From assembly GCA_938048185.1 (NCBI GenBank), contig CALIVT010000016.1:1-64000 (forward strand): a stretch of DNA of 64,000 bases, read 5' to 3'. Numbering within the stretch: the stretch's first letter is position 1; each line of letters opens with the position of its first letter. The DNA is from an uncultured Arenicella sp. (GTDB lineage Bacteria > Pseudomonadota > Gammaproteobacteria > Arenicellales > Arenicellaceae). Below are positions 1-64,000 of the stretch, piece by piece. Position numbers and translations under genes: made by a program. A model generated the notes under the pieces. It did not search any database. It worked only from the letters and a program-made list of their open reading frames with translations, and was not told the origin of the DNA.

Positions 1-3
1 AAA

Positions 4-708
4 CTAATCCAAGCCCCCTATTTCGGCAAAAGAAACCACCTCAGAGTCGCCTACAACAAAATGGTCGAGTAATTTAACGCCGACCATCTGCAAGGCTAAA
101 TAGAGCGCTTGAGTCAGACTTTTATCCGCAGCACTCGGCTCGGCCACGCCCGACGGGTGATTATGCGCAACGATCATTGCCGCCGCGTTGTGTTTTAACG
201 CTTCTTTAACAACCTCTCTGACCGGCACCGATGCGCTGTCAATGGTACCTCGAAACAACTCTTGATGATGAATAACTCGGTGTTTACTGTCTAGAAACAT
301 GGCAAAAAATGATTCGTATTGCTTATCACGCAGTTGCAACGTTAAATAGTCTCGACTGACTTGCGGGCTAGAAATCGCGTCACCTTTTTGCATTTGTTCC
401 ATCAAATAGCGCCGACCCAGCTCCAGCCCGGCTTGAAACTGCACGTACTTAGCCGTGCCAATCCCCTTTAACTTACACAAGTCATGCACCGACAAATTGA
501 GAACCGCACGCAGCCCTCCGGCTTCAAGCAAGGCATCGCGCGCTAAGTCCAGGGCGGTTTTACCCGGTAGCCCAGTACGAATAAAAATTGCCAGTAGTTC
601 GGCGTCGGCCAATGAGTCGGGGCCGTTATTAATCAGTTTTTCGCGCGGCCGCTCAGCTTGGGGCCACTCTTTAATTGGGAGCTTTTGTGTTTTGTTTTGA
701 AAAATCAT
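4..708 (-). CDS. radC: RadC family JAB-domain protein
   Basis: Complete 234-residue RadC. The N-terminal part has a helix-hairpin-helix-like segment (LCKLKGIGTAKYVQFQAG) and the C-terminal half is a JAB/MPN metalloprotease-like domain with the HNHPSG motif and a downstream Asp (EPSAADK), the usual zinc ligands. The family is named for DNA repair but its biochemical role is unsettled; JAB domains are typically isopeptidases. The start is the ATG at 708, preceded on the minus strand by a strong AAGGAAGG ribosome site. The gene is divergent from coaBC, the arrangement found in many gammaproteobacteria. Confidence 0.95.
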   Translation of the reverse strand: MIFQNKTQKLPIKEWPQAERPREKLINNGPDSLADAELLAIFIRTGLPGKTALDLARDALLEAGGLRAVLNLSVHDLCKLKGIGTAKYVQFQAGLELGRRYLMEQMQKGDAISSPQVSRDYLTLQLRDKQYESFFAMFLDSKHRVIHHQELFRGTIDSASVPVREVVKEALKHNAAAMIVAHNHPSGVAEPSAADKSLTQALYLALQMVGVKLLDHFVVGDSEVVSFAEIGGLD

Positions 709-783
709 GTCTACCTTCCTTGTATAATTGATGGTTTAGCACGCATCCTGCGCCGACTTGAATTAGAGCACAGGGTAAAGTTA

Positions 784-813
784 GTGACAAGTGCGCGAGC
801 AATCAGGGATAAT
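784..813 (+). promoter_or_regulatory. Candidate sigma70 promoter for coaBC
   Basis: GTGACA (784-789) and GATAAT (808-813), each one mismatch from consensus, are separated by 18 bp. A start near 820 would give a leader of about 85 nt before the coaBC TTG codon. Seen by eye only. Confidence 0.45.
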
Positions 814-906
814 CCCGTTCTTATTAAGGGCTCATATTAGCAGTTCGACAACGCTTTAGCGTTTAGACAACACACCACAACCTTCCAACAATATTAAGCT
901 AACACA

Positions 907-2106
907 TTGAAAAGTTTAACGAATAAGCGTGTATTACTGGGCGTAAGCGCGGGCATAGCGGCGTATAAAGCACCTGATTTAGTACGCAAACTGGGCGAAC
1001 TCGGCGCACAAGTGCAGGTTATTTTAAGCAAAAACGCTGATCAGTTTGTTGCCCCGTTGGCGCTACAAGCGGTTAGTGGTCACGCAGTTCACGATCACGC
1101 AATGACAGCCGAGAGCGAATCAGGCATGGGACATATCGATTTAGCGCGCTGGGCCGATGTGGTGTTGATCGCGCCCGGCACAGCCAACCTTATAGCGCGG
1201 CTGTGCCAAGGTAACGCCGACGAGTTGCTTACCACAGTATGCGTAGCCACCGAAGCCCCTATCGCGATCGCACCGGCAATGAACCAACAGATGTGGCAAA
1301 ACGCGGCGACCATCCAAAATATGCAAACTTTAGCCAGCCGAAACGTGCATATATTAGGGCCCGATGCCGGCGAGCAGGCGTGTGGTGAAGTGGGCCCAGG
1401 CCGCATGTTGCAACCCACTGACATCGCGCAGCGCGTTGCGGAGCTGTTCCAAAACTCCGAGCTTACCGGTAAGCGGGTAATGATTACCGCGGGCCCGACG
1501 TGGGAGGCGCTTGACCCGGTCCGTGGCATCACCAATCACAGCTCAGGCATGATGGGCTACGCATTGGCGCAAGCCGCGATAGAGGCAGGGGCTGCGGTCA
1601 CCTTGGTCAGCGGCCCAACTCACATTGCGAAGCCTGAGCGCGCTAAGGTGGTAGACACCGTGTCAGCGCTGGATATGCACGCTGCCGTGATGGCGGAGAT
1701 TGATGAGCAAGATCTTTTTATCGGCGTTGCCGCAGTAGCCGACTATCGCCCGGCTGACGCGGCCGAGCAAAAAATCAAAAAAAATGCAGACGAAATGACG
1801 ATCACCATGGTCAAAAACCCAGATATTTTAGCGGAGGTTGCCGGGCGCGATAACGCGCCATTTTGCGTCGGTTTTGCGGCCGAGACCAATGATGTTGCGG
1901 CCTACGCGCGCGGCAAGCTTGAACGTAAAAAGCTGGATCTTATTGCAGCCAACCATGTCGGCGGTAGCGACACCGGTTTTGGTGTGCCGGATAACGCGAT
2001 CACATTGATTAGTAAAAACTCGATTATCGAGCTGCCTAAACAAAGTAAAACCGCCCTCGCCCGCGAACTGATATCCGAGATCGCAAAAGCCTATAACAAG
2101 ATTTAG
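907..2106 (+). CDS. coaBC: Bifunctional phosphopantothenoylcysteine decarboxylase / phosphopantothenate-cysteine ligase
   Basis: Makes 4'-phosphopantetheine for coenzyme A in two steps. The N-terminal half (about 1-190) is the FMN-dependent CoaC decarboxylase with GVSAGIAAYK, the APAMNQQMW motif and the active-site Cys in ACGEVGPGRM. The C-terminal half is the CTP-dependent CoaB ligase with ITAGPTWEALDPVRGITN, HSSGMMGYALA and KKNADEMTITMVKNPDI. The length of 399 residues is normal. The start appears to be TTG at 907, since no upstream ATG is in frame and the N-terminus matches the family there. dut follows after about 20 bp, likely in the same transcript. Confidence 0.96.
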   Translation: MKSLTNKRVLLGVSAGIAAYKAPDLVRKLGELGAQVQVILSKNADQFVAPLALQAVSGHAVHDHAMTAESESGMGHIDLARWADVVLIAPGTANLIARLCQGNADELLTTVCVATEAPIAIAPAMNQQMWQNAATIQNMQTLASRNVHILGPDAGEQACGEVGPGRMLQPTDIAQRVAELFQNSELTGKRVMITAGPTWEALDPVRGITNHSSGMMGYALAQAAIEAGAAVTLVSGPTHIAKPERAKVVDTVSALDMHAAVMAEIDEQDLFIGVAAVADYRPADAAEQKIKKNADEMTITMVKNPDILAEVAGRDNAPFCVGFAAETNDVAAYARGKLERKKLDLIAANHVGGSDTGFGVPDNAITLISKNSIIELPKQSKTALARELISEIAKAYNKI

Positions 2107-2127
2107 ATAAAGTAGGACACAGTGAAC

Positions 2128-2586
2128 ATGAAAAAACCTATCCAACTAAAAATTCTCGATCCACGTATTGGCACTGAATTTGATGTGCCCGACTACGCCA
2201 CCAATGGCTCGGCGGGTATGGACCTGCGTGCCTGCGTTGAGCATGACACCGTTATCGCTCCTGGGCAAACAGTGCTGATACCCACCGGCATGTCCATTTA
2301 CGTTGCTGACCCTTCTTTAGCTGCAGTACTCTTACCGCGCTCGGGTCTCGGACATAAGCACGGAATCGTATTAGGCAACCTAACCGGCCTAATTGACTCT
2401 GACTATCAAGGACCGTTAATGGTTTCTTTATGGAACCGTGGAGACACCCAGTTCACGGTGCACGCTGGAGATCGTATTGCGCAAATGGTGTTTGTTCCAA
2501 TCGTTCAAGCAGAATTCGAGATTGTCGAAGAATTCATCGAATCGGACCGCGCCAGCGGAGGTTTTGGCCACACGGGTGTCAAATAA
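2128..2586 (+). CDS. dut: dUTP diphosphatase
   Basis: Hydrolyses dUTP to dUMP and PPi, keeping uracil out of DNA and feeding dTMP synthesis; trimeric cytosolic enzyme. All five dUTPase motifs are visible: [44 protein letters not shown] and the C-terminal P-loop-like [10 protein letters not shown]. The ATG at 2128 gives [15 protein letters not shown], matching the usual N-terminus; a GTG at 2122 in frame would add two residues. An AGGA-type ribosome site lies at 2114-2117. Downstream of coaBC, the common gammaproteobacterial pairing. Confidence 0.96.
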
Positions 2587-2650
2587 ACCAAAATTATAGG
2601 TAGTATTAGTATCATCACGCCTTGGTCTTATTATTTTTTTACCGCGGCTT

Positions 2651-2659
2651 TGCTATACT
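2651..2659 (+). promoter_or_regulatory. Extended -10 promoter for gltA
   Basis: TGCTATACT is an extended -10 element (TGn plus TATACT, five of six matches). No good -35 lies at the usual distance; a T-rich run is there instead. Predicted transcript leader is about 85 nt before the gltA ATG at 2751. Confidence 0.5.
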
Positions 2660-2666
2660 GCGCGTC

Positions 2667-2696
2667 GCGATTCAAACGTCATCGACGTTAAATCGC
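2667..2696 (+). other. Imperfect hairpin in the gltA leader
   Basis: GCGATT (2667-2672) pairs with AATCGC (2691-2696) and AACGT (2675-2679) with ACGTT (2685-2689), with a small internal loop and a five-base apical loop. It starts right after the candidate promoter, so it would form at the 5' end of the gltA mRNA. It may stabilise the message or be a DNA operator. Confidence 0.4.
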
Positions 2697-2750
2697 AAAA
2701 GCCGTCCGCGCGTTCTCGCGAGACACACAAACTAGCTATTTGAGGAAATC

Positions 2751-4034
2751 ATGTCGGATACTCTGTCAATTAAAGACAATCGCACTGGAAAAGAATACGA
2801 AATCGAAATCGTAGACGGCAACATCAGTGCCTCACAGCTTCGCCAAATCAAAATCAACGAGGGTGATTTTGGCATGATGAGCTACGATCCTGGCTATCTG
2901 AACACGGCCAACTGCACGAGCCGTATCACGGACCTACATGGGTCCGAGGGCATTCTGAGATATCGCGGTTATCCGATCGAACAACTGGCGGAGAAAAGCA
3001 CGTTTCTTGACGTGGTTTATTTGTTATTCAATGGTGAGTTACCAAATGCGCAACAGTCTAGCGACTGGGAGGAGCGCATCACTCATCACACCATGCTGCA
3101 TGAGAAAACCAAGCGCATGATGGGTGGTTTCAATTACGACGCGCACCCAATGGGCGTTTTCATTTCCACTGTTGCGGCACTGTCTACGTTCTATCCAGAC
3201 GCTAAAGACGTAAACGACCCAGAGACACGCATGTTGCAAGCGTGCAGGCTAATCGGTAAGACGCCAACGATCGCCTCCTACGCTTATCGTAATAGCCGCG
3301 GTTTACCTTATATCTACCCAGACAATGAATTGAGCTATACCGGCAACTTCTTGAACATGATGTATCGCATGGTCGAGCCGCGCTATCAAGCACACCCTGT
3401 ATTAGAGCGTGCGCTCGATGTATTGTTCATTCTGCATGCCGATCACGAGCAAAACTGCTCGACCAGTGCCATGCGTAATATTGCCAGCTCAAAAGCCGAC
3501 CCATTTGTATCCGTCGCGGGCGCAGCAGCAGCGCTATACGGTCCATCGCATGGTGGCGCTAACGAAGCAGTGCTCAATATGTTGCGTGAAATAGGCACCA
3601 AAGACAAAGTTGCTGACTACGTCAAACGCTGTAAAGGCGGCGAACTGCGCTTGATGGGTTTTGGACACCGTGTTTATAAAAACTATGACCCACGCGCGCG
3701 AATTGTTAAAGAAATTGCCGACGAGGTGTTCGAAGTTACCGGTCGCAATCCATTAATCGATGTTGCAATGGAGCTAGAACGCATTGCGCTTGAAGATGAG
3801 TACTTTGTGAAACGTAACTTGTACCCTAATGTGGATTTCTATTCCGGTCTTATTTATGAAGCTATGGGCTTTCCGATGGAGGCGTTCACGGTATTATTTG
3901 CTATCCCGCGTACTGCTGGCTGGTTAGCGCAGTGGATGGAGCTAATGGACGATCCAGAGTTCCGCATTACTCGCCCACGTCAAAACTATCAAGGCTCAGG
4001 TGAGCGTCACGTACCCGACAATTATCGCCGTTAA
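2751..4034 (+). CDS. gltA: Citrate synthase (type II)
   Basis: Condenses oxaloacetate and acetyl-CoA to citrate at entry to the TCA cycle. The 427 residues match the Gram-negative hexameric type. Catalytic regions are seen: HADHEQNCSTS, FGHRVYKNYDPRA with the active His, and NVDFYSGLIYEAMG with the catalytic Asp. The N-terminal beta-rich domain of NADH-sensitive enzymes is present (LRQIKINEGDFGMMSYDPGY). The ATG at 2751 has a good TGAGGAAATC ribosome site. It is followed by its own terminator and then by sucAB-lpd on the same strand; sdh genes are not between them. Confidence 0.98.
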   Translation: MSDTLSIKDNRTGKEYEIEIVDGNISASQLRQIKINEGDFGMMSYDPGYLNTANCTSRITDLHGSEGILRYRGYPIEQLAEKSTFLDVVYLLFNGELPNAQQSSDWEERITHHTMLHEKTKRMMGGFNYDAHPMGVFISTVAALSTFYPDAKDVNDPETRMLQACRLIGKTPTIASYAYRNSRGLPYIYPDNELSYTGNFLNMMYRMVEPRYQAHPVLERALDVLFILHADHEQNCSTSAMRNIASSKADPFVSVAGAAAALYGPSHGGANEAVLNMLREIGTKDKVADYVKRCKGGELRLMGFGHRVYKNYDPRARIVKEIADEVFEVTGRNPLIDVAMELERIALEDEYFVKRNLYPNVDFYSGLIYEAMGFPMEAFTVLFAIPRTAGWLAQWMELMDDPEFRITRPRQNYQGSGERHVPDNYRR

Positions 4035-4055
4035 GCGTTTTATTCACTAGCATTC

Positions 4056-4087
4056 AAAAAAGCGACTTTAATCAGTCGCTTTTTTTT
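4056..4087 (+). terminator. Rho-independent terminator after gltA
   Basis: AGCGACT (4061-4067) pairs with AGTCGCT (4074-4080) around a six-base loop, followed by eight T and preceded by an A run, so it could also work on the opposite strand. It is the clearest intrinsic terminator in the window. Confidence 0.9.
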
Positions 4088-4347
4088 GGCTCATAACTCT
4101 GCAACGCACTAGGAAACTCACTGCAAAGCGAAAAGCAAAATACTAACCAAAACAACACCGTTAGATGGCATACTTGAAGCGTGACTCGCTCGCGCTGATT
4201 GAATGCATCGACAATCCGTCTAATTGAGCTGAAGAATATAAAAAAATTTATTATGACTGGCTGGAAACCTAATTTAATGCTCCCCTGTCTACGTACTTTT
4301 GGGTATCATTCAATTTCGTGAAAATGGCCTAATCAAACCACGCAAAT
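4088..4347 (+). promoter_or_regulatory. gltA-sucA spacer, probable sucA promoter region
   Basis: No plausible ORF is seen here. An AT-rich stretch holds TTGAGC (4224-4229) and TATTAT (4249-4254), 19 bp apart, a weak candidate promoter for sucA. The sucA start at 4348 has no obvious Shine-Dalgarno sequence. Confidence 0.3.
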
Positions 4348-7167
4348 ATGTCGAATAATTCAACGCCATCGCTCGACCCGCTCAGTCTTCTGAACGGACA
4401 AAATATCGCTTTCCTTGAAGACGTTTTCGAACAGTATCAAGAGGACCCGACGTCGGTATCGGCAGAGTGGCAAGAATACTTCGCCGCCTTAGCCACCAGC
4501 TCTGCGAGCACCTCGAGTAATAGCGCGACCAACGCAATCACCATATCGACGGCCAGTTTGGACGCTACGATGGCGACGAAGCAAGGTTCGGTGTCGCGCC
4601 TAATCAGCACCTATCGCGCGATGGGCCATAAACTGGCCAACATTGACCCAATTGGCGAGATGGAGCAACAAGACGCGAGTGAACTCGAACTCAGTTATCA
4701 CGGCTTGTCCGATGCTGACCTTGATACCGTTTTCGACTCAGGCCCACTGCGCGCCCCTGATCGCTTACCGCTGCGGGACATCATTGCGATTCTAAAGCAT
4801 TCATATTGTGGTCCAATCGGCTACGAATATGGCCATATGGCAAGTGCCGAGCAACGCCGGTGGCTGCGCACCCGCCTCGAGCAACCGATTGGCCACCAGC
4901 CGTTTACTAACGCACAGAGAAAGCACATCTTAAATCGCGTCACTGCCTCAGAAGGCATGGAACGATATTTACATAACAAGTACGTGGGACAAAAACGCTT
5001 CTCGTTAGAAGGTGGCGAAAGCTTGATTCCAATGCTCGACCAAATCATTCAGCAAGGCGGCGCTGGCGGTATTAAAGAATTTGTCATCGGCATGGCACAT
5101 CGCGGGCGTTTAAACGTACTCGTAAATACATTAGGTAAAGCCCCCCGCAATCTGTTTTCTGAGTTTGAGGGCAAGCACGACACTAACGAGTTGGCGGCTA
5201 GCGGCGATGTGAAATACCATCAAGGTTTCTCGTCGGACATTCAGACTAAAGGCGGGCCAGTGCACTTGTCACTCGCCTTTAATCCATCACATTTAGAAAT
5301 CGTTAGCCCGGTTGTTGAGGGTTCGGTGCGCGCTCGGCAAGAACGACGAGATGACTCAACCGGTAGCACTGTGCTACCTATTTCAATTCACGGAGATGCC
5401 GCATTTGCTGGCCAAGGCGTGGTAATGGAAACCTTTCAAATGTCCGGTTGTCGCGGTTATCGCACTGGCGGCACCATGCACATTGTAATTAACAACCAAA
5501 TTGGTTTTACCACCAGCCACCCGAAAGACGCGCGTTCTACTCCATACTGTACCGAGATCGCTAAAATGGTCGGGGCACCGATCTTTCACGTTAACGGCGA
5601 CGACCCCGAAGCGGTAGTCTTTGCAACACAGATCGCGATGGACTTCCGCACTAAGTTCCATCAAGACGTCGTAATCGACTTGGTGTGTTACCGACGTCAT
5701 GGCCATAACGAGTCCGATGAGCCATCGGTGACCCAGCCAATGATGTATAAAAACATCAAAGCGTTGCCGACGACTCGGCGAATCTACGCGCAACGACTCA
5801 TCGACGAAGGCGTGATTACGGCCGATGACGAAAAGAAAATGAACGCAGACTATCGAGCATCTATGGTTGCCGGTGAGCGTGTGGTACCAGAGTTTGTTGA
5901 TCCGCAACAAGGAGATCACACCATAGATTGGTCGCCGTACCTAAATATTAAATGGGAGCATAAAGCTAACACCGGCTTTAATGCTAAACGCTTAGATTTT
6001 TTGGCTGAACGTTTATTGGACATTCCTGAAGATATAGCGCTGCATGCGCGCACCAAAAAAATCATGCAAGATCGCCAGAAAATGAAAGACGGTGAACTTG
6101 CATTAGATTGGGGTATGGCTGAGAACTTAGCGTATGCCACACTGCTAGACCAAGATTTTTCCGTGCGCCTATCGGGCCAAGATTCTGGTCGTGGTACTTT
6201 TTTCCACCGTCATGCTGTGTTGCATAACACTAAGAAAAAAGAAGTGTACATTCCGCTGCGCAAAATCAAAGAAAAGCAGCCCAACTTTCTCGTCATCAAC
6301 TCATTATTGTCGGAGGAAGCCGTATTAGCTTTTGAATACGGCTACTCGTGCTCAGACCCTAAAACCATGGTCATATGGGAAGCCCAATTTGGTGATTTTG
6401 CGAACGGTGCTCAAGTAGTTCTTGACCAATTCATATCAAGTGGTGAAGCCAAGTGGGGCCGACTTAGTGGCCTAACCATGTTTCTACCTCACGGCTACGA
6501 GGGCCAAGGCCCAGAACATTCGTCTGCGCGTTTAGAGCGCTATTTACAACTGTGTGCACAACACAACATGCAAGTGTGCTACCCCAGCACCCCGGCACAA
6601 ATGTTTCACATGATTCGGCGGCAAATGCTGCGCCCGTATCGCAAACCCTTGATTGTAATGACACCTAAAAGTTTGTTGCGTCATAAGTTGTCAACGTCAA
6701 CCTTAGAAGAATTGCACAGCGGCGAATTCCAAACTGTGATTCCTGAAATCGACAAACTGACTAACAAGAATGTGAAACGTGTTGTATTTTGTACCGGCAA
6801 GGTGTACTTCGACTTGTTAGAACAGCGTCGCGAACAAGGTATTAAAGATATCGCTATTTGCCGTGTGGAGCAGCTTTACCCATTTCCGCGTGAATCAGTT
6901 ATGCGCGAGCTAAAGCGTTACGCGAAGGCCGAAGAAGTGGTCTGGTGTCAAGAAGAGCCAAAGAATCAAGGCGCCTGGTATCAAATCATGCATCACTTAA
7001 AAGCCTGCATTGATGATAAACACACCTTGTTATACGCTGGTCGAGACGCATCTGCATCGCCGGCGGCAGGCTACCTCGCGGTGCACCGCGAGCAGCAAGC
7101 AACACTGGTCACAGCTGCCCTATCACCGCTGAATGAAGACGACACTAAAACCGTCGAAAAATTTTAA
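4348..7167 (+). CDS. sucA: 2-oxoglutarate dehydrogenase E1 component
   Basis: Thiamine-diphosphate-dependent E1 of the 2-oxoglutarate dehydrogenase complex, which decarboxylates 2-oxoglutarate and passes the succinyl group to SucB. The length of 939 residues is as expected. The N-terminus (NIAFLEDVFEQYQEDPTSV) is the short helix that docks E1 on the complex. MAHRGRLNVLVN, the ThDP region from HGDAAFAGQG to INNQIGFTTS, and the C-terminal transketolase-like domain with HGYEGQGPEHSSARLERYLQ are all intact. It heads the sucA-sucB-lpd set. Confidence 0.98.
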   Translation: MSNNSTPSLDPLSLLNGQNIAFLEDVFEQYQEDPTSVSAEWQEYFAALATSSASTSSNSATNAITISTASLDATMATKQGSVSRLISTYRAMGHKLANIDPIGEMEQQDASELELSYHGLSDADLDTVFDSGPLRAPDRLPLRDIIAILKHSYCGPIGYEYGHMASAEQRRWLRTRLEQPIGHQPFTNAQRKHILNRVTASEGMERYLHNKYVGQKRFSLEGGESLIPMLDQIIQQGGAGGIKEFVIGMAHRGRLNVLVNTLGKAPRNLFSEFEGKHDTNELAASGDVKYHQGFSSDIQTKGGPVHLSLAFNPSHLEIVSPVVEGSVRARQERRDDSTGSTVLPISIHGDAAFAGQGVVMETFQMSGCRGYRTGGTMHIVINNQIGFTTSHPKDARSTPYCTEIAKMVGAPIFHVNGDDPEAVVFATQIAMDFRTKFHQDVVIDLVCYRRHGHNESDEPSVTQPMMYKNIKALPTTRRIYAQRLIDEGVITADDEKKMNADYRASMVAGERVVPEFVDPQQGDHTIDWSPYLNIKWEHKANTGFNAKRLDFLAERLLDIPEDIALHARTKKIMQDRQKMKDGELALDWGMAENLAYATLLDQDFSVRLSGQDSGRGTFFHRHAVLHNTKKKEVYIPLRKIKEKQPNFLVINSLLSEEAVLAFEYGYSCSDPKTMVIWEAQFGDFANGAQVVLDQFISSGEAKWGRLSGLTMFLPHGYEGQGPEHSSARLERYLQLCAQHNMQVCYPSTPAQMFHMIRRQMLRPYRKPLIVMTPKSLLRHKLSTSTLEELHSGEFQTVIPEIDKLTNKNVKRVVFCTGKVYFDLLEQRREQGIKDIAICRVEQLYPFPRESVMRELKRYAKAEEVVWCQEEPKNQGAWYQIMHHLKACIDDKHTLLYAGRDASASPAAGYLAVHREQQATLVTAALSPLNEDDTKTVEKF

Positions 7168-7245
7168 CCACAAGTAAGACAATCATCAATACGATAGTCA
7201 CAACCACGATAAAGAGCTGCACACTAACCCGTTGCAGGAGCACCT

Positions 7246-8448
7246 ATGTCAGTTGAAGTAAAAGTTCCCATTCTTCCCGAATCCGTTGCTGAAGCCACTG
7301 TTGCCACTTGGCATAAAGCCGTAGGCGATGCGGTAGCGATTGATGATAATTTAGTCGACATTGAAACCGAGAAAGTCGTCCTTGAAGTGCCGAGTACCGT
7401 CGACGGTGTTATCAAAGAAATTAGAGTTGAAGAAGGCGCGACCGTCGGGGAGCAAGATGTAATCGCCATCATCGAGGAAGGCGCGGTAGCCAGCGCCCCT
7501 GCCGCGGCGCCTGAACCTGTTGCTGAAGACGCGGCCACACAAGCGAGTAGTAGTGAGAGTGCCGACGACGCCGATAAATTAAGTCCGGCTGTTCGTAAGA
7601 TGTTGGCTGAAAACAACCTAAATGCTAGCGCCGTTAGTGGCACTGGCAAAAACGGGCGCATCTTGAAAGAGGATGTACAAAAAGCGTTAGCGAGTAAATC
7701 AGCAACGGCAACCCCACAAACCCCAGCGAAGACACCCCAAGCGGGCGAGCGCAGTGAACGCCGAGTGCCAATGACGCGCTTGCGTACCACGATTGCTCGT
7801 CGCCTAAAAGAAGCGCAAGACACGCAGGCAATGTTAACCACATTCAATGATGTTAACCTGCAGGCCGTGATCGACCTTCGTAAGCAATACAAAGAATTGT
7901 TCGAGAAGAAACACGGCACACGCCTGGGCTTCATGTCGTTCTTCGTCAAAGCCGCCATCGAAGCCTTAAAACGTTTCCCCGCAGTTAACGGATCAATTGA
8001 TGGTAACGACATTGTTTATCATGACTACTACGACGTAGGCATTGCCGCGTCATCGCCACGCGGCTTGGTTGTGCCAGTACTGCGCGATGTGGACCAAATG
8101 AGCTTCGCTGGTGTGGAAAAAGCGATCGGTGATTACGGTCAGAAAGCGAAAGACGGCAAGTTAACGATGGACGACCTAGTTGGCGGCACATTCACGGTGT
8201 CCAACGGCGGTGTATTTGGTTCAATGTTATCAACCCCGATTGTGAACCCACCGCAAAGCGCAATTCTTGGAATGCATCGTATTGAAGAGCGGCCGGTTGC
8301 TGAAAACGGTCAAGTGGTCATCCGTCCGATGATGTACCTGGCTCTGACATACGACCATCGAATTATCGATGGCAAAGAATCGGTGTTGTTCTTACGCACC
8401 ATAAAAGAATGCTTAGAAGACCCAGCCAGATTGCTCCTCGAGCTGTAA
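7246..8448 (+). CDS. sucB: Dihydrolipoyllysine-residue succinyltransferase (E2)
   Basis: Core of the 2-oxoglutarate dehydrogenase complex, moving succinyl from E1 to CoA. Domains in order: one lipoyl domain (about 1-77) with the lipoylated Lys in [13 protein letters not shown]; an Ala/Glu-rich linker; an E1/E3-binding domain (about 112-148, [20 protein letters not shown]); a second linker; and the catalytic acyltransferase domain ending in [10 protein letters not shown], with active His 371 and Asp 375. A GCAGGAGC ribosome site precedes the ATG. The gene ends 12 bp before the lpd start. Confidence 0.98.
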
Positions 8449-9885
<1,437 letters not shown>

Positions 9886-9895
9886 CGTATGATTC

Positions 9896-9928
9896 GCCCT
9901 GAACCAGCTCAAACTGCGGGTTCAGGGC
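9896..9928 (+). other. Perfect 10-bp hairpin after lpd, no T tract
   Basis: GCCCTGAACC (9896-9905) pairs perfectly with GGTTCAGGGC (9919-9928) around a 13-base loop. It sits 10 bp after the lpd stop. No T run follows, so it may block 3' exonucleases or act with Rho rather than be an intrinsic terminator. Confidence 0.6.
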
Positions 9929-9941
9929 AAACTTGGCTGAT

Positions 9942-10397
9942 ATGCAAAAAGAATTAAGAATCAGGCAAATTCTCAAGGAAGATATCAACCAAATAGAAGG
10001 TTTATGGTGTGAATTAAAGCAGCACCATCAAGACCGGACAAATCATTATCTCGACTACTATAAACGCAATACGTTTAGTACACGAAAAGCTGAGCTTCTC
10101 AACAAAGACGCGGTGGCAATATTCGTCGCCAATCATGATAAAGAAGCGGTTGGGTTCTGCGTGGCCTCGATCACGGCTAACCTCGGCGAGATCGACTCCT
10201 TATATTTAAAACCAGCGGCAAGAGGACAAGGTTCAAGCCGACAATTGATGGCCGCAGCAATGGGGTGGTTAGGTGAGCAAGCCCCTGAAAATATTAGGCT
10301 TCTGGTCGGCGACGGCAATGAAGAAGCGATTACCTATTATGAGAAGTTGGGGTTCAAAAAAAGAGCAACCATGATGCAATTTTTTGATGAAGAATAA
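9942..10397 (+). CDS. GNAT family N-acetyltransferase
   Basis: 151 residues with the GCN5-related acetyltransferase fold. The motif A region, SLYLKPAARGQGSSRQLMAA, is the acetyl-CoA pyrophosphate-binding loop, and the C-terminal ITYYEKLGFKKRA segment is motif B. It would transfer an acetyl group to an amine; the substrate (small molecule or protein N-terminus) cannot be told. The ATG at 9942 gives a normal length; a TTG at 9933 has a better-placed AGGG but lies next to the preceding hairpin. The stop overlaps a possible ATG of the next gene. Confidence 0.85.
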   Translation: MQKELRIRQILKEDINQIEGLWCELKQHHQDRTNHYLDYYKRNTFSTRKAELLNKDAVAIFVANHDKEAVGFCVASITANLGEIDSLYLKPAARGQGSSRQLMAAAMGWLGEQAPENIRLLVGDGNEEAITYYEKLGFKKRATMMQFFDEE

Positions 10398-10426
10398 TGC
10401 ACCTTTCTAATTTAAGAGGCCAAGCA

Positions 10427-10840
10427 ATGACATTTATTCGTAACAACCTTCTATGGATTATCTACTTCAGCTTCGGGGCGTTCGTGCTCGCCCTGCATGA
10501 GCGCGAGCCGCTGTTTCTTAGCAATGGCGATGGCCCCTACTCTCTTGGCAAACCGCTGACTTGGGTAATATTACTTAGTTTTCTTGCGTATAGCTTGTAT
10601 TGCAATACCCAAGAAAATTTCTTTAAAACAATTCCAAAACTACAACCCTACCACTGGTTTCGTCAAATCAGTCTCGACCTTTATCTCGGTTTGCTAGTAC
10701 CACTCACCTTAATCTATCTTGATCAAGGTGTCGCTGTAATGCTGATCTGGTTAGTGCCGATACTATTAATGGCGAACCTAGCAACCCTCTTGTATCTGGC
10801 GCTGAACTATCAATCTCTTGTGTCTTATTTCGTCACCTAG
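10427..10840 (+). CDS. Small multi-pass membrane protein of unknown function
   Basis: 137 residues, mostly hydrophobic, with about four predicted membrane segments (near 5-22, 45-62, 82-100 and 105-127). No catalytic motif is recognised. The start is set at the ATG at 10427, which has AAGAGG at 10414-10419 seven bases upstream; an ATG at 10397 overlapping the GNAT stop has no ribosome site but would suggest translational coupling. It converges with the DUF1304 gene downstream. It could be a small integral membrane accessory protein; no function is claimed. Confidence 0.65.
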   Translation: MTFIRNNLLWIIYFSFGAFVLALHEREPLFLSNGDGPYSLGKPLTWVILLSFLAYSLYCNTQENFFKTIPKLQPYHWFRQISLDLYLGLLVPLTLIYLDQGVAVMLIWLVPILLMANLATLLYLALNYQSLVSYFVT

Positions 10841-10846
10841 ATGAAC

Positions 10847-11218
10847 TTAGTCGGTGTCAGCTTTGCTGGAACTCAGTAACACCAATACCAAGGCAATTAA
10901 CGCCGGTAAGCCTTGGGTAAATATGATGCTCAGCTTCGCAGTTGCCCCCCCGTATATTCCGGCGACTACGACACAACTAAGAAAAAACACTTTCACGTCA
11001 TGCCTATTCTTTAAAAGCCCCCAAAACAACCCAGCGGCAAGAAAACCATTGTATAAACCTTGATTGGCCGCCAATACCTTAGACGCGGCAGAGACCTCGG
11101 GCGTCATCGCGAAAATTCGTTGCCCAACGGGATGATCCCAATAAAACATTTCTAAGATAAGAATACCGACGTGGCTCAGTGCTACGAATAACACAAAAAA
11201 ACTGGCGAAAAGTTTCAT
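10847..11218 (-). CDS. DUF1304 family membrane protein
   Basis: 123 residues with four hydrophobic segments. The pattern matches DUF1304: HVGILILEMFYWDHPVGQ, then VLAANQGLYNGFLAAGLFWG, then VVVAGIYGGATA and FTQGLPALIALVLVL. The function of the family is unknown. The ATG at 11218 is preferred over the upstream start at 11308 because GAGGAAAATTT precedes it and the family N-terminus begins there; the longer version would overlap the neighbouring gene. Ends 6 bp from the convergent membrane-protein gene. Confidence 0.8.
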   Translation of the reverse strand: MKLFASFFVLFVALSHVGILILEMFYWDHPVGQRIFAMTPEVSAASKVLAANQGLYNGFLAAGLFWGLLKNRHDVKVFFLSCVVVAGIYGGATAKLSIIFTQGLPALIALVLVLLSSSKADTD

Positions 11219-11259
11219 AAATTTTCCTCGTAAATAACCTTGCGGCAATTGATTTAAAC

Positions 11260-12165
11260 CTAGCTCAGTAGCGGGTCGAGATATTTTTTTTCGAACAAAC
11301 TCTCGCAATTCTCGACAGAGTCAAGTTGCCGCTCTTGGTGATACGCATTGGAAAAACAGATATCCAAATTATTGATAGACCAAAAATTAGCATCGCCTTC
11401 AATCGCTGGCGAAACACGATACTTCATCACCACCGACAATGATGTAATGTCTTTATAGATATAGTAGACCACGAATTGCTGAGTCGAGTTACCGCCGGGC
11501 AATTCATCCAGCGGAATGATATACACTGGTTTTTCTTTCTCGTCTAAGGTGACATACGCTTCGTTGCTGTGTGAGCCTGTACGATCACTGGGGTGCGATG
11601 ATCGATCGAATATCACTCGTTCGTGCGAAAACAGTGTATTGCCTTTTTGACGAAACGTAAGCTTCACGCCAAATAAATCCGGTTCTTTGAAGTGCTTAGC
11701 GATAAACGCATCTTCATCCCAAACCTCGTCTTGAAACTCATAGTCTAGCGGTGGCGTGATAAATGGCCGCGCAACGGCCTTAAAAATTGGTTGTAACTGA
11801 GCTTTCTCGATTAAATAGAGACGTTCAGCTTGCACGAACTCTAGCTGAGCTTGAAGTTGTTGTTTTTGATCCAACGCTTGCTTACTTTTGGTTAGCTTAG
11901 CTTGCTCGGCAACGCTCTGCTGCAATTGAGCTAGCAATGAATGACTTCGAGCGAGCAGCGTTACACCAGTCCAGACAAATAACGCGATAAGCAACAACGA
12001 GAAAACCACAAACCCACGGCTAAACGTATCGCTAACCAAGCCAAAACCGAGCGCCGCTAGCCAGCACAGAGTAAGTACAGCCACGCCAACGACCAAGACC
12101 ACTCCGTATTTTAATAGCCAGTCATTGACGTTGCCCAGATTAGTTCTGTTATCTTCAGAGTTCAT
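11260..12165 (-). CDS. Unrecognised membrane-anchored coiled-coil protein
   Basis: 301 residues that I do not recognise. Two hydrophobic segments (about 20-43 and 50-72) are followed by a Gln/Leu-rich predicted coiled coil (about 75-115) and a soluble C-terminal domain of about 180 residues rich in beta-type sequence (VVYYIYKDITSLSVVMKYRV). There is no signal-peptide cleavage site, nucleotide-binding motif or catalytic signature. The topology suggests an inner-membrane anchor with both termini on one side and a sensory or scaffold domain. It is divergent from the Trypco2-like gene, with 181 bp between the two starts, so they may share a control region. Confidence 0.7.
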   Translation of the reverse strand: MNSEDNRTNLGNVNDWLLKYGVVLVVGVAVLTLCWLAALGFGLVSDTFSRGFVVFSLLLIALFVWTGVTLLARSHSLLAQLQQSVAEQAKLTKSKQALDQKQQLQAQLEFVQAERLYLIEKAQLQPIFKAVARPFITPPLDYEFQDEVWDEDAFIAKHFKEPDLFGVKLTFRQKGNTLFSHERVIFDRSSHPSDRTGSHSNEAYVTLDEKEKPVYIIPLDELPGGNSTQQFVVYYIYKDITSLSVVMKYRVSPAIEGDANFWSINNLDICFSNAYHQERQLDSVENCESLFEKKYLDPLLS

Positions 12166-12346
12166 GCATTACTAATAGTTGCTCCAACATAACCTAGATT
12201 CTAACAGACCGCGGATTTTATCTGGTTGTAGATTGAATCAGATTTAGAGCGCCAAAGATCGAACCTCGCACGCACTCCAAGTACGGATTAAAAGCGTCAA
12301 TGATTTAGTGATAAACTCAGCAACATACAGTTTAGGTAGCAATACG

Positions 12347-12832
12347 ATGAACGATGAAATACAACTGGCGGACTTTATCGAACAGCTCAGCCGTGAGCTT
12401 ATAGACAGCCGTGAGCTTATAGACAGCCCTGAGCTTATAGACAGCCCTGAGCCTATAGATAGCCGTGAGCCGAGAAACAGCAATAGTGACGCTCAGAAAC
12501 TAGTCTGTGAATCCGCTGAGGTGGATATTATGCTCAGTGTTAGTAAAGACCAACATCAAAGCCTGCGGTTTACCGTCGCGACGACTGAGCATGAGCAAGA
12601 CGCAAGCCGGTACCATAAACTAAAGTTAAAGCTCGCTCTTACCCCGCAAGCCCCTAACTCACGCACTGCAAGCCAAACACCACTTCAAAGTAAACTCGCT
12701 GGCGTCGAGCTCACACTGGCCGACGAGCATGAACCAACAGATGATTTTGATCGCTTTAAAAAGCGCTTCAAAGAGAGTGTGGAACGTAATGGCGGCGTTC
12801 CACCAAATAAAAAGAAAAATGTCTTCGATTAG
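12347..12832 (+). CDS. Small Trypco2-like protein with internal repeat
   Basis: 161 residues. The N-terminal helix IQLADFIEQLSREL, then strands around AEVDIMLSVSKD, SLRFTV and HKLKLKLALTP, resemble the trypsin-co-occurring domain 2 (Trypco2), known from bacterial conflict and signalling gene sets. That assignment comes from remembered family pattern, not a search. Between helix and strands (residues 15-44) lie five copies of a six-residue unit (S-R/P-E-L-I-D) encoded by an 18-bp tandem repeat. The C-terminal 60 residues are charged and end in a Lys cluster. The ATG at 12347 has AGG nine bases upstream; an in-frame GTG at 12308 is less likely. Confidence 0.6.
   Translation: MNDEIQLADFIEQLSRELIDSRELIDSPELIDSPEPIDSREPRNSNSDAQKLVCESAEVDIMLSVSKDQHQSLRFTVATTEHEQDASRYHKLKLKLALTPQAPNSRTASQTPLQSKLAGVELTLADEHEPTDDFDRFKKRFKESVERNGGVPPNKKKNVFD
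12389..12478 (+). repeat. 18-bp tandem repeat, about five copies, in frame
   Basis: The unit AGCCGTGAGCTTATAGAC begins at 12389, 12407, 12425, 12443 and 12461. The first two copies are identical, the next two change CGT to CCT, and the last is degraded. A multiple of three keeps the reading frame, so copy number can change without breaking the protein. Confidence 0.95.
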
Positions 12833-12869
12833 AGCCACATCTTTAGTCGAAACTAATAATAAATTCGAC

Positions 12870-12875
12870 TATAAT
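12870..12875 (+). promoter_or_regulatory. TATAAT -10 element upstream of tRNA-Arg
   Basis: A perfect TATAAT lies 20 bp before the mature tRNA 5' end. The -35 region is weak (TCGAAA at 12847-12852). Confidence 0.5.
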
Positions 12876-12895
12876 CGCGATTCTTGATGGATCAC

Positions 12896-12972
12896 GCGTC
12901 CGTAGCTCAGCTGGATAGAGTAGTTGGCTTCGAACCAATTGGTCGGGGGTTCGAATCCCTCCGGGCGCGCCA
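12896..12972 (+). tRNA. tRNA-Arg (anticodon TCG)
   Basis: Complete 77-nt cloverleaf. The acceptor GCGTCCG pairs with CGGGCGC (one G-T), the D arm is GCTC/GAGT, the anticodon stem is GTTGG/CCAAT with loop CTTCGAA (anticodon TCG, reading CGA), the T arm is GGGGG/CCCTC with loop TTCGAAT, the discriminator is G, and CCA is encoded. No integrase or att duplication is visible beside it. Confidence 0.95.
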
Positions 12973-13007
12973 TCAAAATTTTATAAGCCCTTGTTTACGG
13001 ATAAGCT

Positions 13008-16000
13008 GTGGCGCCCTCTCCGACTCCGATGCCGCAAAAAAAAACAAAAAGAGAAATTAAGGCACCATGGGCTCAGCCAATAAGCTTCCCTGAAAATTTG
13101 CCGATTAGCCAGCGCCGAGAAGAAATCGCGCGAGCGATAAAACACAACCAAGTCGTTATTCTTGCGGGTGAAACGGGCTCGGGTAAAACTACACAACTAC
13201 CCAAAATATGCCTAGCCCTAGGCTATGGCCAGAAAGGCCTGATTGGCCATACACAACCTCGCAGAATAGCCGCGCGCACGGTTGCAAACCGCATAGCGTC
13301 TGAGCTGAACACGCCGCTTGGCGATGGAGTTGGTTATCAAATTCGCTTTACTGATAATTCCAGCGCCAACACTCGTATCAAACTGATGACCGACGGCGTG
13401 TTATTAGCTGAGTTTCAGAACGATCGACTGCTCAGGAAATACGACGTTATTATTATTGACGAGGCACACGAGCGCAGCTTGAATATCGATTTTTTGCTCG
13501 GCTTATTAAAACGGCTGTGCGTTAAACGCCCCGAGTTAAAAGTAATAGTAACCTCGGCCACGATAGATCTAGAAAAATTTTCGACGCACTTCGCAATAAA
13601 AGGTAACGCCGCGCCAATCATTGAAGTTTCTGGACGCACCTACCCAGTCGAAACACTTTACCAAGAGCCGAGCAGAGACGAGCCCAACCTTCCCGACGTG
13701 ATCTGCGAGACAGTAAAGCAACTTATTCGTGATGAAGCAAAAGGTCGCTTTAAAGCCAGCGGCGACATTTTAGTATTCTGCGCCGGCGAACGAGAAATTC
13801 GTGACACGGCACAAGCTCTGCGACGCGCGCAGTTGCCGATCGAGACCTTGCCGCTCTATTCTCGGCTAAGCATCAAGGAACAAAACAAGGTATTTGATAA
13901 AGCCCATCGACGTAAAGTAGTGCTTGCAACCAATGTTGCCGAAACGTCGATTACCGTACCTGGCATCGCGTACGTGATCGACCCAGGTTTAGCGCGTATA
14001 TCGCGCTATAGCTTTCGTTCAAAAGTTCAACGCCTACCAATCGAAGCCGTGTCCCAGGCTAGCGCTAATCAACGTAAAGGCCGTTGTGGGCGTGTTGCAA
14101 ACGGCGTCTGCATACGGCTTTACTCAGAGCAAGATTTCGAGCAGCGAGCGGAATTCACAGCGGCGGAAATTTTACGCAGTAATCTAGCGTCAGTCATCCT
14201 AAAGATGCTGCGTCTAGGCATTCGCGACATCAGTAAGTTTGACTTTCTAGAGCAACCGGACAAACGTCTGCTCAACGATGGCTTTAAGCTATTGCAAGAG
14301 CTCAACGCTATTGATAGCAGCCGCGCGTTAACACCGGTTGGCAGGCAAATGAGCGATCTTTCGGTTGACCCAAAATTCGCGCGCGTGCTCATCGAAGCGA
14401 ACAAACAAAACTGTTTGCGCGACGCCTTGATACTGATCAGCGTGCTTAGCATTCAAGACCCGCGTGAACGGCCAGCTGACAAGCAACAAGCAGCGGATCA
14501 AACCCATCAAGTTCTACATCACCCTCAATCGGATTTCTTTAGTTATCTAAATCTTTGGCAGGCAATCACTAATTCGCGCAGCGAGCTTAGCAACGCTAAA
14601 TTTAAACAATATTGCGTAGATCACTATTGGTCAATTTCTCGAGTCTTCGAATGGCGGGAGCTATTTCGACAGCTTGTTACTCAAACTAAATCAATGGGTT
14701 GGAAGCTCAACGACTGGCAGACTCTCACGCTACCCAAACCAGGCGACAAAAAAGCTAAGCCCGATAACCGTTTTAGCCAACGCTATGAAAATCTCCACCG
14801 AGCCTTACTAGCCGGTCTGATCGGTAATATCGCAAGCAAAGATGTTGATGGCGAATATATCGCGACTCGGTCACGACGGGTGCACTTATTTCCTGGATCA
14901 GCACAAGCCAAACGCAAACCTAAATGGCTAGTCGCAGGAGAATACCTTGAAACCTCTCGGCTATTCGCACACACCATTGGCGAAATAAAACCGCAATGGG
15001 CGATTGAAAGCGCACAACATCTTTGCCGTTATAGCTATAGCGCGCCACACTATCACGTGCGCTCTGGCGGTGTTAAAGCGTACCGCAAGACCTTATTATT
15101 TGGCTTAACGTTGCGCGACAAAGAACCCGTTAACTATGCACCAATCAACCCTCGCGAAAGCCGCGACGTTTTTATACAACAGGCGTTGGTGCAAGGCGCG
15201 TACCAACCCCGCAAAACGGTGGCCGACTTTGTAGCGCATAACCAAACATTGATCGCCGAAATAGAGAAAGTTGAAACCAAAACGCGGCGGCGCAACCTAT
15301 TGGTTAACGACCAAATCATCTTTGAATTTTACCAACAACGCATACCAAGTGAAGTCTATAACCGCCAGTCACTTGAAACGTGGTTGAGCAATGGAAATGA
15401 AGAAGCGCTTAAGCTCGATCGTAATACGCTGCAACAAAGTGAGATTGGCGCAGATCAAACGGCGCAATTCCCAGACACGATTGAAGTACATGGTAAACCG
15501 GTTCAGATCAAATACAAATTTGACCCGGGTAAGCGCAGCGATGGCGTCACTATGGTGGTGCCTATTTCAGTGCTAGCGCCGTTTCCTAACCATATTGGCG
15601 ATTGGTTAGTGCCGGGCCTATTGCACGAAAAGTGCGTGGCCTTAATCAAAACACTACCAAAGCCAATACGCCGGCACTACGCACCGGCCGTCGACGCAAT
15701 TGATCGCGTGTTCGATCAATTAAAAACACAAGATCAACCTCTACATAAAATACTGGCCGAACAGCTTTATCGCGTACGTGGGGTAAACGTCACCCTAGAC
15801 GATTTCGACCCCAGTCGCATTGATGACTTTTATCGAATGAACTATCGCGTACTAGACATCGACGGTTCGCTTATCGAAGAAGGACGCGACCTTGAGCGCT
15901 TAAAGCAAAGCTACGCAAGCTTAGTGCAAGAGAGCGTTCACTCAAACAATGCTCCGGAACGCACCAAACTCGAGAAACACAAAATTCAAGACTGGGATTT

Positions 16001-16934
16001 TGGTGACTTAGAACACGCAATTGAATACCAACATCAAGGTATGACCGTGCGCGCTTACCCCATGCTAAAAACCTTGGACGACGCGAGCATATCTCTCCTG
16101 ATCCATGATCAAGAAGCTATCGCTCGCTACCACACAGACCGAGCAATCTTAGACTTAGCAAAACAGGTGCTTTCATCAACCACACAAAAACAAAGCCTAA
16201 AGTACCTACACAAAGAATTGCTGGCGACCAAATCCAACTCTAAATCGAGCGGTTTAGGATCGCTGGCAAGCCAACTTAAAACGATAACGCCAAAAAGTAC
16301 GGACAAATCCGAATGGTTAGACGAGCTAATTTTGGCGGGTCTTAAACAAGCCTGTTTCGCAGAAGGGATCAGCCAAATACGTGCCCAAACGCAATTTGAG
16401 AAAGCGCTTAGCACGCGCGGAAATCAATGGGTCGCGTGCACGATAGAGCTTGAGACGAGCTTAGTCGCAGCGCTTAATTTACGCGATTCACTACTGGCGC
16501 AAATTAATACGATAACGGTAGATAGCGTCGCGATCGACACCACCTTAGAAGATATCAAAGCACAGATGTACCGTTTATTCGAACCAAGCTTTCTTCGCTA
16601 CACCTCAATAAGCACACTCAAACAATACTCGCGCTACCTTCGAGCAGTAGAAAGCCGACTGGAGAAACTGGGTTTTGCGAGCAAGACCGCCAGCGAAGAG
16701 GCGGCCTTGCATCACTTCCAAACGCTGCATCAAGAGAAAGTCGACGAGCTACAACACCCAGACCTCGGAACCGATTTCGCTTTTAGTAAGGCGCCTAAGC
16801 TCATTGAGTTCGCGCGAATGCTCGAGGAGTGGCGGGTCTCAATTTTTGCCCAACACCTGCGCACCCAAATACCGGTCTCTGAAAAACGATTGCGTCGGTT
16901 CTGGGAGAACGAGGTGTTAAGCGCGTTCGAGTAA
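13008..16934 (+). CDS. hrpA: ATP-dependent RNA helicase HrpA
   Basis: 1308 residues, the normal size for this DEAH-box helicase, which in E. coli helps resolve stalled ribosomes. Walker A GETGSGKTTQ is at 54-63, the DEAH box at 151-154 in IIIDEAHERS, and the SAT motif is in VIVTSATIDLEKF. Motif VI lies around QRKGRCGRVANGVC. Helicase-associated and OB-fold domains follow, then the long DUF3418 C-terminal region typical of HrpA rather than HrpB. The GTG at 13008 is the furthest upstream plausible start; an ATG at 13029 is the alternative. Lies 35 bp after the tRNA. Confidence 0.97.
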   Translation: MAPSPTPMPQKKTKREIKAPWAQPISFPENLPISQRREEIARAIKHNQVVILAGETGSGKTTQLPKICLALGYGQKGLIGHTQPRRIAARTVANRIASELNTPLGDGVGYQIRFTDNSSANTRIKLMTDGVLLAEFQNDRLLRKYDVIIIDEAHERSLNIDFLLGLLKRLCVKRPELKVIVTSATIDLEKFSTHFAIKGNAAPIIEVSGRTYPVETLYQEPSRDEPNLPDVICETVKQLIRDEAKGRFKASGDILVFCAGEREIRDTAQALRRAQLPIETLPLYSRLSIKEQNKVFDKAHRRKVVLATNVAETSITVPGIAYVIDPGLARISRYSFRSKVQRLPIEAVSQASANQRKGRCGRVANGVCIRLYSEQDFEQRAEFTAAEILRSNLASVILKMLRLGIRDISKFDFLEQPDKRLLNDGFKLLQELNAIDSSRALTPVGRQMSDLSVDPKFARVLIEANKQNCLRDALILISVLSIQDPRERPADKQQAADQTHQVLHHPQSDFFSYLNLWQAITNSRSELSNAKFKQYCVDHYWSISRVFEWRELFRQLVTQTKSMGWKLNDWQTLTLPKPGDKKAKPDNRFSQRYENLHRALLAGLIGNIASKDVDGEYIATRSRRVHLFPGSAQAKRKPKWLVAGEYLETSRLFAHTIGEIKPQWAIESAQHLCRYSYSAPHYHVRSGGVKAYRKTLLFGLTLRDKEPVNYAPINPRESRDVFIQQALVQGAYQPRKTVADFVAHNQTLIAEIEKVETKTRRRNLLVNDQIIFEFYQQRIPSEVYNRQSLETWLSNGNEEALKLDRNTLQQSEIGADQTAQFPDTIEVHGKPVQIKYKFDPGKRSDGVTMVVPISVLAPFPNHIGDWLVPGLLHEKCVALIKTLPKPIRRHYAPAVDAIDRVFDQLKTQDQPLHKILAEQLYRVRGVNVTLDDFDPSRIDDFYRMNYRVLDIDGSLIEEGRDLERLKQSYASLVQESVHSNNAPERTKLEKHKIQDWDFGDLEHAIEYQHQGMTVRAYPMLKTLDDASISLLIHDQEAIARYHTDRAILDLAKQVLSSTTQKQSLKYLHKELLATKSNSKSSGLGSLASQLKTITPKSTDKSEWLDELILAGLKQACFAEGISQIRAQTQFEKALSTRGNQWVACTIELETSLVAALNLRDSLLAQINTITVDSVAIDTTLEDIKAQMYRLFEPSFLRYTSISTLKQYSRYLRAVESRLEKLGFASKTASEEAALHHFQTLHQEKVDELQHPDLGTDFAFSKAPKLIEFARMLEEWRVSIFAQHLRTQIPVSEKRLRRFWENEVLSAFE

Positions 16935-17053
16935 TTATCGCGCGTAAATTTGGCGAGCAAGCGACAATCATTCGGTTAATATAAACGCCGTTTTGCGTTA
17001 TTCTATGCACATTGATTCAAGCCCTTGCGATTTCGAGAGCACCACCACTATCT

Positions 17054-19027
17054 ATGCTTAAATACCGTCCAGACATCGATGGGCTGCGCGCGATTGCGGT
17101 TGGCAGTGTCGTACTTTATCACCTACAGGAGTCACTGCTGCCGGGTGGTTTTGTTGGTGTCGATATTTTCTTTGTTATTAGTGGGTACCTAATAACAAAA
17201 CTAATCTTCTCCGAATTGTCGGAAACCGATTCCTTTAGTTTTAAGCGATTTTATGTCCGTCGTATTAGACGACTTTTCCCAGCCCTGCTCGCAACCTTAT
17301 TACTGTGTATCGCGCTGGCATATTATTTATTCTCCCCCGCTCACTTGACCGAGTTCGCACAATCACTAGTTGCCTCAATTTTTAGCGTCAGTAATTTTTT
17401 CTTCTGGAGTCTTTCTGGCTATTTCGATTCGGACAGCTCGCTTAAGCCGTTATTGCATACCTGGTCTTTGTCAGTAGAGGAACAGTTTTATTTTATTTGG
17501 CCAGCCGTGCTCGTTGGCTTGTTTGCGCTAAAGAAAAAAATATCTATCCCTATTTTTATCGTTGTCATGGGCGCTGCGAGCTTGCTTTTAAACCTAGCGG
17601 TTTTCTCTGAACACCCATCGATTGCATCGTGGTTCACATCCGACGACGGTGACGCCGCGTTCGACGTGCAATCTACCGCATTTTATTGGCTGCCATTTCG
17701 GGTGTTCGAATTCTCAATAGGCGCTATTTTAGTCTGGGTTGCCAGCCCTAAAAATCGAACGGTAGCCGAAATACTATTTGCATTGGGTTTAGGAATGGTG
17801 GTGGTTGCTGTTTTCATTTTAAACAGCGAAATAAACTTCCCATCAACCGCGGCGCTACTGCCTTGCGTGGGCGCGGCATTGATGATCGTCAGCGGCCCAG
17901 GGCACCGACTTAGCATGCTCGTTGCGAACCGACTTATGGTGGGTATCGGGCTAATCAGTTATTCGCTTTATCTCGTCCATTGGCCACTGATTGTTTTCTA
18001 TAAGTATTCAATCGGTCGAGCATTCTCGTCGGTCGAGCTGGTCACATTGGTTGTCGCATCGATGCTATTAGCCACCCTAATGTACCGCTTTATCGAGCAA
18101 CCATTTAGAAAACCAAAGCTGGCAAGGCCGTCCCCCAATGTTAAGTTCTTAGTCGGCTCAGCCTTAGCCGCGCTGGTAACGGTAGCAGTGAGCGCGAACG
18201 CAATTAGCTCGAAGGGCTGGCTATGGCGCTACCCTGCCGATGTGGTCGCCCAATTGAGCTATAAAGGCGGAGATTACACCGAATTTTTCTGGGCCAATAT
18301 CGAGCGGCTTGAAGCTGGCTATAAGAACGATGGAAAACCCAAAGTACTGATCATTGGCGACAGCATGGCCGCCGATTTAGTCAATGTATTAGTGGCCGCC
18401 GACGCCACCCAGCAACTCGATATCGCAACGATTAAGGTCGGTGAAAATTGTAAGAGCCTATTCGGTCTCAGCGACCTAGAGTATGAGAGCGTGTATGGCG
18501 GTGCAGCCAACAAGTGTAAGCGCGAACACAGAAAAGTGCTGACTAAGCGCGACTTGCTAAAGAATGCAGATACCATCGTGTTGGCAAGTTACCTTTGGAA
18601 CAGTCGCCGCTTAAAGTACGTTGCACCGACAGTCGATCACCTCAAAACACTGAGTGATGCACAGATGATGGTGTTAGGTTTAAAAGTGCAATCCAATAAT
18701 GGTATTTGGTTTCTCAACAAACACGCCTTCTCGCCAAACGTGCATAAGCTTAGGACTCCGCCTCACCCAAAAACTGGCAACATAAATCACGTATTAAAAA
18801 ACGCAGCGAAATCCTACCGTTACTTTGATTTGCTCGACCGATTTTGCAACGCCCAAGGTTGTCAACGAGTCACTAAAGAAGGCTACGCAATTATTTTTGA
18901 TGACAGTCATTTAAGCGAGAACGGTGCCAAATTCCTAGCGCGAGACATTCAGAGAAGCTATTGGTTCAAGCATTTATTAGAGCGCAAGAATGAGATTACA
19001 GGTGAACCAAGCAGCTATACACGTTAA
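17054..19027 (+). CDS. OafA/YrhL-type O-acyltransferase with SGNH domain
   Basis: 657 residues. The N-terminal half is an acyltransferase-3 membrane domain of about ten segments, starting KYRPDIDGLRAIAV, with the conserved His in VVLYHLQ, GGFVGVDIFFVISGYLI and LHTWSLSVEEQFYFIWP. The C-terminal half is periplasmic and SGNH-hydrolase like: LIIGDSMAAD near 435 provides the Ser, and DDSHLSENG near 617 provides the Asp/His pair. Such fusions O-acetylate cell-surface polysaccharides such as LPS O-antigen. The ATG at 17054 gives the canonical N-terminus; a TTG 14 codons upstream is also open. No glycan cluster is adjacent, so the target is unknown. Confidence 0.88.
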   Translation: MLKYRPDIDGLRAIAVGSVVLYHLQESLLPGGFVGVDIFFVISGYLITKLIFSELSETDSFSFKRFYVRRIRRLFPALLATLLLCIALAYYLFSPAHLTEFAQSLVASIFSVSNFFFWSLSGYFDSDSSLKPLLHTWSLSVEEQFYFIWPAVLVGLFALKKKISIPIFIVVMGAASLLLNLAVFSEHPSIASWFTSDDGDAAFDVQSTAFYWLPFRVFEFSIGAILVWVASPKNRTVAEILFALGLGMVVVAVFILNSEINFPSTAALLPCVGAALMIVSGPGHRLSMLVANRLMVGIGLISYSLYLVHWPLIVFYKYSIGRAFSSVELVTLVVASMLLATLMYRFIEQPFRKPKLARPSPNVKFLVGSALAALVTVAVSANAISSKGWLWRYPADVVAQLSYKGGDYTEFFWANIERLEAGYKNDGKPKVLIIGDSMAADLVNVLVAADATQQLDIATIKVGENCKSLFGLSDLEYESVYGGAANKCKREHRKVLTKRDLLKNADTIVLASYLWNSRRLKYVAPTVDHLKTLSDAQMMVLGLKVQSNNGIWFLNKHAFSPNVHKLRTPPHPKTGNINHVLKNAAKSYRYFDLLDRFCNAQGCQRVTKEGYAIIFDDSHLSENGAKFLARDIQRSYWFKHLLERKNEITGEPSSYTR

Positions 19028-19066
19028 GCTGTATCTTCACCTAGGAGAATTTAAACAGGCTACAGC

Positions 19067-20338
19067 ATGAATAGCGTAACGTTCGCCGACCAACTTGTAT
19101 TGCCCTGTGGGGCACGACTCCCCAACCGAATTGCTAAGAGCGCAATGACTGAGGGCTTAGCCGACCCAAACGATCACGCCACTGGCTTGCACCGGCAACT
19201 CTATAAAACATGGTCGCAAGGCGGTGCAGGATTACATATATCCGGCAATATCATGGTCGATCGCCGATACCTCGAACGCGCGGGCAATATAGTATTAGAA
19301 GACGATAGCGGCCTATCAACACTGAAGGAAATGACGGCCAGTGGCAAAGTCGGGGGTAACGAATTTTGGGCACAAATCAGCCACCCAGGCCGACAATGCC
19401 CGCGCTTAGTCAATAGCGAACCCCTCGCGCCATCGGCGGTGCAACTTAAGATGATGGGTAATTTTTCGCGCCCTAGAGCAATTACAGACGCTGAGATTGA
19501 AGACGTAATTCAGCGCTTCGCTAAGACCGCCCTACTTTGTAAACAAGCCGGTTTCACTGGCGTTCAAGTTCATTGTGCGCATGGCTACTTGATTAGCCAG
19601 TTTCTGAACCCGCTCATTAATCAGCGCGAAGACCAATGGGGCGGCAGCCTCGAGAATCGCGCTCGTTTGGCGCGCCGAGTAGTTCGAGCTGTGCGCGACG
19701 CCGTTGGCCCCGACTTTCCGGTTGCCGCCAAACTTAATTCCGCTGACTTCCAAAAAGGTGGTTTTAGCTTAGACGAATGTGTGCAGGTTGCTCAATGGTT
19801 AGCCGAAGACAGCCTCGACTTACTGGAAATATCCGGCGGTAACTACGAGCAACTAAGTTTGATGGGGGTTGAACCGACCGAGGTTCGCGATAGCACGCGC
19901 AAACGCGAGGCTTATTTTTTAGAGTACGCCGAAGCGATTCGCACGGCGGCGAATATCCCACTAATGGTGACCGGGGGTTTTCGCAGCCGAACAGTCATGG
20001 AGCAAGCTCTAGCAACCAAAGAAGCCGACGTCATTGGGTTGGCTCGACCGTTTTGTACGCAGGCAAACCTTCCAAAACTACTGATAGAAAAACAGATTGA
20101 AAACGTAGATTGTTATGAAAACAGCTTAGTGCTGGGCAAAGGTTTTTGGGGTAACAATAGCCCAATGAGCTTAATTAGGGCGATCAACAACGTCGGTGCA
20201 GTGGGCTTTTACTACTGGCAAATAATTCAACTAGCTCAGGCTAAAGGAATCGACCCTGCGCTAAAAGTATTTAGGTCGTTTCTTGGCCATACAGTTCGAG
20301 ACTTCAAGAGCAACATGGCGCGTAAAAAGGCGGGGTAG
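19067..20338 (+). CDS. NADH:flavin oxidoreductase, old yellow enzyme family
   Basis: 423 residues. A TIM-barrel FMN enzyme: RIAKSAMTEGLAD at the N-terminus, QISHPGRQCPR, the substrate-site HCAHGYLISQFLNP, and the segment NQREDQWGGSLENRARL typical of the 2,4-dienoyl-CoA reductase-like branch. The FMN phosphate-binding region is VTGGFRSRTVMEQAL to ADVIGLARPF. There is no C-terminal iron-sulphur/FAD extension; instead about 60 residues with an aromatic stretch (GAVGFYYWQIIQLAQAKG) follow. It would reduce an activated C=C bond; the substrate is unknown. Starts 39 bp after the acyltransferase, so it may be cotranscribed. Confidence 0.88.
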   Translation: MNSVTFADQLVLPCGARLPNRIAKSAMTEGLADPNDHATGLHRQLYKTWSQGGAGLHISGNIMVDRRYLERAGNIVLEDDSGLSTLKEMTASGKVGGNEFWAQISHPGRQCPRLVNSEPLAPSAVQLKMMGNFSRPRAITDAEIEDVIQRFAKTALLCKQAGFTGVQVHCAHGYLISQFLNPLINQREDQWGGSLENRARLARRVVRAVRDAVGPDFPVAAKLNSADFQKGGFSLDECVQVAQWLAEDSLDLLEISGGNYEQLSLMGVEPTEVRDSTRKREAYFLEYAEAIRTAANIPLMVTGGFRSRTVMEQALATKEADVIGLARPFCTQANLPKLLIEKQIENVDCYENSLVLGKGFWGNNSPMSLIRAINNVGAVGFYYWQIIQLAQAKGIDPALKVFRSFLGHTVRDFKSNMARKKAG

Positions 20339-20344
20339 CCTAAA

Positions 20345-21166
20345 TTACCGGACTGGCTCTGATAAAGGGTTCAAAGAGTTAAACAACGCCTTATACGAAT
20401 GCTCCCGCTCAAACGAGTCTTTAGGTGAGAGTTCCGTTATTTCTAAGCCAAGCAAACAGCCTTCAGCTAGCACTAAGCGGATGACGTCTTTGACGTGCCG
20501 AGCGAACAATCCGTCAGCGACGCTGTATTCAGCCACCACCTCGGATGGATCGTATACATCGGTATCAATATGAATGTAAACCGCCCTACCTCGAATCAAA
20601 TCAGTCAGTTGGTCTAAATCAGATTCGAGTTGGCGCTTAGAAACAGTCGTAATCTTGTTCGCGCGAATAAAGTCGTGTTCTTCGAGATCTAAATCCCGGC
20701 CTCCAATATGCACCAGATTCTTAGCGTGAAGGCCCGAGCCGTAGCCGCTGTCCCATTCACCCATGGCAGCGGTAATGGGCATGCCACCTAGATAACCACT
20801 TGCGCTCGATTCTGGAAGGTTTAGATCGCCGTGAGCATCGAAATAGAGAATCAGCGCATCTGGAAATTTAGATATTACGACGGGTAGTGAGGCGATTGCC
20901 GATGCACAGCGCGGGGTTATAAGTATCGGTGCACAACCTCGATCTAAAGATTCGTTTACCACTCGTGCGACGGTAGAGAAAACGTCATAAGATTCGATAA
21001 GAGCGTCATTCCACGGCAAATCTTTCGGTGATCCAGCATGCCCATATAGCGACACAGGCACATTTAGAAATTCAGATAAGGCATTGGTAAACGGATGGCA
21101 TTCAATCATCGCTTCAGGCGTTCGATCACCGGCAAAACCAGTTACACCTATACATTCGAACTTCAT
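20345..21166 (-). CDS. Arginase/agmatinase-superfamily protein lacking two conserved His
   Basis: 273 residues of ureohydrolase fold. Kept: DAHGD (Asp110, His112, Asp114), IDTDVYDP (Asp201, Asp203), the SASGY-L-GGMP loop and Glu245 in LGLEITEL. Lost: the GGDHS motif, here TPRCA with Cys87 at the metal-ligand His position, and the catalytic-loop His, here Gly127. Five of the metal positions remain, so it may bind an altered metal centre, act on another substrate, or be a non-catalytic relative. A polyamine or arginine role should not be assumed. It follows the methyltransferase gene on the same strand and converges with the oxidoreductase. Confidence 0.75.
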   Translation of the reverse strand: MKFECIGVTGFAGDRTPEAMIECHPFTNALSEFLNVPVSLYGHAGSPKDLPWNDALIESYDVFSTVARVVNESLDRGCAPILITPRCASAIASLPVVISKFPDALILYFDAHGDLNLPESSASGYLGGMPITAAMGEWDSGYGSGLHAKNLVHIGGRDLDLEEHDFIRANKITTVSKRQLESDLDQLTDLIRGRAVYIHIDTDVYDPSEVVAEYSVADGLFARHVKDVIRLVLAEGCLLGLEITELSPKDSFEREHSYKALFNSLNPLSEPVR

Positions 21167-21343
21167 ACTGCCACCAAGCCATTGCGTTAATTTTGACTAT
21201 CAATCTATCTTACCGCCTACTTTATAGACAGATTAACGAAATTGCCCCACTTTTTTCCTTTAGTGGGCACGCAAAGTTCAAGTAGATAAAGATAAATCAC
21301 CTGAGGCGAAAATCAAACTGGATCAATCGTCACTCTCAAGTCA

Positions 21344-22108
21344 TTAAATTTTTCTCAACAGATAAATCATCTCACCCGGAGAAACATCGCTAGGCAGCGC
21401 TTCTTCTATCTCAAACTTGAGTTTAAACAGATCTATTGTTCGTCTTAAAAAGAAATCGAATGTTTCTCTATTCCAAACATGGACATGGATTGATCGTTGC
21501 CGGTGATAGTCGTATAACTTTGATCTTGCAATCGGGTTAAGCGGAATTTTATTACCGTCGTAGTAACTCAATGGCAGACCGTTATTCTCGAAATATTCGA
21601 CTGTTCTCGGGTGTATCTCAGTCACCGGAGATTTAAATTTTAAGTAATCCCGTATTCGCTCATTACTCAAGCGCTTGGTGCGCAAATAGTACTTAGAGAT
21701 CAACGATCGATAGCGTGTTAACTTACGGTTTTTGTCATGTGTGTGGTCTTTATTCGGGACGGTCAAAAATAATGCCCCGCCTGGCTTCAGGTTATCGCTG
21801 ATGCGTTTCAAAAACGATATCGGGTTTACCAGATGCTCAATAACATGGTTCGCTATCACGAAATCAACGTCTTTTTCCCTAATAAAAGCAAGACTATCTC
21901 GATCAAGGTCAACAATCAGGTCGGTCTCCACAATATCATTCGCGACGTCTTCAATCTCAGGAAATGCCGCAATGGCGTCTTGCTTGTTCAGCTTGTCAGC
22001 ATAGACAACGCTCGCTTTTTTCGTGTCAATCTGAACAGGGTTATGCAGCGCGCCAAACTCAACACCACGTCCCTTTAGTTTTTTTAGCGCTAACTCGTTC
22101 TTATTCAT
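21344..22108 (-). CDS. Class I SAM-dependent methyltransferase
   Basis: 254 residues. A Methyltransf_11-like core: the N-terminal GRGVEFGALHNPV is the glycine-rich SAM-binding strand-loop, VDFVIANHVIEHLVNPISFLK is the motif following strand 4, and NLKPGGALFLTVPNKDHTHD is the post-motif region. Proteins of this shape often methylate sugars or lipids in cell-surface synthesis, but no substrate can be named. The ATG at 22108 is the natural start. It lies downstream of eno in the opposite gene-order position, but on the same strand as the arginase-like gene 177 bp beyond. Confidence 0.82.
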   Translation of the reverse strand: MNKNELALKKLKGRGVEFGALHNPVQIDTKKASVVYADKLNKQDAIAAFPEIEDVANDIVETDLIVDLDRDSLAFIREKDVDFVIANHVIEHLVNPISFLKRISDNLKPGGALFLTVPNKDHTHDKNRKLTRYRSLISKYYLRTKRLSNERIRDYLKFKSPVTEIHPRTVEYFENNGLPLSYYDGNKIPLNPIARSKLYDYHRQRSIHVHVWNRETFDFFLRRTIDLFKLKFEIEEALPSDVSPGEMIYLLRKI

Positions 22109-22208
22109 ATCAGACTTATTTAATCAGCTTGGTTGTTCGGAAATATCGCGACGATGCGAATTAATAACGGCCACCTTAGGCGCGGTTCTCACGAGCCTAA
22201 AAGTTCAA

Positions 22209-22232
22209 GAGGGCCCGGTAAGCTGAGCCCTC
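22209..22232 (-). terminator. Hairpin after eno
   Basis: GAGGGC (22209-22214) pairs with GCCCTC (22227-22232) around a 12-base loop, with partial outer pairing AAGTT/AACTT. On the minus strand it is followed by TTGAACTTTT, a weak T-rich stretch. It ends the long rpsB-to-eno series. Confidence 0.55.
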
Positions 22233-22250
22233 CTAAAACTTAAAACGAAT

Positions 22251-23543
<1,293 letters not shown>

Positions 23544-23590
23544 TCAAAGTAGGTATAAATTTAGATTTTGGCTTTACTAAAATTGGTTCG

Positions 23591-24427
23591 TTAAAACTCG
23601 TCTTCTAAAAAGCCACCAGCTTTCGTGGACTGGTCGAGCTGTTGCAATACAGTTAGTAAGGATTTTAATTTCTGCGTAGGCACTGCGTTGGGGCCGTCAC
23701 TCTTTGCGTTATCAGGGTCGGGGTGTGTTTCCATAAATAAGCCTGAGACGCCAGCGGCAACGGCAGCACGCGCCAATACAGGAACAAATTCACGTTGCCC
23801 ACCTGAGCTGTCACCCTTGCCGCCCGGTAATTGCACCGAATGCGTAGCGTCAAACACTACCGGGCAACCGGTATCACGCATTTGCGCTAAGCCACGCATA
23901 TCAACAACTAGGTTATTGTAACCAAATGACGCGCCTCGTTCACAGACCGTGATTCGATCTTTACCGCCCGCCGCTTCAGCTTTCTTGGTGACGTTGATCA
24001 TTTCCGGTGGAGATAAGAACTGACCCTTCTTAATATTAGCAGGAATACCGCAAGCCCCGACCGCTTCGATCAAATCTGTTTGTCGGCACAAAAATGCTGG
24101 GGTTTGAATCATATCAACGTACTTCGCCGCAAGTTCAACTTGTTCCGGCGTATGCACATCGGTCAATACTGGCATACCAACTGTCTCGCGCACTTCTTGT
24201 AAAATTTCTAAGCCGTGCTGAATACCTGGACCACGAAACGACGCGCCTGAGGTTCGATTGGCCTTATCGAAAGAAGACTTGTACAACGCATTAATACCGA
24301 GTTCACCAGTAATATCTCGAATCATCTTCGCGGTTTCCAAGGCGTGTTCACGCGACTCAATAACACACGGGCCAACGATCAGGAAAAACGGCTTGTCTAA
24401 GCCTACTTCAAAGTCTGCTATCTTCAT
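23591..24427 (-). CDS. kdsA: 3-deoxy-8-phosphooctulonate synthase
   Basis: Condenses arabinose 5-phosphate and PEP to KDO-8-phosphate for the LPS inner core. 278 residues, normal. [18 protein letters not shown] near the start, [30 protein letters not shown] and [19 protein letters not shown] are the family blocks. The metal-site Cys equivalent is replaced in the usual non-metal pattern at the N-terminal block only as far as I can judge by eye. AGGA sits seven bases before the ATG. pyrG ends 20 bp upstream. Confidence 0.97.
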
Positions 24428-24447
24428 TGGGCGTTCCTTTTTAAGCT

Positions 24448-26196
<1,749 letters not shown>

Positions 26197-26265
26197 TCAG
26201 ACTGTTCTATAAATTATTTGGTCACGCATCCTTGCGACAATCGATGAGCCTAGGGTTGCCGATTA

Positions 26266-27645
26266 TTATATCGGGCACTCTAACGAGACCCAGTCGGTCT
26301 GAATTTGTTGATCCACTGGAGCCAACACCACGTCTCTACCAGGTTTCGAGACCGTCAACAAAGGCACGCTTTGTCTGCGCCAGGGTGGCACACCGATGTC
26401 TTGCATCCATTTCTTCAAATTTAAAGAATGCCCTTGTAACGCTTGAGGGTTGCTAAGCTGTGCACGCGCAGCGAGTTTTAGGTTGGCCGCGCGCTCGTGC
26501 AAGACAAGCTCACGTAGCTTTTGCGTTGAATCAACTCTGAGTTTGTTATGAAATAAACCTATAGGTTGTTCTAAGTTGGACCAATCGACCGTCGTAAACG
26601 GAGGCTCAGGTTCGCGCGCGGGCATGACATACATAAAACCTTTGTAAAAGCGAAATTGCTGACCGCCCTCTTGTAATACCGCAGTGCTGGTCGGCGGCTC
26701 GTCAATTGCCAGCATCAGTGTCGCCAAGAACCGACGACTCGGAGAATGCAAGTCTAGACTGCGCAACCAAAAACGTAACAAATTCGCTTGGCGTGCGGGG
26801 CTCAAGTGTGAGATTTCAGCCACACATAAAGCGTGAGATTGGTCTAAAGGGTGTTTCGGATGTTCGCTGACTTCGACTAAATCACAAATCGCAATTTCTC
26901 GAAGCAAACCATTCTCTTGTTCAAGATTGGCTGCTGCGCGCGCGATATTTTGAATCGCATCACTACGAAACGCCTCAAGGCTAGGGATGACTTGATGACG
27001 AATTTCATTGCGGGAGTAAGCTTGGTCATCATTACTTGGGTCTTCTACCCATTGCAAACGATACCGTTTCGCGTAGTCGATGATTTGACTCAACGTTTGC
27101 CCCAACATTGGTCTCACCAAGGTCGCACCTTGGAAGGCTCGCTTGGCACGCAAACTTGATAAGCCGGTACTTCCCGCACCTCGCATAAGATTAAACAATA
27201 GTGTCTCTGCTCGGTCCTGTTGATGGTGTGCGGTCATCAATACCGCACCAGGCTCTACTTGCTCGCTAAACCAATGATAACGCGCGGTGCGGGCGCTGGC
27301 CTCCGCCGAGCTATCAAGGTTTAAGGCGGTTTGTTTGCACGTAACGTCTAATTGCTCACAAACCCGAGTACAGTGCTCAGCCCATGCGACCGATTCAGCT
27401 TGTAGGTTATGTGAAACATGCAGCGCGGTTAGCTCAAAGCCGTAGTGCGAACGTAAGCGTGTCATGCAATGCAGTAACACGCTGGAATCCACCCCGCCAC
27501 TGTAGGCTACGTAATAGTGAGCTTTCGAATTAAGCTTGAGCGCAGTAAAAAGCTCGGCAGCAATAATGCCCGCCAAGTCTGGCTTAGCACCCGTGTCACC
27601 GGCCGAACGCTCGCCAGTTAAGTTATCATTCACAGAAAAAGTCAT
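26266..27645 (-). CDS. tilS: tRNA(Ile)-lysidine synthetase
   Basis: Adds lysine to C34 of tRNA-Ile(CAU), letting it read AUA. The PP-loop SGGVDSS lies at 49-55, followed by LTALHVSHNLQAESVAWAEHC, MTAHHQQDRAETLLFNLMRG and the N-terminal domain's WVEDPSNDD. The C-terminal TilS domain is recognisable around KKWMQDIGVPPWRRQSVPLL. The ATG at 27645 gives 459 residues; starts up to 14 codons upstream are open, with weak ribosome sites. accA, normally just upstream, is absent and the gene has its own candidate promoter. Confidence 0.95.
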   Translation of the reverse strand: MTFSVNDNLTGERSAGDTGAKPDLAGIIAAELFTALKLNSKAHYYVAYSGGVDSSVLLHCMTRLRSHYGFELTALHVSHNLQAESVAWAEHCTRVCEQLDVTCKQTALNLDSSAEASARTARYHWFSEQVEPGAVLMTAHHQQDRAETLLFNLMRGAGSTGLSSLRAKRAFQGATLVRPMLGQTLSQIIDYAKRYRLQWVEDPSNDDQAYSRNEIRHQVIPSLEAFRSDAIQNIARAAANLEQENGLLREIAICDLVEVSEHPKHPLDQSHALCVAEISHLSPARQANLLRFWLRSLDLHSPSRRFLATLMLAIDEPPTSTAVLQEGGQQFRFYKGFMYVMPAREPEPPFTTVDWSNLEQPIGLFHNKLRVDSTQKLRELVLHERAANLKLAARAQLSNPQALQGHSLNLKKWMQDIGVPPWRRQSVPLLTVSKPGRDVVLAPVDQQIQTDWVSLECPI

Positions 27646-27824
27646 TGGGACTTCTACCTTTAGAGTCATGCAAGACAAGTTAAACAATGCTCGCCGAGCG
27701 GTTTTTCTTAGCCATCAAAACGTCGCAAAAACAGCTTCGTGACCATGTGTAAGATTAGGTAGGTTAGGCTATTTCGAGCTGTCTTTATTTTTCTACTTTT
27801 TAGTCAACTCGACGCCTAGCTGTG

Positions 27825-27840
27825 ACTCGTTTAAACGAGT
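27825..27840. other. Perfect 16-bp palindrome in the dnaE-tilS gap
   Basis: ACTCGTTTAAACGAGT is a loop-free perfect inverted repeat. It lies about 18 bp downstream of the candidate tilS -10 on the minus strand, where a repressor site would block transcription. A loop-free stem is a poor RNA hairpin, which favours a DNA-binding site. Confidence 0.5.
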
Positions 27841-27857
27841 TCATATTATTGAATTTA

Positions 27858-27886
27858 AGTATAGCATTAAAATAAAAAGAGTTTAA
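27858..27886 (-). promoter_or_regulatory. Candidate promoter for tilS
   Basis: On the minus strand TGCTATACT is an extended -10 (hexamer at 27858-27863) with a weak -35, TTAAAC, at 27881-27886, 17 bp away. It fits the gap left by the absent accA and would drive tilS independently of dnaE. Confidence 0.45.
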
Positions 27887-27933
27887 AGAGCAAAGACTTA
27901 GATCGTCTTTGTTATGTAAGTTCATCAAATTAA

Positions 27934-30900
27934 CTAATAAATTAGACGAATATTCGAAGGGCCGACAATTGACTCTAATTGTTCGAGCATCATTTTACCC
28001 GGCACAATGCGCCATTCATTTGCCACATCAAGCTGACAAACTCCGCTCGCGTTTCGATAGTGAAAGCCGACACCGCATTGGCCATTGTCATTTGGCGATA
28101 AAATTGCGCGCAAACGACTAACGACGTCACTGTTAAGCTGACCCGCCTCTAATTGAATTTGCATGTGCCGCGCTAGTTGACCCCGCGCTTGCTCAATATC
28201 GAAAAGTTCATCGGCTGAAATACGAACATCGCCACTGTAAAAATCATGACTGGCTTTACCTTTAACTACGAGCACCTTGTCTTTATGAATCACGTCTCGG
28301 CGCTGATCGTAAAGCTCGCCAAACACGCCCACTTCAACGCGTGCGGTTTTATCATCTAACGTTAAAAAAGCCATGCGTGAACCAGACTTAGTATTCATCG
28401 TTCGCGCCCCGATAACTAGACCTGCGAGCGTCACAGGTTTCTTACCTTTACCTTGCGCGACATCCAAATCAACGAGCCGACATGACGTAAACTGATCTAG
28501 TTCTTGAATATAACTGTCAATTGGGTGGCCACTCAAATAAAGGCCAAGCGTTTCTTTTTCAGCCGCGAGCAGATCTTCTTCTTTCCACTCAGGAACATTT
28601 TGATAGGTCTGTACCGCCTCTGCTGGCGCAGAGATTCCAAACATATCGTTCTGCCCGGCCATCGCGCTTCGGTGTTGCTGATTCGCGGCATCAAGCGCTA
28701 AGCCGACACTCTCAATAAGGCTTGCGCGATGCACACCCAAATCGTCGAGTGCGCCCGCGCGAATAAGTGCCTCAAGAGCGCGTTTATTAACTCGTTTCAC
28801 GTCTATACGTGCGCAGAGATCGTACAAATCTTTGAACGGCCCGCCAATGTCGCGTGCTTCAATAATATTTTCAATAACAGGCCGACCAATGCCTTTAATC
28901 GCACCCAGGCCATAGACAATATGCTGATCATCTTTGGCCCGAAATTGGTATTGGCACAAGTTGATGTCCGGATGCTGAACATGCAGGCCCATCTCATTCG
29001 CTTCGTTCAACAGAATAACCACCTTGTCGGTGTTTTCCATATCGGCGGACATACACGCGGCCATAAACTGTGACGGATAATGCGCTTTGAGCCATGCGGT
29101 TTGATACGCAACCAAGGCATACGCGGCGGAGTGACTCTTGTTAAAACCGTAGGCCGCAAAGTACTCCATTAAGTCAAAAACTTCTTTTGACACTTCAGCC
29201 GGCACCTTTCGCTCGCGTGAGCCCTCTTCAAAAATCGCGCGCTGTTTGGCCATCTCTTCAGGCTTTTTCTTGCCCATCGCACGGCGTAAAATATCAGCAC
29301 CGCCCAGCGAGTAACCGGCCATTACCTGCGCGATTTCCATTACCTGTTCTTGATAAAGAATAATGCCTTGAGTGTTATTTAGGATTGGTTCCAACATCTC
29401 ATGCGCGTAGGTCGTCGGCTCTTTACCGTGCTTACGATCACAATATACCTTCTCCATTCCCGCGCCGAGCGGCCCTGGACGATACAACGCCACCAGTGCG
29501 ACGATGTCCTCGAACTGATCAGGTTTGAGGTTTTTAATCAGCTCTTTCATACCCGACGATTCCAATTGGAATACCGCCGTGGTTTTACCTGCTTTGAGTC
29601 CGTCGTAAGTCGCTTTATCGTCGAGCGCGAGCTTGGTGATGTCCAGCGGCTCATCACCTAACTCGGCACGCACGTGATTAACAGCTTTCACCGCCCAATC
29701 AATGATGGTCAGTGTTTTTAAACCAAGAAAGTCGAACTTCACTAAGCCGACGGTTTCTAGATCATCTTTATCGTACTGCGAAACGATTTGATCACTGCCG
29801 TGCTCACAATACAGCGGCGTAAAATCAGTTAGATCGGTAGGCGCAATCACCACACCACCCGCGTGTTTGCCGACATTACGTGCTAAGCCTTCAAGCTTAA
29901 GCGCCATATCAATCAGCTCGCTAATCTCTTCTTCGTTGTCGTACCGATCTTTAAGCTCTGGCTCCTGATCCAGGGCCTTGGTAAGGGTAATTCCTAAATC
30001 GAACGGAATTAATTTGGCCACGCCATCAACGTGCCCGTAGGACATGCCCATTACCCGTCCCACATCACGAATAACGCCCTTAGCCGCCATGGTGCCATAG
30101 GTGATGATTTGGGATACTTTATTGCGTCCGTATTTTTTCGCTACGTAGTCAATTACTCGCTCACGGCCTTCGATGCAAAAATCCACATCAAAGTCAGGCA
30201 TCGAAACCCGCTCGGGGTTTAGAAAACGCTCGAAAAGCAGAATGTGTTCTATAGGGTCAAGGTCCGTAATTTTTAGCGCATACGCCACAATTGAACCCGC
30301 ACCCGATCCACGCCCTGGACCAACTGGCACATCATTTTCCTTAGCCCATTGAATAAAATCAGCAACGATTAAAAAATAACCGGGAAACCCCATCTCTAGG
30401 ATAATTTTAAGTTCGAACTCCATTCGCGCTTCATACTCAGCGCGCATTTCCGGCGTGGGGCCTTCGGGAAATCGACGCTGCAATACTACCTCGAGTCCTG
30501 CAAAGGACTCATTTCTGAGGTGCGACTCAATGGTCTGCCCTTCGGGCACTGGAAAGTCGGGCAAAAAGTACTCGCCCATACGCATGACAAAGTTGCAGCG
30601 CTGCGCGATCAACAATGTGTTGTCTACCGCGCTCGGAATGTCAGCAAAAAGCTCGATCATTTCTTGCGCGCTTTTATAGTATTGTTGAGGCGTATGGTGT
30701 TTTGCTCGACGAGTATCATTGAGCACTCGCCCTTCGTTGATACAAACCCGTACTTCGTGCGCGTCAAAGTCAGTCTCGCGCATAAAGTGCGCGTCATTGG
30801 TCGCGACTAAGGGTATTTGAAAGTTTGACGCAAGTTGCGCAGCCGCGGCGATGTACTCATCTTCATGCGGTCGTCCCACACGCTGAATTTCAATGTAGAA

Positions 30901-31392
30901 TCGCTCGGGAAACAAAGCTTGATAATTGGCGATAAGTTCACCGAGATAGTTATCGCGATTGGCCATGATCGCGCCACCAAGTTCCCCTCGCAAACCACCA
31001 GACAAACAAATTAAACCATCGGTCTTACCATCTAACCATTCCTTTTGCAGAATTGGTTTGCCGTGAGCCTGACCTTCTCTGAAACCACGTGACAGCAGTT
31101 CAGATAAGTTTACGTAACCGACCTCATCCTGCACTAATAGCACTAAGATATAGGGCTGCGTGACCTTGTCGGGGTTTTCTAAATAAACTTCCGCACCAAT
31201 AATTGGTTTGATGCCTTGCGCAACGCACTTGTTAAAAAACTTTACCGCACCGTAGAGGTTACCCATATCGGTGAGCGCTACCGCTGGCATTTGATTTGTG
31301 CGCGTTTGGTCTACCAACGCGGGTAGGCGAATCATGCCATTTACTAGCGAGTATTCAGAGTGCAGATGCAGATGGACGAAGGTTTTTGGCAT
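27934..31392 (-). CDS. dnaE: DNA polymerase III alpha subunit
   Basis: Replicative polymerase catalytic subunit; 1152 residues. The N-terminal PHP domain starts FVHLHLHSEYSLVNGM. The palm carries catalytic Asp residues in PDFDVDFC and VKFDFLGLKTL. The finger/thumb region includes GPGRGSGAGSIVAYAL and GVVIAPTDLTDFTPLY. A helix-hairpin-helix region and the OB-fold (VTLAGLVIGARTM) follow, with a C-terminal tau-binding part. The ATG at 31392 (MPKTF) is preferred over a TTG at 31398. It sits between rnhB and tilS. Confidence 0.98.
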   Translation of the reverse strand: MPKTFVHLHLHSEYSLVNGMIRLPALVDQTRTNQMPAVALTDMGNLYGAVKFFNKCVAQGIKPIIGAEVYLENPDKVTQPYILVLLVQDEVGYVNLSELLSRGFREGQAHGKPILQKEWLDGKTDGLICLSGGLRGELGGAIMANRDNYLGELIANYQALFPERFYIEIQRVGRPHEDEYIAAAAQLASNFQIPLVATNDAHFMRETDFDAHEVRVCINEGRVLNDTRRAKHHTPQQYYKSAQEMIELFADIPSAVDNTLLIAQRCNFVMRMGEYFLPDFPVPEGQTIESHLRNESFAGLEVVLQRRFPEGPTPEMRAEYEARMEFELKIILEMGFPGYFLIVADFIQWAKENDVPVGPGRGSGAGSIVAYALKITDLDPIEHILLFERFLNPERVSMPDFDVDFCIEGRERVIDYVAKKYGRNKVSQIITYGTMAAKGVIRDVGRVMGMSYGHVDGVAKLIPFDLGITLTKALDQEPELKDRYDNEEEISELIDMALKLEGLARNVGKHAGGVVIAPTDLTDFTPLYCEHGSDQIVSQYDKDDLETVGLVKFDFLGLKTLTIIDWAVKAVNHVRAELGDEPLDITKLALDDKATYDGLKAGKTTAVFQLESSGMKELIKNLKPDQFEDIVALVALYRPGPLGAGMEKVYCDRKHGKEPTTYAHEMLEPILNNTQGIILYQEQVMEIAQVMAGYSLGGADILRRAMGKKKPEEMAKQRAIFEEGSRERKVPAEVSKEVFDLMEYFAAYGFNKSHSAAYALVAYQTAWLKAHYPSQFMAACMSADMENTDKVVILLNEANEMGLHVQHPDINLCQYQFRAKDDQHIVYGLGAIKGIGRPVIENIIEARDIGGPFKDLYDLCARIDVKRVNKRALEALIRAGALDDLGVHRASLIESVGLALDAANQQHRSAMAGQNDMFGISAPAEAVQTYQNVPEWKEEDLLAAEKETLGLYLSGHPIDSYIQELDQFTSCRLVDLDVAQGKGKKPVTLAGLVIGARTMNTKSGSRMAFLTLDDKTARVEVGVFGELYDQRRDVIHKDKVLVVKGKASHDFYSGDVRISADELFDIEQARGQLARHMQIQLEAGQLNSDVVSRLRAILSPNDNGQCGVGFHYRNASGVCQLDVANEWRIVPGKMMLEQLESIVGPSNIRLIY

Positions 31393-31475
31393 CAGCAAAT
31401 TATAAACCGATCTGACTTATTAGTGAGTTCTTTGTCGTCCTCAAACAGTAAAAAAGCTGTTAGGCGCACAACACA

Positions 31476-32033
31476 TTACAGTCGGTCTTTTACCGGGCCG
31501 AAACTGCGGCGATGAATTGGGGTGATACCGTGCGTGATTAATGCTTCACGATGCTGTTTGGTAGGGTAACCACTGTTGCGCTCAAAACCGTAACCTGGGA
31601 AGGTCTCGGAATACGCCGTCATCAAGTGGTCGCGCGCCACCTTTGCAATAATTGACGCCGCCGAAATACTGGGTTCCGAACCGTCGCCCCCAATAATCGC
31701 CTGCGCGGGAATGCCAAAATCGGGCGCGCGATTGCCATCGACTAATACCTTATCAGGCTCTGTATTTAATCCAATCACGGCTCGCTGCATGGCTAACATG
31801 GTGGCGTGTAATATGTTGAGCTGATCTATTTCCTCTACCGAAGCTTCGCCCATTGACCACGCAACGGCTTGCTCTTTGATCGCGACAGATAAACTCTCGC
31901 GCTTCTTCAGGCTTAGCTTTTTCGAATCGGTGAGCCCCGGCAGATCAAACTCATCTGGGAGAATGACCGCGGCGGTCACTACTGGGCCTGCCAATGGGCC
32001 GCGACCAACCTCATCTACACCCGCTACGATCAT
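31476..32033 (-). CDS. rnhB: Ribonuclease HII
   Basis: Cleaves RNA in RNA-DNA hybrids, including single misincorporated ribonucleotides. 185 residues with [17 protein letters not shown] (catalytic Asp/Glu), [13 protein letters not shown] and the C-terminal DHLM region typical of type 2 RNase H. The start overlaps the lpxB stop by four bases (ATGA), so translation is coupled. dnaE begins about 80 bp further on. Confidence 0.97.
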
Positions 32034-33175
32034 AGCGGTAAGTCAGCACGAGTGGTTAACAAGGCTTCGATCGCGTCGCACGCTAATTCGCCTGACTCTT
32101 CACTCAGACTCGGTGCAATTGTTGCGAGGCTCGCTTGAACATTTGCATACTGATCTTCATCGCCTAATAATCGCGTAAGCTCTCGTACCGCGTTTTCCAC
32201 CGTCGCGTTAGTCTGTATTAATTCTGGGATGATGGGCGGCGTAATGAGGTGGTTTGGCATGGAAAAATGGTCAACCTCCATGGTGCGCGCCGCATACAAC
32301 TCTTCAAGCTTTGAAACCTTGTACATGACAACCATCGGCTTAGCGAAAAGAGCCGCTTCAAGCGCCGCGGTACCCGACGCAAGTATCGCGGCATACGACA
32401 GTGCTAATACATCCCTCGAGTGGCCTAAAACCACGTTGACAGGGGTGTTCTCACTATTAAGCGAGTCAACCATGTAGCGATATAGTTTTTCATTTGCCGC
32501 AGGGATAACAAAAGCAAGGTCATCATAACGCTGTGATAACTCAGTGGCTGTTTGCAGCATAATTGGCGCTAAACGCGAGACCTCGCTCATGCGGCTACCG
32601 GGTAACATTGCGATCAACCGCTTGTCAGCGCGGTAGCCGATTGCTGTTCGCGCATCATCGGATACCTGCCAGCTCAATACCGATTTGGCTAAAGGGTGGC
32701 CCACATATTTAACCGGCGTATTGTGTTTTTGGTAAAAGGCTTCTTCAAACGGAAACAATGTGAGCATCAGGTTTATCGCGCGCTTGATCTTATGGATGCG
32801 TTTACCACGCCATGCCCAAACGGTTGGACTTACATAGTGCACCGTTGGAATGCCTGCTTCCTTGAGCTTGATTTCGAGTGACAAATTAAAGTCAGGAACG
32901 TCGATTCCAATAAACACATCGGGGCGCCAGTTCAACATATGCTGGCGCACTGTTTTACGGATGCCAAGAATTTCAAAAATTCCTTTCGCAACACCCACAA
33001 TACCCATGATGCTGATTTTATCCATGTCAGCCAGACTGACCGCGCCCTGCTCTTGCATTAATGGGCCCGCTAGGCCAACAAATTCAGCATCAGGATAGCG
33101 CCGTTTAATCGCCTTAATCAATTCGCTGCCTAAATAGTCACCAGATTTCTCGCCCGCGACGATGCCAACTTTCAT
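32030..33175 (-). CDS. lpxB: Lipid-A-disaccharide synthase
   Basis: Joins UDP-2,3-diacylglucosamine and lipid X to the lipid A disaccharide. 381 residues with the N-terminal [57 protein letters not shown] and [16 protein letters not shown], the GT-B family 19 set. Peripheral inner-membrane enzyme. Starts 24 bp after lpxA and overlaps rnhB by four bases. Confidence 0.97.
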
Positions 33176-33199
33176 TTACAGCACCGACTTATCGCGTAG

Positions 33200-33979
33200 C
33201 TAGCGAATAACGCCGCGTGTAGAGCCCTTAATGAAGTCAATCAGGCCTTTAACTTGTGGGCTTTGCGCTTCACGTTCGGACAATACATCCATCGCGCCGG
33301 CCATTGTATGGCCAGAGCGGTAAATAGTTTTATAGGCGCGCTTGAGCTCAAGAATTGCCTCTTTATCAATTCCACGTCGACGTAAACCGCGAATGTTAAT
33401 TCCATGCGTGATCGCTTTGTTGCCCGCCACCAACATATATGGTGGAACATCGAGCGTACAATACGTATTAACACCACAAAAACTGTGCTCGCCAATGTTC
33501 ACGAACTGATGGACTAAGGTATAACCGGCTAACACAACGTAATCACCAACGCGCGCATGGCCGGCTAAACTGGCATTATTAGAAAACAACAGGTCTGATC
33601 CCAGACGACAATCGTGCGCGATATGCACGTACGCCATAAACAGATTATTACTGCCAATACTCGTAATGCCTTCGTCGTCCATGGTGCCGCGATTTACCGT
33701 GATGTTTTCACGAAAAACATTGTTGTCACCAATTCGAGTCATCGTTGGCTCGCCCTTGTACGAAACCGACTGCGGTTCGCCACCAATTGCGGTGAAGGAA
33801 AATACTTGGTTGTTCGCACCGAGGTGGGTGTCGCCTTCAATCAATACATGTGGTGCAATCTTACTACCATCACCAATCTTTACGTCCGGCCCAATAACCG
33901 CGTAAGCACCCACGGTCACGTTTTCGCCCAACTCGGCGCCAGGCTCAATAACCGCAGAAGGATGGATATTTACACTCAT
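33200..33979 (-). CDS. lpxA: UDP-N-acetylglucosamine acyltransferase
   Basis: First step of lipid A synthesis, adding a 3-hydroxyacyl chain from acyl-ACP to UDP-GlcNAc. 259 residues of left-handed beta-helix hexapeptide repeats (HPSAVIEPGAELGENVTVG). The catalytic base is His122 in YVHIAHDCRLGS. The C-terminal helical domain is present. The ATG at 33979 gives the usual MSVNIHPSA start; a TTG at 34000 would overlap fabZ. It begins four bases after the fabZ stop. The lpxD gene that normally shares this operon is not here. Confidence 0.97.
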   Translation of the reverse strand: MSVNIHPSAVIEPGAELGENVTVGAYAVIGPDVKIGDGSKIAPHVLIEGDTHLGANNQVFSFTAIGGEPQSVSYKGEPTMTRIGDNNVFRENITVNRGTMDDEGITSIGSNNLFMAYVHIAHDCRLGSDLLFSNNASLAGHARVGDYVVLAGYTLVHQFVNIGEHSFCGVNTYCTLDVPPYMLVAGNKAITHGINIRGLRRRGIDKEAILELKRAYKTIYRSGHTMAGAMDVLSEREAQSPQVKGLIDFIKGSTRGVIR

Positions 33980-33983
33980 ACGG

Positions 33984-34439
33984 CTACTCGATTTCTTCAA
34001 GATCTTTAAAGGTAAACATTAATTCGGCGGATGCTGCGACCTTACCGTCAACCGTTGCCACGCCTTTACACTTCCACATATTTCTGATTTTACGGATTAG
34101 CTCTACTGTGAAAATCAATTGATCACCGGGCTCTACGGGCCGCTTAAATCGCGCGCGATCGATGCCAGTGAAATAATAAATTCGACTTGAAGTATCAATA
34201 TCGTCGCGACCATAACTCGCCATCAATGCAGCAGATTGTGCCAATGCTTCTACGATTAACACGCCCGGCATAACCGGCCTGTTAGGAAAGTGCCCCTCAA
34301 AAAAGGGTTCATTATAAGTCACGTTTTTCATTGCCACCATGCGCTCTTCCGGCACGGCTTCGAGCACGCGGTCTACTAACAAAAATGGATAACGGTGCGG
34401 TAAGTAATTTTTGATTTGGTGTATATCGAGTAAGGCCAC
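33984..34439 (-). CDS. fabZ: 3-hydroxyacyl-ACP dehydratase FabZ
   Basis: Dehydrates 3-hydroxyacyl-ACP in fatty-acid elongation and competes with LpxA for the same pool. 151 residues, a single hot-dog fold. [13 protein letters not shown] is followed by the catalytic His50 ([14 protein letters not shown]) and Glu64 (VEALAQS). The start is GTG at 34439, supported by AGGA eight bases upstream. A hairpin and possible promoter lie upstream, where lpxD would normally end. Confidence 0.97.
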
Positions 34440-34543
34440 GAAGTATTTCCTAAGGTATTTCTGTGATTAAACTGGTGACGGCATAACACCGTGCTGATAG
34501 GCCAGTGAGCAGAAATGTTACGGTCGAAAGTATAACGTCTTTA

Positions 34544-34579
34544 CGCTGACTGAGTTCATTTTTGAATATTCAGTCAGCG
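34544..34579 (-). other. Perfect 10-bp hairpin between skp and fabZ
   Basis: CGCTGACTGA (34544-34553) pairs with TCAGTCAGCG (34570-34579); the 16-base loop can pair further (TTCA/TGAA). On the minus strand there is no T tract after it, but a TATACT (34529-34534) follows, a possible fabZ -10 element. The hairpin would separate skp from the lipid A genes. Confidence 0.55.
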
Positions 34580-34619
34580 CAAGATGGGTGCTTAATAATG
34601 AGACAAACTATCTGCGTTA

Positions 34620-35126
34620 CTATTTTGAAGACATGCGCTGCAGTACTTTTTGAGTAAGATTGACCTTAGGCCCCGCGTACAACACACCGCTGCGGAGAAT
34701 AAGGTCGTATTTTTCTTCTTCTGCTAACTTCATGACCTCTTGGTCTACTGAAGCTTGGATCTTGCGTACTACTTCGTTTTCCCGAACCTGAGCCAATCGC
34801 TTAGTGTCTTCGGTTAACAATTGCAGCTCACGAAGTTTGCTTTGGTATTCTAACTGCTTATTTCTATTTTCTTCTTCAGAATAAATAGTTCCTGCGTTCT
34901 TAGTGATGTCTTCTTGAAGCTTTCTAAGTGTGGTACGTTTGTCTTCAAGCTCTTTTTGTTTTGGCTCAAATTCAGCGGCTAGTTTCTTGAACTCTTTCTG
35001 CACTGCCGGCAATGACTCAAGAATCTTGCGCGCGTCGTACCAGCCTATTTTCAACTCAGCCGCAGCAATTGAAGGCTGCATAACAGCAGCTATAGCAGCG
35101 AGTACGATCAAACTATGTTTTAACAT
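34620..35126 (-). CDS. skp: OmpH/Skp family periplasmic chaperone
   Basis: 168 residues with an N-terminal signal peptide (MLKHSLIVLAAIAAVMQPSIAAA, residues 1-23). The mature part starts LKIGWYDARKILESLP and is a charged helical region (40-125), the coiled tentacles of the Skp trimer that hold unfolded outer-membrane proteins. The C-terminus LILRSGVLYAGPKVNLT closes the body strand. It lies between bamA and fabZ as in most gammaproteobacteria. Confidence 0.92.
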   Translation of the reverse strand: MLKHSLIVLAAIAAVMQPSIAAAELKIGWYDARKILESLPAVQKEFKKLAAEFEPKQKELEDKRTTLRKLQEDITKNAGTIYSEEENRNKQLEYQSKLRELQLLTEDTKRLAQVRENEVVRKIQASVDQEVMKLAEEEKYDLILRSGVLYAGPKVNLTQKVLQRMSSK

Positions 35127-35213
35127 TTTATATACCTGTAAATTTCTTATTTAATTTTGATGAGCAAACCCAAGACGTTACTCGGGCTTGCGATAATTTT
35201 GCTTTGCGACGTG

Positions 35214-35277
35214 TTTATACAATCGGTCTTTATACAATCGGTCTACTGTGTCAATTGGCCTACTGTATCAACTGGCC
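35214..35277. repeat. Two adjacent tandem duplications at the 3' end of bamA
   Basis: TTTATACAATCGGTC occurs twice without gap (35214-35228, 35229-35243), immediately followed by TACTGTGTCAATTGGCC (35244-35260) and its near copy (35261-35277, 15 of 17 the same). The second pair includes the last codons and stop of bamA, so the first copy looks like a duplication of the gene end. Confidence 0.9.
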
Positions 35278-37557
35278 TACGCTAAATTGAAATTTCTCAA
35301 TTTCGTCGCCCTCTTCCTCATTAAGTGGCACTGAGTAACTGATCGACAAAGGCCCAACTGGCGATATCCAGTTGAAGCCGACACCTGCCGAGAAACGTAT
35401 CTCATCGAGTTCAATACTCTGCTCATTTGAGAACACTTGCCCGCCTTCTAAAAACAACTGCAGTCGCTTATCAAGCGCGCCGTCGCCCACCGGCAAAAGT
35501 AAGGTTGCGTTTAGGAGAACCCGTTTACTGCCGCCAAAGGGATTATCAAATTGACTGCCGTCACGTGGGCCTAAGGAACGTGCCTCAAAGCCACGCACAG
35601 AGCGCGAGCCACCAGCGAAGTAATTTTTGAAAAACGGTAAACCATCCGTGTCACCATAACCATCTCCATACCCAATATCGGCAGCAAGTTTCAATGCAGC
35701 TTTGTTGGTAAACGGATAATAGAGACTGGTATCTAAGTTTACTCGGTAGTATTCAAGGTCACTACCGGGCACGGTTGCTTCCAGTGACAAGCGCACGTTA
35801 TTCCCAGAAGTTGGGTATAACAAGCTGTCGCGCGTGTCGTGTGCAAACGCGGTGTTTACCGTAAATAAATCGTTATTCGGGTTTTCGTCAATAAAATCGA
35901 TAACCTGTTGTACCGAACGGAACGTGGATTGGAAATCGATCCTCTCAAGGCCAGCACCCAGCGAAAACGAGTTGCTCTCGTTGATCGGAAATAAGTAGCG
36001 AACGTTTAAGCCCAGTGTTTCGGTAATAAACTCTGAGGTGTTCGCGCGAGCCTGATCGATGCTTCGCCCGGTGAGTCCAATAGTACGGCTGATACCCGAT
36101 TTAGTGTAATAAGGGTTTGTATACTGCAAGGTAACCGCTTCAACAATGCTCGAGCGCTGTACGTTGAAGTTAAGTTGGTTGCCTGTTCCGAATAAGTTGG
36201 ATTGCGAGATACTGGCTTGTATCAATGCGCCATCATCACCTGAATAACCCAAGCCGAATAGGAATTGACCGGTTGAACGTTCTTTAACGACAACCTCTAA
36301 ATCTACTTGATCTTCGCGGCCAGCTACCGGCACAGTTTCAATTTCCACCTCGTCGAAAAAACTCAAACGCTGCAGGCGAATCTTAGAACGGTTTACTCGA
36401 CTCGGTGAAAAGGCACCGCCTTCAGTTTGACGTAATTCGCGACGAATTACCTCATCGTTGGTCAAGCGATTACCAACCACATCAATGCGACGAACATACA
36501 CGCGACGTCCAGGCTTAATATTGATAGAAAACGAAACGCTGTTATCGTCCTTGTTTACATTCGGTACGGGCACCACCTCTGCATAAGAGTAGCCTTCTTC
36601 AGCTAAGCGATCACCGATTACTTCTACGGTGTTATCAACATCGCGGCGTGAGTAAGTACGACCAGGCGCAATGTAGACATAAGGCAGTAGCTCTTCTTCT
36701 GGAACCACCAACTGCCCATTTAGCACGAAACTTGAGACAGTATAACGTTCGCCTTCATTCACGTTCACGGTCAAAAAGATACCGTCTTTTTCGGGCGAAA
36801 TACTGACTTGATTTGACGTGATATTGAAGTCTAAAAACCCTTGATTCTGATAAAAGCTGCGCAGCGTTTCTAAATCACCCGATACTTTCTCTTTTGAATA
36901 TTGGTCTGCGGAACCCCAGAATTTCCAGAATGGCACACTGTCAGACGATTCGAATTCGTCGAGTAGCATTTTATCGGAAAAATATTTATTGCCGATGATG
37001 TTGATCTTTTTGATTTTGGCTGTCGGCCCTTCTTTTACGTGCAATTTCACCTTTACACGATTACGCGGCAATTCAGTCACTTCGGTGCCGACCTGCGCGT
37101 TGTATTTCCCTTGATTTAGGTATTGCCGCTTAAGTTCTTGTTTAACTTGCTCAAGTACGTTTGGCTGAAAGACTCGCCCTTCAATAAAGTCATTGCCAGA
37201 TAGCGCGTCGCGCAATGACTCTTCTTTAATCAACTTATTACCAGCAAATTCGATTTGCGCAATAGACGGATACTCGACCACGCTAATAACAATCGCGGTA
37301 CCCTCTGTTGAGAGTTCAATATCCTTAAAAAAGCCAGTTTTATATAACTCTCGAATTAATTCCGACGATTCAGTCGGATCAAACTTATCGCCCACTTTTA
37401 CTGGCAAATAATTAAAGATCGACCCCGCCGAAATCCTCTGCAAGCCTTTTACACGAACATCAGAAACAAGAAATGACTCTTGAGCGAGTGCCAACGGCGC
37501 ACCCGTCCCTACAAGCAATGCGGTAAACAGTAATGTAATGCTGAGTTTTCTAATCAT
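35260..37557 (-). CDS. bamA: Outer membrane protein assembly factor BamA
   Basis: Central outer-membrane insertase for beta-barrel proteins; 765 residues. Signal peptide at 1-25 (ITLLFTALLVGTGAPLALAQ), then five POTRA domains (about 26-425; the first reads LVSDVRVKGLQRISAGSIFNYLPVKVGDKF) and a 16-strand barrel. VRGFEARSLGPRDG is the conserved L6-loop VRGF motif. The C-terminus FSVGQLIQ ends unusually, not in a typical aromatic residue, and coincides with a tandem repeat in the DNA. rseP is upstream and skp downstream. Confidence 0.97.
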   Translation of the reverse strand: MIRKLSITLLFTALLVGTGAPLALAQESFLVSDVRVKGLQRISAGSIFNYLPVKVGDKFDPTESSELIRELYKTGFFKDIELSTEGTAIVISVVEYPSIAQIEFAGNKLIKEESLRDALSGNDFIEGRVFQPNVLEQVKQELKRQYLNQGKYNAQVGTEVTELPRNRVKVKLHVKEGPTAKIKKINIIGNKYFSDKMLLDEFESSDSVPFWKFWGSADQYSKEKVSGDLETLRSFYQNQGFLDFNITSNQVSISPEKDGIFLTVNVNEGERYTVSSFVLNGQLVVPEEELLPYVYIAPGRTYSRRDVDNTVEVIGDRLAEEGYSYAEVVPVPNVNKDDNSVSFSINIKPGRRVYVRRIDVVGNRLTNDEVIRRELRQTEGGAFSPSRVNRSKIRLQRLSFFDEVEIETVPVAGREDQVDLEVVVKERSTGQFLFGLGYSGDDGALIQASISQSNLFGTGNQLNFNVQRSSIVEAVTLQYTNPYYTKSGISRTIGLTGRSIDQARANTSEFITETLGLNVRYLFPINESNSFSLGAGLERIDFQSTFRSVQQVIDFIDENPNNDLFTVNTAFAHDTRDSLLYPTSGNNVRLSLEATVPGSDLEYYRVNLDTSLYYPFTNKAALKLAADIGYGDGYGDTDGLPFFKNYFAGGSRSVRGFEARSLGPRDGSQFDNPFGGSKRVLLNATLLLPVGDGALDKRLQLFLEGGQVFSNEQSIELDEIRFSAGVGFNWISPVGPLSISYSVPLNEEEGDEIEKFQFSVGQLIQ

Positions 37558-37593
37558 AGAGTCCTCGATGAACCATGGGTATTCTTTAAATTA

Positions 37594-37644
37594 TTCATTT
37601 GGCTAACCTATTCATCTGGCCAACCTATTCGTTCGGCTAATTTA
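37594..37644. repeat. 17-bp tandem repeat, three diverged copies, upstream of bamA
   Basis: TTCATTTGGCTAACCTA (37594-37610), TTCATCTGGCCAACCTA (37611-37627) and TTCGTTCGGCTAATTTA (37628-37644) follow directly. They lie in the bamA leader, 37-87 bp from the start codon on the transcribed strand. Confidence 0.85.
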
Positions 37645-37907
37645 CTTAAGTGTCCGCTTATATTCTCGTTAACTACTATTCACATCGGACGCTTTATAAA
37701 ACCGCACTAAATATGTCTTTACTGCGATCGTATTGGGTCATTATTAGCTTATAGGCGTCGCCAATTAATTATTAGGCAACGCGCAACGTTAGATAGGCGT
37801 TAATATTATATTTATTTTCGTATTGTACCCGCGCGCTAAAATCAGCGATTAAGTACGATTGCATCGCACTCGTCTGCACGCGCGACAGTTTATATCAGGC
37901 TCTGATT
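37645..37907 (-). promoter_or_regulatory. rseP-bamA spacer
   Basis: No gene is seen. It is AT-rich and contains TATAAT on the minus strand (37805-37810), a possible -10 for bamA without a clear -35. No obvious SigE-type element (GAACTT...TCTGA) was found by eye. Confidence 0.3.
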
Positions 37908-39272
37908 CTAATTGAATATCTTCAAAATATCATTATAAAAAGCCAAGCTCATTAAGCCAGCCAGCATGACCAAACCAAGGGGTTGAGTTGCCATAAAGAC
38001 ACGTTCTGCGGTCTTACGACCGGCAAACATTTCAACCACATAAGTCGCTAAACGACCGCCATCAAGCATTGGAATTGGCAATAAATTCATTACACCTAAA
38101 CTGATGCTAATCAGGGCCAGAAAATATAAATAGGTACTTACACCAACTTGTATCGCCTTGCCTGCCACATCCGCAATCATCAACGGGCCATTAACGTTTT
38201 TGTGCGACACCTGCAAGGTCACCATTTTCCATAGCATTCTTACCGTCAAGGTCGACATCAACCAGGTTTGTGTAGCGCCGTATTGCAAGGCGGCCCATGG
38301 TGAACGAGAAATCGTAATGAGCTGCTCGGCAGGATACGGTAGAACCTTGGGCCCTACTCCCAATCGGCCGAACGACTGCTCGCCAACCACGACGGTTTCA
38401 GGTGTTATCAATTTAGTCAATCGAGCACCATCACGCTCGACGGTCACGCTTAATGGTTTACCAGCAGCAGGTTGTACCGCACCGACTAGGTCTCGCCATT
38501 GAACAATCGGGGCCTCGTCAATCGATACAAACAGGTCACCTGCGAGTAAGCCAGCCTGCGCGGCTGGCGAACCGGGGGTAACAACCTCAATTTCTGTGGT
38601 AATCGCGGGTGCAATTCTTACAAAGCCCAACTGCCGCATCAAGGTTGAGGGGTTTATTCGGTAAATCGGAATATCCGCGGTTGGCACATCGAGAGTGCGC
38701 TCGCGACCATCAGACATTATTGTCAGCGTCAAGGCCTCTCGTTTTAGCACTTGATTAAATATATACAGATCATGCTGAAACAAGAATTCAACTGGCTTGC
38801 CATCAACTCTAATCAGCTTATCACCCGCCTTAACACCCGCCTGTGCTAACACTGACTGCTCAGGCACATCACCAAAGGTTGGCGTCAGACGGTCAATGCT
38901 TTGCAAGCCAAGCAACATAAACAACAAAATAGCGAACAAGAAATTAATGGCCGGACCCGCCGCGACAATAAGGCTACGCTTCCATATTGGTTGATTATCG
39001 AACGCCCGGTGTGCCTCGTTGCTGCCTACCTCGTTACCTTCAGTGTGTTCGCCCAGCATTTTGACATAGCCACCCAACGGGATGCTGCCAATGATGTACT
39101 CAGTTTGATCCGGGCCAGCGACTTTGCGCCATAACGGCTTGCCAAACCCGACCGAAAACGTCAGGACTTTAACCCCCAGTTTACGCGCAACCCAAAAATG
39201 GCCGAACTCGTGTACCGCAACCAACACGCCAATCGCCAAAATGAAGCCAATAACACTATAAATTATGCCCAA
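37908..39272 (-). CDS. rseP: RseP family site-2 protease
   Basis: Intramembrane zinc protease that cleaves anti-sigma-E factor RseA in envelope stress. 454 residues with the HEFGH zinc motif at 21-25 in the first membrane segment, two PDZ domains (about 115-200 and 205-290, marked by VLAQAGVKAGDKLIRVDGKP and SPAAQAGLLAGDLFVSIDE), and the second metal motif NLLPIPMLDGGRL near 395 in the C-terminal membrane region. It lies 27 bp after dxr. Confidence 0.97.
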   Translation of the reverse strand: MGIIYSVIGFILAIGVLVAVHEFGHFWVARKLGVKVLTFSVGFGKPLWRKVAGPDQTEYIIGSIPLGGYVKMLGEHTEGNEVGSNEAHRAFDNQPIWKRSLIVAAGPAINFLFAILLFMLLGLQSIDRLTPTFGDVPEQSVLAQAGVKAGDKLIRVDGKPVEFLFQHDLYIFNQVLKREALTLTIMSDGRERTLDVPTADIPIYRINPSTLMRQLGFVRIAPAITTEIEVVTPGSPAAQAGLLAGDLFVSIDEAPIVQWRDLVGAVQPAAGKPLSVTVERDGARLTKLITPETVVVGEQSFGRLGVGPKVLPYPAEQLITISRSPWAALQYGATQTWLMSTLTVRMLWKMVTLQVSHKNVNGPLMIADVAGKAIQVGVSTYLYFLALISISLGVMNLLPIPMLDGGRLATYVVEMFAGRKTAERVFMATQPLGLVMLAGLMSLAFYNDILKIFN

Positions 39273-39299
39273 TTTATAAACCCAATAAGTAACTCAACG

Positions 39300-40463
39300 T
39301 CAAGAGTCTAGCTGCGTCACAGCTATGGCCCGCGCTTCATTATCAATGTTTAATACGCCCTCGATATCAGAAAATGAACACGTTGCTAATTCATCGAGTG
39401 CCGCCTCGATTGGTCGCGGAATATCCGTAAACTTTAACCGACCTTGCAAGAAGGCGTCGACCGCCACTTCATTCGCGGCATTCAACACCGCGGGGGCAGC
39501 ACCACCATTCTCGGCCGCCGATCTTGCCAAACGCAAACACGGCAGGTTTGCCAGATCTGGCTTATGAAAATCGAGTCGTGCGATTTCAGTGATATCAAGT
39601 GTCTTTGCGCCAGAGCTGATGCGCTGTGGCCAGCTCAGGGCATGTGCGATAGGAATTCGCATATCAGGCGAGCCGAGTTGCGCTAGAAAAGAACCGTCTA
39701 GATACTCTACCATCGAGTGAATAATGCTTTGTGGATGCACCACAATGTCGACTCGTTGCGCCGGCAAACCAAATAGGGCCGCGGCCTCGATAAGCTCCAG
39801 GCCTTTGTTCATCATGGTCGCTGAGTCAACCGAAATTTTTTGCCCCATAGACCAATTCGGATGCGCACACGCTAACGCTGGCGTAATATTTGTTAGCTCG
39901 TCCCAGGCACGACCACGGAATGGCCCGCCTGAGGCAGTCAGATGCACTTTGCGTACGCCAGACTTGCTTTGGTCGTGCGGCAAACATTGAAAAATTGCAT
40001 TGTGCTCGCTGTCGATCGGTAAAATGGTTGCGCCAGAGTGTTGTGCTTCTCGCATAAACAAATCACCGGTCATGACCAAAGGCTCTTTATTCGCGATTAA
40101 CACGCGCTTAGATGCGCGCACTGCTTCAAGTGTGGGCAACAAGCCTGCGGCGCCAACGATGGCCGACATAACGGTATCACAAGCCTGTGATTTGGCAACC
40201 TCAGAGACGCTTTGCGCACCGGCTAACACATCAATATGAGCCAAGCCAAGTTCACGCAACGTCAAAGAAAGCGCTTGAGCCGCAGCGTGGTCGGCCATAA
40301 CCACAGTTTTCGGACAATATTGCTGGCACTGCTGCACCATCTTATCGACGTTCGTGTTCGCGGTAAGCGCCGCAACTGAAAATAAATCGGGGTGCAGGCT
40401 CAGCACTTCCAAAGTGCTTTGACCAACGGACCCGGTCGATCCGAGTATGCTTAATGTCTGCAT
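39300..40463 (-). CDS. dxr: 1-deoxy-D-xylulose-5-phosphate reductoisomerase
   Basis: Commits DXP to the MEP isoprenoid pathway, supplying UppS. 387 residues. NADPH-binding LGSTGSVGQSTLEVLS at the N-terminus, the metal/substrate site in LIANKEPLVMTG and LPIDSEHNAIFQ, ASGGPFRG, and HPNWSMGQKISVDSATMMNKGLE are all intact. The start is the ATG at 40463. Confidence 0.97.
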   Translation of the reverse strand: MQTLSILGSTGSVGQSTLEVLSLHPDLFSVAALTANTNVDKMVQQCQQYCPKTVVMADHAAAQALSLTLRELGLAHIDVLAGAQSVSEVAKSQACDTVMSAIVGAAGLLPTLEAVRASKRVLIANKEPLVMTGDLFMREAQHSGATILPIDSEHNAIFQCLPHDQSKSGVRKVHLTASGGPFRGRAWDELTNITPALACAHPNWSMGQKISVDSATMMNKGLELIEAAALFGLPAQRVDIVVHPQSIIHSMVEYLDGSFLAQLGSPDMRIPIAHALSWPQRISSGAKTLDITEIARLDFHKPDLANLPCLRLARSAAENGGAAPAVLNAANEVAVDAFLQGRLKFTDIPRPIEAALDELATCSFSDIEGVLNIDNEARAIAVTQLDS

Positions 40464-40550
40464 GGTGATTTTTGCATGAGTAATTCTGGCCCTAGAGCCT
40501 CGAAAGTGAACGCAGCAAGCGATTAAAAAGTGCCCAAGCTAGTAACGTTC

Positions 40551-40592
40551 TAAGCTAAAAAGTACTAAGCTAAAAAGTACTAAGCTAAATAG
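40551..40592. repeat. 15-bp tandem repeat at the cdsA 3' end
   Basis: TAAGCTAAAAAGTAC occupies 40551-40565 and 40566-40580 exactly, with a third partial copy TAAGCTAAATAG from 40581. The third copy is the end of cdsA including its stop, so the repeats look like expansions of the gene end into the spacer before dxr. Confidence 0.9.
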
Positions 40593-41383
40593 CCCAGCAA
40601 CAATAAACCGCCAGCGAACACGGGCGCACCCGCAAGCAGACTGTCGATGCGGTCGAGCATGCCACCGTGACCGGGTAAAATCTGACTACTGTCTTTTAGG
40701 CCTGCGTGACGCTTAAGCTTGCTTTCGAAAAGGTCGCCGCCCACCGACACCAAGGTGGTCAACAATACGGTTATTAATAGAAGACTGGCGGCTTTTAAGT
40801 CAAATTGCCAAAATAAAATAGGCAAGAAAACGAGCAACACCAACGCCATACCTCCGAGCAAGCCTTCTACAGTCTTACCTGGGCTAACTTTAGGTGCTAA
40901 CTTTGTCTTGCCAAAACGTTTGCCGACGAAATAAGCGCCAACGTCGGCCGCCCAGATTGACACCATAAAACAAAGAATCCAACGTGGTCCATTCTCAAGC
41001 TCTTTAAATTCAATCACAAGCGAGCCCGATATAGACAAAACCATGACCCCGATTACTAGCTTCAACCACATGTTGTGCAAGACGTTAAGACCATCGGTGA
41101 GGGTAAACACCAACAGTACGACCCATAAAACGCACGCAAACGGCACGACGACGTCGAACGGCAGTTGCTCGGACTGCATCAAATAAAAACACACGCCAAA
41201 GACTGCATACGCGAAGGCCTTGGCGGGCAGCGTTGTAATGCCGCAAAAGCGCAACCATTCAAAGAAGCCGACCAAAATCGCAAGCGAGATCAAACCACGC
41301 CAATAAATTGGATTCGGAGTGAACAACGCAGCCAAGACTATGGCGACTAGGATTAAAGCCGTTACGATACGCTGTTTAAGCAT
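40580..41383 (-). CDS. cdsA: Phosphatidate cytidylyltransferase
   Basis: Makes CDP-diacylglycerol from CTP and phosphatidate, the branch point of phospholipid synthesis; integral inner-membrane protein of 267 residues with about seven or eight membrane segments. The CDP-alcohol signature lies at the C-terminus: LKRHAGLKDSSQILPGHGG followed by MLDRIDSLLAG. Overlaps the uppS end by eight bases, so translation is coupled. The final codons form part of a tandem DNA repeat. Confidence 0.97.
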   Translation of the reverse strand: MLKQRIVTALILVAIVLAALFTPNPIYWRGLISLAILVGFFEWLRFCGITTLPAKAFAYAVFGVCFYLMQSEQLPFDVVVPFACVLWVVLLVFTLTDGLNVLHNMWLKLVIGVMVLSISGSLVIEFKELENGPRWILCFMVSIWAADVGAYFVGKRFGKTKLAPKVSPGKTVEGLLGGMALVLLVFLPILFWQFDLKAASLLLITVLLTTLVSVGGDLFESKLKRHAGLKDSSQILPGHGGMLDRIDSLLAGAPVFAGGLLLLGYLA

Positions 41384-42248
41384 GGTTAGTCTTCGCCCCT
41401 TTTTTTTCGTTATGTTCGTTTTTAAGGTCTAACGACTCTTCAACAATATGGTCGGCTGGCACGTGATCCACCGCATTACCGAATCGCCGATCGCGGTCAG
41501 TATACTTGATCAAGGCCTTAACAAATTCAGCATCGTCGAAGTCAGGCCATAAAACTTCGGTGAAATAAAACTCTGAATAAGCGGCCTGCCACAGAAGGAA
41601 ATTACTAATTCGGTATTCGCCGCTGGTTCGAATAAACAAGTCAGGATCTGGAATGCCGTGTGTCGATAACTCTTGGTTGATCGTGTTTTCGTTAATGTCT
41701 TGGGCACGCATATCACCATTTGCAACACGTGCAGCGAGACGCTGACACGCTTGCGTAATATCCCAACGGCCTCCGTAGTTAATGGCCACGTTAAACACTA
41801 GAGTCGTGTTGCCCGCTGTCATAGACTGGGCCTCATCCGCGAGCGTTTGAATGCGTGGGCTAAAACGACTTAGGTCACCAATTAGGCGCAGACGCACGTC
41901 ATTCTCGTGTAGCTTTTTGGTTTGCGTTTCGAGTGCATTGCCAAGTAACTCCATTAAGGCTGTCACTTCAGACTCGGGGCGGTTCCAATTTTCGCTACTA
42001 AACGCAAAAATAGAGAGATAGGGAATTTGATGCTCAATGCAGCTCTTAATTAGGGCTTTGACCGAGTCGACGCCGCGCTTATGTCCTGCGACTCTAGACA
42101 AACCCTGTGAGTTAGCCCAGCGGCCATTGCCATCCATAATAACCGCCACGTGCTCGGGTTTAGGCGAAATGATCGGCAGCACTTTAGGCGTCTCTTGTGC
42201 AAACGAATGTTTACACAGAAGCCAAAATGATTTCAGTTTTGTAAGCAT
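41376..42248 (-). CDS. uppS: Isoprenyl (undecaprenyl) diphosphate synthase
   Basis: Condenses IPP onto FPP to give the C55 carrier lipid for peptidoglycan and LPS. 290 residues from the ATG at 42248, with about 25 extra residues before the core. VAVIMDGNGRWANSQGL contains the catalytic Asp39; GHKRGVDSVK, FSSENWNRPESEV and the C-terminal DLFIRTSGEYRISNFLLWQ with SEFYFTEVLWPDF are conserved. A TTG at 42266 is also open. No clear ribosome site is seen. Confidence 0.96.
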   Translation of the reverse strand: MLTKLKSFWLLCKHSFAQETPKVLPIISPKPEHVAVIMDGNGRWANSQGLSRVAGHKRGVDSVKALIKSCIEHQIPYLSIFAFSSENWNRPESEVTALMELLGNALETQTKKLHENDVRLRLIGDLSRFSPRIQTLADEAQSMTAGNTTLVFNVAINYGGRWDITQACQRLAARVANGDMRAQDINENTINQELSTHGIPDPDLFIRTSGEYRISNFLLWQAAYSEFYFTEVLWPDFDDAEFVKALIKYTDRDRRFGNAVDHVPADHIVEESLDLKNEHNEKKGAKTNHA

Positions 42249-42283
42249 GGACGAGTATGTCAGCAAGCGCCAACCGTCGGAGT

Positions 42284-42841
42284 CTATACAGTCAGAATTT
42301 CCGTTTCCTTCTCTTTCACAATATCGTCTATTTGAGCGACGTATTTATCGGTAAGTTTTTGCACACGATCTTCCGCTTGCTTCTCATCATCTTCGCCAAT
42401 TTCTTTGTCTTTAAGCAGAGACTTGAAGTCATTGTTCGCATCACGACGAATATTACGTACGGCGATTTTTCCATTCTCGCCCTCGCCCGACGCTATTTTC
42501 ACCATCTCTTTACGACGATCCTCGGTCAGAGGTGGCATAGGAATACGAATTAAGTCGCCAGCAGTCACCGGATTGAAACCGAGGTTAGCTTCCATGATCG
42601 CGCGTTCAACCACCGGCACCATGTTTTTCTCCCAAGGCTGCACGCCTAAGGTTCGCGCATCCTGTACGGTAACGTTCGCCACCTGATTAATAGGGGTTGC
42701 AGTGCCGTAATAGTCCACGGTTAAGTGATCAATCACCGCCGAGCTCGCTCGGCCAGTGCGAATTTTAGCCATCTCACCACGCATTGACTCGATACTCTTT
42801 TGCATGCGGTCTTCAGCGTCTTTTAATATATCGTCAATCAT
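42284..42841 (-). CDS. frr: Ribosome recycling factor
   Basis: With EF-G, splits the post-termination ribosome. 185 residues, normal length, with the two-domain pattern: a long three-helix bundle with [21 protein letters not shown] and the short domain around [17 protein letters not shown]. The C-terminus [18 protein letters not shown] is typical. Lies between pyrH and uppS, the standard order. Confidence 0.98.
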
Positions 42842-42996
42842 TTGATCTACCTCTAAAATTATCGCTCAATTCGATTCTTAATTATCAATATCGAAGAGTC
42901 TAGTATTTTCGTTTTTGAGTGCATCGCGAAGTCCTAAATAAAACAACTAAGCAATTTGGCACTAAGTGTCGCGCGTGGGTAAACCACCGCTCGGAC

Positions 42997-43737
42997 TTAT
43001 CCACTGGTGATCAGTGTACCAATTTCTTCACCCTGTGCCATCTTTGCTAACGCACCCGGCTCGCTAATAGACAAGACTCGCAGGTCCATATTGTTATCGC
43101 GACACAACGCAATTGCAGTGGCATCCATAACGCCTAGACGTTTTTGCAACACTTCATCATAACTAACTTGATCGTAGCGAACCGCATCAGCATTGGTTAC
43201 TGGGTCGCTGTCGTAAACACCGTCGACCTTAGTGGCTTTGACCAGAATGTCGGCGTTGATCTCGGCTGCACGCAAGCTTGCTGCGGTATCCGTCGTAAAA
43301 TAAGGATTGCCTGTGCCTGCCGCGAAAATCACCACTCGACCTTGATTTAGATGTTTTAAAGCACGTAAACGCACATACGGCTCTGACACCGGCGAAATCG
43401 GAATGGCAGATTGTACGCGGGCTTCGATGCCAATTTGCTTGAGAGCTTGTTGCACCGCTAGTGCATTCATAACAGTGGCTAACATACCGATATAGTCGGC
43501 TGTTGCGCGCTCTATTCCCGATTCTGAGGCGGAAATACCGCGAAAAAAGTTACCACCACCAATAACAACAGCCACCTGAGTCCCTGTTTCGACGACACTT
43601 GCTATCTCGCCGCAGACAGCATTAAGCACTTGTGCATCGATCCCAAATTTAGCATCACCGGTACTACCAGCAAGGGCTTCACCACTGAGTTTGAGTAAAA
43701 TTCTACGAAAACCAGGTGTTGAGGGGTTGATTGGCAT
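42997..43737 (-). CDS. pyrH: UMP kinase
   Basis: Phosphorylates UMP to UDP; hexameric and allosterically controlled. 246 residues of the amino-acid-kinase fold: RILLKLSGEALAG, VAVVIGGGNFFRG, ADYIGMLATVMNALA and GTGNPYFTTDTAASLRAAE. It follows tsf by about 150 bp of spacer containing a small GC-rich hairpin (43858-43871). Confidence 0.98.
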   Translation of the reverse strand: MPINPSTPGFRRILLKLSGEALAGSTGDAKFGIDAQVLNAVCGEIASVVETGTQVAVVIGGGNFFRGISASESGIERATADYIGMLATVMNALAVQQALKQIGIEARVQSAIPISPVSEPYVRLRALKHLNQGRVVIFAAGTGNPYFTTDTAASLRAAEINADILVKATKVDGVYDSDPVTNADAVRYDQVSYDEVLQKRLGVMDATAIALCRDNNMDLRVLSISEPGALAKMAQGEEIGTLITSG

Positions 43738-43883
43738 TAGGCGATACTCCGCTGGGCGTTAATTATTATTAGTCGATAAAAATGCGCTTAGCCGGCCAGG
43801 CAAACTGAACAATATTGCCCGACCTCACGTTTTGATATTAACGCTAGTGGCCGCCTACGCGACCGTTCGCGTTATACACTCTA

Positions 43884-44762
43884 TTAAGCTTTACCAGCCT
43901 GTGCCATTACTTCGCTTACGAAGTCATCTTCTTTCTTTTCGATGCCTTCACCAACTTCATAACGTACAAATTGCTGCACTTGCGCGCCCGCCGATTTTAA
44001 CAATTTTTCAACCGTCGTATCAGGGTCTTTTACAAACGCTTGGCCAAGTAACGTCACTTCGTTCAAGTACTTTCGAACACGACCTTCGACCATTTTTTCC
44101 ATAATTTCGGGAGGCTTGCCACTTTCAGCCGCTTGCGCCGCGAAAATTTCACGCTCTTTCGCTAATAGCTCAGCAGGTACTTCGTCAGCAGAAACACAAA
44201 CAGGCCTACTTGCGGCAACGTGCATCGCAATATCTTTTGCAAGATCTTCACTGGCACTCGCTAAACGCGTTAGTACTGAAATTTTGTTGCCGTGCTGATA
44301 GGCACCCACAACTTCGCCGTCGCCGGCTGCAACAATTTCAAAACGGCGAACCGTAATATTCTCGCCAATTTTTTGAATCAATGCTTGGCGCGCTTCTTCA
44401 ACCGTCGGACCCTCAGCAGTCGCGGTTGCAGCCAATGCCTCAACGTCAGCGGGCGAATTTGCCATAACCGTCTGTGCAACCTGGTTAGCGAATGCGATAA
44501 AAAATTCATCCTTGGCGGAGAAATCGGTTTCCGAATTAACTTCAATAGCAACGCCTTTGCCGCCCTCAACTAAGGTCACAATAGTGCCTTCAGCTGCGAT
44601 ACGACCCGCTTTTTTATCCGCTTGCGCTGCACCACGCTTACGCAGCTCTTCGATGGCCGCTTCGATGTCACCATCGGTCTCGGTCAACATTTTCTTACAT
44701 TCCATCATGCCTGCGCCGGTACGCTCGCGCAGCTCTTTAACTAATGAGGCAGTAATCGCCAT
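43884..44762 (-). CDS. tsf: Elongation factor Ts
   Basis: Nucleotide exchange factor for EF-Tu. 292 residues. The N-terminal UBA-like module with [19 protein letters not shown] is followed by [20 protein letters not shown] and the C-terminal core repeats ([36 protein letters not shown]). It lies 88 bp downstream of rpsB with a strong hairpin between the two. Confidence 0.98.
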
Positions 44763-44799
44763 TTCATCACCTATAAAATTTATTCTAACTCTAAATCAG

Positions 44800-44833
44800 G
44801 ATATAGAGCCAATGTTCATCCAGGCTCTATATC
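44800..44833 (-). other. Perfect 11-bp hairpin between rpsB and tsf
   Basis: GATATAGAGCC (44800-44810) pairs without mismatch with GGCTCTATATC (44823-44833), loop 12. No T run follows on the minus strand, so read-through is expected. It could be a processing site or partial terminator that sets the S2 to EF-Ts ratio. Confidence 0.65.
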
Positions 44834-44850
44834 TCGTGCTCAAATAGCGA

Positions 44851-45912
44851 CTAAGCTAATTTGGCTTTGGCTTGTGAGATCCACTCTTCGCGTTCGATAC
44901 GGCCTTTGAAGTTTAATTCACCATCGATACGCTCTACCTCTTCAGGTGTGAAATCAGCGATTTGTTGAAAAGTGCTAACACCAAGTGCGTGCAGCTTACC
45001 CTCGATCACCGGGCCAATGCCGTTGATCTCAGTAAGCTTGTCCGCTTCACCGGAAGTCGCCGCTTTTTCAACGACGGGTGCTGCAACTTCTTCAACAACC
45101 GGAGCCGCCGCTTCTTCCGCAGCTGGCACTTCGGCAGCAGGCGCTGCGACCGGAGCAGCCGCTTCAGCCGCTTCGACCACTTCGATGTAATCATTTGCAT
45201 CGCCGCTAGCAACCGCTGGCTTTATCTGGGCAGCAGAACGGGCATTAATCATCGTGTCAGCAACGGCTTCTACGTACAGACGAATCGCGCGAATCGCGTC
45301 GTCGTTACCTGGAATAACATAATCAATACCGTCTGGTACGCAGTTTGTGTCAACCACCGCAATAACCGGGATGCCTAGTTTATTGGCTTCCGAAACCGCA
45401 ATGTACTCAGACTTAACGTCAATAACAAACAACGCATCAGGCACGCCTTGCATGTTTTTAATGCCACCAAGACTGCGCTCAAGCTTAATGCGCTCACGAT
45501 CCAGCGTTAATGATTCTTTCTTGCTCAAACGGGCGTGAGTACCTTCAACCAACGCGGTATCGAGCTCTTTCAAACGTTTGATTCTGTTTTTAACGGTTTT
45601 GTAGTTAGTCAACATGCCGCCTAACCAGCGGTGATTGACGTATGGGGCGCCCGCACGTTCTGCGGCGTCTTTAACAAGCGTGCTTGCTGAACGCTTAGTA
45701 CCAACCATCATGACTTGACCGCCGTTGCCAACAATTTGACCGATGTAGTTCATCGCATCGTTGAACATCGGCAGCGTTTGCTCAAGGTTGATAATATGAA
45801 TTTTGTTGCGCTCACCGAAGATAAACGGGCGCATTTTTGGTGACCAATAGCGAGTTTGGTGACCGAAGTGTACGCCTGCTTCAAGCATCTGGCGCATAGT
45901 AACGTCTGACAT
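44851..45912 (-). CDS. rpsB: Ribosomal protein S2 with C-terminal helix-hairpin-helix extension
   Basis: 353 residues, about 110 more than usual. Residues 1 to about 228 are a complete S2 ([66 protein letters not shown]). Residues about 229-290 form an Ala/Glu/Val/Pro-rich linker. Residues 291-353 are a helix-hairpin-helix domain ([20 protein letters not shown], then [16 protein letters not shown]). Similar HHH tails occur on a few ribosomal and respiratory proteins; their role is unknown. There is one continuous frame, no frameshift. The start ATG is at 45912. Confidence 0.97.
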
Positions 45913-46130
45913 GTGTGTACTCCAAATTGTACGGGTTTAGACTAATCCGATGTGCCTGAACTACTAACTCCGAATCGCAGCAATAACTTTAAGTGAAGCA
46001 ACCCAATGCGGGCCGCCGTTAGTGGAGACCGACTCAGAACTTCTAAATCGGAATCTTCAATAAAATCAAAGGCTTTTAACGACCCAAAGCACCCAGTAAT
46101 TGCGTATGGCAAACGGACGATTTAAGTTGA
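45913..46130 (-). promoter_or_regulatory. Long rpsB 5' leader, candidate S2 autoregulatory RNA
   Basis: From the promoter below, rpsB mRNA would start near 46130, giving about 215 nt of untranslated leader with no ORF. In gammaproteobacteria S2 represses rpsB-tsf by binding such a leader. GTCTCCACTAACGGCGGCCC lies in the middle of the leader (46015-46034) and resembles a structured block. Structure was not computed. Confidence 0.4.
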
Positions 46131-46136
46131 GGCGCG

Positions 46137-46164
46137 TTTATACCATAGCGCGTTGATTTTACAA
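46137..46164 (-). promoter_or_regulatory. Candidate rpsB promoter
   Basis: On the minus strand TTGTAA (46159-46164) and TATAAA (46137-46142) are 16 bp apart. Position fits a highly expressed ribosomal operon promoter with a long leader. Confidence 0.5.
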
Positions 46165-46311
46165 AGAAAAATACAGCCAATTTACTTAGTATTTTTGATT
46201 TACCCTGACTTTATTTAAGTGCGGAAATTTCGGCACTCGTTTGCGGCTCTTCGTCATCCATGTCAAGCTATGTGTGAGCAGTATGGCTAACTATCACTCA
46301 GGAACCAAAAC

Positions 46312-47892
46312 GTGCAACAACTTAGTGGACTAGACGCTTCATTTTTATATTTAGAGACGACCAATTGCCCTATGCACATTGGGTCGCTCATGATTTACGA
46401 TCCGTCGACAGCGCCAGGTGGGGCCGTTGGTTTCAAACAAATAATGGCCAACGTACTCGAACGCGCCCATCGTGTGCCGTCAATGAACAACCTATTGGTC
46501 GAGGTTCCACTGCGGCTAGACCACCCCTACTGGAAGTCTAACGGCGCATTTGACCCAGAGTTTCACATCCGACACATTGCGCTGCCCAAACCGGGCGACT
46601 GGCGCCAGCTTTGCATTCAAGCATCGCGTCTGCACGCCCGCCCACTGGATCGCGCACGACCACTTTGGGAGTTTTATGTTATCGAGGGCTTAGACAATGT
46701 TGAAGGCTTTCCCCCAGGATGCTTTGCTCTGCTCACGAAAATGCATCACGCTGCGATCGACGGCGCATCGGGCGTGGAAATCGCGGCTGCCATTCACGAT
46801 CTGAGTGCACATTATGCGATCGATGACACCGACAAAACCATCAAGAAGGAGCGAACGCCCACCAACACGGAGCTTATTTGGCGCTCTCAAGTCAACAATA
46901 TAAAGACCCCATTGCGCGTATTTGAAGTGGCCAAGAATACGATTCCCGGAGTGGCTAAGCTCGTGGCTGGTTTAGCGCGAGGCAAACTCTCGCGCGTTAC
47001 CGACATTCCGCGCACGCGTTTTAACACAAACGTCTCACCGCACCGCGTGTTCGATGCAGTAGAGTTTGATTTTGCTGATATCAAACATATTAAAAACGCG
47101 GTGCCTGGCGTTACCGTCAACGACGTCGCCTTAGCGATTTGCGGAGGCGGTTTACGAAAGTATTTGCAGAGCAAAAATGAACTGCCAGAGCGCTCGCTTG
47201 CGGCAATGGCCCCGGTTAACATTCGCACCCAAGATCAACACGGCAAAGCCGGCAATCAGGTTTCACAGCTAACGGTGCGAGTTCGCAGCGATATTGACGA
47301 CCCACTGGAACGGCTACAGGCAGTGAGCGAAGGCACTTCGCAAGCGAAAGAGCTTAATAACGCCATTGGTGCCAAAACCATGACCGACTATACGCAATTC
47401 GTGCCGTCGACCTTGACCGCCGCCGCCGCTCGACTTTCCAGCCGCTTAGCACTAGTAAACCGTGTTAAGCCATCGTACAACTGTGTCATCACTAATGTTC
47501 CCGGCCCCCAAGTTCCCTTGTATTTTACCGGCGCTAAGATGTTAAGTAATTTCGGTCTTGGCCCGGCGATTGATGGCATGGGGTTATTTCATGCATTGTT
47601 GAGCTACTGCGGAAAATTTAATATAAGCATTAACGCCTGTCGTGAGATGATGCCTGACCCAGCATTCTATGCGGAATGTTTGCGAGAGTCATTTACCGAA
47701 TTGCTGGCTGCAAGCGTACCCGACGAGAGCCCGTCCAAACGCAAGAAAGTAGCAAAAAAAACAAGTCGTAAGACAAGCCAAAAGACAGCCAAGAAAGTGA
47801 CTAAAAAAGTGACTAAAAAAGTGACTAAGAAAACGGCTAAGAAAACGGCCAGAAAAATGACTAAAAAGACCGAGGGGAAGACTCCTCGGTAG
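46312..47892 (+). CDS. Wax ester synthase/diacylglycerol acyltransferase with Lys-rich tail
   Basis: 526 residues. The WS/DGAT fold: N-terminal LSGLDASFLYLETTNCPMHIGS, catalytic HHAAIDG at 145-151, and the C-terminal NVPGPQVPLYFTGAKM with GLFHALLSYCGKFNIS. It would esterify fatty alcohol or diacylglycerol with acyl-CoA to make wax esters or triacylglycerol, stored at the inner membrane. Residues about 472-526 are a Lys/Thr/Ala tail (KKVTKKVTKKVTKKTAKK), like H1-type bacterial histones. The start is GTG at 46312 with AGGA eight bases upstream. An alpha/beta hydrolase follows 38 bp later. Confidence 0.9.
   Translation: MQQLSGLDASFLYLETTNCPMHIGSLMIYDPSTAPGGAVGFKQIMANVLERAHRVPSMNNLLVEVPLRLDHPYWKSNGAFDPEFHIRHIALPKPGDWRQLCIQASRLHARPLDRARPLWEFYVIEGLDNVEGFPPGCFALLTKMHHAAIDGASGVEIAAAIHDLSAHYAIDDTDKTIKKERTPTNTELIWRSQVNNIKTPLRVFEVAKNTIPGVAKLVAGLARGKLSRVTDIPRTRFNTNVSPHRVFDAVEFDFADIKHIKNAVPGVTVNDVALAICGGGLRKYLQSKNELPERSLAAMAPVNIRTQDQHGKAGNQVSQLTVRVRSDIDDPLERLQAVSEGTSQAKELNNAIGAKTMTDYTQFVPSTLTAAAARLSSRLALVNRVKPSYNCVITNVPGPQVPLYFTGAKMLSNFGLGPAIDGMGLFHALLSYCGKFNISINACREMMPDPAFYAECLRESFTELLAASVPDESPSKRKKVAKKTSRKTSQKTAKKVTKKVTKKVTKKTAKKTARKMTKKTEGKTPR
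47793..47828 (+). repeat. 12-bp tandem repeat coding for a Lys-rich tail
   Basis: A GTGACTAA core recurs at 47797, 47809 and 47821 with A-rich flanks, exactly 12 bp apart, coding repeated KKVT. The repeat region is in frame and continues as diverged copies (KKTA) to about 47860. Confidence 0.85.
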
Positions 47893-47930
47893 TGACACGT
47901 CAAGTAATAAAAATTTAAGTAGTAAAATTA

Positions 47931-48821
47931 ATGAAAGAGAAGTATCTAATGGCTAACGGTTTGCGTTTAGCCTACGACGAATTTGGCGACCCGTCCAAAC
48001 CCGCCATTGTGCTAGTGATGGGCCTAGGCACGCAAATGATCGCGTGGCCTGAGCCATTTTGCCAAGCGCTTGCCGACCAAGGCCATAGAGTGATTCGCTT
48101 TGACAATAGAGACATCGGCTTATCGCAAAAAATTGAGCCAAAAAAGAAAGTCAATATTCTAAAGTTGATGATACGCAAAAAACTAGGGCTGTCGGTCAGG
48201 CCGCCCTATACACTCAGAGACATGGCTGCCGATGCCATTGGCGTTTTAGACTTCCTTGAAATTGACGCTGCACACTGGGTTGGCGCATCAATGGGTGGCA
48301 TGATTACCCAGATTTTGGCGGCTGAATACCCAGAACGCAGTTTGTCGCTAACCTCGATAATGTCAACCAGTGGTAACCCTGAACTGCCTGCAGCAAGCTT
48401 AAAAATTGTTGGAAAATTGATCAATCGACCTGACCGAACCAACGAGACGGCGTACTTAAAATATATGCTCGAGATCTGGTCGATTATTGGCAGTCCTGAC
48501 TTTCCGCCTGATCGGCAAGAACTCAGCGAACGAATTTTGGCAAGTGCAAATCGCTCATATTCGCCAACCGGTTACACGCATCAGTTGGCGGCAATTTTAG
48601 AGAGCGGCGATCGCCGCGGTTTATTGCGTAAAATTACACTACCGAGCTTGGTTATTCACGGCAAAGAGGATGTGCTTATTCCCTATCAAGGCGGGGTCGA
48701 CACCGCGGAAAATTTATCGACCTCAAGACTCGAGCTATTTGAAGGTATGGGGCATGATCTGCCACGCGAGCTAATCCCTAAGTTCGTGCGGCTTATTTGC
48801 GAACAAACGAGTACTGCTTAG
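47931..48821 (+). CDS. Alpha/beta hydrolase
   Basis: 296 residues, alpha/beta hydrolase fold close to the 3-oxoadipate enol-lactonase/aclacinomycin methylesterase type. Oxyanion region VLVMGLGTQMIAWPEPFC, nucleophile Ser in VGASMGGMITQIL, Asp in VIHGKEDVLIPYQGG and His in LFEGMGHDLPRE form the triad. No signal peptide is present. Directly after the WS/DGAT gene, it might act as a lipase or esterase on stored lipid or other esters; that is inference. Confidence 0.85.
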   Translation: MKEKYLMANGLRLAYDEFGDPSKPAIVLVMGLGTQMIAWPEPFCQALADQGHRVIRFDNRDIGLSQKIEPKKKVNILKLMIRKKLGLSVRPPYTLRDMAADAIGVLDFLEIDAAHWVGASMGGMITQILAAEYPERSLSLTSIMSTSGNPELPAASLKIVGKLINRPDRTNETAYLKYMLEIWSIIGSPDFPPDRQELSERILASANRSYSPTGYTHQLAAILESGDRRGLLRKITLPSLVIHGKEDVLIPYQGGVDTAENLSTSRLELFEGMGHDLPRELIPKFVRLICEQTSTA

Positions 48822-48897
48822 GTGCCAAACTTTTAAAGTTAATCGCAGGTGAAGGTAAGTCAGGGCTAGTAAGTTAGCCGGGAGTCTGTGAATAAAT

Positions 48898-49686
48898 TTA
48901 CGAGTGATATTTTTTAATCAATAAGCGACTCAACCCTTTAGGCTGAAACGCGGCCCATTGACCGGGCACTTGCGCTAAACGGTCGGCCAACACTTTGATT
49001 ACAATGGGATTAACGCCCAGACCGAGATGACTGGCCGGCACCACAATATTTTCGGTTTGCGCGTTCTTTTTTTGACCGCCCTTATTTCCCGAGTGTTGCA
49101 CTGACCCTTCCCATGCAACAATACCGTCGGAACGCGAGAAAATAGACGTGGTTGGCACGGGCGGCGCATCGTTGAGTTGGCGGTAGCGGTTCTCATCGAT
49201 AGCCGACGGTTCACCGTTAAGTGCTTTGAATAAAGCATGCGCATTAGAGTGATTTGGCTGCCCCGAAATTGGGCTGCCGAGGGTAATAACTGACCGCACC
49301 TGATCAGCACAAATTTTGGCGACCTCACGCGCGTACAAGCCGCCAAGACTCCAACCAATCAACGATACTTTGCCGCCGGAATTTCCTGCAACTTCGCGCA
49401 CCAACGCGATCATTTCGTTTTCCAGTTCGTCATTGAACAATATATTCGAACCTAAACCCCAACCGTGAGTCTGGTAACCAAGGTCATCAAGTAAACGTCT
49501 AAGCGGTCGAGTCGCGCTGTCGCTGCTAACAAAGCCTGGAAATACGATAACCGAGTGACCATCGCCCCTGGGCAAGCGCTTAAGTAAAGGTCGTAGGGCG
49601 TAAAAACTTTGCCACTCGAAAATTGCACGTGGTTCAGCGTAGCGCCAAAAATTAAATTGAGTTTGTCGGACAAGACTCAGTGACAT
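48898..49686 (-). CDS. Alpha/beta hydrolase (lipase/PGAP1-like)
   Basis: 262 residues. HSVIVFPGFVSSDSATRPLRR is the oxyanion region, VSLIGWSLGGLYAREVAK contains the nucleophile Ser, SRSDGIVAWEGS the Asp and VVPASHLGLGVNP the His. The pattern fits a small group of soluble lipase-like hydrolases. The ATG at 49686 is preceded by AGAGGGTGG; a GTG two codons upstream is possible. It converges with the other hydrolase gene and diverges from map. Confidence 0.82.
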   Translation of the reverse strand: MSLSLVRQTQFNFWRYAEPRAIFEWQSFYALRPLLKRLPRGDGHSVIVFPGFVSSDSATRPLRRLLDDLGYQTHGWGLGSNILFNDELENEMIALVREVAGNSGGKVSLIGWSLGGLYAREVAKICADQVRSVITLGSPISGQPNHSNAHALFKALNGEPSAIDENRYRQLNDAPPVPTTSIFSRSDGIVAWEGSVQHSGNKGGQKKNAQTENIVVPASHLGLGVNPIVIKVLADRLAQVPGQWAAFQPKGLSRLLIKKYHS

Positions 49687-49803
49687 AACCACCCTCTACT
49701 AACTTCGTTGTTATGGATAATCGTTTTTATCTTTATTTAGATAGCTTACAACGCAATCTGAAAATTCCGAAGCATATTTGGTGAATTTGTTTAAACTCTG
49801 GTT

Positions 49804-49835
49804 TTGACGTATCGAGCGCGCATATTTGCTACACT
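49804..49835 (+). promoter_or_regulatory. Candidate map promoter
   Basis: TTGACG (49804-49809) is followed after 20 bp by an extended -10, TGCTACACT (hexamer 49830-49835). The 20-bp spacing is long, but the TGn compensates. The leader would be about 50 nt. Confidence 0.4.
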
Positions 49836-49891
49836 GTCACGCTTTAAAGCACGCTCTCATTAGCATCACACTTACCGATAAATATTTACCC

Positions 49892-50662
49892 ATGACTGTT
49901 AGTATAAAAACCGGCGCCGAAATCGATCATATGCGCACTGCGGGCAAGCTCGCAAGCGAAGTATTAGACATGATCGAAGAGTATGTTGTGGCCGGCGTGA
50001 CCACCGATGAATTAAACACCATTTGCCACAACTACATCGTCAATGAGCAAGACGCGATTCCCGCTCCGCTAAATTACCGGGGCTTTCCTAAATCCATTTG
50101 CACGTCTGTCAATCACGTGATCTGCCATGGAATTCCTGGCGACAAGAAGTTAAAAAAGGGCGACATTATTAATATTGACGTGACCGTTATTAAGAATGGC
50201 TATCACGGTGACAATAGCCGCATGTATTATGTCGGCCAGCCCAGCATTCTCGCTAAACGCTTATCAGAAGTTGCCAAAGACGCAATGCTTATCGGTATCG
50301 ACATGGTTAAACCAGGCGTGCAGCTCGGCGATATTGGCCACGCGATTCAAAAGCACGCAGAAGCGGCTAATTTCTCCGTTGTTCGCGAGTATTGCGGGCA
50401 CGGTATAGGTCGCGTTTTCCACGAAGAACCACAAGTACTGCATTACGGAAAACCAAAAACCGGAATGACCTTAAAACAAGGCATGACCTTTACTATCGAG
50501 CCGATGATAAACGCGGGGCGCAAAGAAACGAAACTGTTGGCTGACAATTGGACTGTGGTTACACGCGACCACTCCTTGTCCGCGCAATGGGAACACACGA
50601 TTCTGGTGACCGCCAATGGCTACGAAATTTTAACTAATTCGGCACAGGCCGTATTGCCTTAG
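49892..50662 (+). CDS. map: Methionine aminopeptidase type I
   Basis: Removes N-terminal methionine from new proteins; dinuclear metal enzyme. 256 residues from the ATG at 49892, which gives the family start MTVSIKTGAEIDHMRTAG; an upstream start at 49826 would add 22 atypical residues. Metal ligands: Asp in INIDVTV and GYHGDNSRM, His in EYCGHGIGRVFHEEP, Glu in FTIEPMIN and QWEHTILVT. rpsB, usually divergent from it, is separated here by three genes. glnD follows. Confidence 0.97.
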   Translation: MTVSIKTGAEIDHMRTAGKLASEVLDMIEEYVVAGVTTDELNTICHNYIVNEQDAIPAPLNYRGFPKSICTSVNHVICHGIPGDKKLKKGDIINIDVTVIKNGYHGDNSRMYYVGQPSILAKRLSEVAKDAMLIGIDMVKPGVQLGDIGHAIQKHAEAANFSVVREYCGHGIGRVFHEEPQVLHYGKPKTGMTLKQGMTFTIEPMINAGRKETKLLADNWTVVTRDHSLSAQWEHTILVTANGYEILTNSAQAVLP

Positions 50663-50766
50663 AGCATTGTCCTAGACTGCTGACAAGACCATAGACCTGC
50701 TATTGGCCAAAGTCGTTACAAATCAATGGTCAGCACGATCATTTAAACTAGAGTTAGGCCCGCGTT

Positions 50767-53466
50767 ATGCATTTCGCTAAAAGCAAACTACTTAACCCCA
50801 CCCTATTTAAACATTCACTTGCCGACGCGCTTAACTCGTCGGCGCAGTTACCCATCGGGCCATTCAAGGACACCATTAGAAATGCATTAAAGCAACTTAA
50901 AGAACATCAAAATGAGGGCGTGTCCGCAGCGGATTTGGTGGAAAAATACACATGGATGATTGACCAACTTGTCGTCATCATCTGGCATCACTATGTGCAG
51001 CAAAATTCCATAAAAGCCAGCGCTGAATTGGTTGCTGTAGGCGGCTACGGTCGTCGTGAACTTCACCCACGCTCGGACGTCGATCTGTTGATCTTACTTG
51101 CGAATGACGACTACGACGACGCGCAGGCGTTGGTTGAAAATTTCCTACGTTTCTTGTGGGACATCGGGCTCGAGATTGGTCACAGCGTGCGCTCGATTAA
51201 AGACTGTGTCAAAGAAGCCAAAGCCGATGCCACTATCATGACCAACCTATTGGAAGCTCGACATTTGGTTGGTGACGACAGCCTTTTCAAAATGCTGGAT
51301 GAGAAAATTCGAGTGCCACGTTGTTGGTCGCCTGAAAAATTCTTCAACACCAAGGTTGAAGAACAGCACCAACGCCACGGTCAATACCAAGACACGGCCT
51401 ATTCACTTGAACCAAATTTAAAAGAAAGCCCAGGCGGACTGCGAGACTTACAAACCATTCTTTGGGTCTACAACCGTCACTACGGCGTACGCTCCTTCAG
51501 AGAGATGAACGAGCAAGGTTTGATTAATAATGATGAATATCGAATCTTGATTCGCGCTCGCAACATTTTATGGAAAATGCGGTCGGGCCTGCATCTCATC
51601 ACCAATCGTCACGAGGACCGATTGCTTTTCGATACGCAACGTCAGCTAGCGCAGGAGTTCGGGTATGTCGATACGCGTTCACATCTTGCGGTAGAACAGT
51701 TAATGAAGCGCTACTACCGCACAGCGAAGCACGTAATCTATCTCAATGAGCTACTACTGGCTAACTATCGTGTCAGCCAAAATAAAGGCTTTAGCTTAAG
51801 TTCGGGCAAAGTGTTAGACCAGCATTTCATTTTGAAAAACAAAATGATTCAGCAACGCAAAGCCACTGTATTCGACAAGAATCCACAAGCGATGATTAAG
51901 CTGTTTACCTTGATGCAAGACCATAAGATTATGGGAATTCATCCGGACACAATTCGTGCGATTCGAGCGAATTTAGATTTAGTAAATAATCAATTTCGTA
52001 ACGACGTGAATTCGCAATCACTGTTTCTCAAGTTGTTTAAACACGAGGGCAGTGGCTTGAGCAACGCGTTGGCGCGCATGAACGCCTACGGTTTGCTTGG
52101 CGCCTATATACCCACGTTCGGCGCGATCGTTGGACAAATGCAACACGACTTATTCCATGTCTATACGGTTGACGGACATACGCTCAAGGTAATCGAAAAC
52201 TTAACGCGCCTACGCACTCAGCCCGAAGAGTTCCCCATTGCCGCTGAGATATTCGAAAATCTATATAAACCTGAACGGCTATTATTAGGTGCCCTATTCC
52301 ACGATGTTGCGAAAGGTCGTGGGGGCGATCACTCAGTATTGGGTGAATCGGACGCGTATGATTTCTGTATCCAACATGGCCTGAGTGAGTACGATTCAAA
52401 GCTGGTTGGCTGGCTAGTCTTAAGCCACTTAATGATGTCCCACTTTTCACAACGACGCGATATTTCCGACCCAGATGTCATCAAAGAGTTCGCTGATATT
52501 GTTGGCGATAAAGAGCATTTAGATAATCTCTACCTGCTCACCCTCGCGGACATCCGCGGCACCAGCCCAAAAGTATGGAATGCCTGGAAAGGCCAGCTAC
52601 TTTTAGAGCTCTACGAAGCAACTCGTACTGCGTTACGCCAAGGTGTGGCGCGCCCTATAGACGCGAAAGAACACATGGCCGACGATAAGCGCGCGGCGAT
52701 GGAACTTATAATTGAGCAGCTCGGCGAAAAAAAAACCAACCAAGAGCACATTCACGAATTCTGGAATACGCTGCCGACCGACTATTTCATTCGCAACGAA
52801 CCCTACTACATTGCTTGGCACGCCAGCAGTTTAGCTAAGCATTCGGCCATCAGCGTACCGTTGGTTTCAGTACGTTATAGTGAGCGACTCGAAGCGAACA
52901 TGTTCTTTGTTTTTGCGCCAGAAACGAATCGTTTACTGACTCAGGTAACCGGCGCTTTTGACGAGTTAGAACTCAATATCATCGAAGCTCGCTTACAATT
53001 AAGCTCTAATGGTTATGCGCTCTACTCATTTAATGCAACCGTACCCGAAGTCGAGTCTGCGAAGAAAAAAACCTACACCCATTTTCTTGAACAGCGGCTT
53101 CGCAAACTTATTTTAGAGCGCAATAGCGAGAAAGTAATTTCACGTCGCTCGGCCTCACGCGCGCTCAAGCATTTTCCGATTCAGGCGCGCGTTAAATTTT
53201 TATTTAACAGCGACAGTTACACCACCATGGAAGTAATCGCACAAGACCAACCCGGGCTGCTACATAACGTCGCGCTGGTGCTGCGCGAACATAATTTAAT
53301 TCTACTCAACGCGCGCGTCGCAACCTTTGGTGAACGCGCAGAGGATATTTTCTACATTCGCCATGGCGACCACAGCCCGGTTATTGAAACGAAAATCTTA
53401 GAGCAACTTGAACAGCAAATTTGCGAGGCCTTGGATAAAGGCCAAAAGATCGCAAAAAGTGCGTAA
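50767..53466 (+). CDS. glnD: [Protein-PII] uridylyltransferase
   Basis: Bifunctional nitrogen sensor: uridylylates PII when glutamine is low and removes UMP when it is high. 899 residues. Nucleotidyltransferase motif GGYGRRELHPRSDVD at 92-106, the GlnD linker domain, an HD hydrolase domain with LFHDVAKGRGGDHSVLGE, then two C-terminal ACT glutamine-binding domains (SVRYSERLEANMFFVFAPE and TTMEVIAQDQPGLLHNVALV). ATG at 50767. Same map-glnD-dapD order as in E. coli relatives. Confidence 0.98.
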   Translation: MHFAKSKLLNPTLFKHSLADALNSSAQLPIGPFKDTIRNALKQLKEHQNEGVSAADLVEKYTWMIDQLVVIIWHHYVQQNSIKASAELVAVGGYGRRELHPRSDVDLLILLANDDYDDAQALVENFLRFLWDIGLEIGHSVRSIKDCVKEAKADATIMTNLLEARHLVGDDSLFKMLDEKIRVPRCWSPEKFFNTKVEEQHQRHGQYQDTAYSLEPNLKESPGGLRDLQTILWVYNRHYGVRSFREMNEQGLINNDEYRILIRARNILWKMRSGLHLITNRHEDRLLFDTQRQLAQEFGYVDTRSHLAVEQLMKRYYRTAKHVIYLNELLLANYRVSQNKGFSLSSGKVLDQHFILKNKMIQQRKATVFDKNPQAMIKLFTLMQDHKIMGIHPDTIRAIRANLDLVNNQFRNDVNSQSLFLKLFKHEGSGLSNALARMNAYGLLGAYIPTFGAIVGQMQHDLFHVYTVDGHTLKVIENLTRLRTQPEEFPIAAEIFENLYKPERLLLGALFHDVAKGRGGDHSVLGESDAYDFCIQHGLSEYDSKLVGWLVLSHLMMSHFSQRRDISDPDVIKEFADIVGDKEHLDNLYLLTLADIRGTSPKVWNAWKGQLLLELYEATRTALRQGVARPIDAKEHMADDKRAAMELIIEQLGEKKTNQEHIHEFWNTLPTDYFIRNEPYYIAWHASSLAKHSAISVPLVSVRYSERLEANMFFVFAPETNRLLTQVTGAFDELELNIIEARLQLSSNGYALYSFNATVPEVESAKKKTYTHFLEQRLRKLILERNSEKVISRRSASRALKHFPIQARVKFLFNSDSYTTMEVIAQDQPGLLHNVALVLREHNLILLNARVATFGERAEDIFYIRHGDHSPVIETKILEQLEQQICEALDKGQKIAKSA

Positions 53467-53482
53467 AGTACCCAACAGCAAT

Positions 53483-53513
53483 AGCGAATTCGCTGGGATT
53501 ATTGGATAATCCC
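53483..53513. other. Two abutting perfect palindromes after glnD
   Basis: AGCGAATTCGCT (53483-53494) is a loop-free palindrome, directly followed by GGGATTAT-TGG-ATAATCCC (53495-53513), an 8-bp stem with a three-base loop. No T tract. They lie between glnD and dapD, about 40 bp before dapD; could be a terminator-like RNA plus an operator. Confidence 0.6.
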
Positions 53514-53550
53514 GCCCAACCCAAATACCCTATTCATCGAATAATTTATC

Positions 53551-54375
53551 ATGACTGAACAAATACAAAGCACCATCGAGCAAGCCTTCGAAAACCGTGG
53601 CAATATCAGCCCCAGCAAGGTTGATGACAACGTCCGCGACGCGGTCGAAGCCGCCATTGATATGCTCGACCGAGGGACGGCTCGAGTGGCTGAAAAAATC
53701 GATGGCGAGTGGGTGGTCAATCAATGGCTGAAAAAAGCAGTATTGCTGTCATTCGCAATCCGCGACAACGAGCTAGTTGCTGGCAGCGAAACTAACTATT
53801 TCGATAAAGTGCCGTCGAAATTTGCAGATTATGATCAAGCTCGCTTTCAAGCTGAGGGCTTTCGCGTGGTGCCACCCGCGGCTGTGCGCAAAGGCTCATT
53901 TATCGCGCCTGGCGTCGTTGTTATGCCCAGCTATGTGAATATTGGCGCATACGTAGATACGGGCGCCATGGTGGATACCTGGGCAACGGTTGGCTCGTGC
54001 GCGCAAATTGGTAAAAATGTTCATTTATCCGGCGGCGTTGGCATCGGTGGGGTTCTAGAACCCATTCAAGCTGGGCCCGTGATTATTGAAGATAACTGCT
54101 TCATCGGCGCTCGCTCAGAAATTGTCGAGGGCGTAATTGTTGAAGAAGGCGCGGTAATCTCTATGGGTGTGTACATTGGCCAAAGCACAAAAATATTAGA
54201 CCGTGAAACGGGTGACGTAAGCTATGGCCGAGTGCCCGCCGGTTCGGTTGTCGTTTCAGGCTCTATCCCAAGTAAAGATGGTTCTCACAGTTTATATTGC
54301 GCCGTTATCGTGAAGAAAGTCGACGCCAAAACGCGCAGTAAAACAGGCTTAAACGAATTGTTGCGCGTGGACTAG
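53551..54375 (+). CDS. dapD: Tetrahydrodipicolinate N-succinyltransferase
   Basis: Succinylates tetrahydrodipicolinate in DAP/lysine synthesis. 274 residues: an N-terminal helical domain, then a left-handed beta-helix ([50 protein letters not shown]) and a short C-terminal end. ATG at 53551. dapE begins three bases after its stop, so the two are certainly cotranscribed. Confidence 0.97.
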
Positions 54376-54378
54376 ATT

Positions 54379-55536
54379 ATGCCTAACTCCCCGACTGCGT
54401 CACCCACTCTGGTACTGGCTAAACAACTTATTGCGGCGCAGTCGGTCACCCCTGACGACGCGGGTTGCCAAGCGCTAATGAGTGAGCGGCTTGAAGCCTG
54501 CGGCTTTACTATTGAGCGGCTAGACTTTGACGACGCCAATGGCTCGGTGAAAAATTTCTGGGCACGTCGAGGCGTTGTAAAACCATGCTTAGCGTTCGCA
54601 GGACACACCGACGTAGTGCCCACTGGAGACTTGAAACGCTGGCACAGCGACCCATTCACACCAACCGAACGTGATGGCCATTTATTTGGTCGCGGCGCGG
54701 CCGATATGAAAACATCGTTAGCCGCGTTTGTCACCAGCATAGAAAACTTTGTTGACGAGCACCCAGATCATCAAGGTTCAATTGCGTTGTTGATTACCTC
54801 CGACGAAGAAGGCCCCGCCACCTGTGGTACCGTTAAGGTTATCGAGGTGCTCGAAGCGCGTGACGAGAAAATCGACTACTGTCTTGTCGGCGAGCCAAGT
54901 TCGACTAATACCTTAGGCGACATCATAAAAAACGGCCGCCGCGGTTCAGTAGGCTGTGAACTGACCATTGTCGGTGTTCAAGGGCATGTGGCATACCCGC
55001 ACTTAGCTGACAACCCAATTCACTACTGCGGCGATGTCATTAGCGCCTTAACCGCCATTGAGTGGGATAGCGGCAATGACTATTTTCCACCAACCAGCTT
55101 TCAAATCTCTAATATTACTGGCGGGACTGGCGCGACTAATGTTATTCCCGAGACAGTCAAAATCACGTTTAATCTGCGCTATTCAACCGAAATAACCGCC
55201 GAGGGTATTCAAGCTATTGTGAATAAAACCCTGGACTCTCTTGGCGTTAATTACGAAGTAAAATGGACGGTATTCGGCTTGCCGTTCCTTACTGAAGAAG
55301 GTGCATTAGTAACTGCCTGCCAAAAATCAATTGCAGACAATCTCGGCCTCGAAGCGCAACTTTCGACCAGCGGCGGCACCTCAGATGGGCGCTTTATCGC
55401 ACCGACAGGCGCCCAAGTCGTTGAACTTGGGCCAATCAACGCAACCATACACAAAGTAAACGAATGCGTTGATTTAACCACGCCTGAGAAACTGTCCAAA
55501 GTTTATCAAGGTGTGATGGAAAACCTATTACTCTAA
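54379..55536 (+). CDS. dapE: Succinyl-diaminopimelate desuccinylase
   Basis: Removes succinate to give LL-DAP; dizinc M20 peptidase. 385 residues. Metal and catalytic residues are in [43 protein letters not shown] and the C-terminal [19 protein letters not shown] with [13 protein letters not shown]. Three bases after dapD. Confidence 0.97.
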
Positions 55537-55554
55537 AATAGGCGGCTAAAAACG

Positions 55555-55579
55555 ATTGCGGCTAACAACTGGCCGCAAT
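55555..55579. other. Perfect 8-bp hairpin after dapE
   Basis: ATTGCGGC (55555-55562) pairs with GCCGCAAT (55572-55579), loop 9. It lies 18 bp after the dapE stop and about 35 bp from the convergent small gene. No T tract follows on either strand. Confidence 0.5.
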
Positions 55580-55615
55580 ATCAAGCTCGATACATAGCAC
55601 ATACAAAACAGTAAA

Positions 55616-55933
55616 TTAGTTGTTTGTCTCTGCGTCGGATCGATCTTCATTCAAGTCTAATCGTTTAGACGCGTTTTCATCAAATAGGTGAAACGCTTTT
55701 TCATTAGAAAACGCGACCACAAAACCGTCGTATGACCATAATGTGTAACTCGCATGAGTGCCAATCGGGCCTCGTACGCTTTGTGGCTCGCCGTACATAG
55801 CGCGAACTTTCTCTGCACTCTTCCAGCGAACCTCGTCTACATTTTGAGCATTCACGAGGCTTATGCTGCTCGAGAAGGCTAAAAATATCGCTAAAACAGC
55901 CGATGTTCTAGCTATAAGCTTTTGATTTAGCAT
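55616..55933 (-). CDS. Small secreted protein of unknown function
   Basis: 105 residues with a signal peptide of about 29 residues (SAVLAIFLAFSSSISLVNAQ). The mature part has VRWKSAEKVRAMYGEPQSVR, GPIGTHASYTLWSYDGFVVAF and AFHLFDE. The first segment resembles the short helix-strand element seen in SmpA/OmlA-like small envelope proteins, where 'GEP' follows the helix. There is no lipobox Cys at the cleavage site. No function is assigned. Opposite in direction to dapE and to the exported hydrolase. Confidence 0.7.
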   Translation of the reverse strand: MLNQKLIARTSAVLAIFLAFSSSISLVNAQNVDEVRWKSAEKVRAMYGEPQSVRGPIGTHASYTLWSYDGFVVAFSNEKAFHLFDENASKRLDLNEDRSDAETNN

Positions 55934-56085
55934 ATGGTTTTTTATTTATAGGGATTAGGTACGTTCACATTAACAAAGATAGATTGTCAGAGCAACGCTT
56001 GCGTGGCACTCAAGCGTTCGTATCTGCGACGTCGATTGATATACAATTTACAACGCAATAATGAATTCATACTAGGAGTCATCCC

Positions 56086-57096
56086 TTGTCGCTTATAAAG
56101 TCGCTCAATAAAAAGTCGCCTAAAAAGCTAATCATTACGTGCCTAAGTATTTTAGGCCTGACAATTAGCTCAAGCTCCTCTGCTAGAACACGATTTACAC
56201 TTGAATCATTGGAACAACATATTAACGAGTCAGAGGCGTCGTTTAGCGATATTGTGCGCGGTGCTGAGAAAACCGTAAGCTGGTTCGATACGCCTGCCCA
56301 ACAAACGCCAATCTCTATTGTATATGTGCACGGTTTTTCAGCGACTCATAAAGAGCTAAGCCCGATGACCGAACTCTTGGCAAAGCGCCTTAAGGCAAAC
56401 GTCTTTTATACTCGACTGCGAGGCCATGGACGCAGCGGTGACGCAATGGCCGACGCCACCGTGCAAGACTGGAAGGCCGACGTCAGTGAGGCCTACGAAA
56501 TCGGCACACTACTAGGCGAGCGCGTGTTAATGATTGGCACCTCAACCGGCGCCACCCTCACCACCTGGCTAAACGCCCAAGGGGCTACCGACAAACTACT
56601 GGCAAACGTAATGATATCGCCCAATTTCGGCGTCAATAGCAGTAACACCTGGGTTTTGCAGTGGCCACTGGGGCTGTGGTTAGTTAAGCAGTTTACGGGA
56701 GAATATCGTGGATTCACGCCACAAAACGACTTCCATGCGATGTACTGGACTGAGCGCTACCCGATTGACGCACTCGTACCCATGTTAGATTTATTGGACG
56801 AGGTCGAAGACTTAGATAAGTCAAAAATCACCACACCACAGCTCATCGTCTATTCACCGGATGACCGTGTAATTAGCGTTGATAAAGCGCTGAGCACCGC
56901 CGAGGAGTTCACATCAGCACCGGTCACTAAAACGCCGTTCACCTCGTCAACCGATCCAGGGCAGCACGTTTTGGTTGGCAAGGGTTCAACCGCAACCGGT
57001 AACTACCAAGAACAAGTTGACGAAATGCTGTCGCTGTTGATTAGCTACGTAAAAGGTTTAGGCTCAGCAGGCAGTCCACCTGATAGTGACGGCTGA
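56086..57096 (+). CDS. Exported alpha/beta hydrolase
   Basis: 336 residues with an N-terminal hydrophobic signal (KKLIITCLSILGLTISSSSSA, after a Lys-rich start). Core: ISIVYVHGFSATHKELSPM (oxyanion), TRLRGHGRSGDAM, nucleophile in MIGTSTGATLTTW, Asp in YSPDDRVIS and His in DPGQHVLVG. The pattern fits a carboxylesterase/monoacylglycerol-lipase-like enzyme, likely periplasmic or membrane anchored. TTG start at 56086 with AGGAG eight bases upstream. Its stop touches the convergent CysQ-like gene with no gap. Confidence 0.85.
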   Translation: MSLIKSLNKKSPKKLIITCLSILGLTISSSSSARTRFTLESLEQHINESEASFSDIVRGAEKTVSWFDTPAQQTPISIVYVHGFSATHKELSPMTELLAKRLKANVFYTRLRGHGRSGDAMADATVQDWKADVSEAYEIGTLLGERVLMIGTSTGATLTTWLNAQGATDKLLANVMISPNFGVNSSNTWVLQWPLGLWLVKQFTGEYRGFTPQNDFHAMYWTERYPIDALVPMLDLLDEVEDLDKSKITTPQLIVYSPDDRVISVDKALSTAEEFTSAPVTKTPFTSSTDPGQHVLVGKGSTATGNYQEQVDEMLSLLISYVKGLGSAGSPPDSDG

Positions 57097-58011
57097 CTAA
57101 TTGGGACAAGCCCTGATTTCATTGAGTGCATCAATTAGAATTTCCGCTATTTGCTTGTTCGACGCATAGATAACACCCTCGTGATTCATAAAGGTTGAAT
57201 CTCGCCGGTTAAGCGCAAGTGGTCGCCCGTGTATATTACTGGCCCACGCCCCCGCTTCATGAGCAATACAAGCCGTGGCGGCGTAATCCCAAATACTGCC
57301 CCCGCCGTCTTCTGGTTTTGGGAGTTTCAAGTAACAGGCGTGGCTTGAATCCAATACCTGGCAGGCATTTTTCACGGCTCCGCTGCCATAAGAAAATGTC
57401 ACTCCATCTAGTGACAAAGCATGCGCACACCGCTCTAAGGCGCCAACCGCCGACTCATATTGCTCATGGGTGTGAAAGCTCGCGTCTGCGCAGACAACCA
57501 ACGATTTCGAAGAGTGCTTGAGCCGGCTGACTGGCGCCAAATCTCGATAGCTGCCTTGCCCATCGATGGCATGCAACAAGACTTGGTGAGCGGGGTCATA
57601 GACAACGCCGATTAGCGGTTTCCCCGATTGCTCGACTAATGCAATAGATACCGCATAACCTGAGCGACCTTCGGCATAGGGCAAGGTACCGTCAAGCGGG
57701 TCAACACACCAGAAGTACGGTTTTTCAAAACGCTCGTCTGAACGACCGAAAGCGCTCGCAGATGATTCTTCACCGACGAAGGCTATACCTAACGGCTCAG
57801 AGACTTTGTACAGACGTTGGCGAATAATTTCCTCGCTACGAATGTCTACCTCCGTAACAAGCTGTGATGCCTCGCTGCTACCGGTGTCTTTAAAGCTTGC
57901 TTGCAAATTAAGGCGATCAAATTCCTCTATCCACCGACCAGCTTCTTGCGCAGCTTGAATTGCTGTGCTGCACAATATTTGTAGCTGCCCTATCGAAAGT
58001 TTCGAGTTCAT
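57097..58011 (-). CDS. Inositol monophosphatase-family protein, CysQ-like
   Basis: 304 residues from the ATG at 58011. Li-sensitive Mg-dependent phosphatase fold: Glu in AFVGEES (80-83), WCVDPLDGTLPYAEG with Asp104 and Asp107, and the C-terminal GGSIWDYAATACIAHEAGA containing the second Asp motif. This is the signature of the 3'(2'),5'-bisphosphate nucleotidase/inositol phosphatase superfamily. CysQ function (PAP hydrolysis) is possible but the substrate is not settled by sequence. The GTG at 58074 would overlap the upstream kinase; the ATG 19 bp after its stop is preferred. Probably an operon with that kinase. Confidence 0.82.
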   Translation of the reverse strand: MNSKLSIGQLQILCSTAIQAAQEAGRWIEEFDRLNLQASFKDTGSSEASQLVTEVDIRSEEIIRQRLYKVSEPLGIAFVGEESSASAFGRSDERFEKPYFWCVDPLDGTLPYAEGRSGYAVSIALVEQSGKPLIGVVYDPAHQVLLHAIDGQGSYRDLAPVSRLKHSSKSLVVCADASFHTHEQYESAVGALERCAHALSLDGVTFSYGSGAVKNACQVLDSSHACYLKLPKPEDGGGSIWDYAATACIAHEAGAWASNIHGRPLALNRRDSTFMNHEGVIYASNKQIAEILIDALNEIRACPN

Positions 58012-58030
58012 CGCGTTTAAACCACCAAGC

Positions 58031-59065
58031 TCATGGCTGTAGCTTTTGAATAACGCTTGCGGTGAGTGTTTCACTGTAGGTATTAATTTTCCAGTGATCC
58101 GGACTCCAGCCTTTTATAAAGCGATGAAAGTCAGCCCAAGCAACCGGGTAAAGCGCTCGCCACTCATTTTCTAACTCGGCCATATTTACGCTGGCGTCTT
58201 TCTCTGAGACGCGATCAATTAGAATAGAAAAATAGTAATCCAACAGCTGGCTTTCCATTGCCTCACAGTCATCTTCACTCAAACAGCTGCCAATGAAATA
58301 GGCCACGTCTTTCATACCGCACCCGCGCCCAATATACTGGAAATCAACAGCGGCAACTTTTTGTGAAGCGCCGGTTAGAAAATTTGATGCTGAGCTATTT
58401 GGACGAAAGCAAAAGTTGGCCAGCTTGGCATCACCATGTACTAAGGTTTGGTAACGACATTGTCGCAATTTCTGGTCGATGAGTGGTGCCGCTTGGCGCA
58501 GCGCGCGGTCGTCTAGGGCGGCCAGTTCATCCGGGCGAGTATCAAGGTGCCAGTAGGTTCCACACTCCCATAAACCATCTGCCTTACTGTTTAAAAATGT
58601 CGCATGAAAGCTCGCCAACCAGCCCAGACAGGCGTGGATGTCACGAATGTCAACGCTACTTTTTCTTATGTCGAAACCCGCCGCATCAAGGTCGGTCAAT
58701 ACTAAAACCGTTTCACTTGTTCCCGCGTTAACAGCAAGGCAAACTGGTACCACACAATCGTCTACACAATGTGTCGCATAATGTTGATACCAGTGAGCTT
58801 CTACCTGATAAGAGCGTATTTTTCTCTGATGAGACAACCCTGTATTCCAACCCCTTGGATGATTGCCCCCATCAGGCAGCTTGATGTGCTTGAGTATTAC
58901 CGAAGAGTGAGTGCCGCCGCTAAGTTCAAGACGCACAATTTGCCCATAGCCACTCCATAACGATTGAATTACGGTCGAGCTGTCTATTGTGTGTGCACCG
59001 GTTGCAGATAAGACAATGTCGGCTATGGCTGGCAACATGGTGTTAAGTTTTGTAGTGGAAAACAT
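58031..59065 (-). CDS. Phosphotransferase/ecdysteroid-kinase-like protein
   Basis: 344 residues of the aminoglycoside phosphotransferase/choline-kinase fold. The nucleotide-binding N-lobe includes [20 protein letters not shown]. The catalytic loop is [13 protein letters not shown] with Asp and Asn, followed by [20 protein letters not shown], whose Asp binds metal. This arrangement is close to EcKinase-type and fructosamine/hydroxyl kinases. It would phosphorylate a small hydroxylated molecule; substrate unknown. It is followed by the phosphatase-like gene 19 bp on. The start is the ATG at 59065. Confidence 0.8.
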
Positions 59066-59235
59066 CAATAGATTAATACAGTTCCCACATAAAAACTTAT
59101 TAAACGTTCATCGTTTTTTTATAACGTCAGCCGCCAGTTACTCATGAAAGGCTTGCGGTCTGAAGCAAATAAATCATTAAACAGAAACCTTAGCCATCCA
59201 ACAGAAACAGTCGACGATAATTTCTGACGATGGCT
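59066..59235. other. Kinase upstream spacer, no gene
   Basis: No plausible ORF or RNA. AT-rich with a seven-T run near 59114-59120. It may hold the promoter of the kinase-phosphatase pair; no clear hexamer pair was seen. Confidence 0.4.
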
Positions 59236-59263
59236 GTCCGTACTATTTTGTCCGTACTATTTT
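59236..59263. repeat. 14-bp tandem duplication
   Basis: GTCCGTACTATTTT at 59236-59249 is repeated exactly at 59250-59263. It directly abuts the broken end of the IS110 fragment. Confidence 0.85.
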
Positions 59264-59424
59264 TACAAGTACCGCATTAGAATGTTGCCCCACGGCGTCA
59301 ATGAACTTAGCTCTGGAGACCTTTCTGTTGAACGGTTGAACTGCACCTTACAAGCGTTACGAAGTCCACAAAGTTGAAAAACAGATTTGGCAATATCGAT
59401 GCCAATTGATGTGATATTACTCAT
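59263..59424 (-). pseudogene. Truncated IS110-family transposase (N-terminal fragment)
   Basis: A 53-codon minus-strand frame starts ATG at 59424 and reads MSNITSIGIDIAKSVFQLCG, the typical start of IS110/IS1111 DEDD transposases, with the first catalytic Asp at residue 10 in GIDIAK. After residue 22 the similarity weakens and the frame stops at 59263, against about 330-350 residues in a whole enzyme. The transposase-domain Ser and the rest are missing. It lies in the purL to kinase gap. Too short for a normal ORF call; recognised by motif only. Confidence 0.65.
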
Positions 59425-59491
59425 GATGAATACCTTTTGTTTTGATAGACCTGCAGCAGAGTTAGCTCTTCATCAACCTCTCTGTTGGTGA

Positions 59492-62400
59492 CTAATCAAG
59501 CCAAAGTCGCGCGTTACGGAACATGCGCATCCACGGGCCGTATTCGCCCCACGATTCATCTCGCCAAGAATTGGTGACACTGCGGAAAATGCGCTCGGGG
59601 TGCGGCATCATAATGGTGATGCGTCCGTCTGCGTTGCTTAAGCCTGCTATGCCTTGGGGTGAACCATTTGGATTGGCCGGATACGCGTTGGTGGCCTGGC
59701 CGTTATAGTCGACATAGCTCAGCGCTAAATTCGCTGCACTTGGCGTGTTTGAATATTCGGCGCGACCTTCACCATGTGCAACCACCACGGGCAACGTAGA
59801 ACCTTGCATACCAGCTAACAGAATGGAATTGGTGCTTTCCGCGATTTGAGTTTGCACCAAGCGCGCTTCAAATTGCTCTGAGGCATTGCGCACAAAGTGC
59901 GGCCAATTGTCGGCACCAGGAATGACCTCTTTTAGGTTGGACATCATTTGACAGCCATTGCACACCCCGAGCGAAAATGCGTCTTGGCGAGCAAAATAGG
60001 CTGCAAACATATCGCGCGCATAGGTATTAAACAGAATCGATTTAGCCCAGCCCTCACCGGCACCTAACACATCACCGTATGAAAACCCACCGCAGGCAAC
60101 CAAGCCTTTAAAATCAGCAAGGTCAATGCGCCGTTGGTTGATATCAGTCATGGTGACGTCAATCGCTGAGAAACCAGCTTGGGTGAACGCCGCGCCCATT
60201 TCGATATGACCATTGACGCCCTGCTCTCTTAAAATTGCGATCTTTGGTTTCGCACCGCCGATAAATGGCGCACATATATCCTCTTTCGGATCAAAACTAA
60301 GCTCAGAAAATAAACCTGAATCAGCGGTATCGAGCAAACGGTCATATTCTTGCTGCGCGCAATCGGGGTTATCGCGCAAATATTGCATTTGATACGATGT
60401 CTCTGACCAAGTTCGATGTAAGGCAATGCGCGACGCGTCGATCACCACCTGGTCATCAACGCTCACCGTGATTTGCTGGTCCTGAACCGCTTTACCGACT
60501 AAGCGTAGGCTATCTGCGACGCCAAACTGGGCCGCGATCGCTTCCACTGCTGCAAGTGCGTCGTCGCGTACCTGGATGACAGCGCCGAGTTCTTCGTTAA
60601 ACAACACTGATAAGGCATCGCCGTCACCGGACGAGATAGAAAGCTCTAAACCGCAGTGTCCGGCAAATGCCATTTCTAAGGCCGCCGTTATTAGACCACC
60701 ATCAGAGCGGTCGTGATAGGCGCAAAGCAAGCCCTCTTTGAGCATGGCTTGCAGTGCCAAAAAACCATTTTTTAATAGTTCGGCATCATCTACGTCGGGA
60801 GTTTCTGAGCCAACTTGATTAAAAACTTGCGCTACTATTGAACAGCCTAAGCGCTGCTTACCACCCGACAAATCAAGCAGATAAAGACTGGCGTCGATCG
60901 CACTATCAAGCACTGGAGTAACGGTTAGATTTACATCGTCGACTGGCGCAAAGGCGCTAATCACACATGACACGGGGGACGTTACGCTGCGTTGCTTACC
61001 AGACTCATCCTGCCAAACGCTCTTCATCGACATCGAGTCTTTTCCAACCGGAATAGCAATACCAAGGGCTGGACACAATTCCATGCCGACTGCTTTAACC
61101 GTTGCATACAACGCGGCGTCGTCGCCGGCGTGGTTCGCCGCGGCCATCCAATTCGCCGAGAGTTTCACCTCAGATAGATCACGAATGCTGGCTGCGCATA
61201 AGTTAGTCACGGCCTCGCCAATCGCCATACGCCCGCTTGCCGGGCCATTCACCGACGCTAACGGCGTGCGCTCGCCCATTGACATCGCCTCACCGCTTAC
61301 ACCGCTATACGCCGATGTGGTCACGGCGACGTCCGCAACTGGAACCTGCCAAGGCCCCACCATTTGATCGCGAGCAATCATGCCAGTCACACTGCGGTCA
61401 CCAATGGTAATCAAGAACGTTTTATCGGCCACCGTTGGGCAGGACAAAACACGTTCTAAGGCGTCTTCGACCTTGATGTTTTGTAGGCTTAACTCTGGTG
61501 CATTGCGCGCGACACTAGTAACGTCTCGCACCATTTTTGGTGGCTTACCAAACAACGTTTCCATCGGCAGATCAATCGGTTTTCGCTGGCGCTCGGAACC
61601 ACCAGAAAAATGCGGGTCATCTAACACCAACACTTCATCGTCACTCGCGGTACCCACAACGCAATACAAACAGCGTTCACGCGCACAGATATCTTTGAAT
61701 TCGGCTAATCTTTCTGGTGCCACGGCCAGGGTATAGCGCTCTTGCGCTTCGTTACACCAAATTTGCATGGGCGACATGCCTGGCTCATCGTTTAACACCT
61801 CACGCAGATCAAAGGTTCCGCCTTTACCCGCATCACCCACTAACTCTGGCAAGGCATTGCAGAGGCCGCCAGCGCCGATATCGTGAATCGAAACGATCGG
61901 ATTGGCGTCATCAAGCGCCCAACAAGAATCAATAACCTCTTGGCAACGGCGCTGCATTTCTGGGTTGCCACGTTGCACTGAGGCAAAGTCTAATTGTTCA
62001 GAACTTTGTCCTGAAGCAACACTCGATGCCGCACCGCCACCTAAGCCAATCAACATTGCCGGGCCACCAAGCACAACGATATAGGAACCGTCTGGAATGA
62101 TGTTCTTCTCGACGTGTTGCTCGCGGATATTACCTAAGCCACCGGCCAACATTATTGGCTTGTGGTATCCACGAATATCGTCTTGATTTTCGATAGCCTG
62201 CTCGTAGGTACGGAAATAACCCAAGATATTTGGACGGCCAAACTCATTATTAAACGAGGCACCGCCAATGGGGCCTTCAAGCATTATTTGTAGCGGCGAT
62301 GCGATACGTTCAGGCTTTGCCTCTGGGCCTTCCCATTGGCGAGGCGCAGCAGGCAGACGTAAATTGGAGACTGAGTACCCACTTAAACCGGCCTTAGGTT

Positions 62401-63388
62401 TAGAACCTCGACCCGTCGCGCCTTCGTCTCGGATTTCTCCGCCTGAACCCGTCGCCGCACCGGGAAATGGTGAGATCGCTGTTGGGTGATTGTGCGTTTC
62501 AACTTTGCAAAGAATATGAATGTTTTCGCTGTGCCCTTGATACTCTTTGGTGTCGGGGTCAGGGTAAAAACGCTCGCCTTTTGACCCCGCTAATACTGAT
62601 GAATTGTCGGAATATGCGACGAGCGTACCATTGCTATTAAGCCGATGCGTCTCGCGAATCATGCGAAACAAAGAATGCTCTTTCGATTCGCCGTCGATGA
62701 CCCAGTCAGCATTAAAAATCTTGTGTCGGCAGTGCTCTGAATTTACCTGCGCGAACATCATTAACTCAACGTCTGTCGGATTCATTCCCAAGGTTCGGTA
62801 TTGCTCAACCAAATATTCTATTTCGTCATCTGAGAGCGCCAAACCCAACGTTTGATTAGCACTTACCAAGGCTTCTTTGCCTTGCGCTAAAAGCGGTACT
62901 TCGAACAAGGGCTTTGGGTGTTCGTCTCGAAATAACTGGTCGGCTTGTTTGAGATCAAACACCACCGATTCCGTCATAGGGTCGTGAATAAGGCTCGCTA
63001 CGGTGTTTAGCTGCGCCTCGTCTAAGTCTGTTTCGGAATCGATATAAAACCCAATGCCGCGTTCGACCCGTGCGACCTTGCTTAAACCACAATGAGTAAC
63101 AATGTCACTGGCTTTAGTTGACCACGGGGAAATTGTTCCTAATCGTGGTAACACGAAAAGGCGCTGCCCTTTGTGTTCGACCGCGCTCATGCTTGGTCCA
63201 TAGCTTAGCAAGCGACTTAGCTTGGCGGTCTCTTGTTCTTCAAGCTCATTAGCATCATCAAATAGCTTTACCAAATGCTGATACTCAGTATCGATGGCAC
63301 GTACCGTCGGGACTTTTTGCTGTACCGCTTCGAGCAATTTTTTAATACGAAAATTTGAGTAGGCTTGGCTGCCACGCATTCTCAACAT
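59492..63388 (-). CDS. purL: Phosphoribosylformylglycinamidine synthase (large, single-chain)
   Basis: Converts FGAR to FGAM using glutamine and ATP, step four of purine synthesis. 1298 residues, the gammaproteobacterial fused form. N-terminal PurS-like domain ([17 protein letters not shown]), a linker, two AIRS-type repeats ([37 protein letters not shown]), and a C-terminal class I glutaminase with Cys in [14 protein letters not shown] and His/Glu in [12 protein letters not shown]. The ATG at 63388 has AGGAAA six bases upstream; an ORF start at 63436 overlaps a hairpin and is rejected. Confidence 0.98.
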
Positions 63389-63414
63389 GAGGTTTCCTAT
63401 TTGTATAACGCTAA

Positions 63415-63445
63415 GCGCCAGATTGTCTGAGGACAAATCTGGCGC
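63415..63445 (-). other. Perfect 10-bp hairpin between purC and purL
   Basis: GCGCCAGATT (63415-63424) pairs with AATCTGGCGC (63436-63445), loop 11. It lies 26 bp after purC ends and 27 bp before the purL start on the minus strand, with no T run. It could limit read-through or protect the purC message. Confidence 0.6.
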
Positions 63446-63471
63446 GATAAAATCAATAATTATTTATGTAT

Positions 63472-64000
63472 CTAGATTTCTAAACCTAGACGTTGTGCAA
63501 CTTGCTCATAGGCTTCAACGACACCGCCTAAACCTTTTCTGAAACGGTCTTTATCTAATTTTTCACGGGTCTCAGCATCCCAGATACGACAACCATCTGG
63601 CGTGAACTCATCGCCCAAGAAAACACGGTTACCCTGACGACCAAACTCTAATTTGAAATCAACCAATATCATGCCAGCATCAGCAAACAATTTGCTAAGA
63701 ATGGTGTTGATCTTAAAGGTCTGATCTTTCATCTCGGCAATAGCTTGCGCGTCGGCCCAGCCAAAAGATTCAATATGATATTCGTTAATCATCGGGTCGT
63801 GTAGCGCGTCGTTTTTTAAGAAAAACTCGAAGGTTGGTGGCGACAAATCAACACCGTCTTCGATGCCTAGGCGTCGACAAATTGAACCGCTGGCTATATT
63901 TCTAATCACACACTCAATCGGGAACATTTCAAGCTTGCGCACTAAGGCTTCGTCGTCCGACACCATTTCAATCAGGTGCGTGGCAATACCTTGACTTTCT
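63472..64000 (-). CDS. purC: SAICAR synthetase, 3' part
   Basis: Ligates CAIR and aspartate with ATP in purine synthesis. About 175 codons are present and the 5' end (about 60 residues) lies beyond the window; reading continues upstream of 63966 without a stop ([12 protein letters not shown]). Conserved blocks are present: [56 protein letters not shown] and [10 protein letters not shown]. It precedes purL on the same strand, with a hairpin between them. Confidence 0.96.

Follow-up and report, generated by a model that had tools for sequence, protein, structure and literature searches.

The 64,000-nucleotide stretch of Arenicella DNA analysed here (the window), which is ordinary chromosomal DNA, holds a small gene with a tandem array of 18-bp units, and this array probably belongs to a dispersed minisatellite family whose members have the core (A)ACAGCCYTGAGC in common, carry spacers of their own and were amplified locally. 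Tandem repeats and dispersed repeats are both known; we know of no earlier case in which arrays with spacers of their own share one core across many genera, and a title-level literature search of incomplete coverage found no published description of a core-sharing array family. As far as we are aware, the tandem repeats of a bacterium are normally unrelated from one locus to the next.

The array in the window gene

The features of the locus, in positions of the window, are as follows.

12347..12832, forward strand: gene for a Trypco2-like small protein of 161 aa, in which the array is read as N/D-S-(P/R)-E-x-x (from the ORF list and profile)
12359..12646, forward strand: stretch aligned to the Trypco2 profile, the array being an insert between the helix and the first strand
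12387..12470, forward strand: tandem array of five cores, (T/A)(C/T)AGCC[G/C]TGAGC, period 18 bp, spacers ttatag (three times) and ctatag
12477..12481, forward strand: incomplete sixth core (ACAGC) on the array's right-hand border
12896..12972, forward strand: tRNA-Arg(TCG), bordering a locus that has different contents in the six relatives compared

The ORF begins with ATG, and an in-frame GTG at 12308 would give a protein of 174 aa. The original prediction of five near-exact in-frame units is borne out by TRF, which reported 12388-12470 in the window with a period of 18, 4.6 copies, 93% match and a score of 138; among 100 first-order Markov simulations of the window, no score exceeded 66. 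The first letters of the cores are at 12387, 12405, 12423, 12441 and 12459, and the array encodes residues 15-44 as five six-residue units (SRELID, SRELID, SPELID, SPEPID and SREPRN). It had also been proposed that these units lengthen a helix, but three of the five contain proline, making a clean helix extension unlikely.

The identification of the protein with Trypco2 (PF19631) stood in part. The profile is covered end to end (78 of 78 positions, residues 5-100), while the score of 18.5 bits (E 0.0024) lies below the gathering cut-off of 24.2 bits, as do the scores without the repeats (18.6) and with the tail trimmed (20.2). An AlphaFold2 model, too poor for a judgement (pLDDT 41.6), has an order of elements that fits Trypco2 (H7-26, E52-66, E69-84, E87-99). 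The protein had no NCBIfam match and no convincing PDB match, PADLOC gave no match for it or for one neighbour, and 60 related genomes held no convincing relative outside the repeat (best E about 0.005). Among 41 genomes searched, Trypco2 matches above the cut-off occurred in one, G005, of the same genus; there a 216-aa ORF (L231:1330-1980) has two tandem matches (41 and 26 bits) after an apparent signal peptide. The window segment is 23% identical to the first of these over a short alignment. A clear Trypco2 protein in the same genus makes the resemblance plausible, if unproven, and we describe the window protein as Trypco2-like and do not assign it as a member.

Trypco1/2 are described as adjoining trypsin-like peptidases in VMAP systems (PMC7159879) and Trypco2 as an adapter domain (PMC10907252). 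By eye, the ORFs of at least 150 aa in the window included no conflict-system peptidase or NTPase, no trypsin-like peptidase or VMAP system was seen near the gene, and its neighbours, three of which were also compared with Pfam together with the helicase named below, are ordinary chromosomal ones; the position beside a tRNA, with no peptidase or NTPase alongside, was confirmed. It is very unlikely that the protein is a Trypco2 adaptor in which slippage of a coding repeat sets the length of the helix. Such a reading would agree with the full-length profile match and with whole-unit changes of copy number in the repeat family (Salinivibrio kushneri, below), and it is opposed by the sub-threshold score, the prolines, the lack of conflict genes nearby and the occurrence of related arrays between genes and in other proteins. 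Because arrays are also intergenic and lie in several frames of unrelated proteins, the repeat belongs to the DNA as such, not to Trypco2, and a change of helix length is not supported as its purpose.

On the 3' side of the tRNA lies an HrpA-type helicase with DEAD, HA2 and DUF3418 domains (Pfam). A gene like that of the window is absent at the junction of tRNA-Arg(TCG) and hrpA in all six relatives compared; at this junction (window 12896-13008; L285-L290) neighbours differ among the six and the tRNA is on the opposite strand in five, indicating that the window gene occupies a changing spot. Within the Trypco2-like domain, the array would have arisen in the loop that follows the first helix, a place where a linker of variable length may be tolerated.

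A common core in tandem arrays of one genome

A protein search with the window ORF mainly matched the repeat elsewhere in the window's own genome (G000) and in other species. The 12-letter core ACAGCCYTGAGC is common to tandem arrays in this 3.1-Mb Arenicella-group genome, the window array included. It occurs 99 times exactly, compared with 0.67 expected from base composition and none for the reversed control, and 98 of these copies lie inside tandem arrays at 16 places, the sole lone copy being on contig C27. An R-core array on C13 brings the arrays to 17. Exact copies per site are as follows, by contig.

C1, 8 and 6; C7, 8 and 3; C10, 3; C12, 4
C16 (the window), 2; C17, 9; C18, 5; C19, 4, 12 and 6
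C22, 17; C27, 1; C30, 3 and 2; C37, 6

The arrays at the end of C19 and the start of C22 may be a single array split by a contig break; arrays at contig ends suggest that the family may disrupt short-read assemblies. Periods are 16, 17, 18, 19, 20, 21, 22 and 23 bp, with one array of 37/42, and both the sequence and the length of the spacer are particular to each array. Where arrays abut, the period shifts while the core continues, from 16 to 21 on C1 and from 18 to 17 on C22. A DNA uptake sequence, which would have many single dispersed copies, was rejected on the count of 98 of 99 exact cores in arrays. A CRISPR array (21-48 bp repeats with unique spacers of similar size) was likewise set aside, the spacers here being for the most part 4-11 bp, with longer ones in the 37-44 bp class, and often identical within an array. 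We also noted arrays of a sister core, AGCCCTCAGC / ATAGCCATCAGC, which differs by G to C at one site, in G000 (L250:3006-3086) and in Alteromonas G454 (L335).

Constancy of the core

When neighbouring units were compared, 16 of 990 positions in the core had changed and 48 of 474 in the spacer (Fisher p 1e-12; core position 7 excluded), so that the core changes about six times less than the spacer, a constancy partly enforced because array detection admitted only units with at most three core mismatches. All 20 length changes between adjacent units fell in spacers. Some two-unit arrays have spacers that differ from each other (L137, L154), and spacers of the 18-bp class are not free, showing the preference (G/C)(A/G)(A/G)(T/A)AAA. 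The core varies most often at position 7, and this variation alters the residue (P, L, H or R) that is read in frame NSPE. On the left, database arrays have a sharp border at the AA preceding the first core; on the right, the partial core CAGCC is over-represented.

Recurrence and constancy of a core among unlike spacers call for a binding protein or for an amplifying activity that reads the core: the core would be either a protein's binding site under selection or the target on which the amplification works. The analysis turned up no enzyme or factor that acts on it. We think it doubtful that the core is the site of a DNA-binding protein and the arrays clusters of sites kept by selection, like iterons or centromere sites. 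A core far more constant than the spacer, even where spacer length varies, is what such a protein would produce, and the arrays beside 6S RNA, which lie just downstream of it in one orientation in four species with units of 22, 41, 41 and 44 bp, point the same way. Against selection for binding, the arrays are patchy (8 of the 18 genomes of the genus are without an 18-bp core pair, two of the eight carrying 41-44-bp arrays), sister species lack them at the sites that were compared, and many lie within unrelated ORFs.

At the zapA-6S-ygfA site, arrays are present in G000 (22-23 bp), G007 (41), G003 (44) and G010 (41) and there is none in G015; their occurrence beside 6S RNA in four species indicates that the site is common though the units differ. 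The core arrays here (L238, L265, L266, L268), found in four of the five species compared, are antisense and follow 6S RNA directly on its downstream side, and the longer units (37-44 bp class) have a hairpin after the core.

Distribution

The arrays are patchily spread across the Gammaproteobacteria. Within the genus, 18-bp core pairs (at most two mismatches) were found in 10 of 18 genomes, G000 included; G003 and G010 are without such pairs, yet carry 44- and 41-bp arrays, respectively. In a sample of the class, exact core pairs 2-22 bp apart occurred in 7 of 369 genomes, three of the seven from the window's genus, and controls gave none. A scan of genome contigs returned at least 114 stretches, 114 of which were parsed, with Y-core 18-bp pairs in at least 86, of which at least 79 are gammaproteobacterial; the other seven Y-core loci among the matches listed are all MAG records by title, two of them given only as Pseudomonadota. 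Twelve genomes behind Y-core loci all contained core pairs, from 1 to 126 (reversed control 0), and two of the twelve had many arrays with a longer common core that includes GGCTCTT. His-rich coding repeats (SHEHGH, by eye, in L131, L136, L142, L168 and L201) fit the N-core pattern and are not members; they dropped out of later counts because those counts required Y in the core.

Queried with the C17 array, 5,426 E. coli genomes and the phage records gave no match, and two plasmid records, both from Salinivibrio, did; a scan of viral contigs for arrays returned three stretches. A phage or plasmid origin was rejected on these results.

Presence, absence and change in unit number

For empty sites we used 40 stretches, of which 11 were aligned, 6 were read for ORFs and 4, from the zapA site, were read for arrays. 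The array of G000 between tpiA and secG is absent in all five relatives, and the array between a tRNA and secE in all six. The other 19 stretches (recX-alaS, nirB-nirD, rpsF, deaD and C18) held no two nearby cores and may not span the array site.

The region between moaB and moaC was matched in 56 of 59 Alteromonas genomes. Three have an array there (seven units in G426, four in G491 and two recognisable cores in G469), and the 18 others that could be aligned have none. In these 18, moaC starts with ATGAGT in ten, ATGAGC in four and otherwise in four, so that at most a half-core, ATGAGY, is found in 14, and none has ACAGCC; a full seed core was therefore not present beforehand, and pure local duplication is insufficient to explain the array. 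Neither a TIR nor a target-site duplication is apparent at this site, which is too diverged to fix the borders. Away from moaC, a hand count gave array-like matches in 23 of the 59 genomes, and 20 such stretches from 19 genomes all proved to hold arrays, one with the variant core TCAGC. They lie mostly in differing places with differing spacers, and species pairs have some sites in common (L328/L329, L332/L341 and L333/L337).

Presence and absence between species, and empty moaB-moaC sites without ACAGCC, from which that part would have come from elsewhere, could also suggest that ready-made arrays or units are copied to new sites by a transposase or other system, in the manner of MITE or REP elements, and the hairpin in some units (37-44 bp class) could fit this as well. 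We regard such insertion as unlikely. At most loci of one genome the spacers and periods are unlike, which is not expected from copying, and only a single lone core occurs in G000. The array-rich genomes G000, G434, G435, G436 and G199 each have two to five Y1 transposase matches (two in G000), but no Y1 match (PF01797, E 1e-5) was obtained in the array-bearing G003, G004, G009, G014, G359, G426, G431 and G433, some of whose assemblies are incomplete. A Y1 transposase thus does not seem to be needed for the arrays, judging from these gene contents, and RAYT/REP was rejected since Y1_Tnp does not track the arrays in eight genomes, though it is found in the array-richest ones.

Arrays gain and lose whole units, and inside genes the steps keep the frame. 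In Salinivibrio kushneri, the photolyase genes of strains TGB11 and TGB4 differ in having four units against three, a difference of one in-frame 18-bp unit that is the sole indel in an alignment of 3,066 bp (96.7% identity). One Arenicella MAG has the same array on two contigs with six and five units (L134, L147). In G000, the four arrays wholly inside plausible genes (C16, C10, C13, C7b) have steps of 18 only, and 10 of the 11 intergenic sites show steps not divisible by three, the exception being C17 (the C19 end and C22 counted as one site, C30b excluded). Under the preferred reading of a core-sharing minisatellite family, units would be gained and lost locally through slippage or unequal recombination between cores. 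Several observations given in this account count against that reading: the lack of a factor acting on the core, the empty moaB-moaC sites, the two-unit arrays with differing spacers, the spacer preference of the 18-bp class, the longer core of two genomes, the array sites that species have in common, and the low number of genomes with exact core pairs in the class sample.

Arrays within genes

An ORF of at least 120 aa covers the array in 57 of the 91 database arrays listed and does not in the remaining 34, an ORF of this kind being no proof of a gene. Two forward and three reverse frames are in use (NSPE in 32 ORFs, TALS in 14, reverse frames in 11). It is extremely improbable that selection on a peptide, with the arrays as protein repeats of the form SPExIN and intergenic arrays as decayed genes, could explain these numbers. 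NSPE is indeed the commonest frame, but several other frames are used as well, periods of 16, 17, 19, 20, 22 and 23 are common outside genes, and the commonest variation in the core, at position 7, changes the NSPE residue.

Ten of the 57 ORFs were scanned with Pfam for the positions of their domains. In seven of the ten (L116, L125, L144, L158, L175, L202, L161) no matched stretch contains the array; in the other three it forms an insert within a domain match (L140, a methyltransferase; L141, ParA-like; L213, SbcD_C); the match in L175 is half of the profile, and the array may sit inside that fold too. Within genes, then, arrays appear to be placed mostly in linkers or tails. In G000, arrays lengthen the N-termini of RsmI and NirD, and one lies within a 276-aa ORF without a Pfam match. 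The arrays thus provide ready-made linkers of variable length to RsmI, NirD, photolyase, DnaX, a multi-ACP synthase and an ABC transporter, all housekeeping proteins, and they extend gene starts. Core arrays were also seen in giant ORFs of 2,037-2,114 aa in Shewanella (L161, L183, L221), and the first array of L161 immediately precedes a PP-binding domain in a multi-ACP ketosynthase.

Comparison with known repeat systems

With head-to-tail units within 10-60 bp and a unit number that differs between S. kushneri strains, the arrays are of the minisatellite or VNTR kind. Like bacterial VNTRs, they consist of tandem units, here of 16-44 bp, whose copy number differs between strains; we know of no bacterial VNTR loci that have anything in common with each other, whereas here one core recurs at many loci and across genera. 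Human minisatellites, reportedly described by Jeffreys as having a common core, are alike in their many loci, short common core, differing unit lengths and spacers, and changes in unit number. They differ in that the present arrays are bacterial, have an unrelated core and lie in and between compact genes, and have no known role in recombination.

Cyanobacterial STRRs are short tandem repeats with seven-bp units at many intergenic sites. Arrays of the present family resemble them in being short tandem repeats at many intergenic sites, and differ in having a 12-bp core plus spacer and in belonging to another phylum. Rickettsia palindromic elements are repeats that end up in frame within unrelated genes. 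PARCELs (PMC2996958) are also in frame within unrelated genes. In comparison with both, the present arrays are shorter and non-palindromic, use several frames and also occur between genes. REP/BIME elements with a RAYT Y1 transposase (PMC3733652) are short repeats dispersed in Gammaproteobacteria. The arrays share with them dispersal as short gammaproteobacterial repeats and, in the 37-44 bp units, a hairpin; they differ in that the bare 16-23 bp units have no palindrome on inspection and stand in tandem with spacers of their own, and in that Y1 is not found in every array-bearing genome (absent in eight).

Possible mechanism

We propose, more weakly, that the core is what the process acts on, so that amplification would be limited to DNA that holds or acquires a core, and that the core would stay constant while the spacers drift. 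It is tentatively conceivable that the Gammaproteobacteria have a trans-acting activity that recognises the 12-13 bp AACAGCCYTGAGC and amplifies the DNA around it. If so, any site that acquires AACAGCCYTGAGC, coding or not, would grow a minisatellite with a spacer of its own, and the family would be the bacterial parallel to minisatellites driven by a core and would supply proteins with new in-frame linkers.

Other repeats and genes in the window

TRF returned 13 rows for the window compared with a mean of 1.2 in simulated windows, some of the 13 being coding repeats. Coreless short tandem repeats of 15-17 and 14 bp lie at 35214-35280, 37592-37640, 40550-40589 and 59235-59263; two of them flank either end of bamA (named by eye), and two 17-bp ones are similar (TGGCYWAC) and are perhaps a second family. 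By eye, ribosomal protein S2 (44851-45912, 353 aa) has an Ala/Glu/Pro-rich repeat-bearing linker and a C-terminal tail resembling a helix-hairpin-helix, and an acyltransferase-like ORF (46312-47892) has a Lys/Thr-rich tail, KKVTKKVTKK, encoded by 12-bp repeats.
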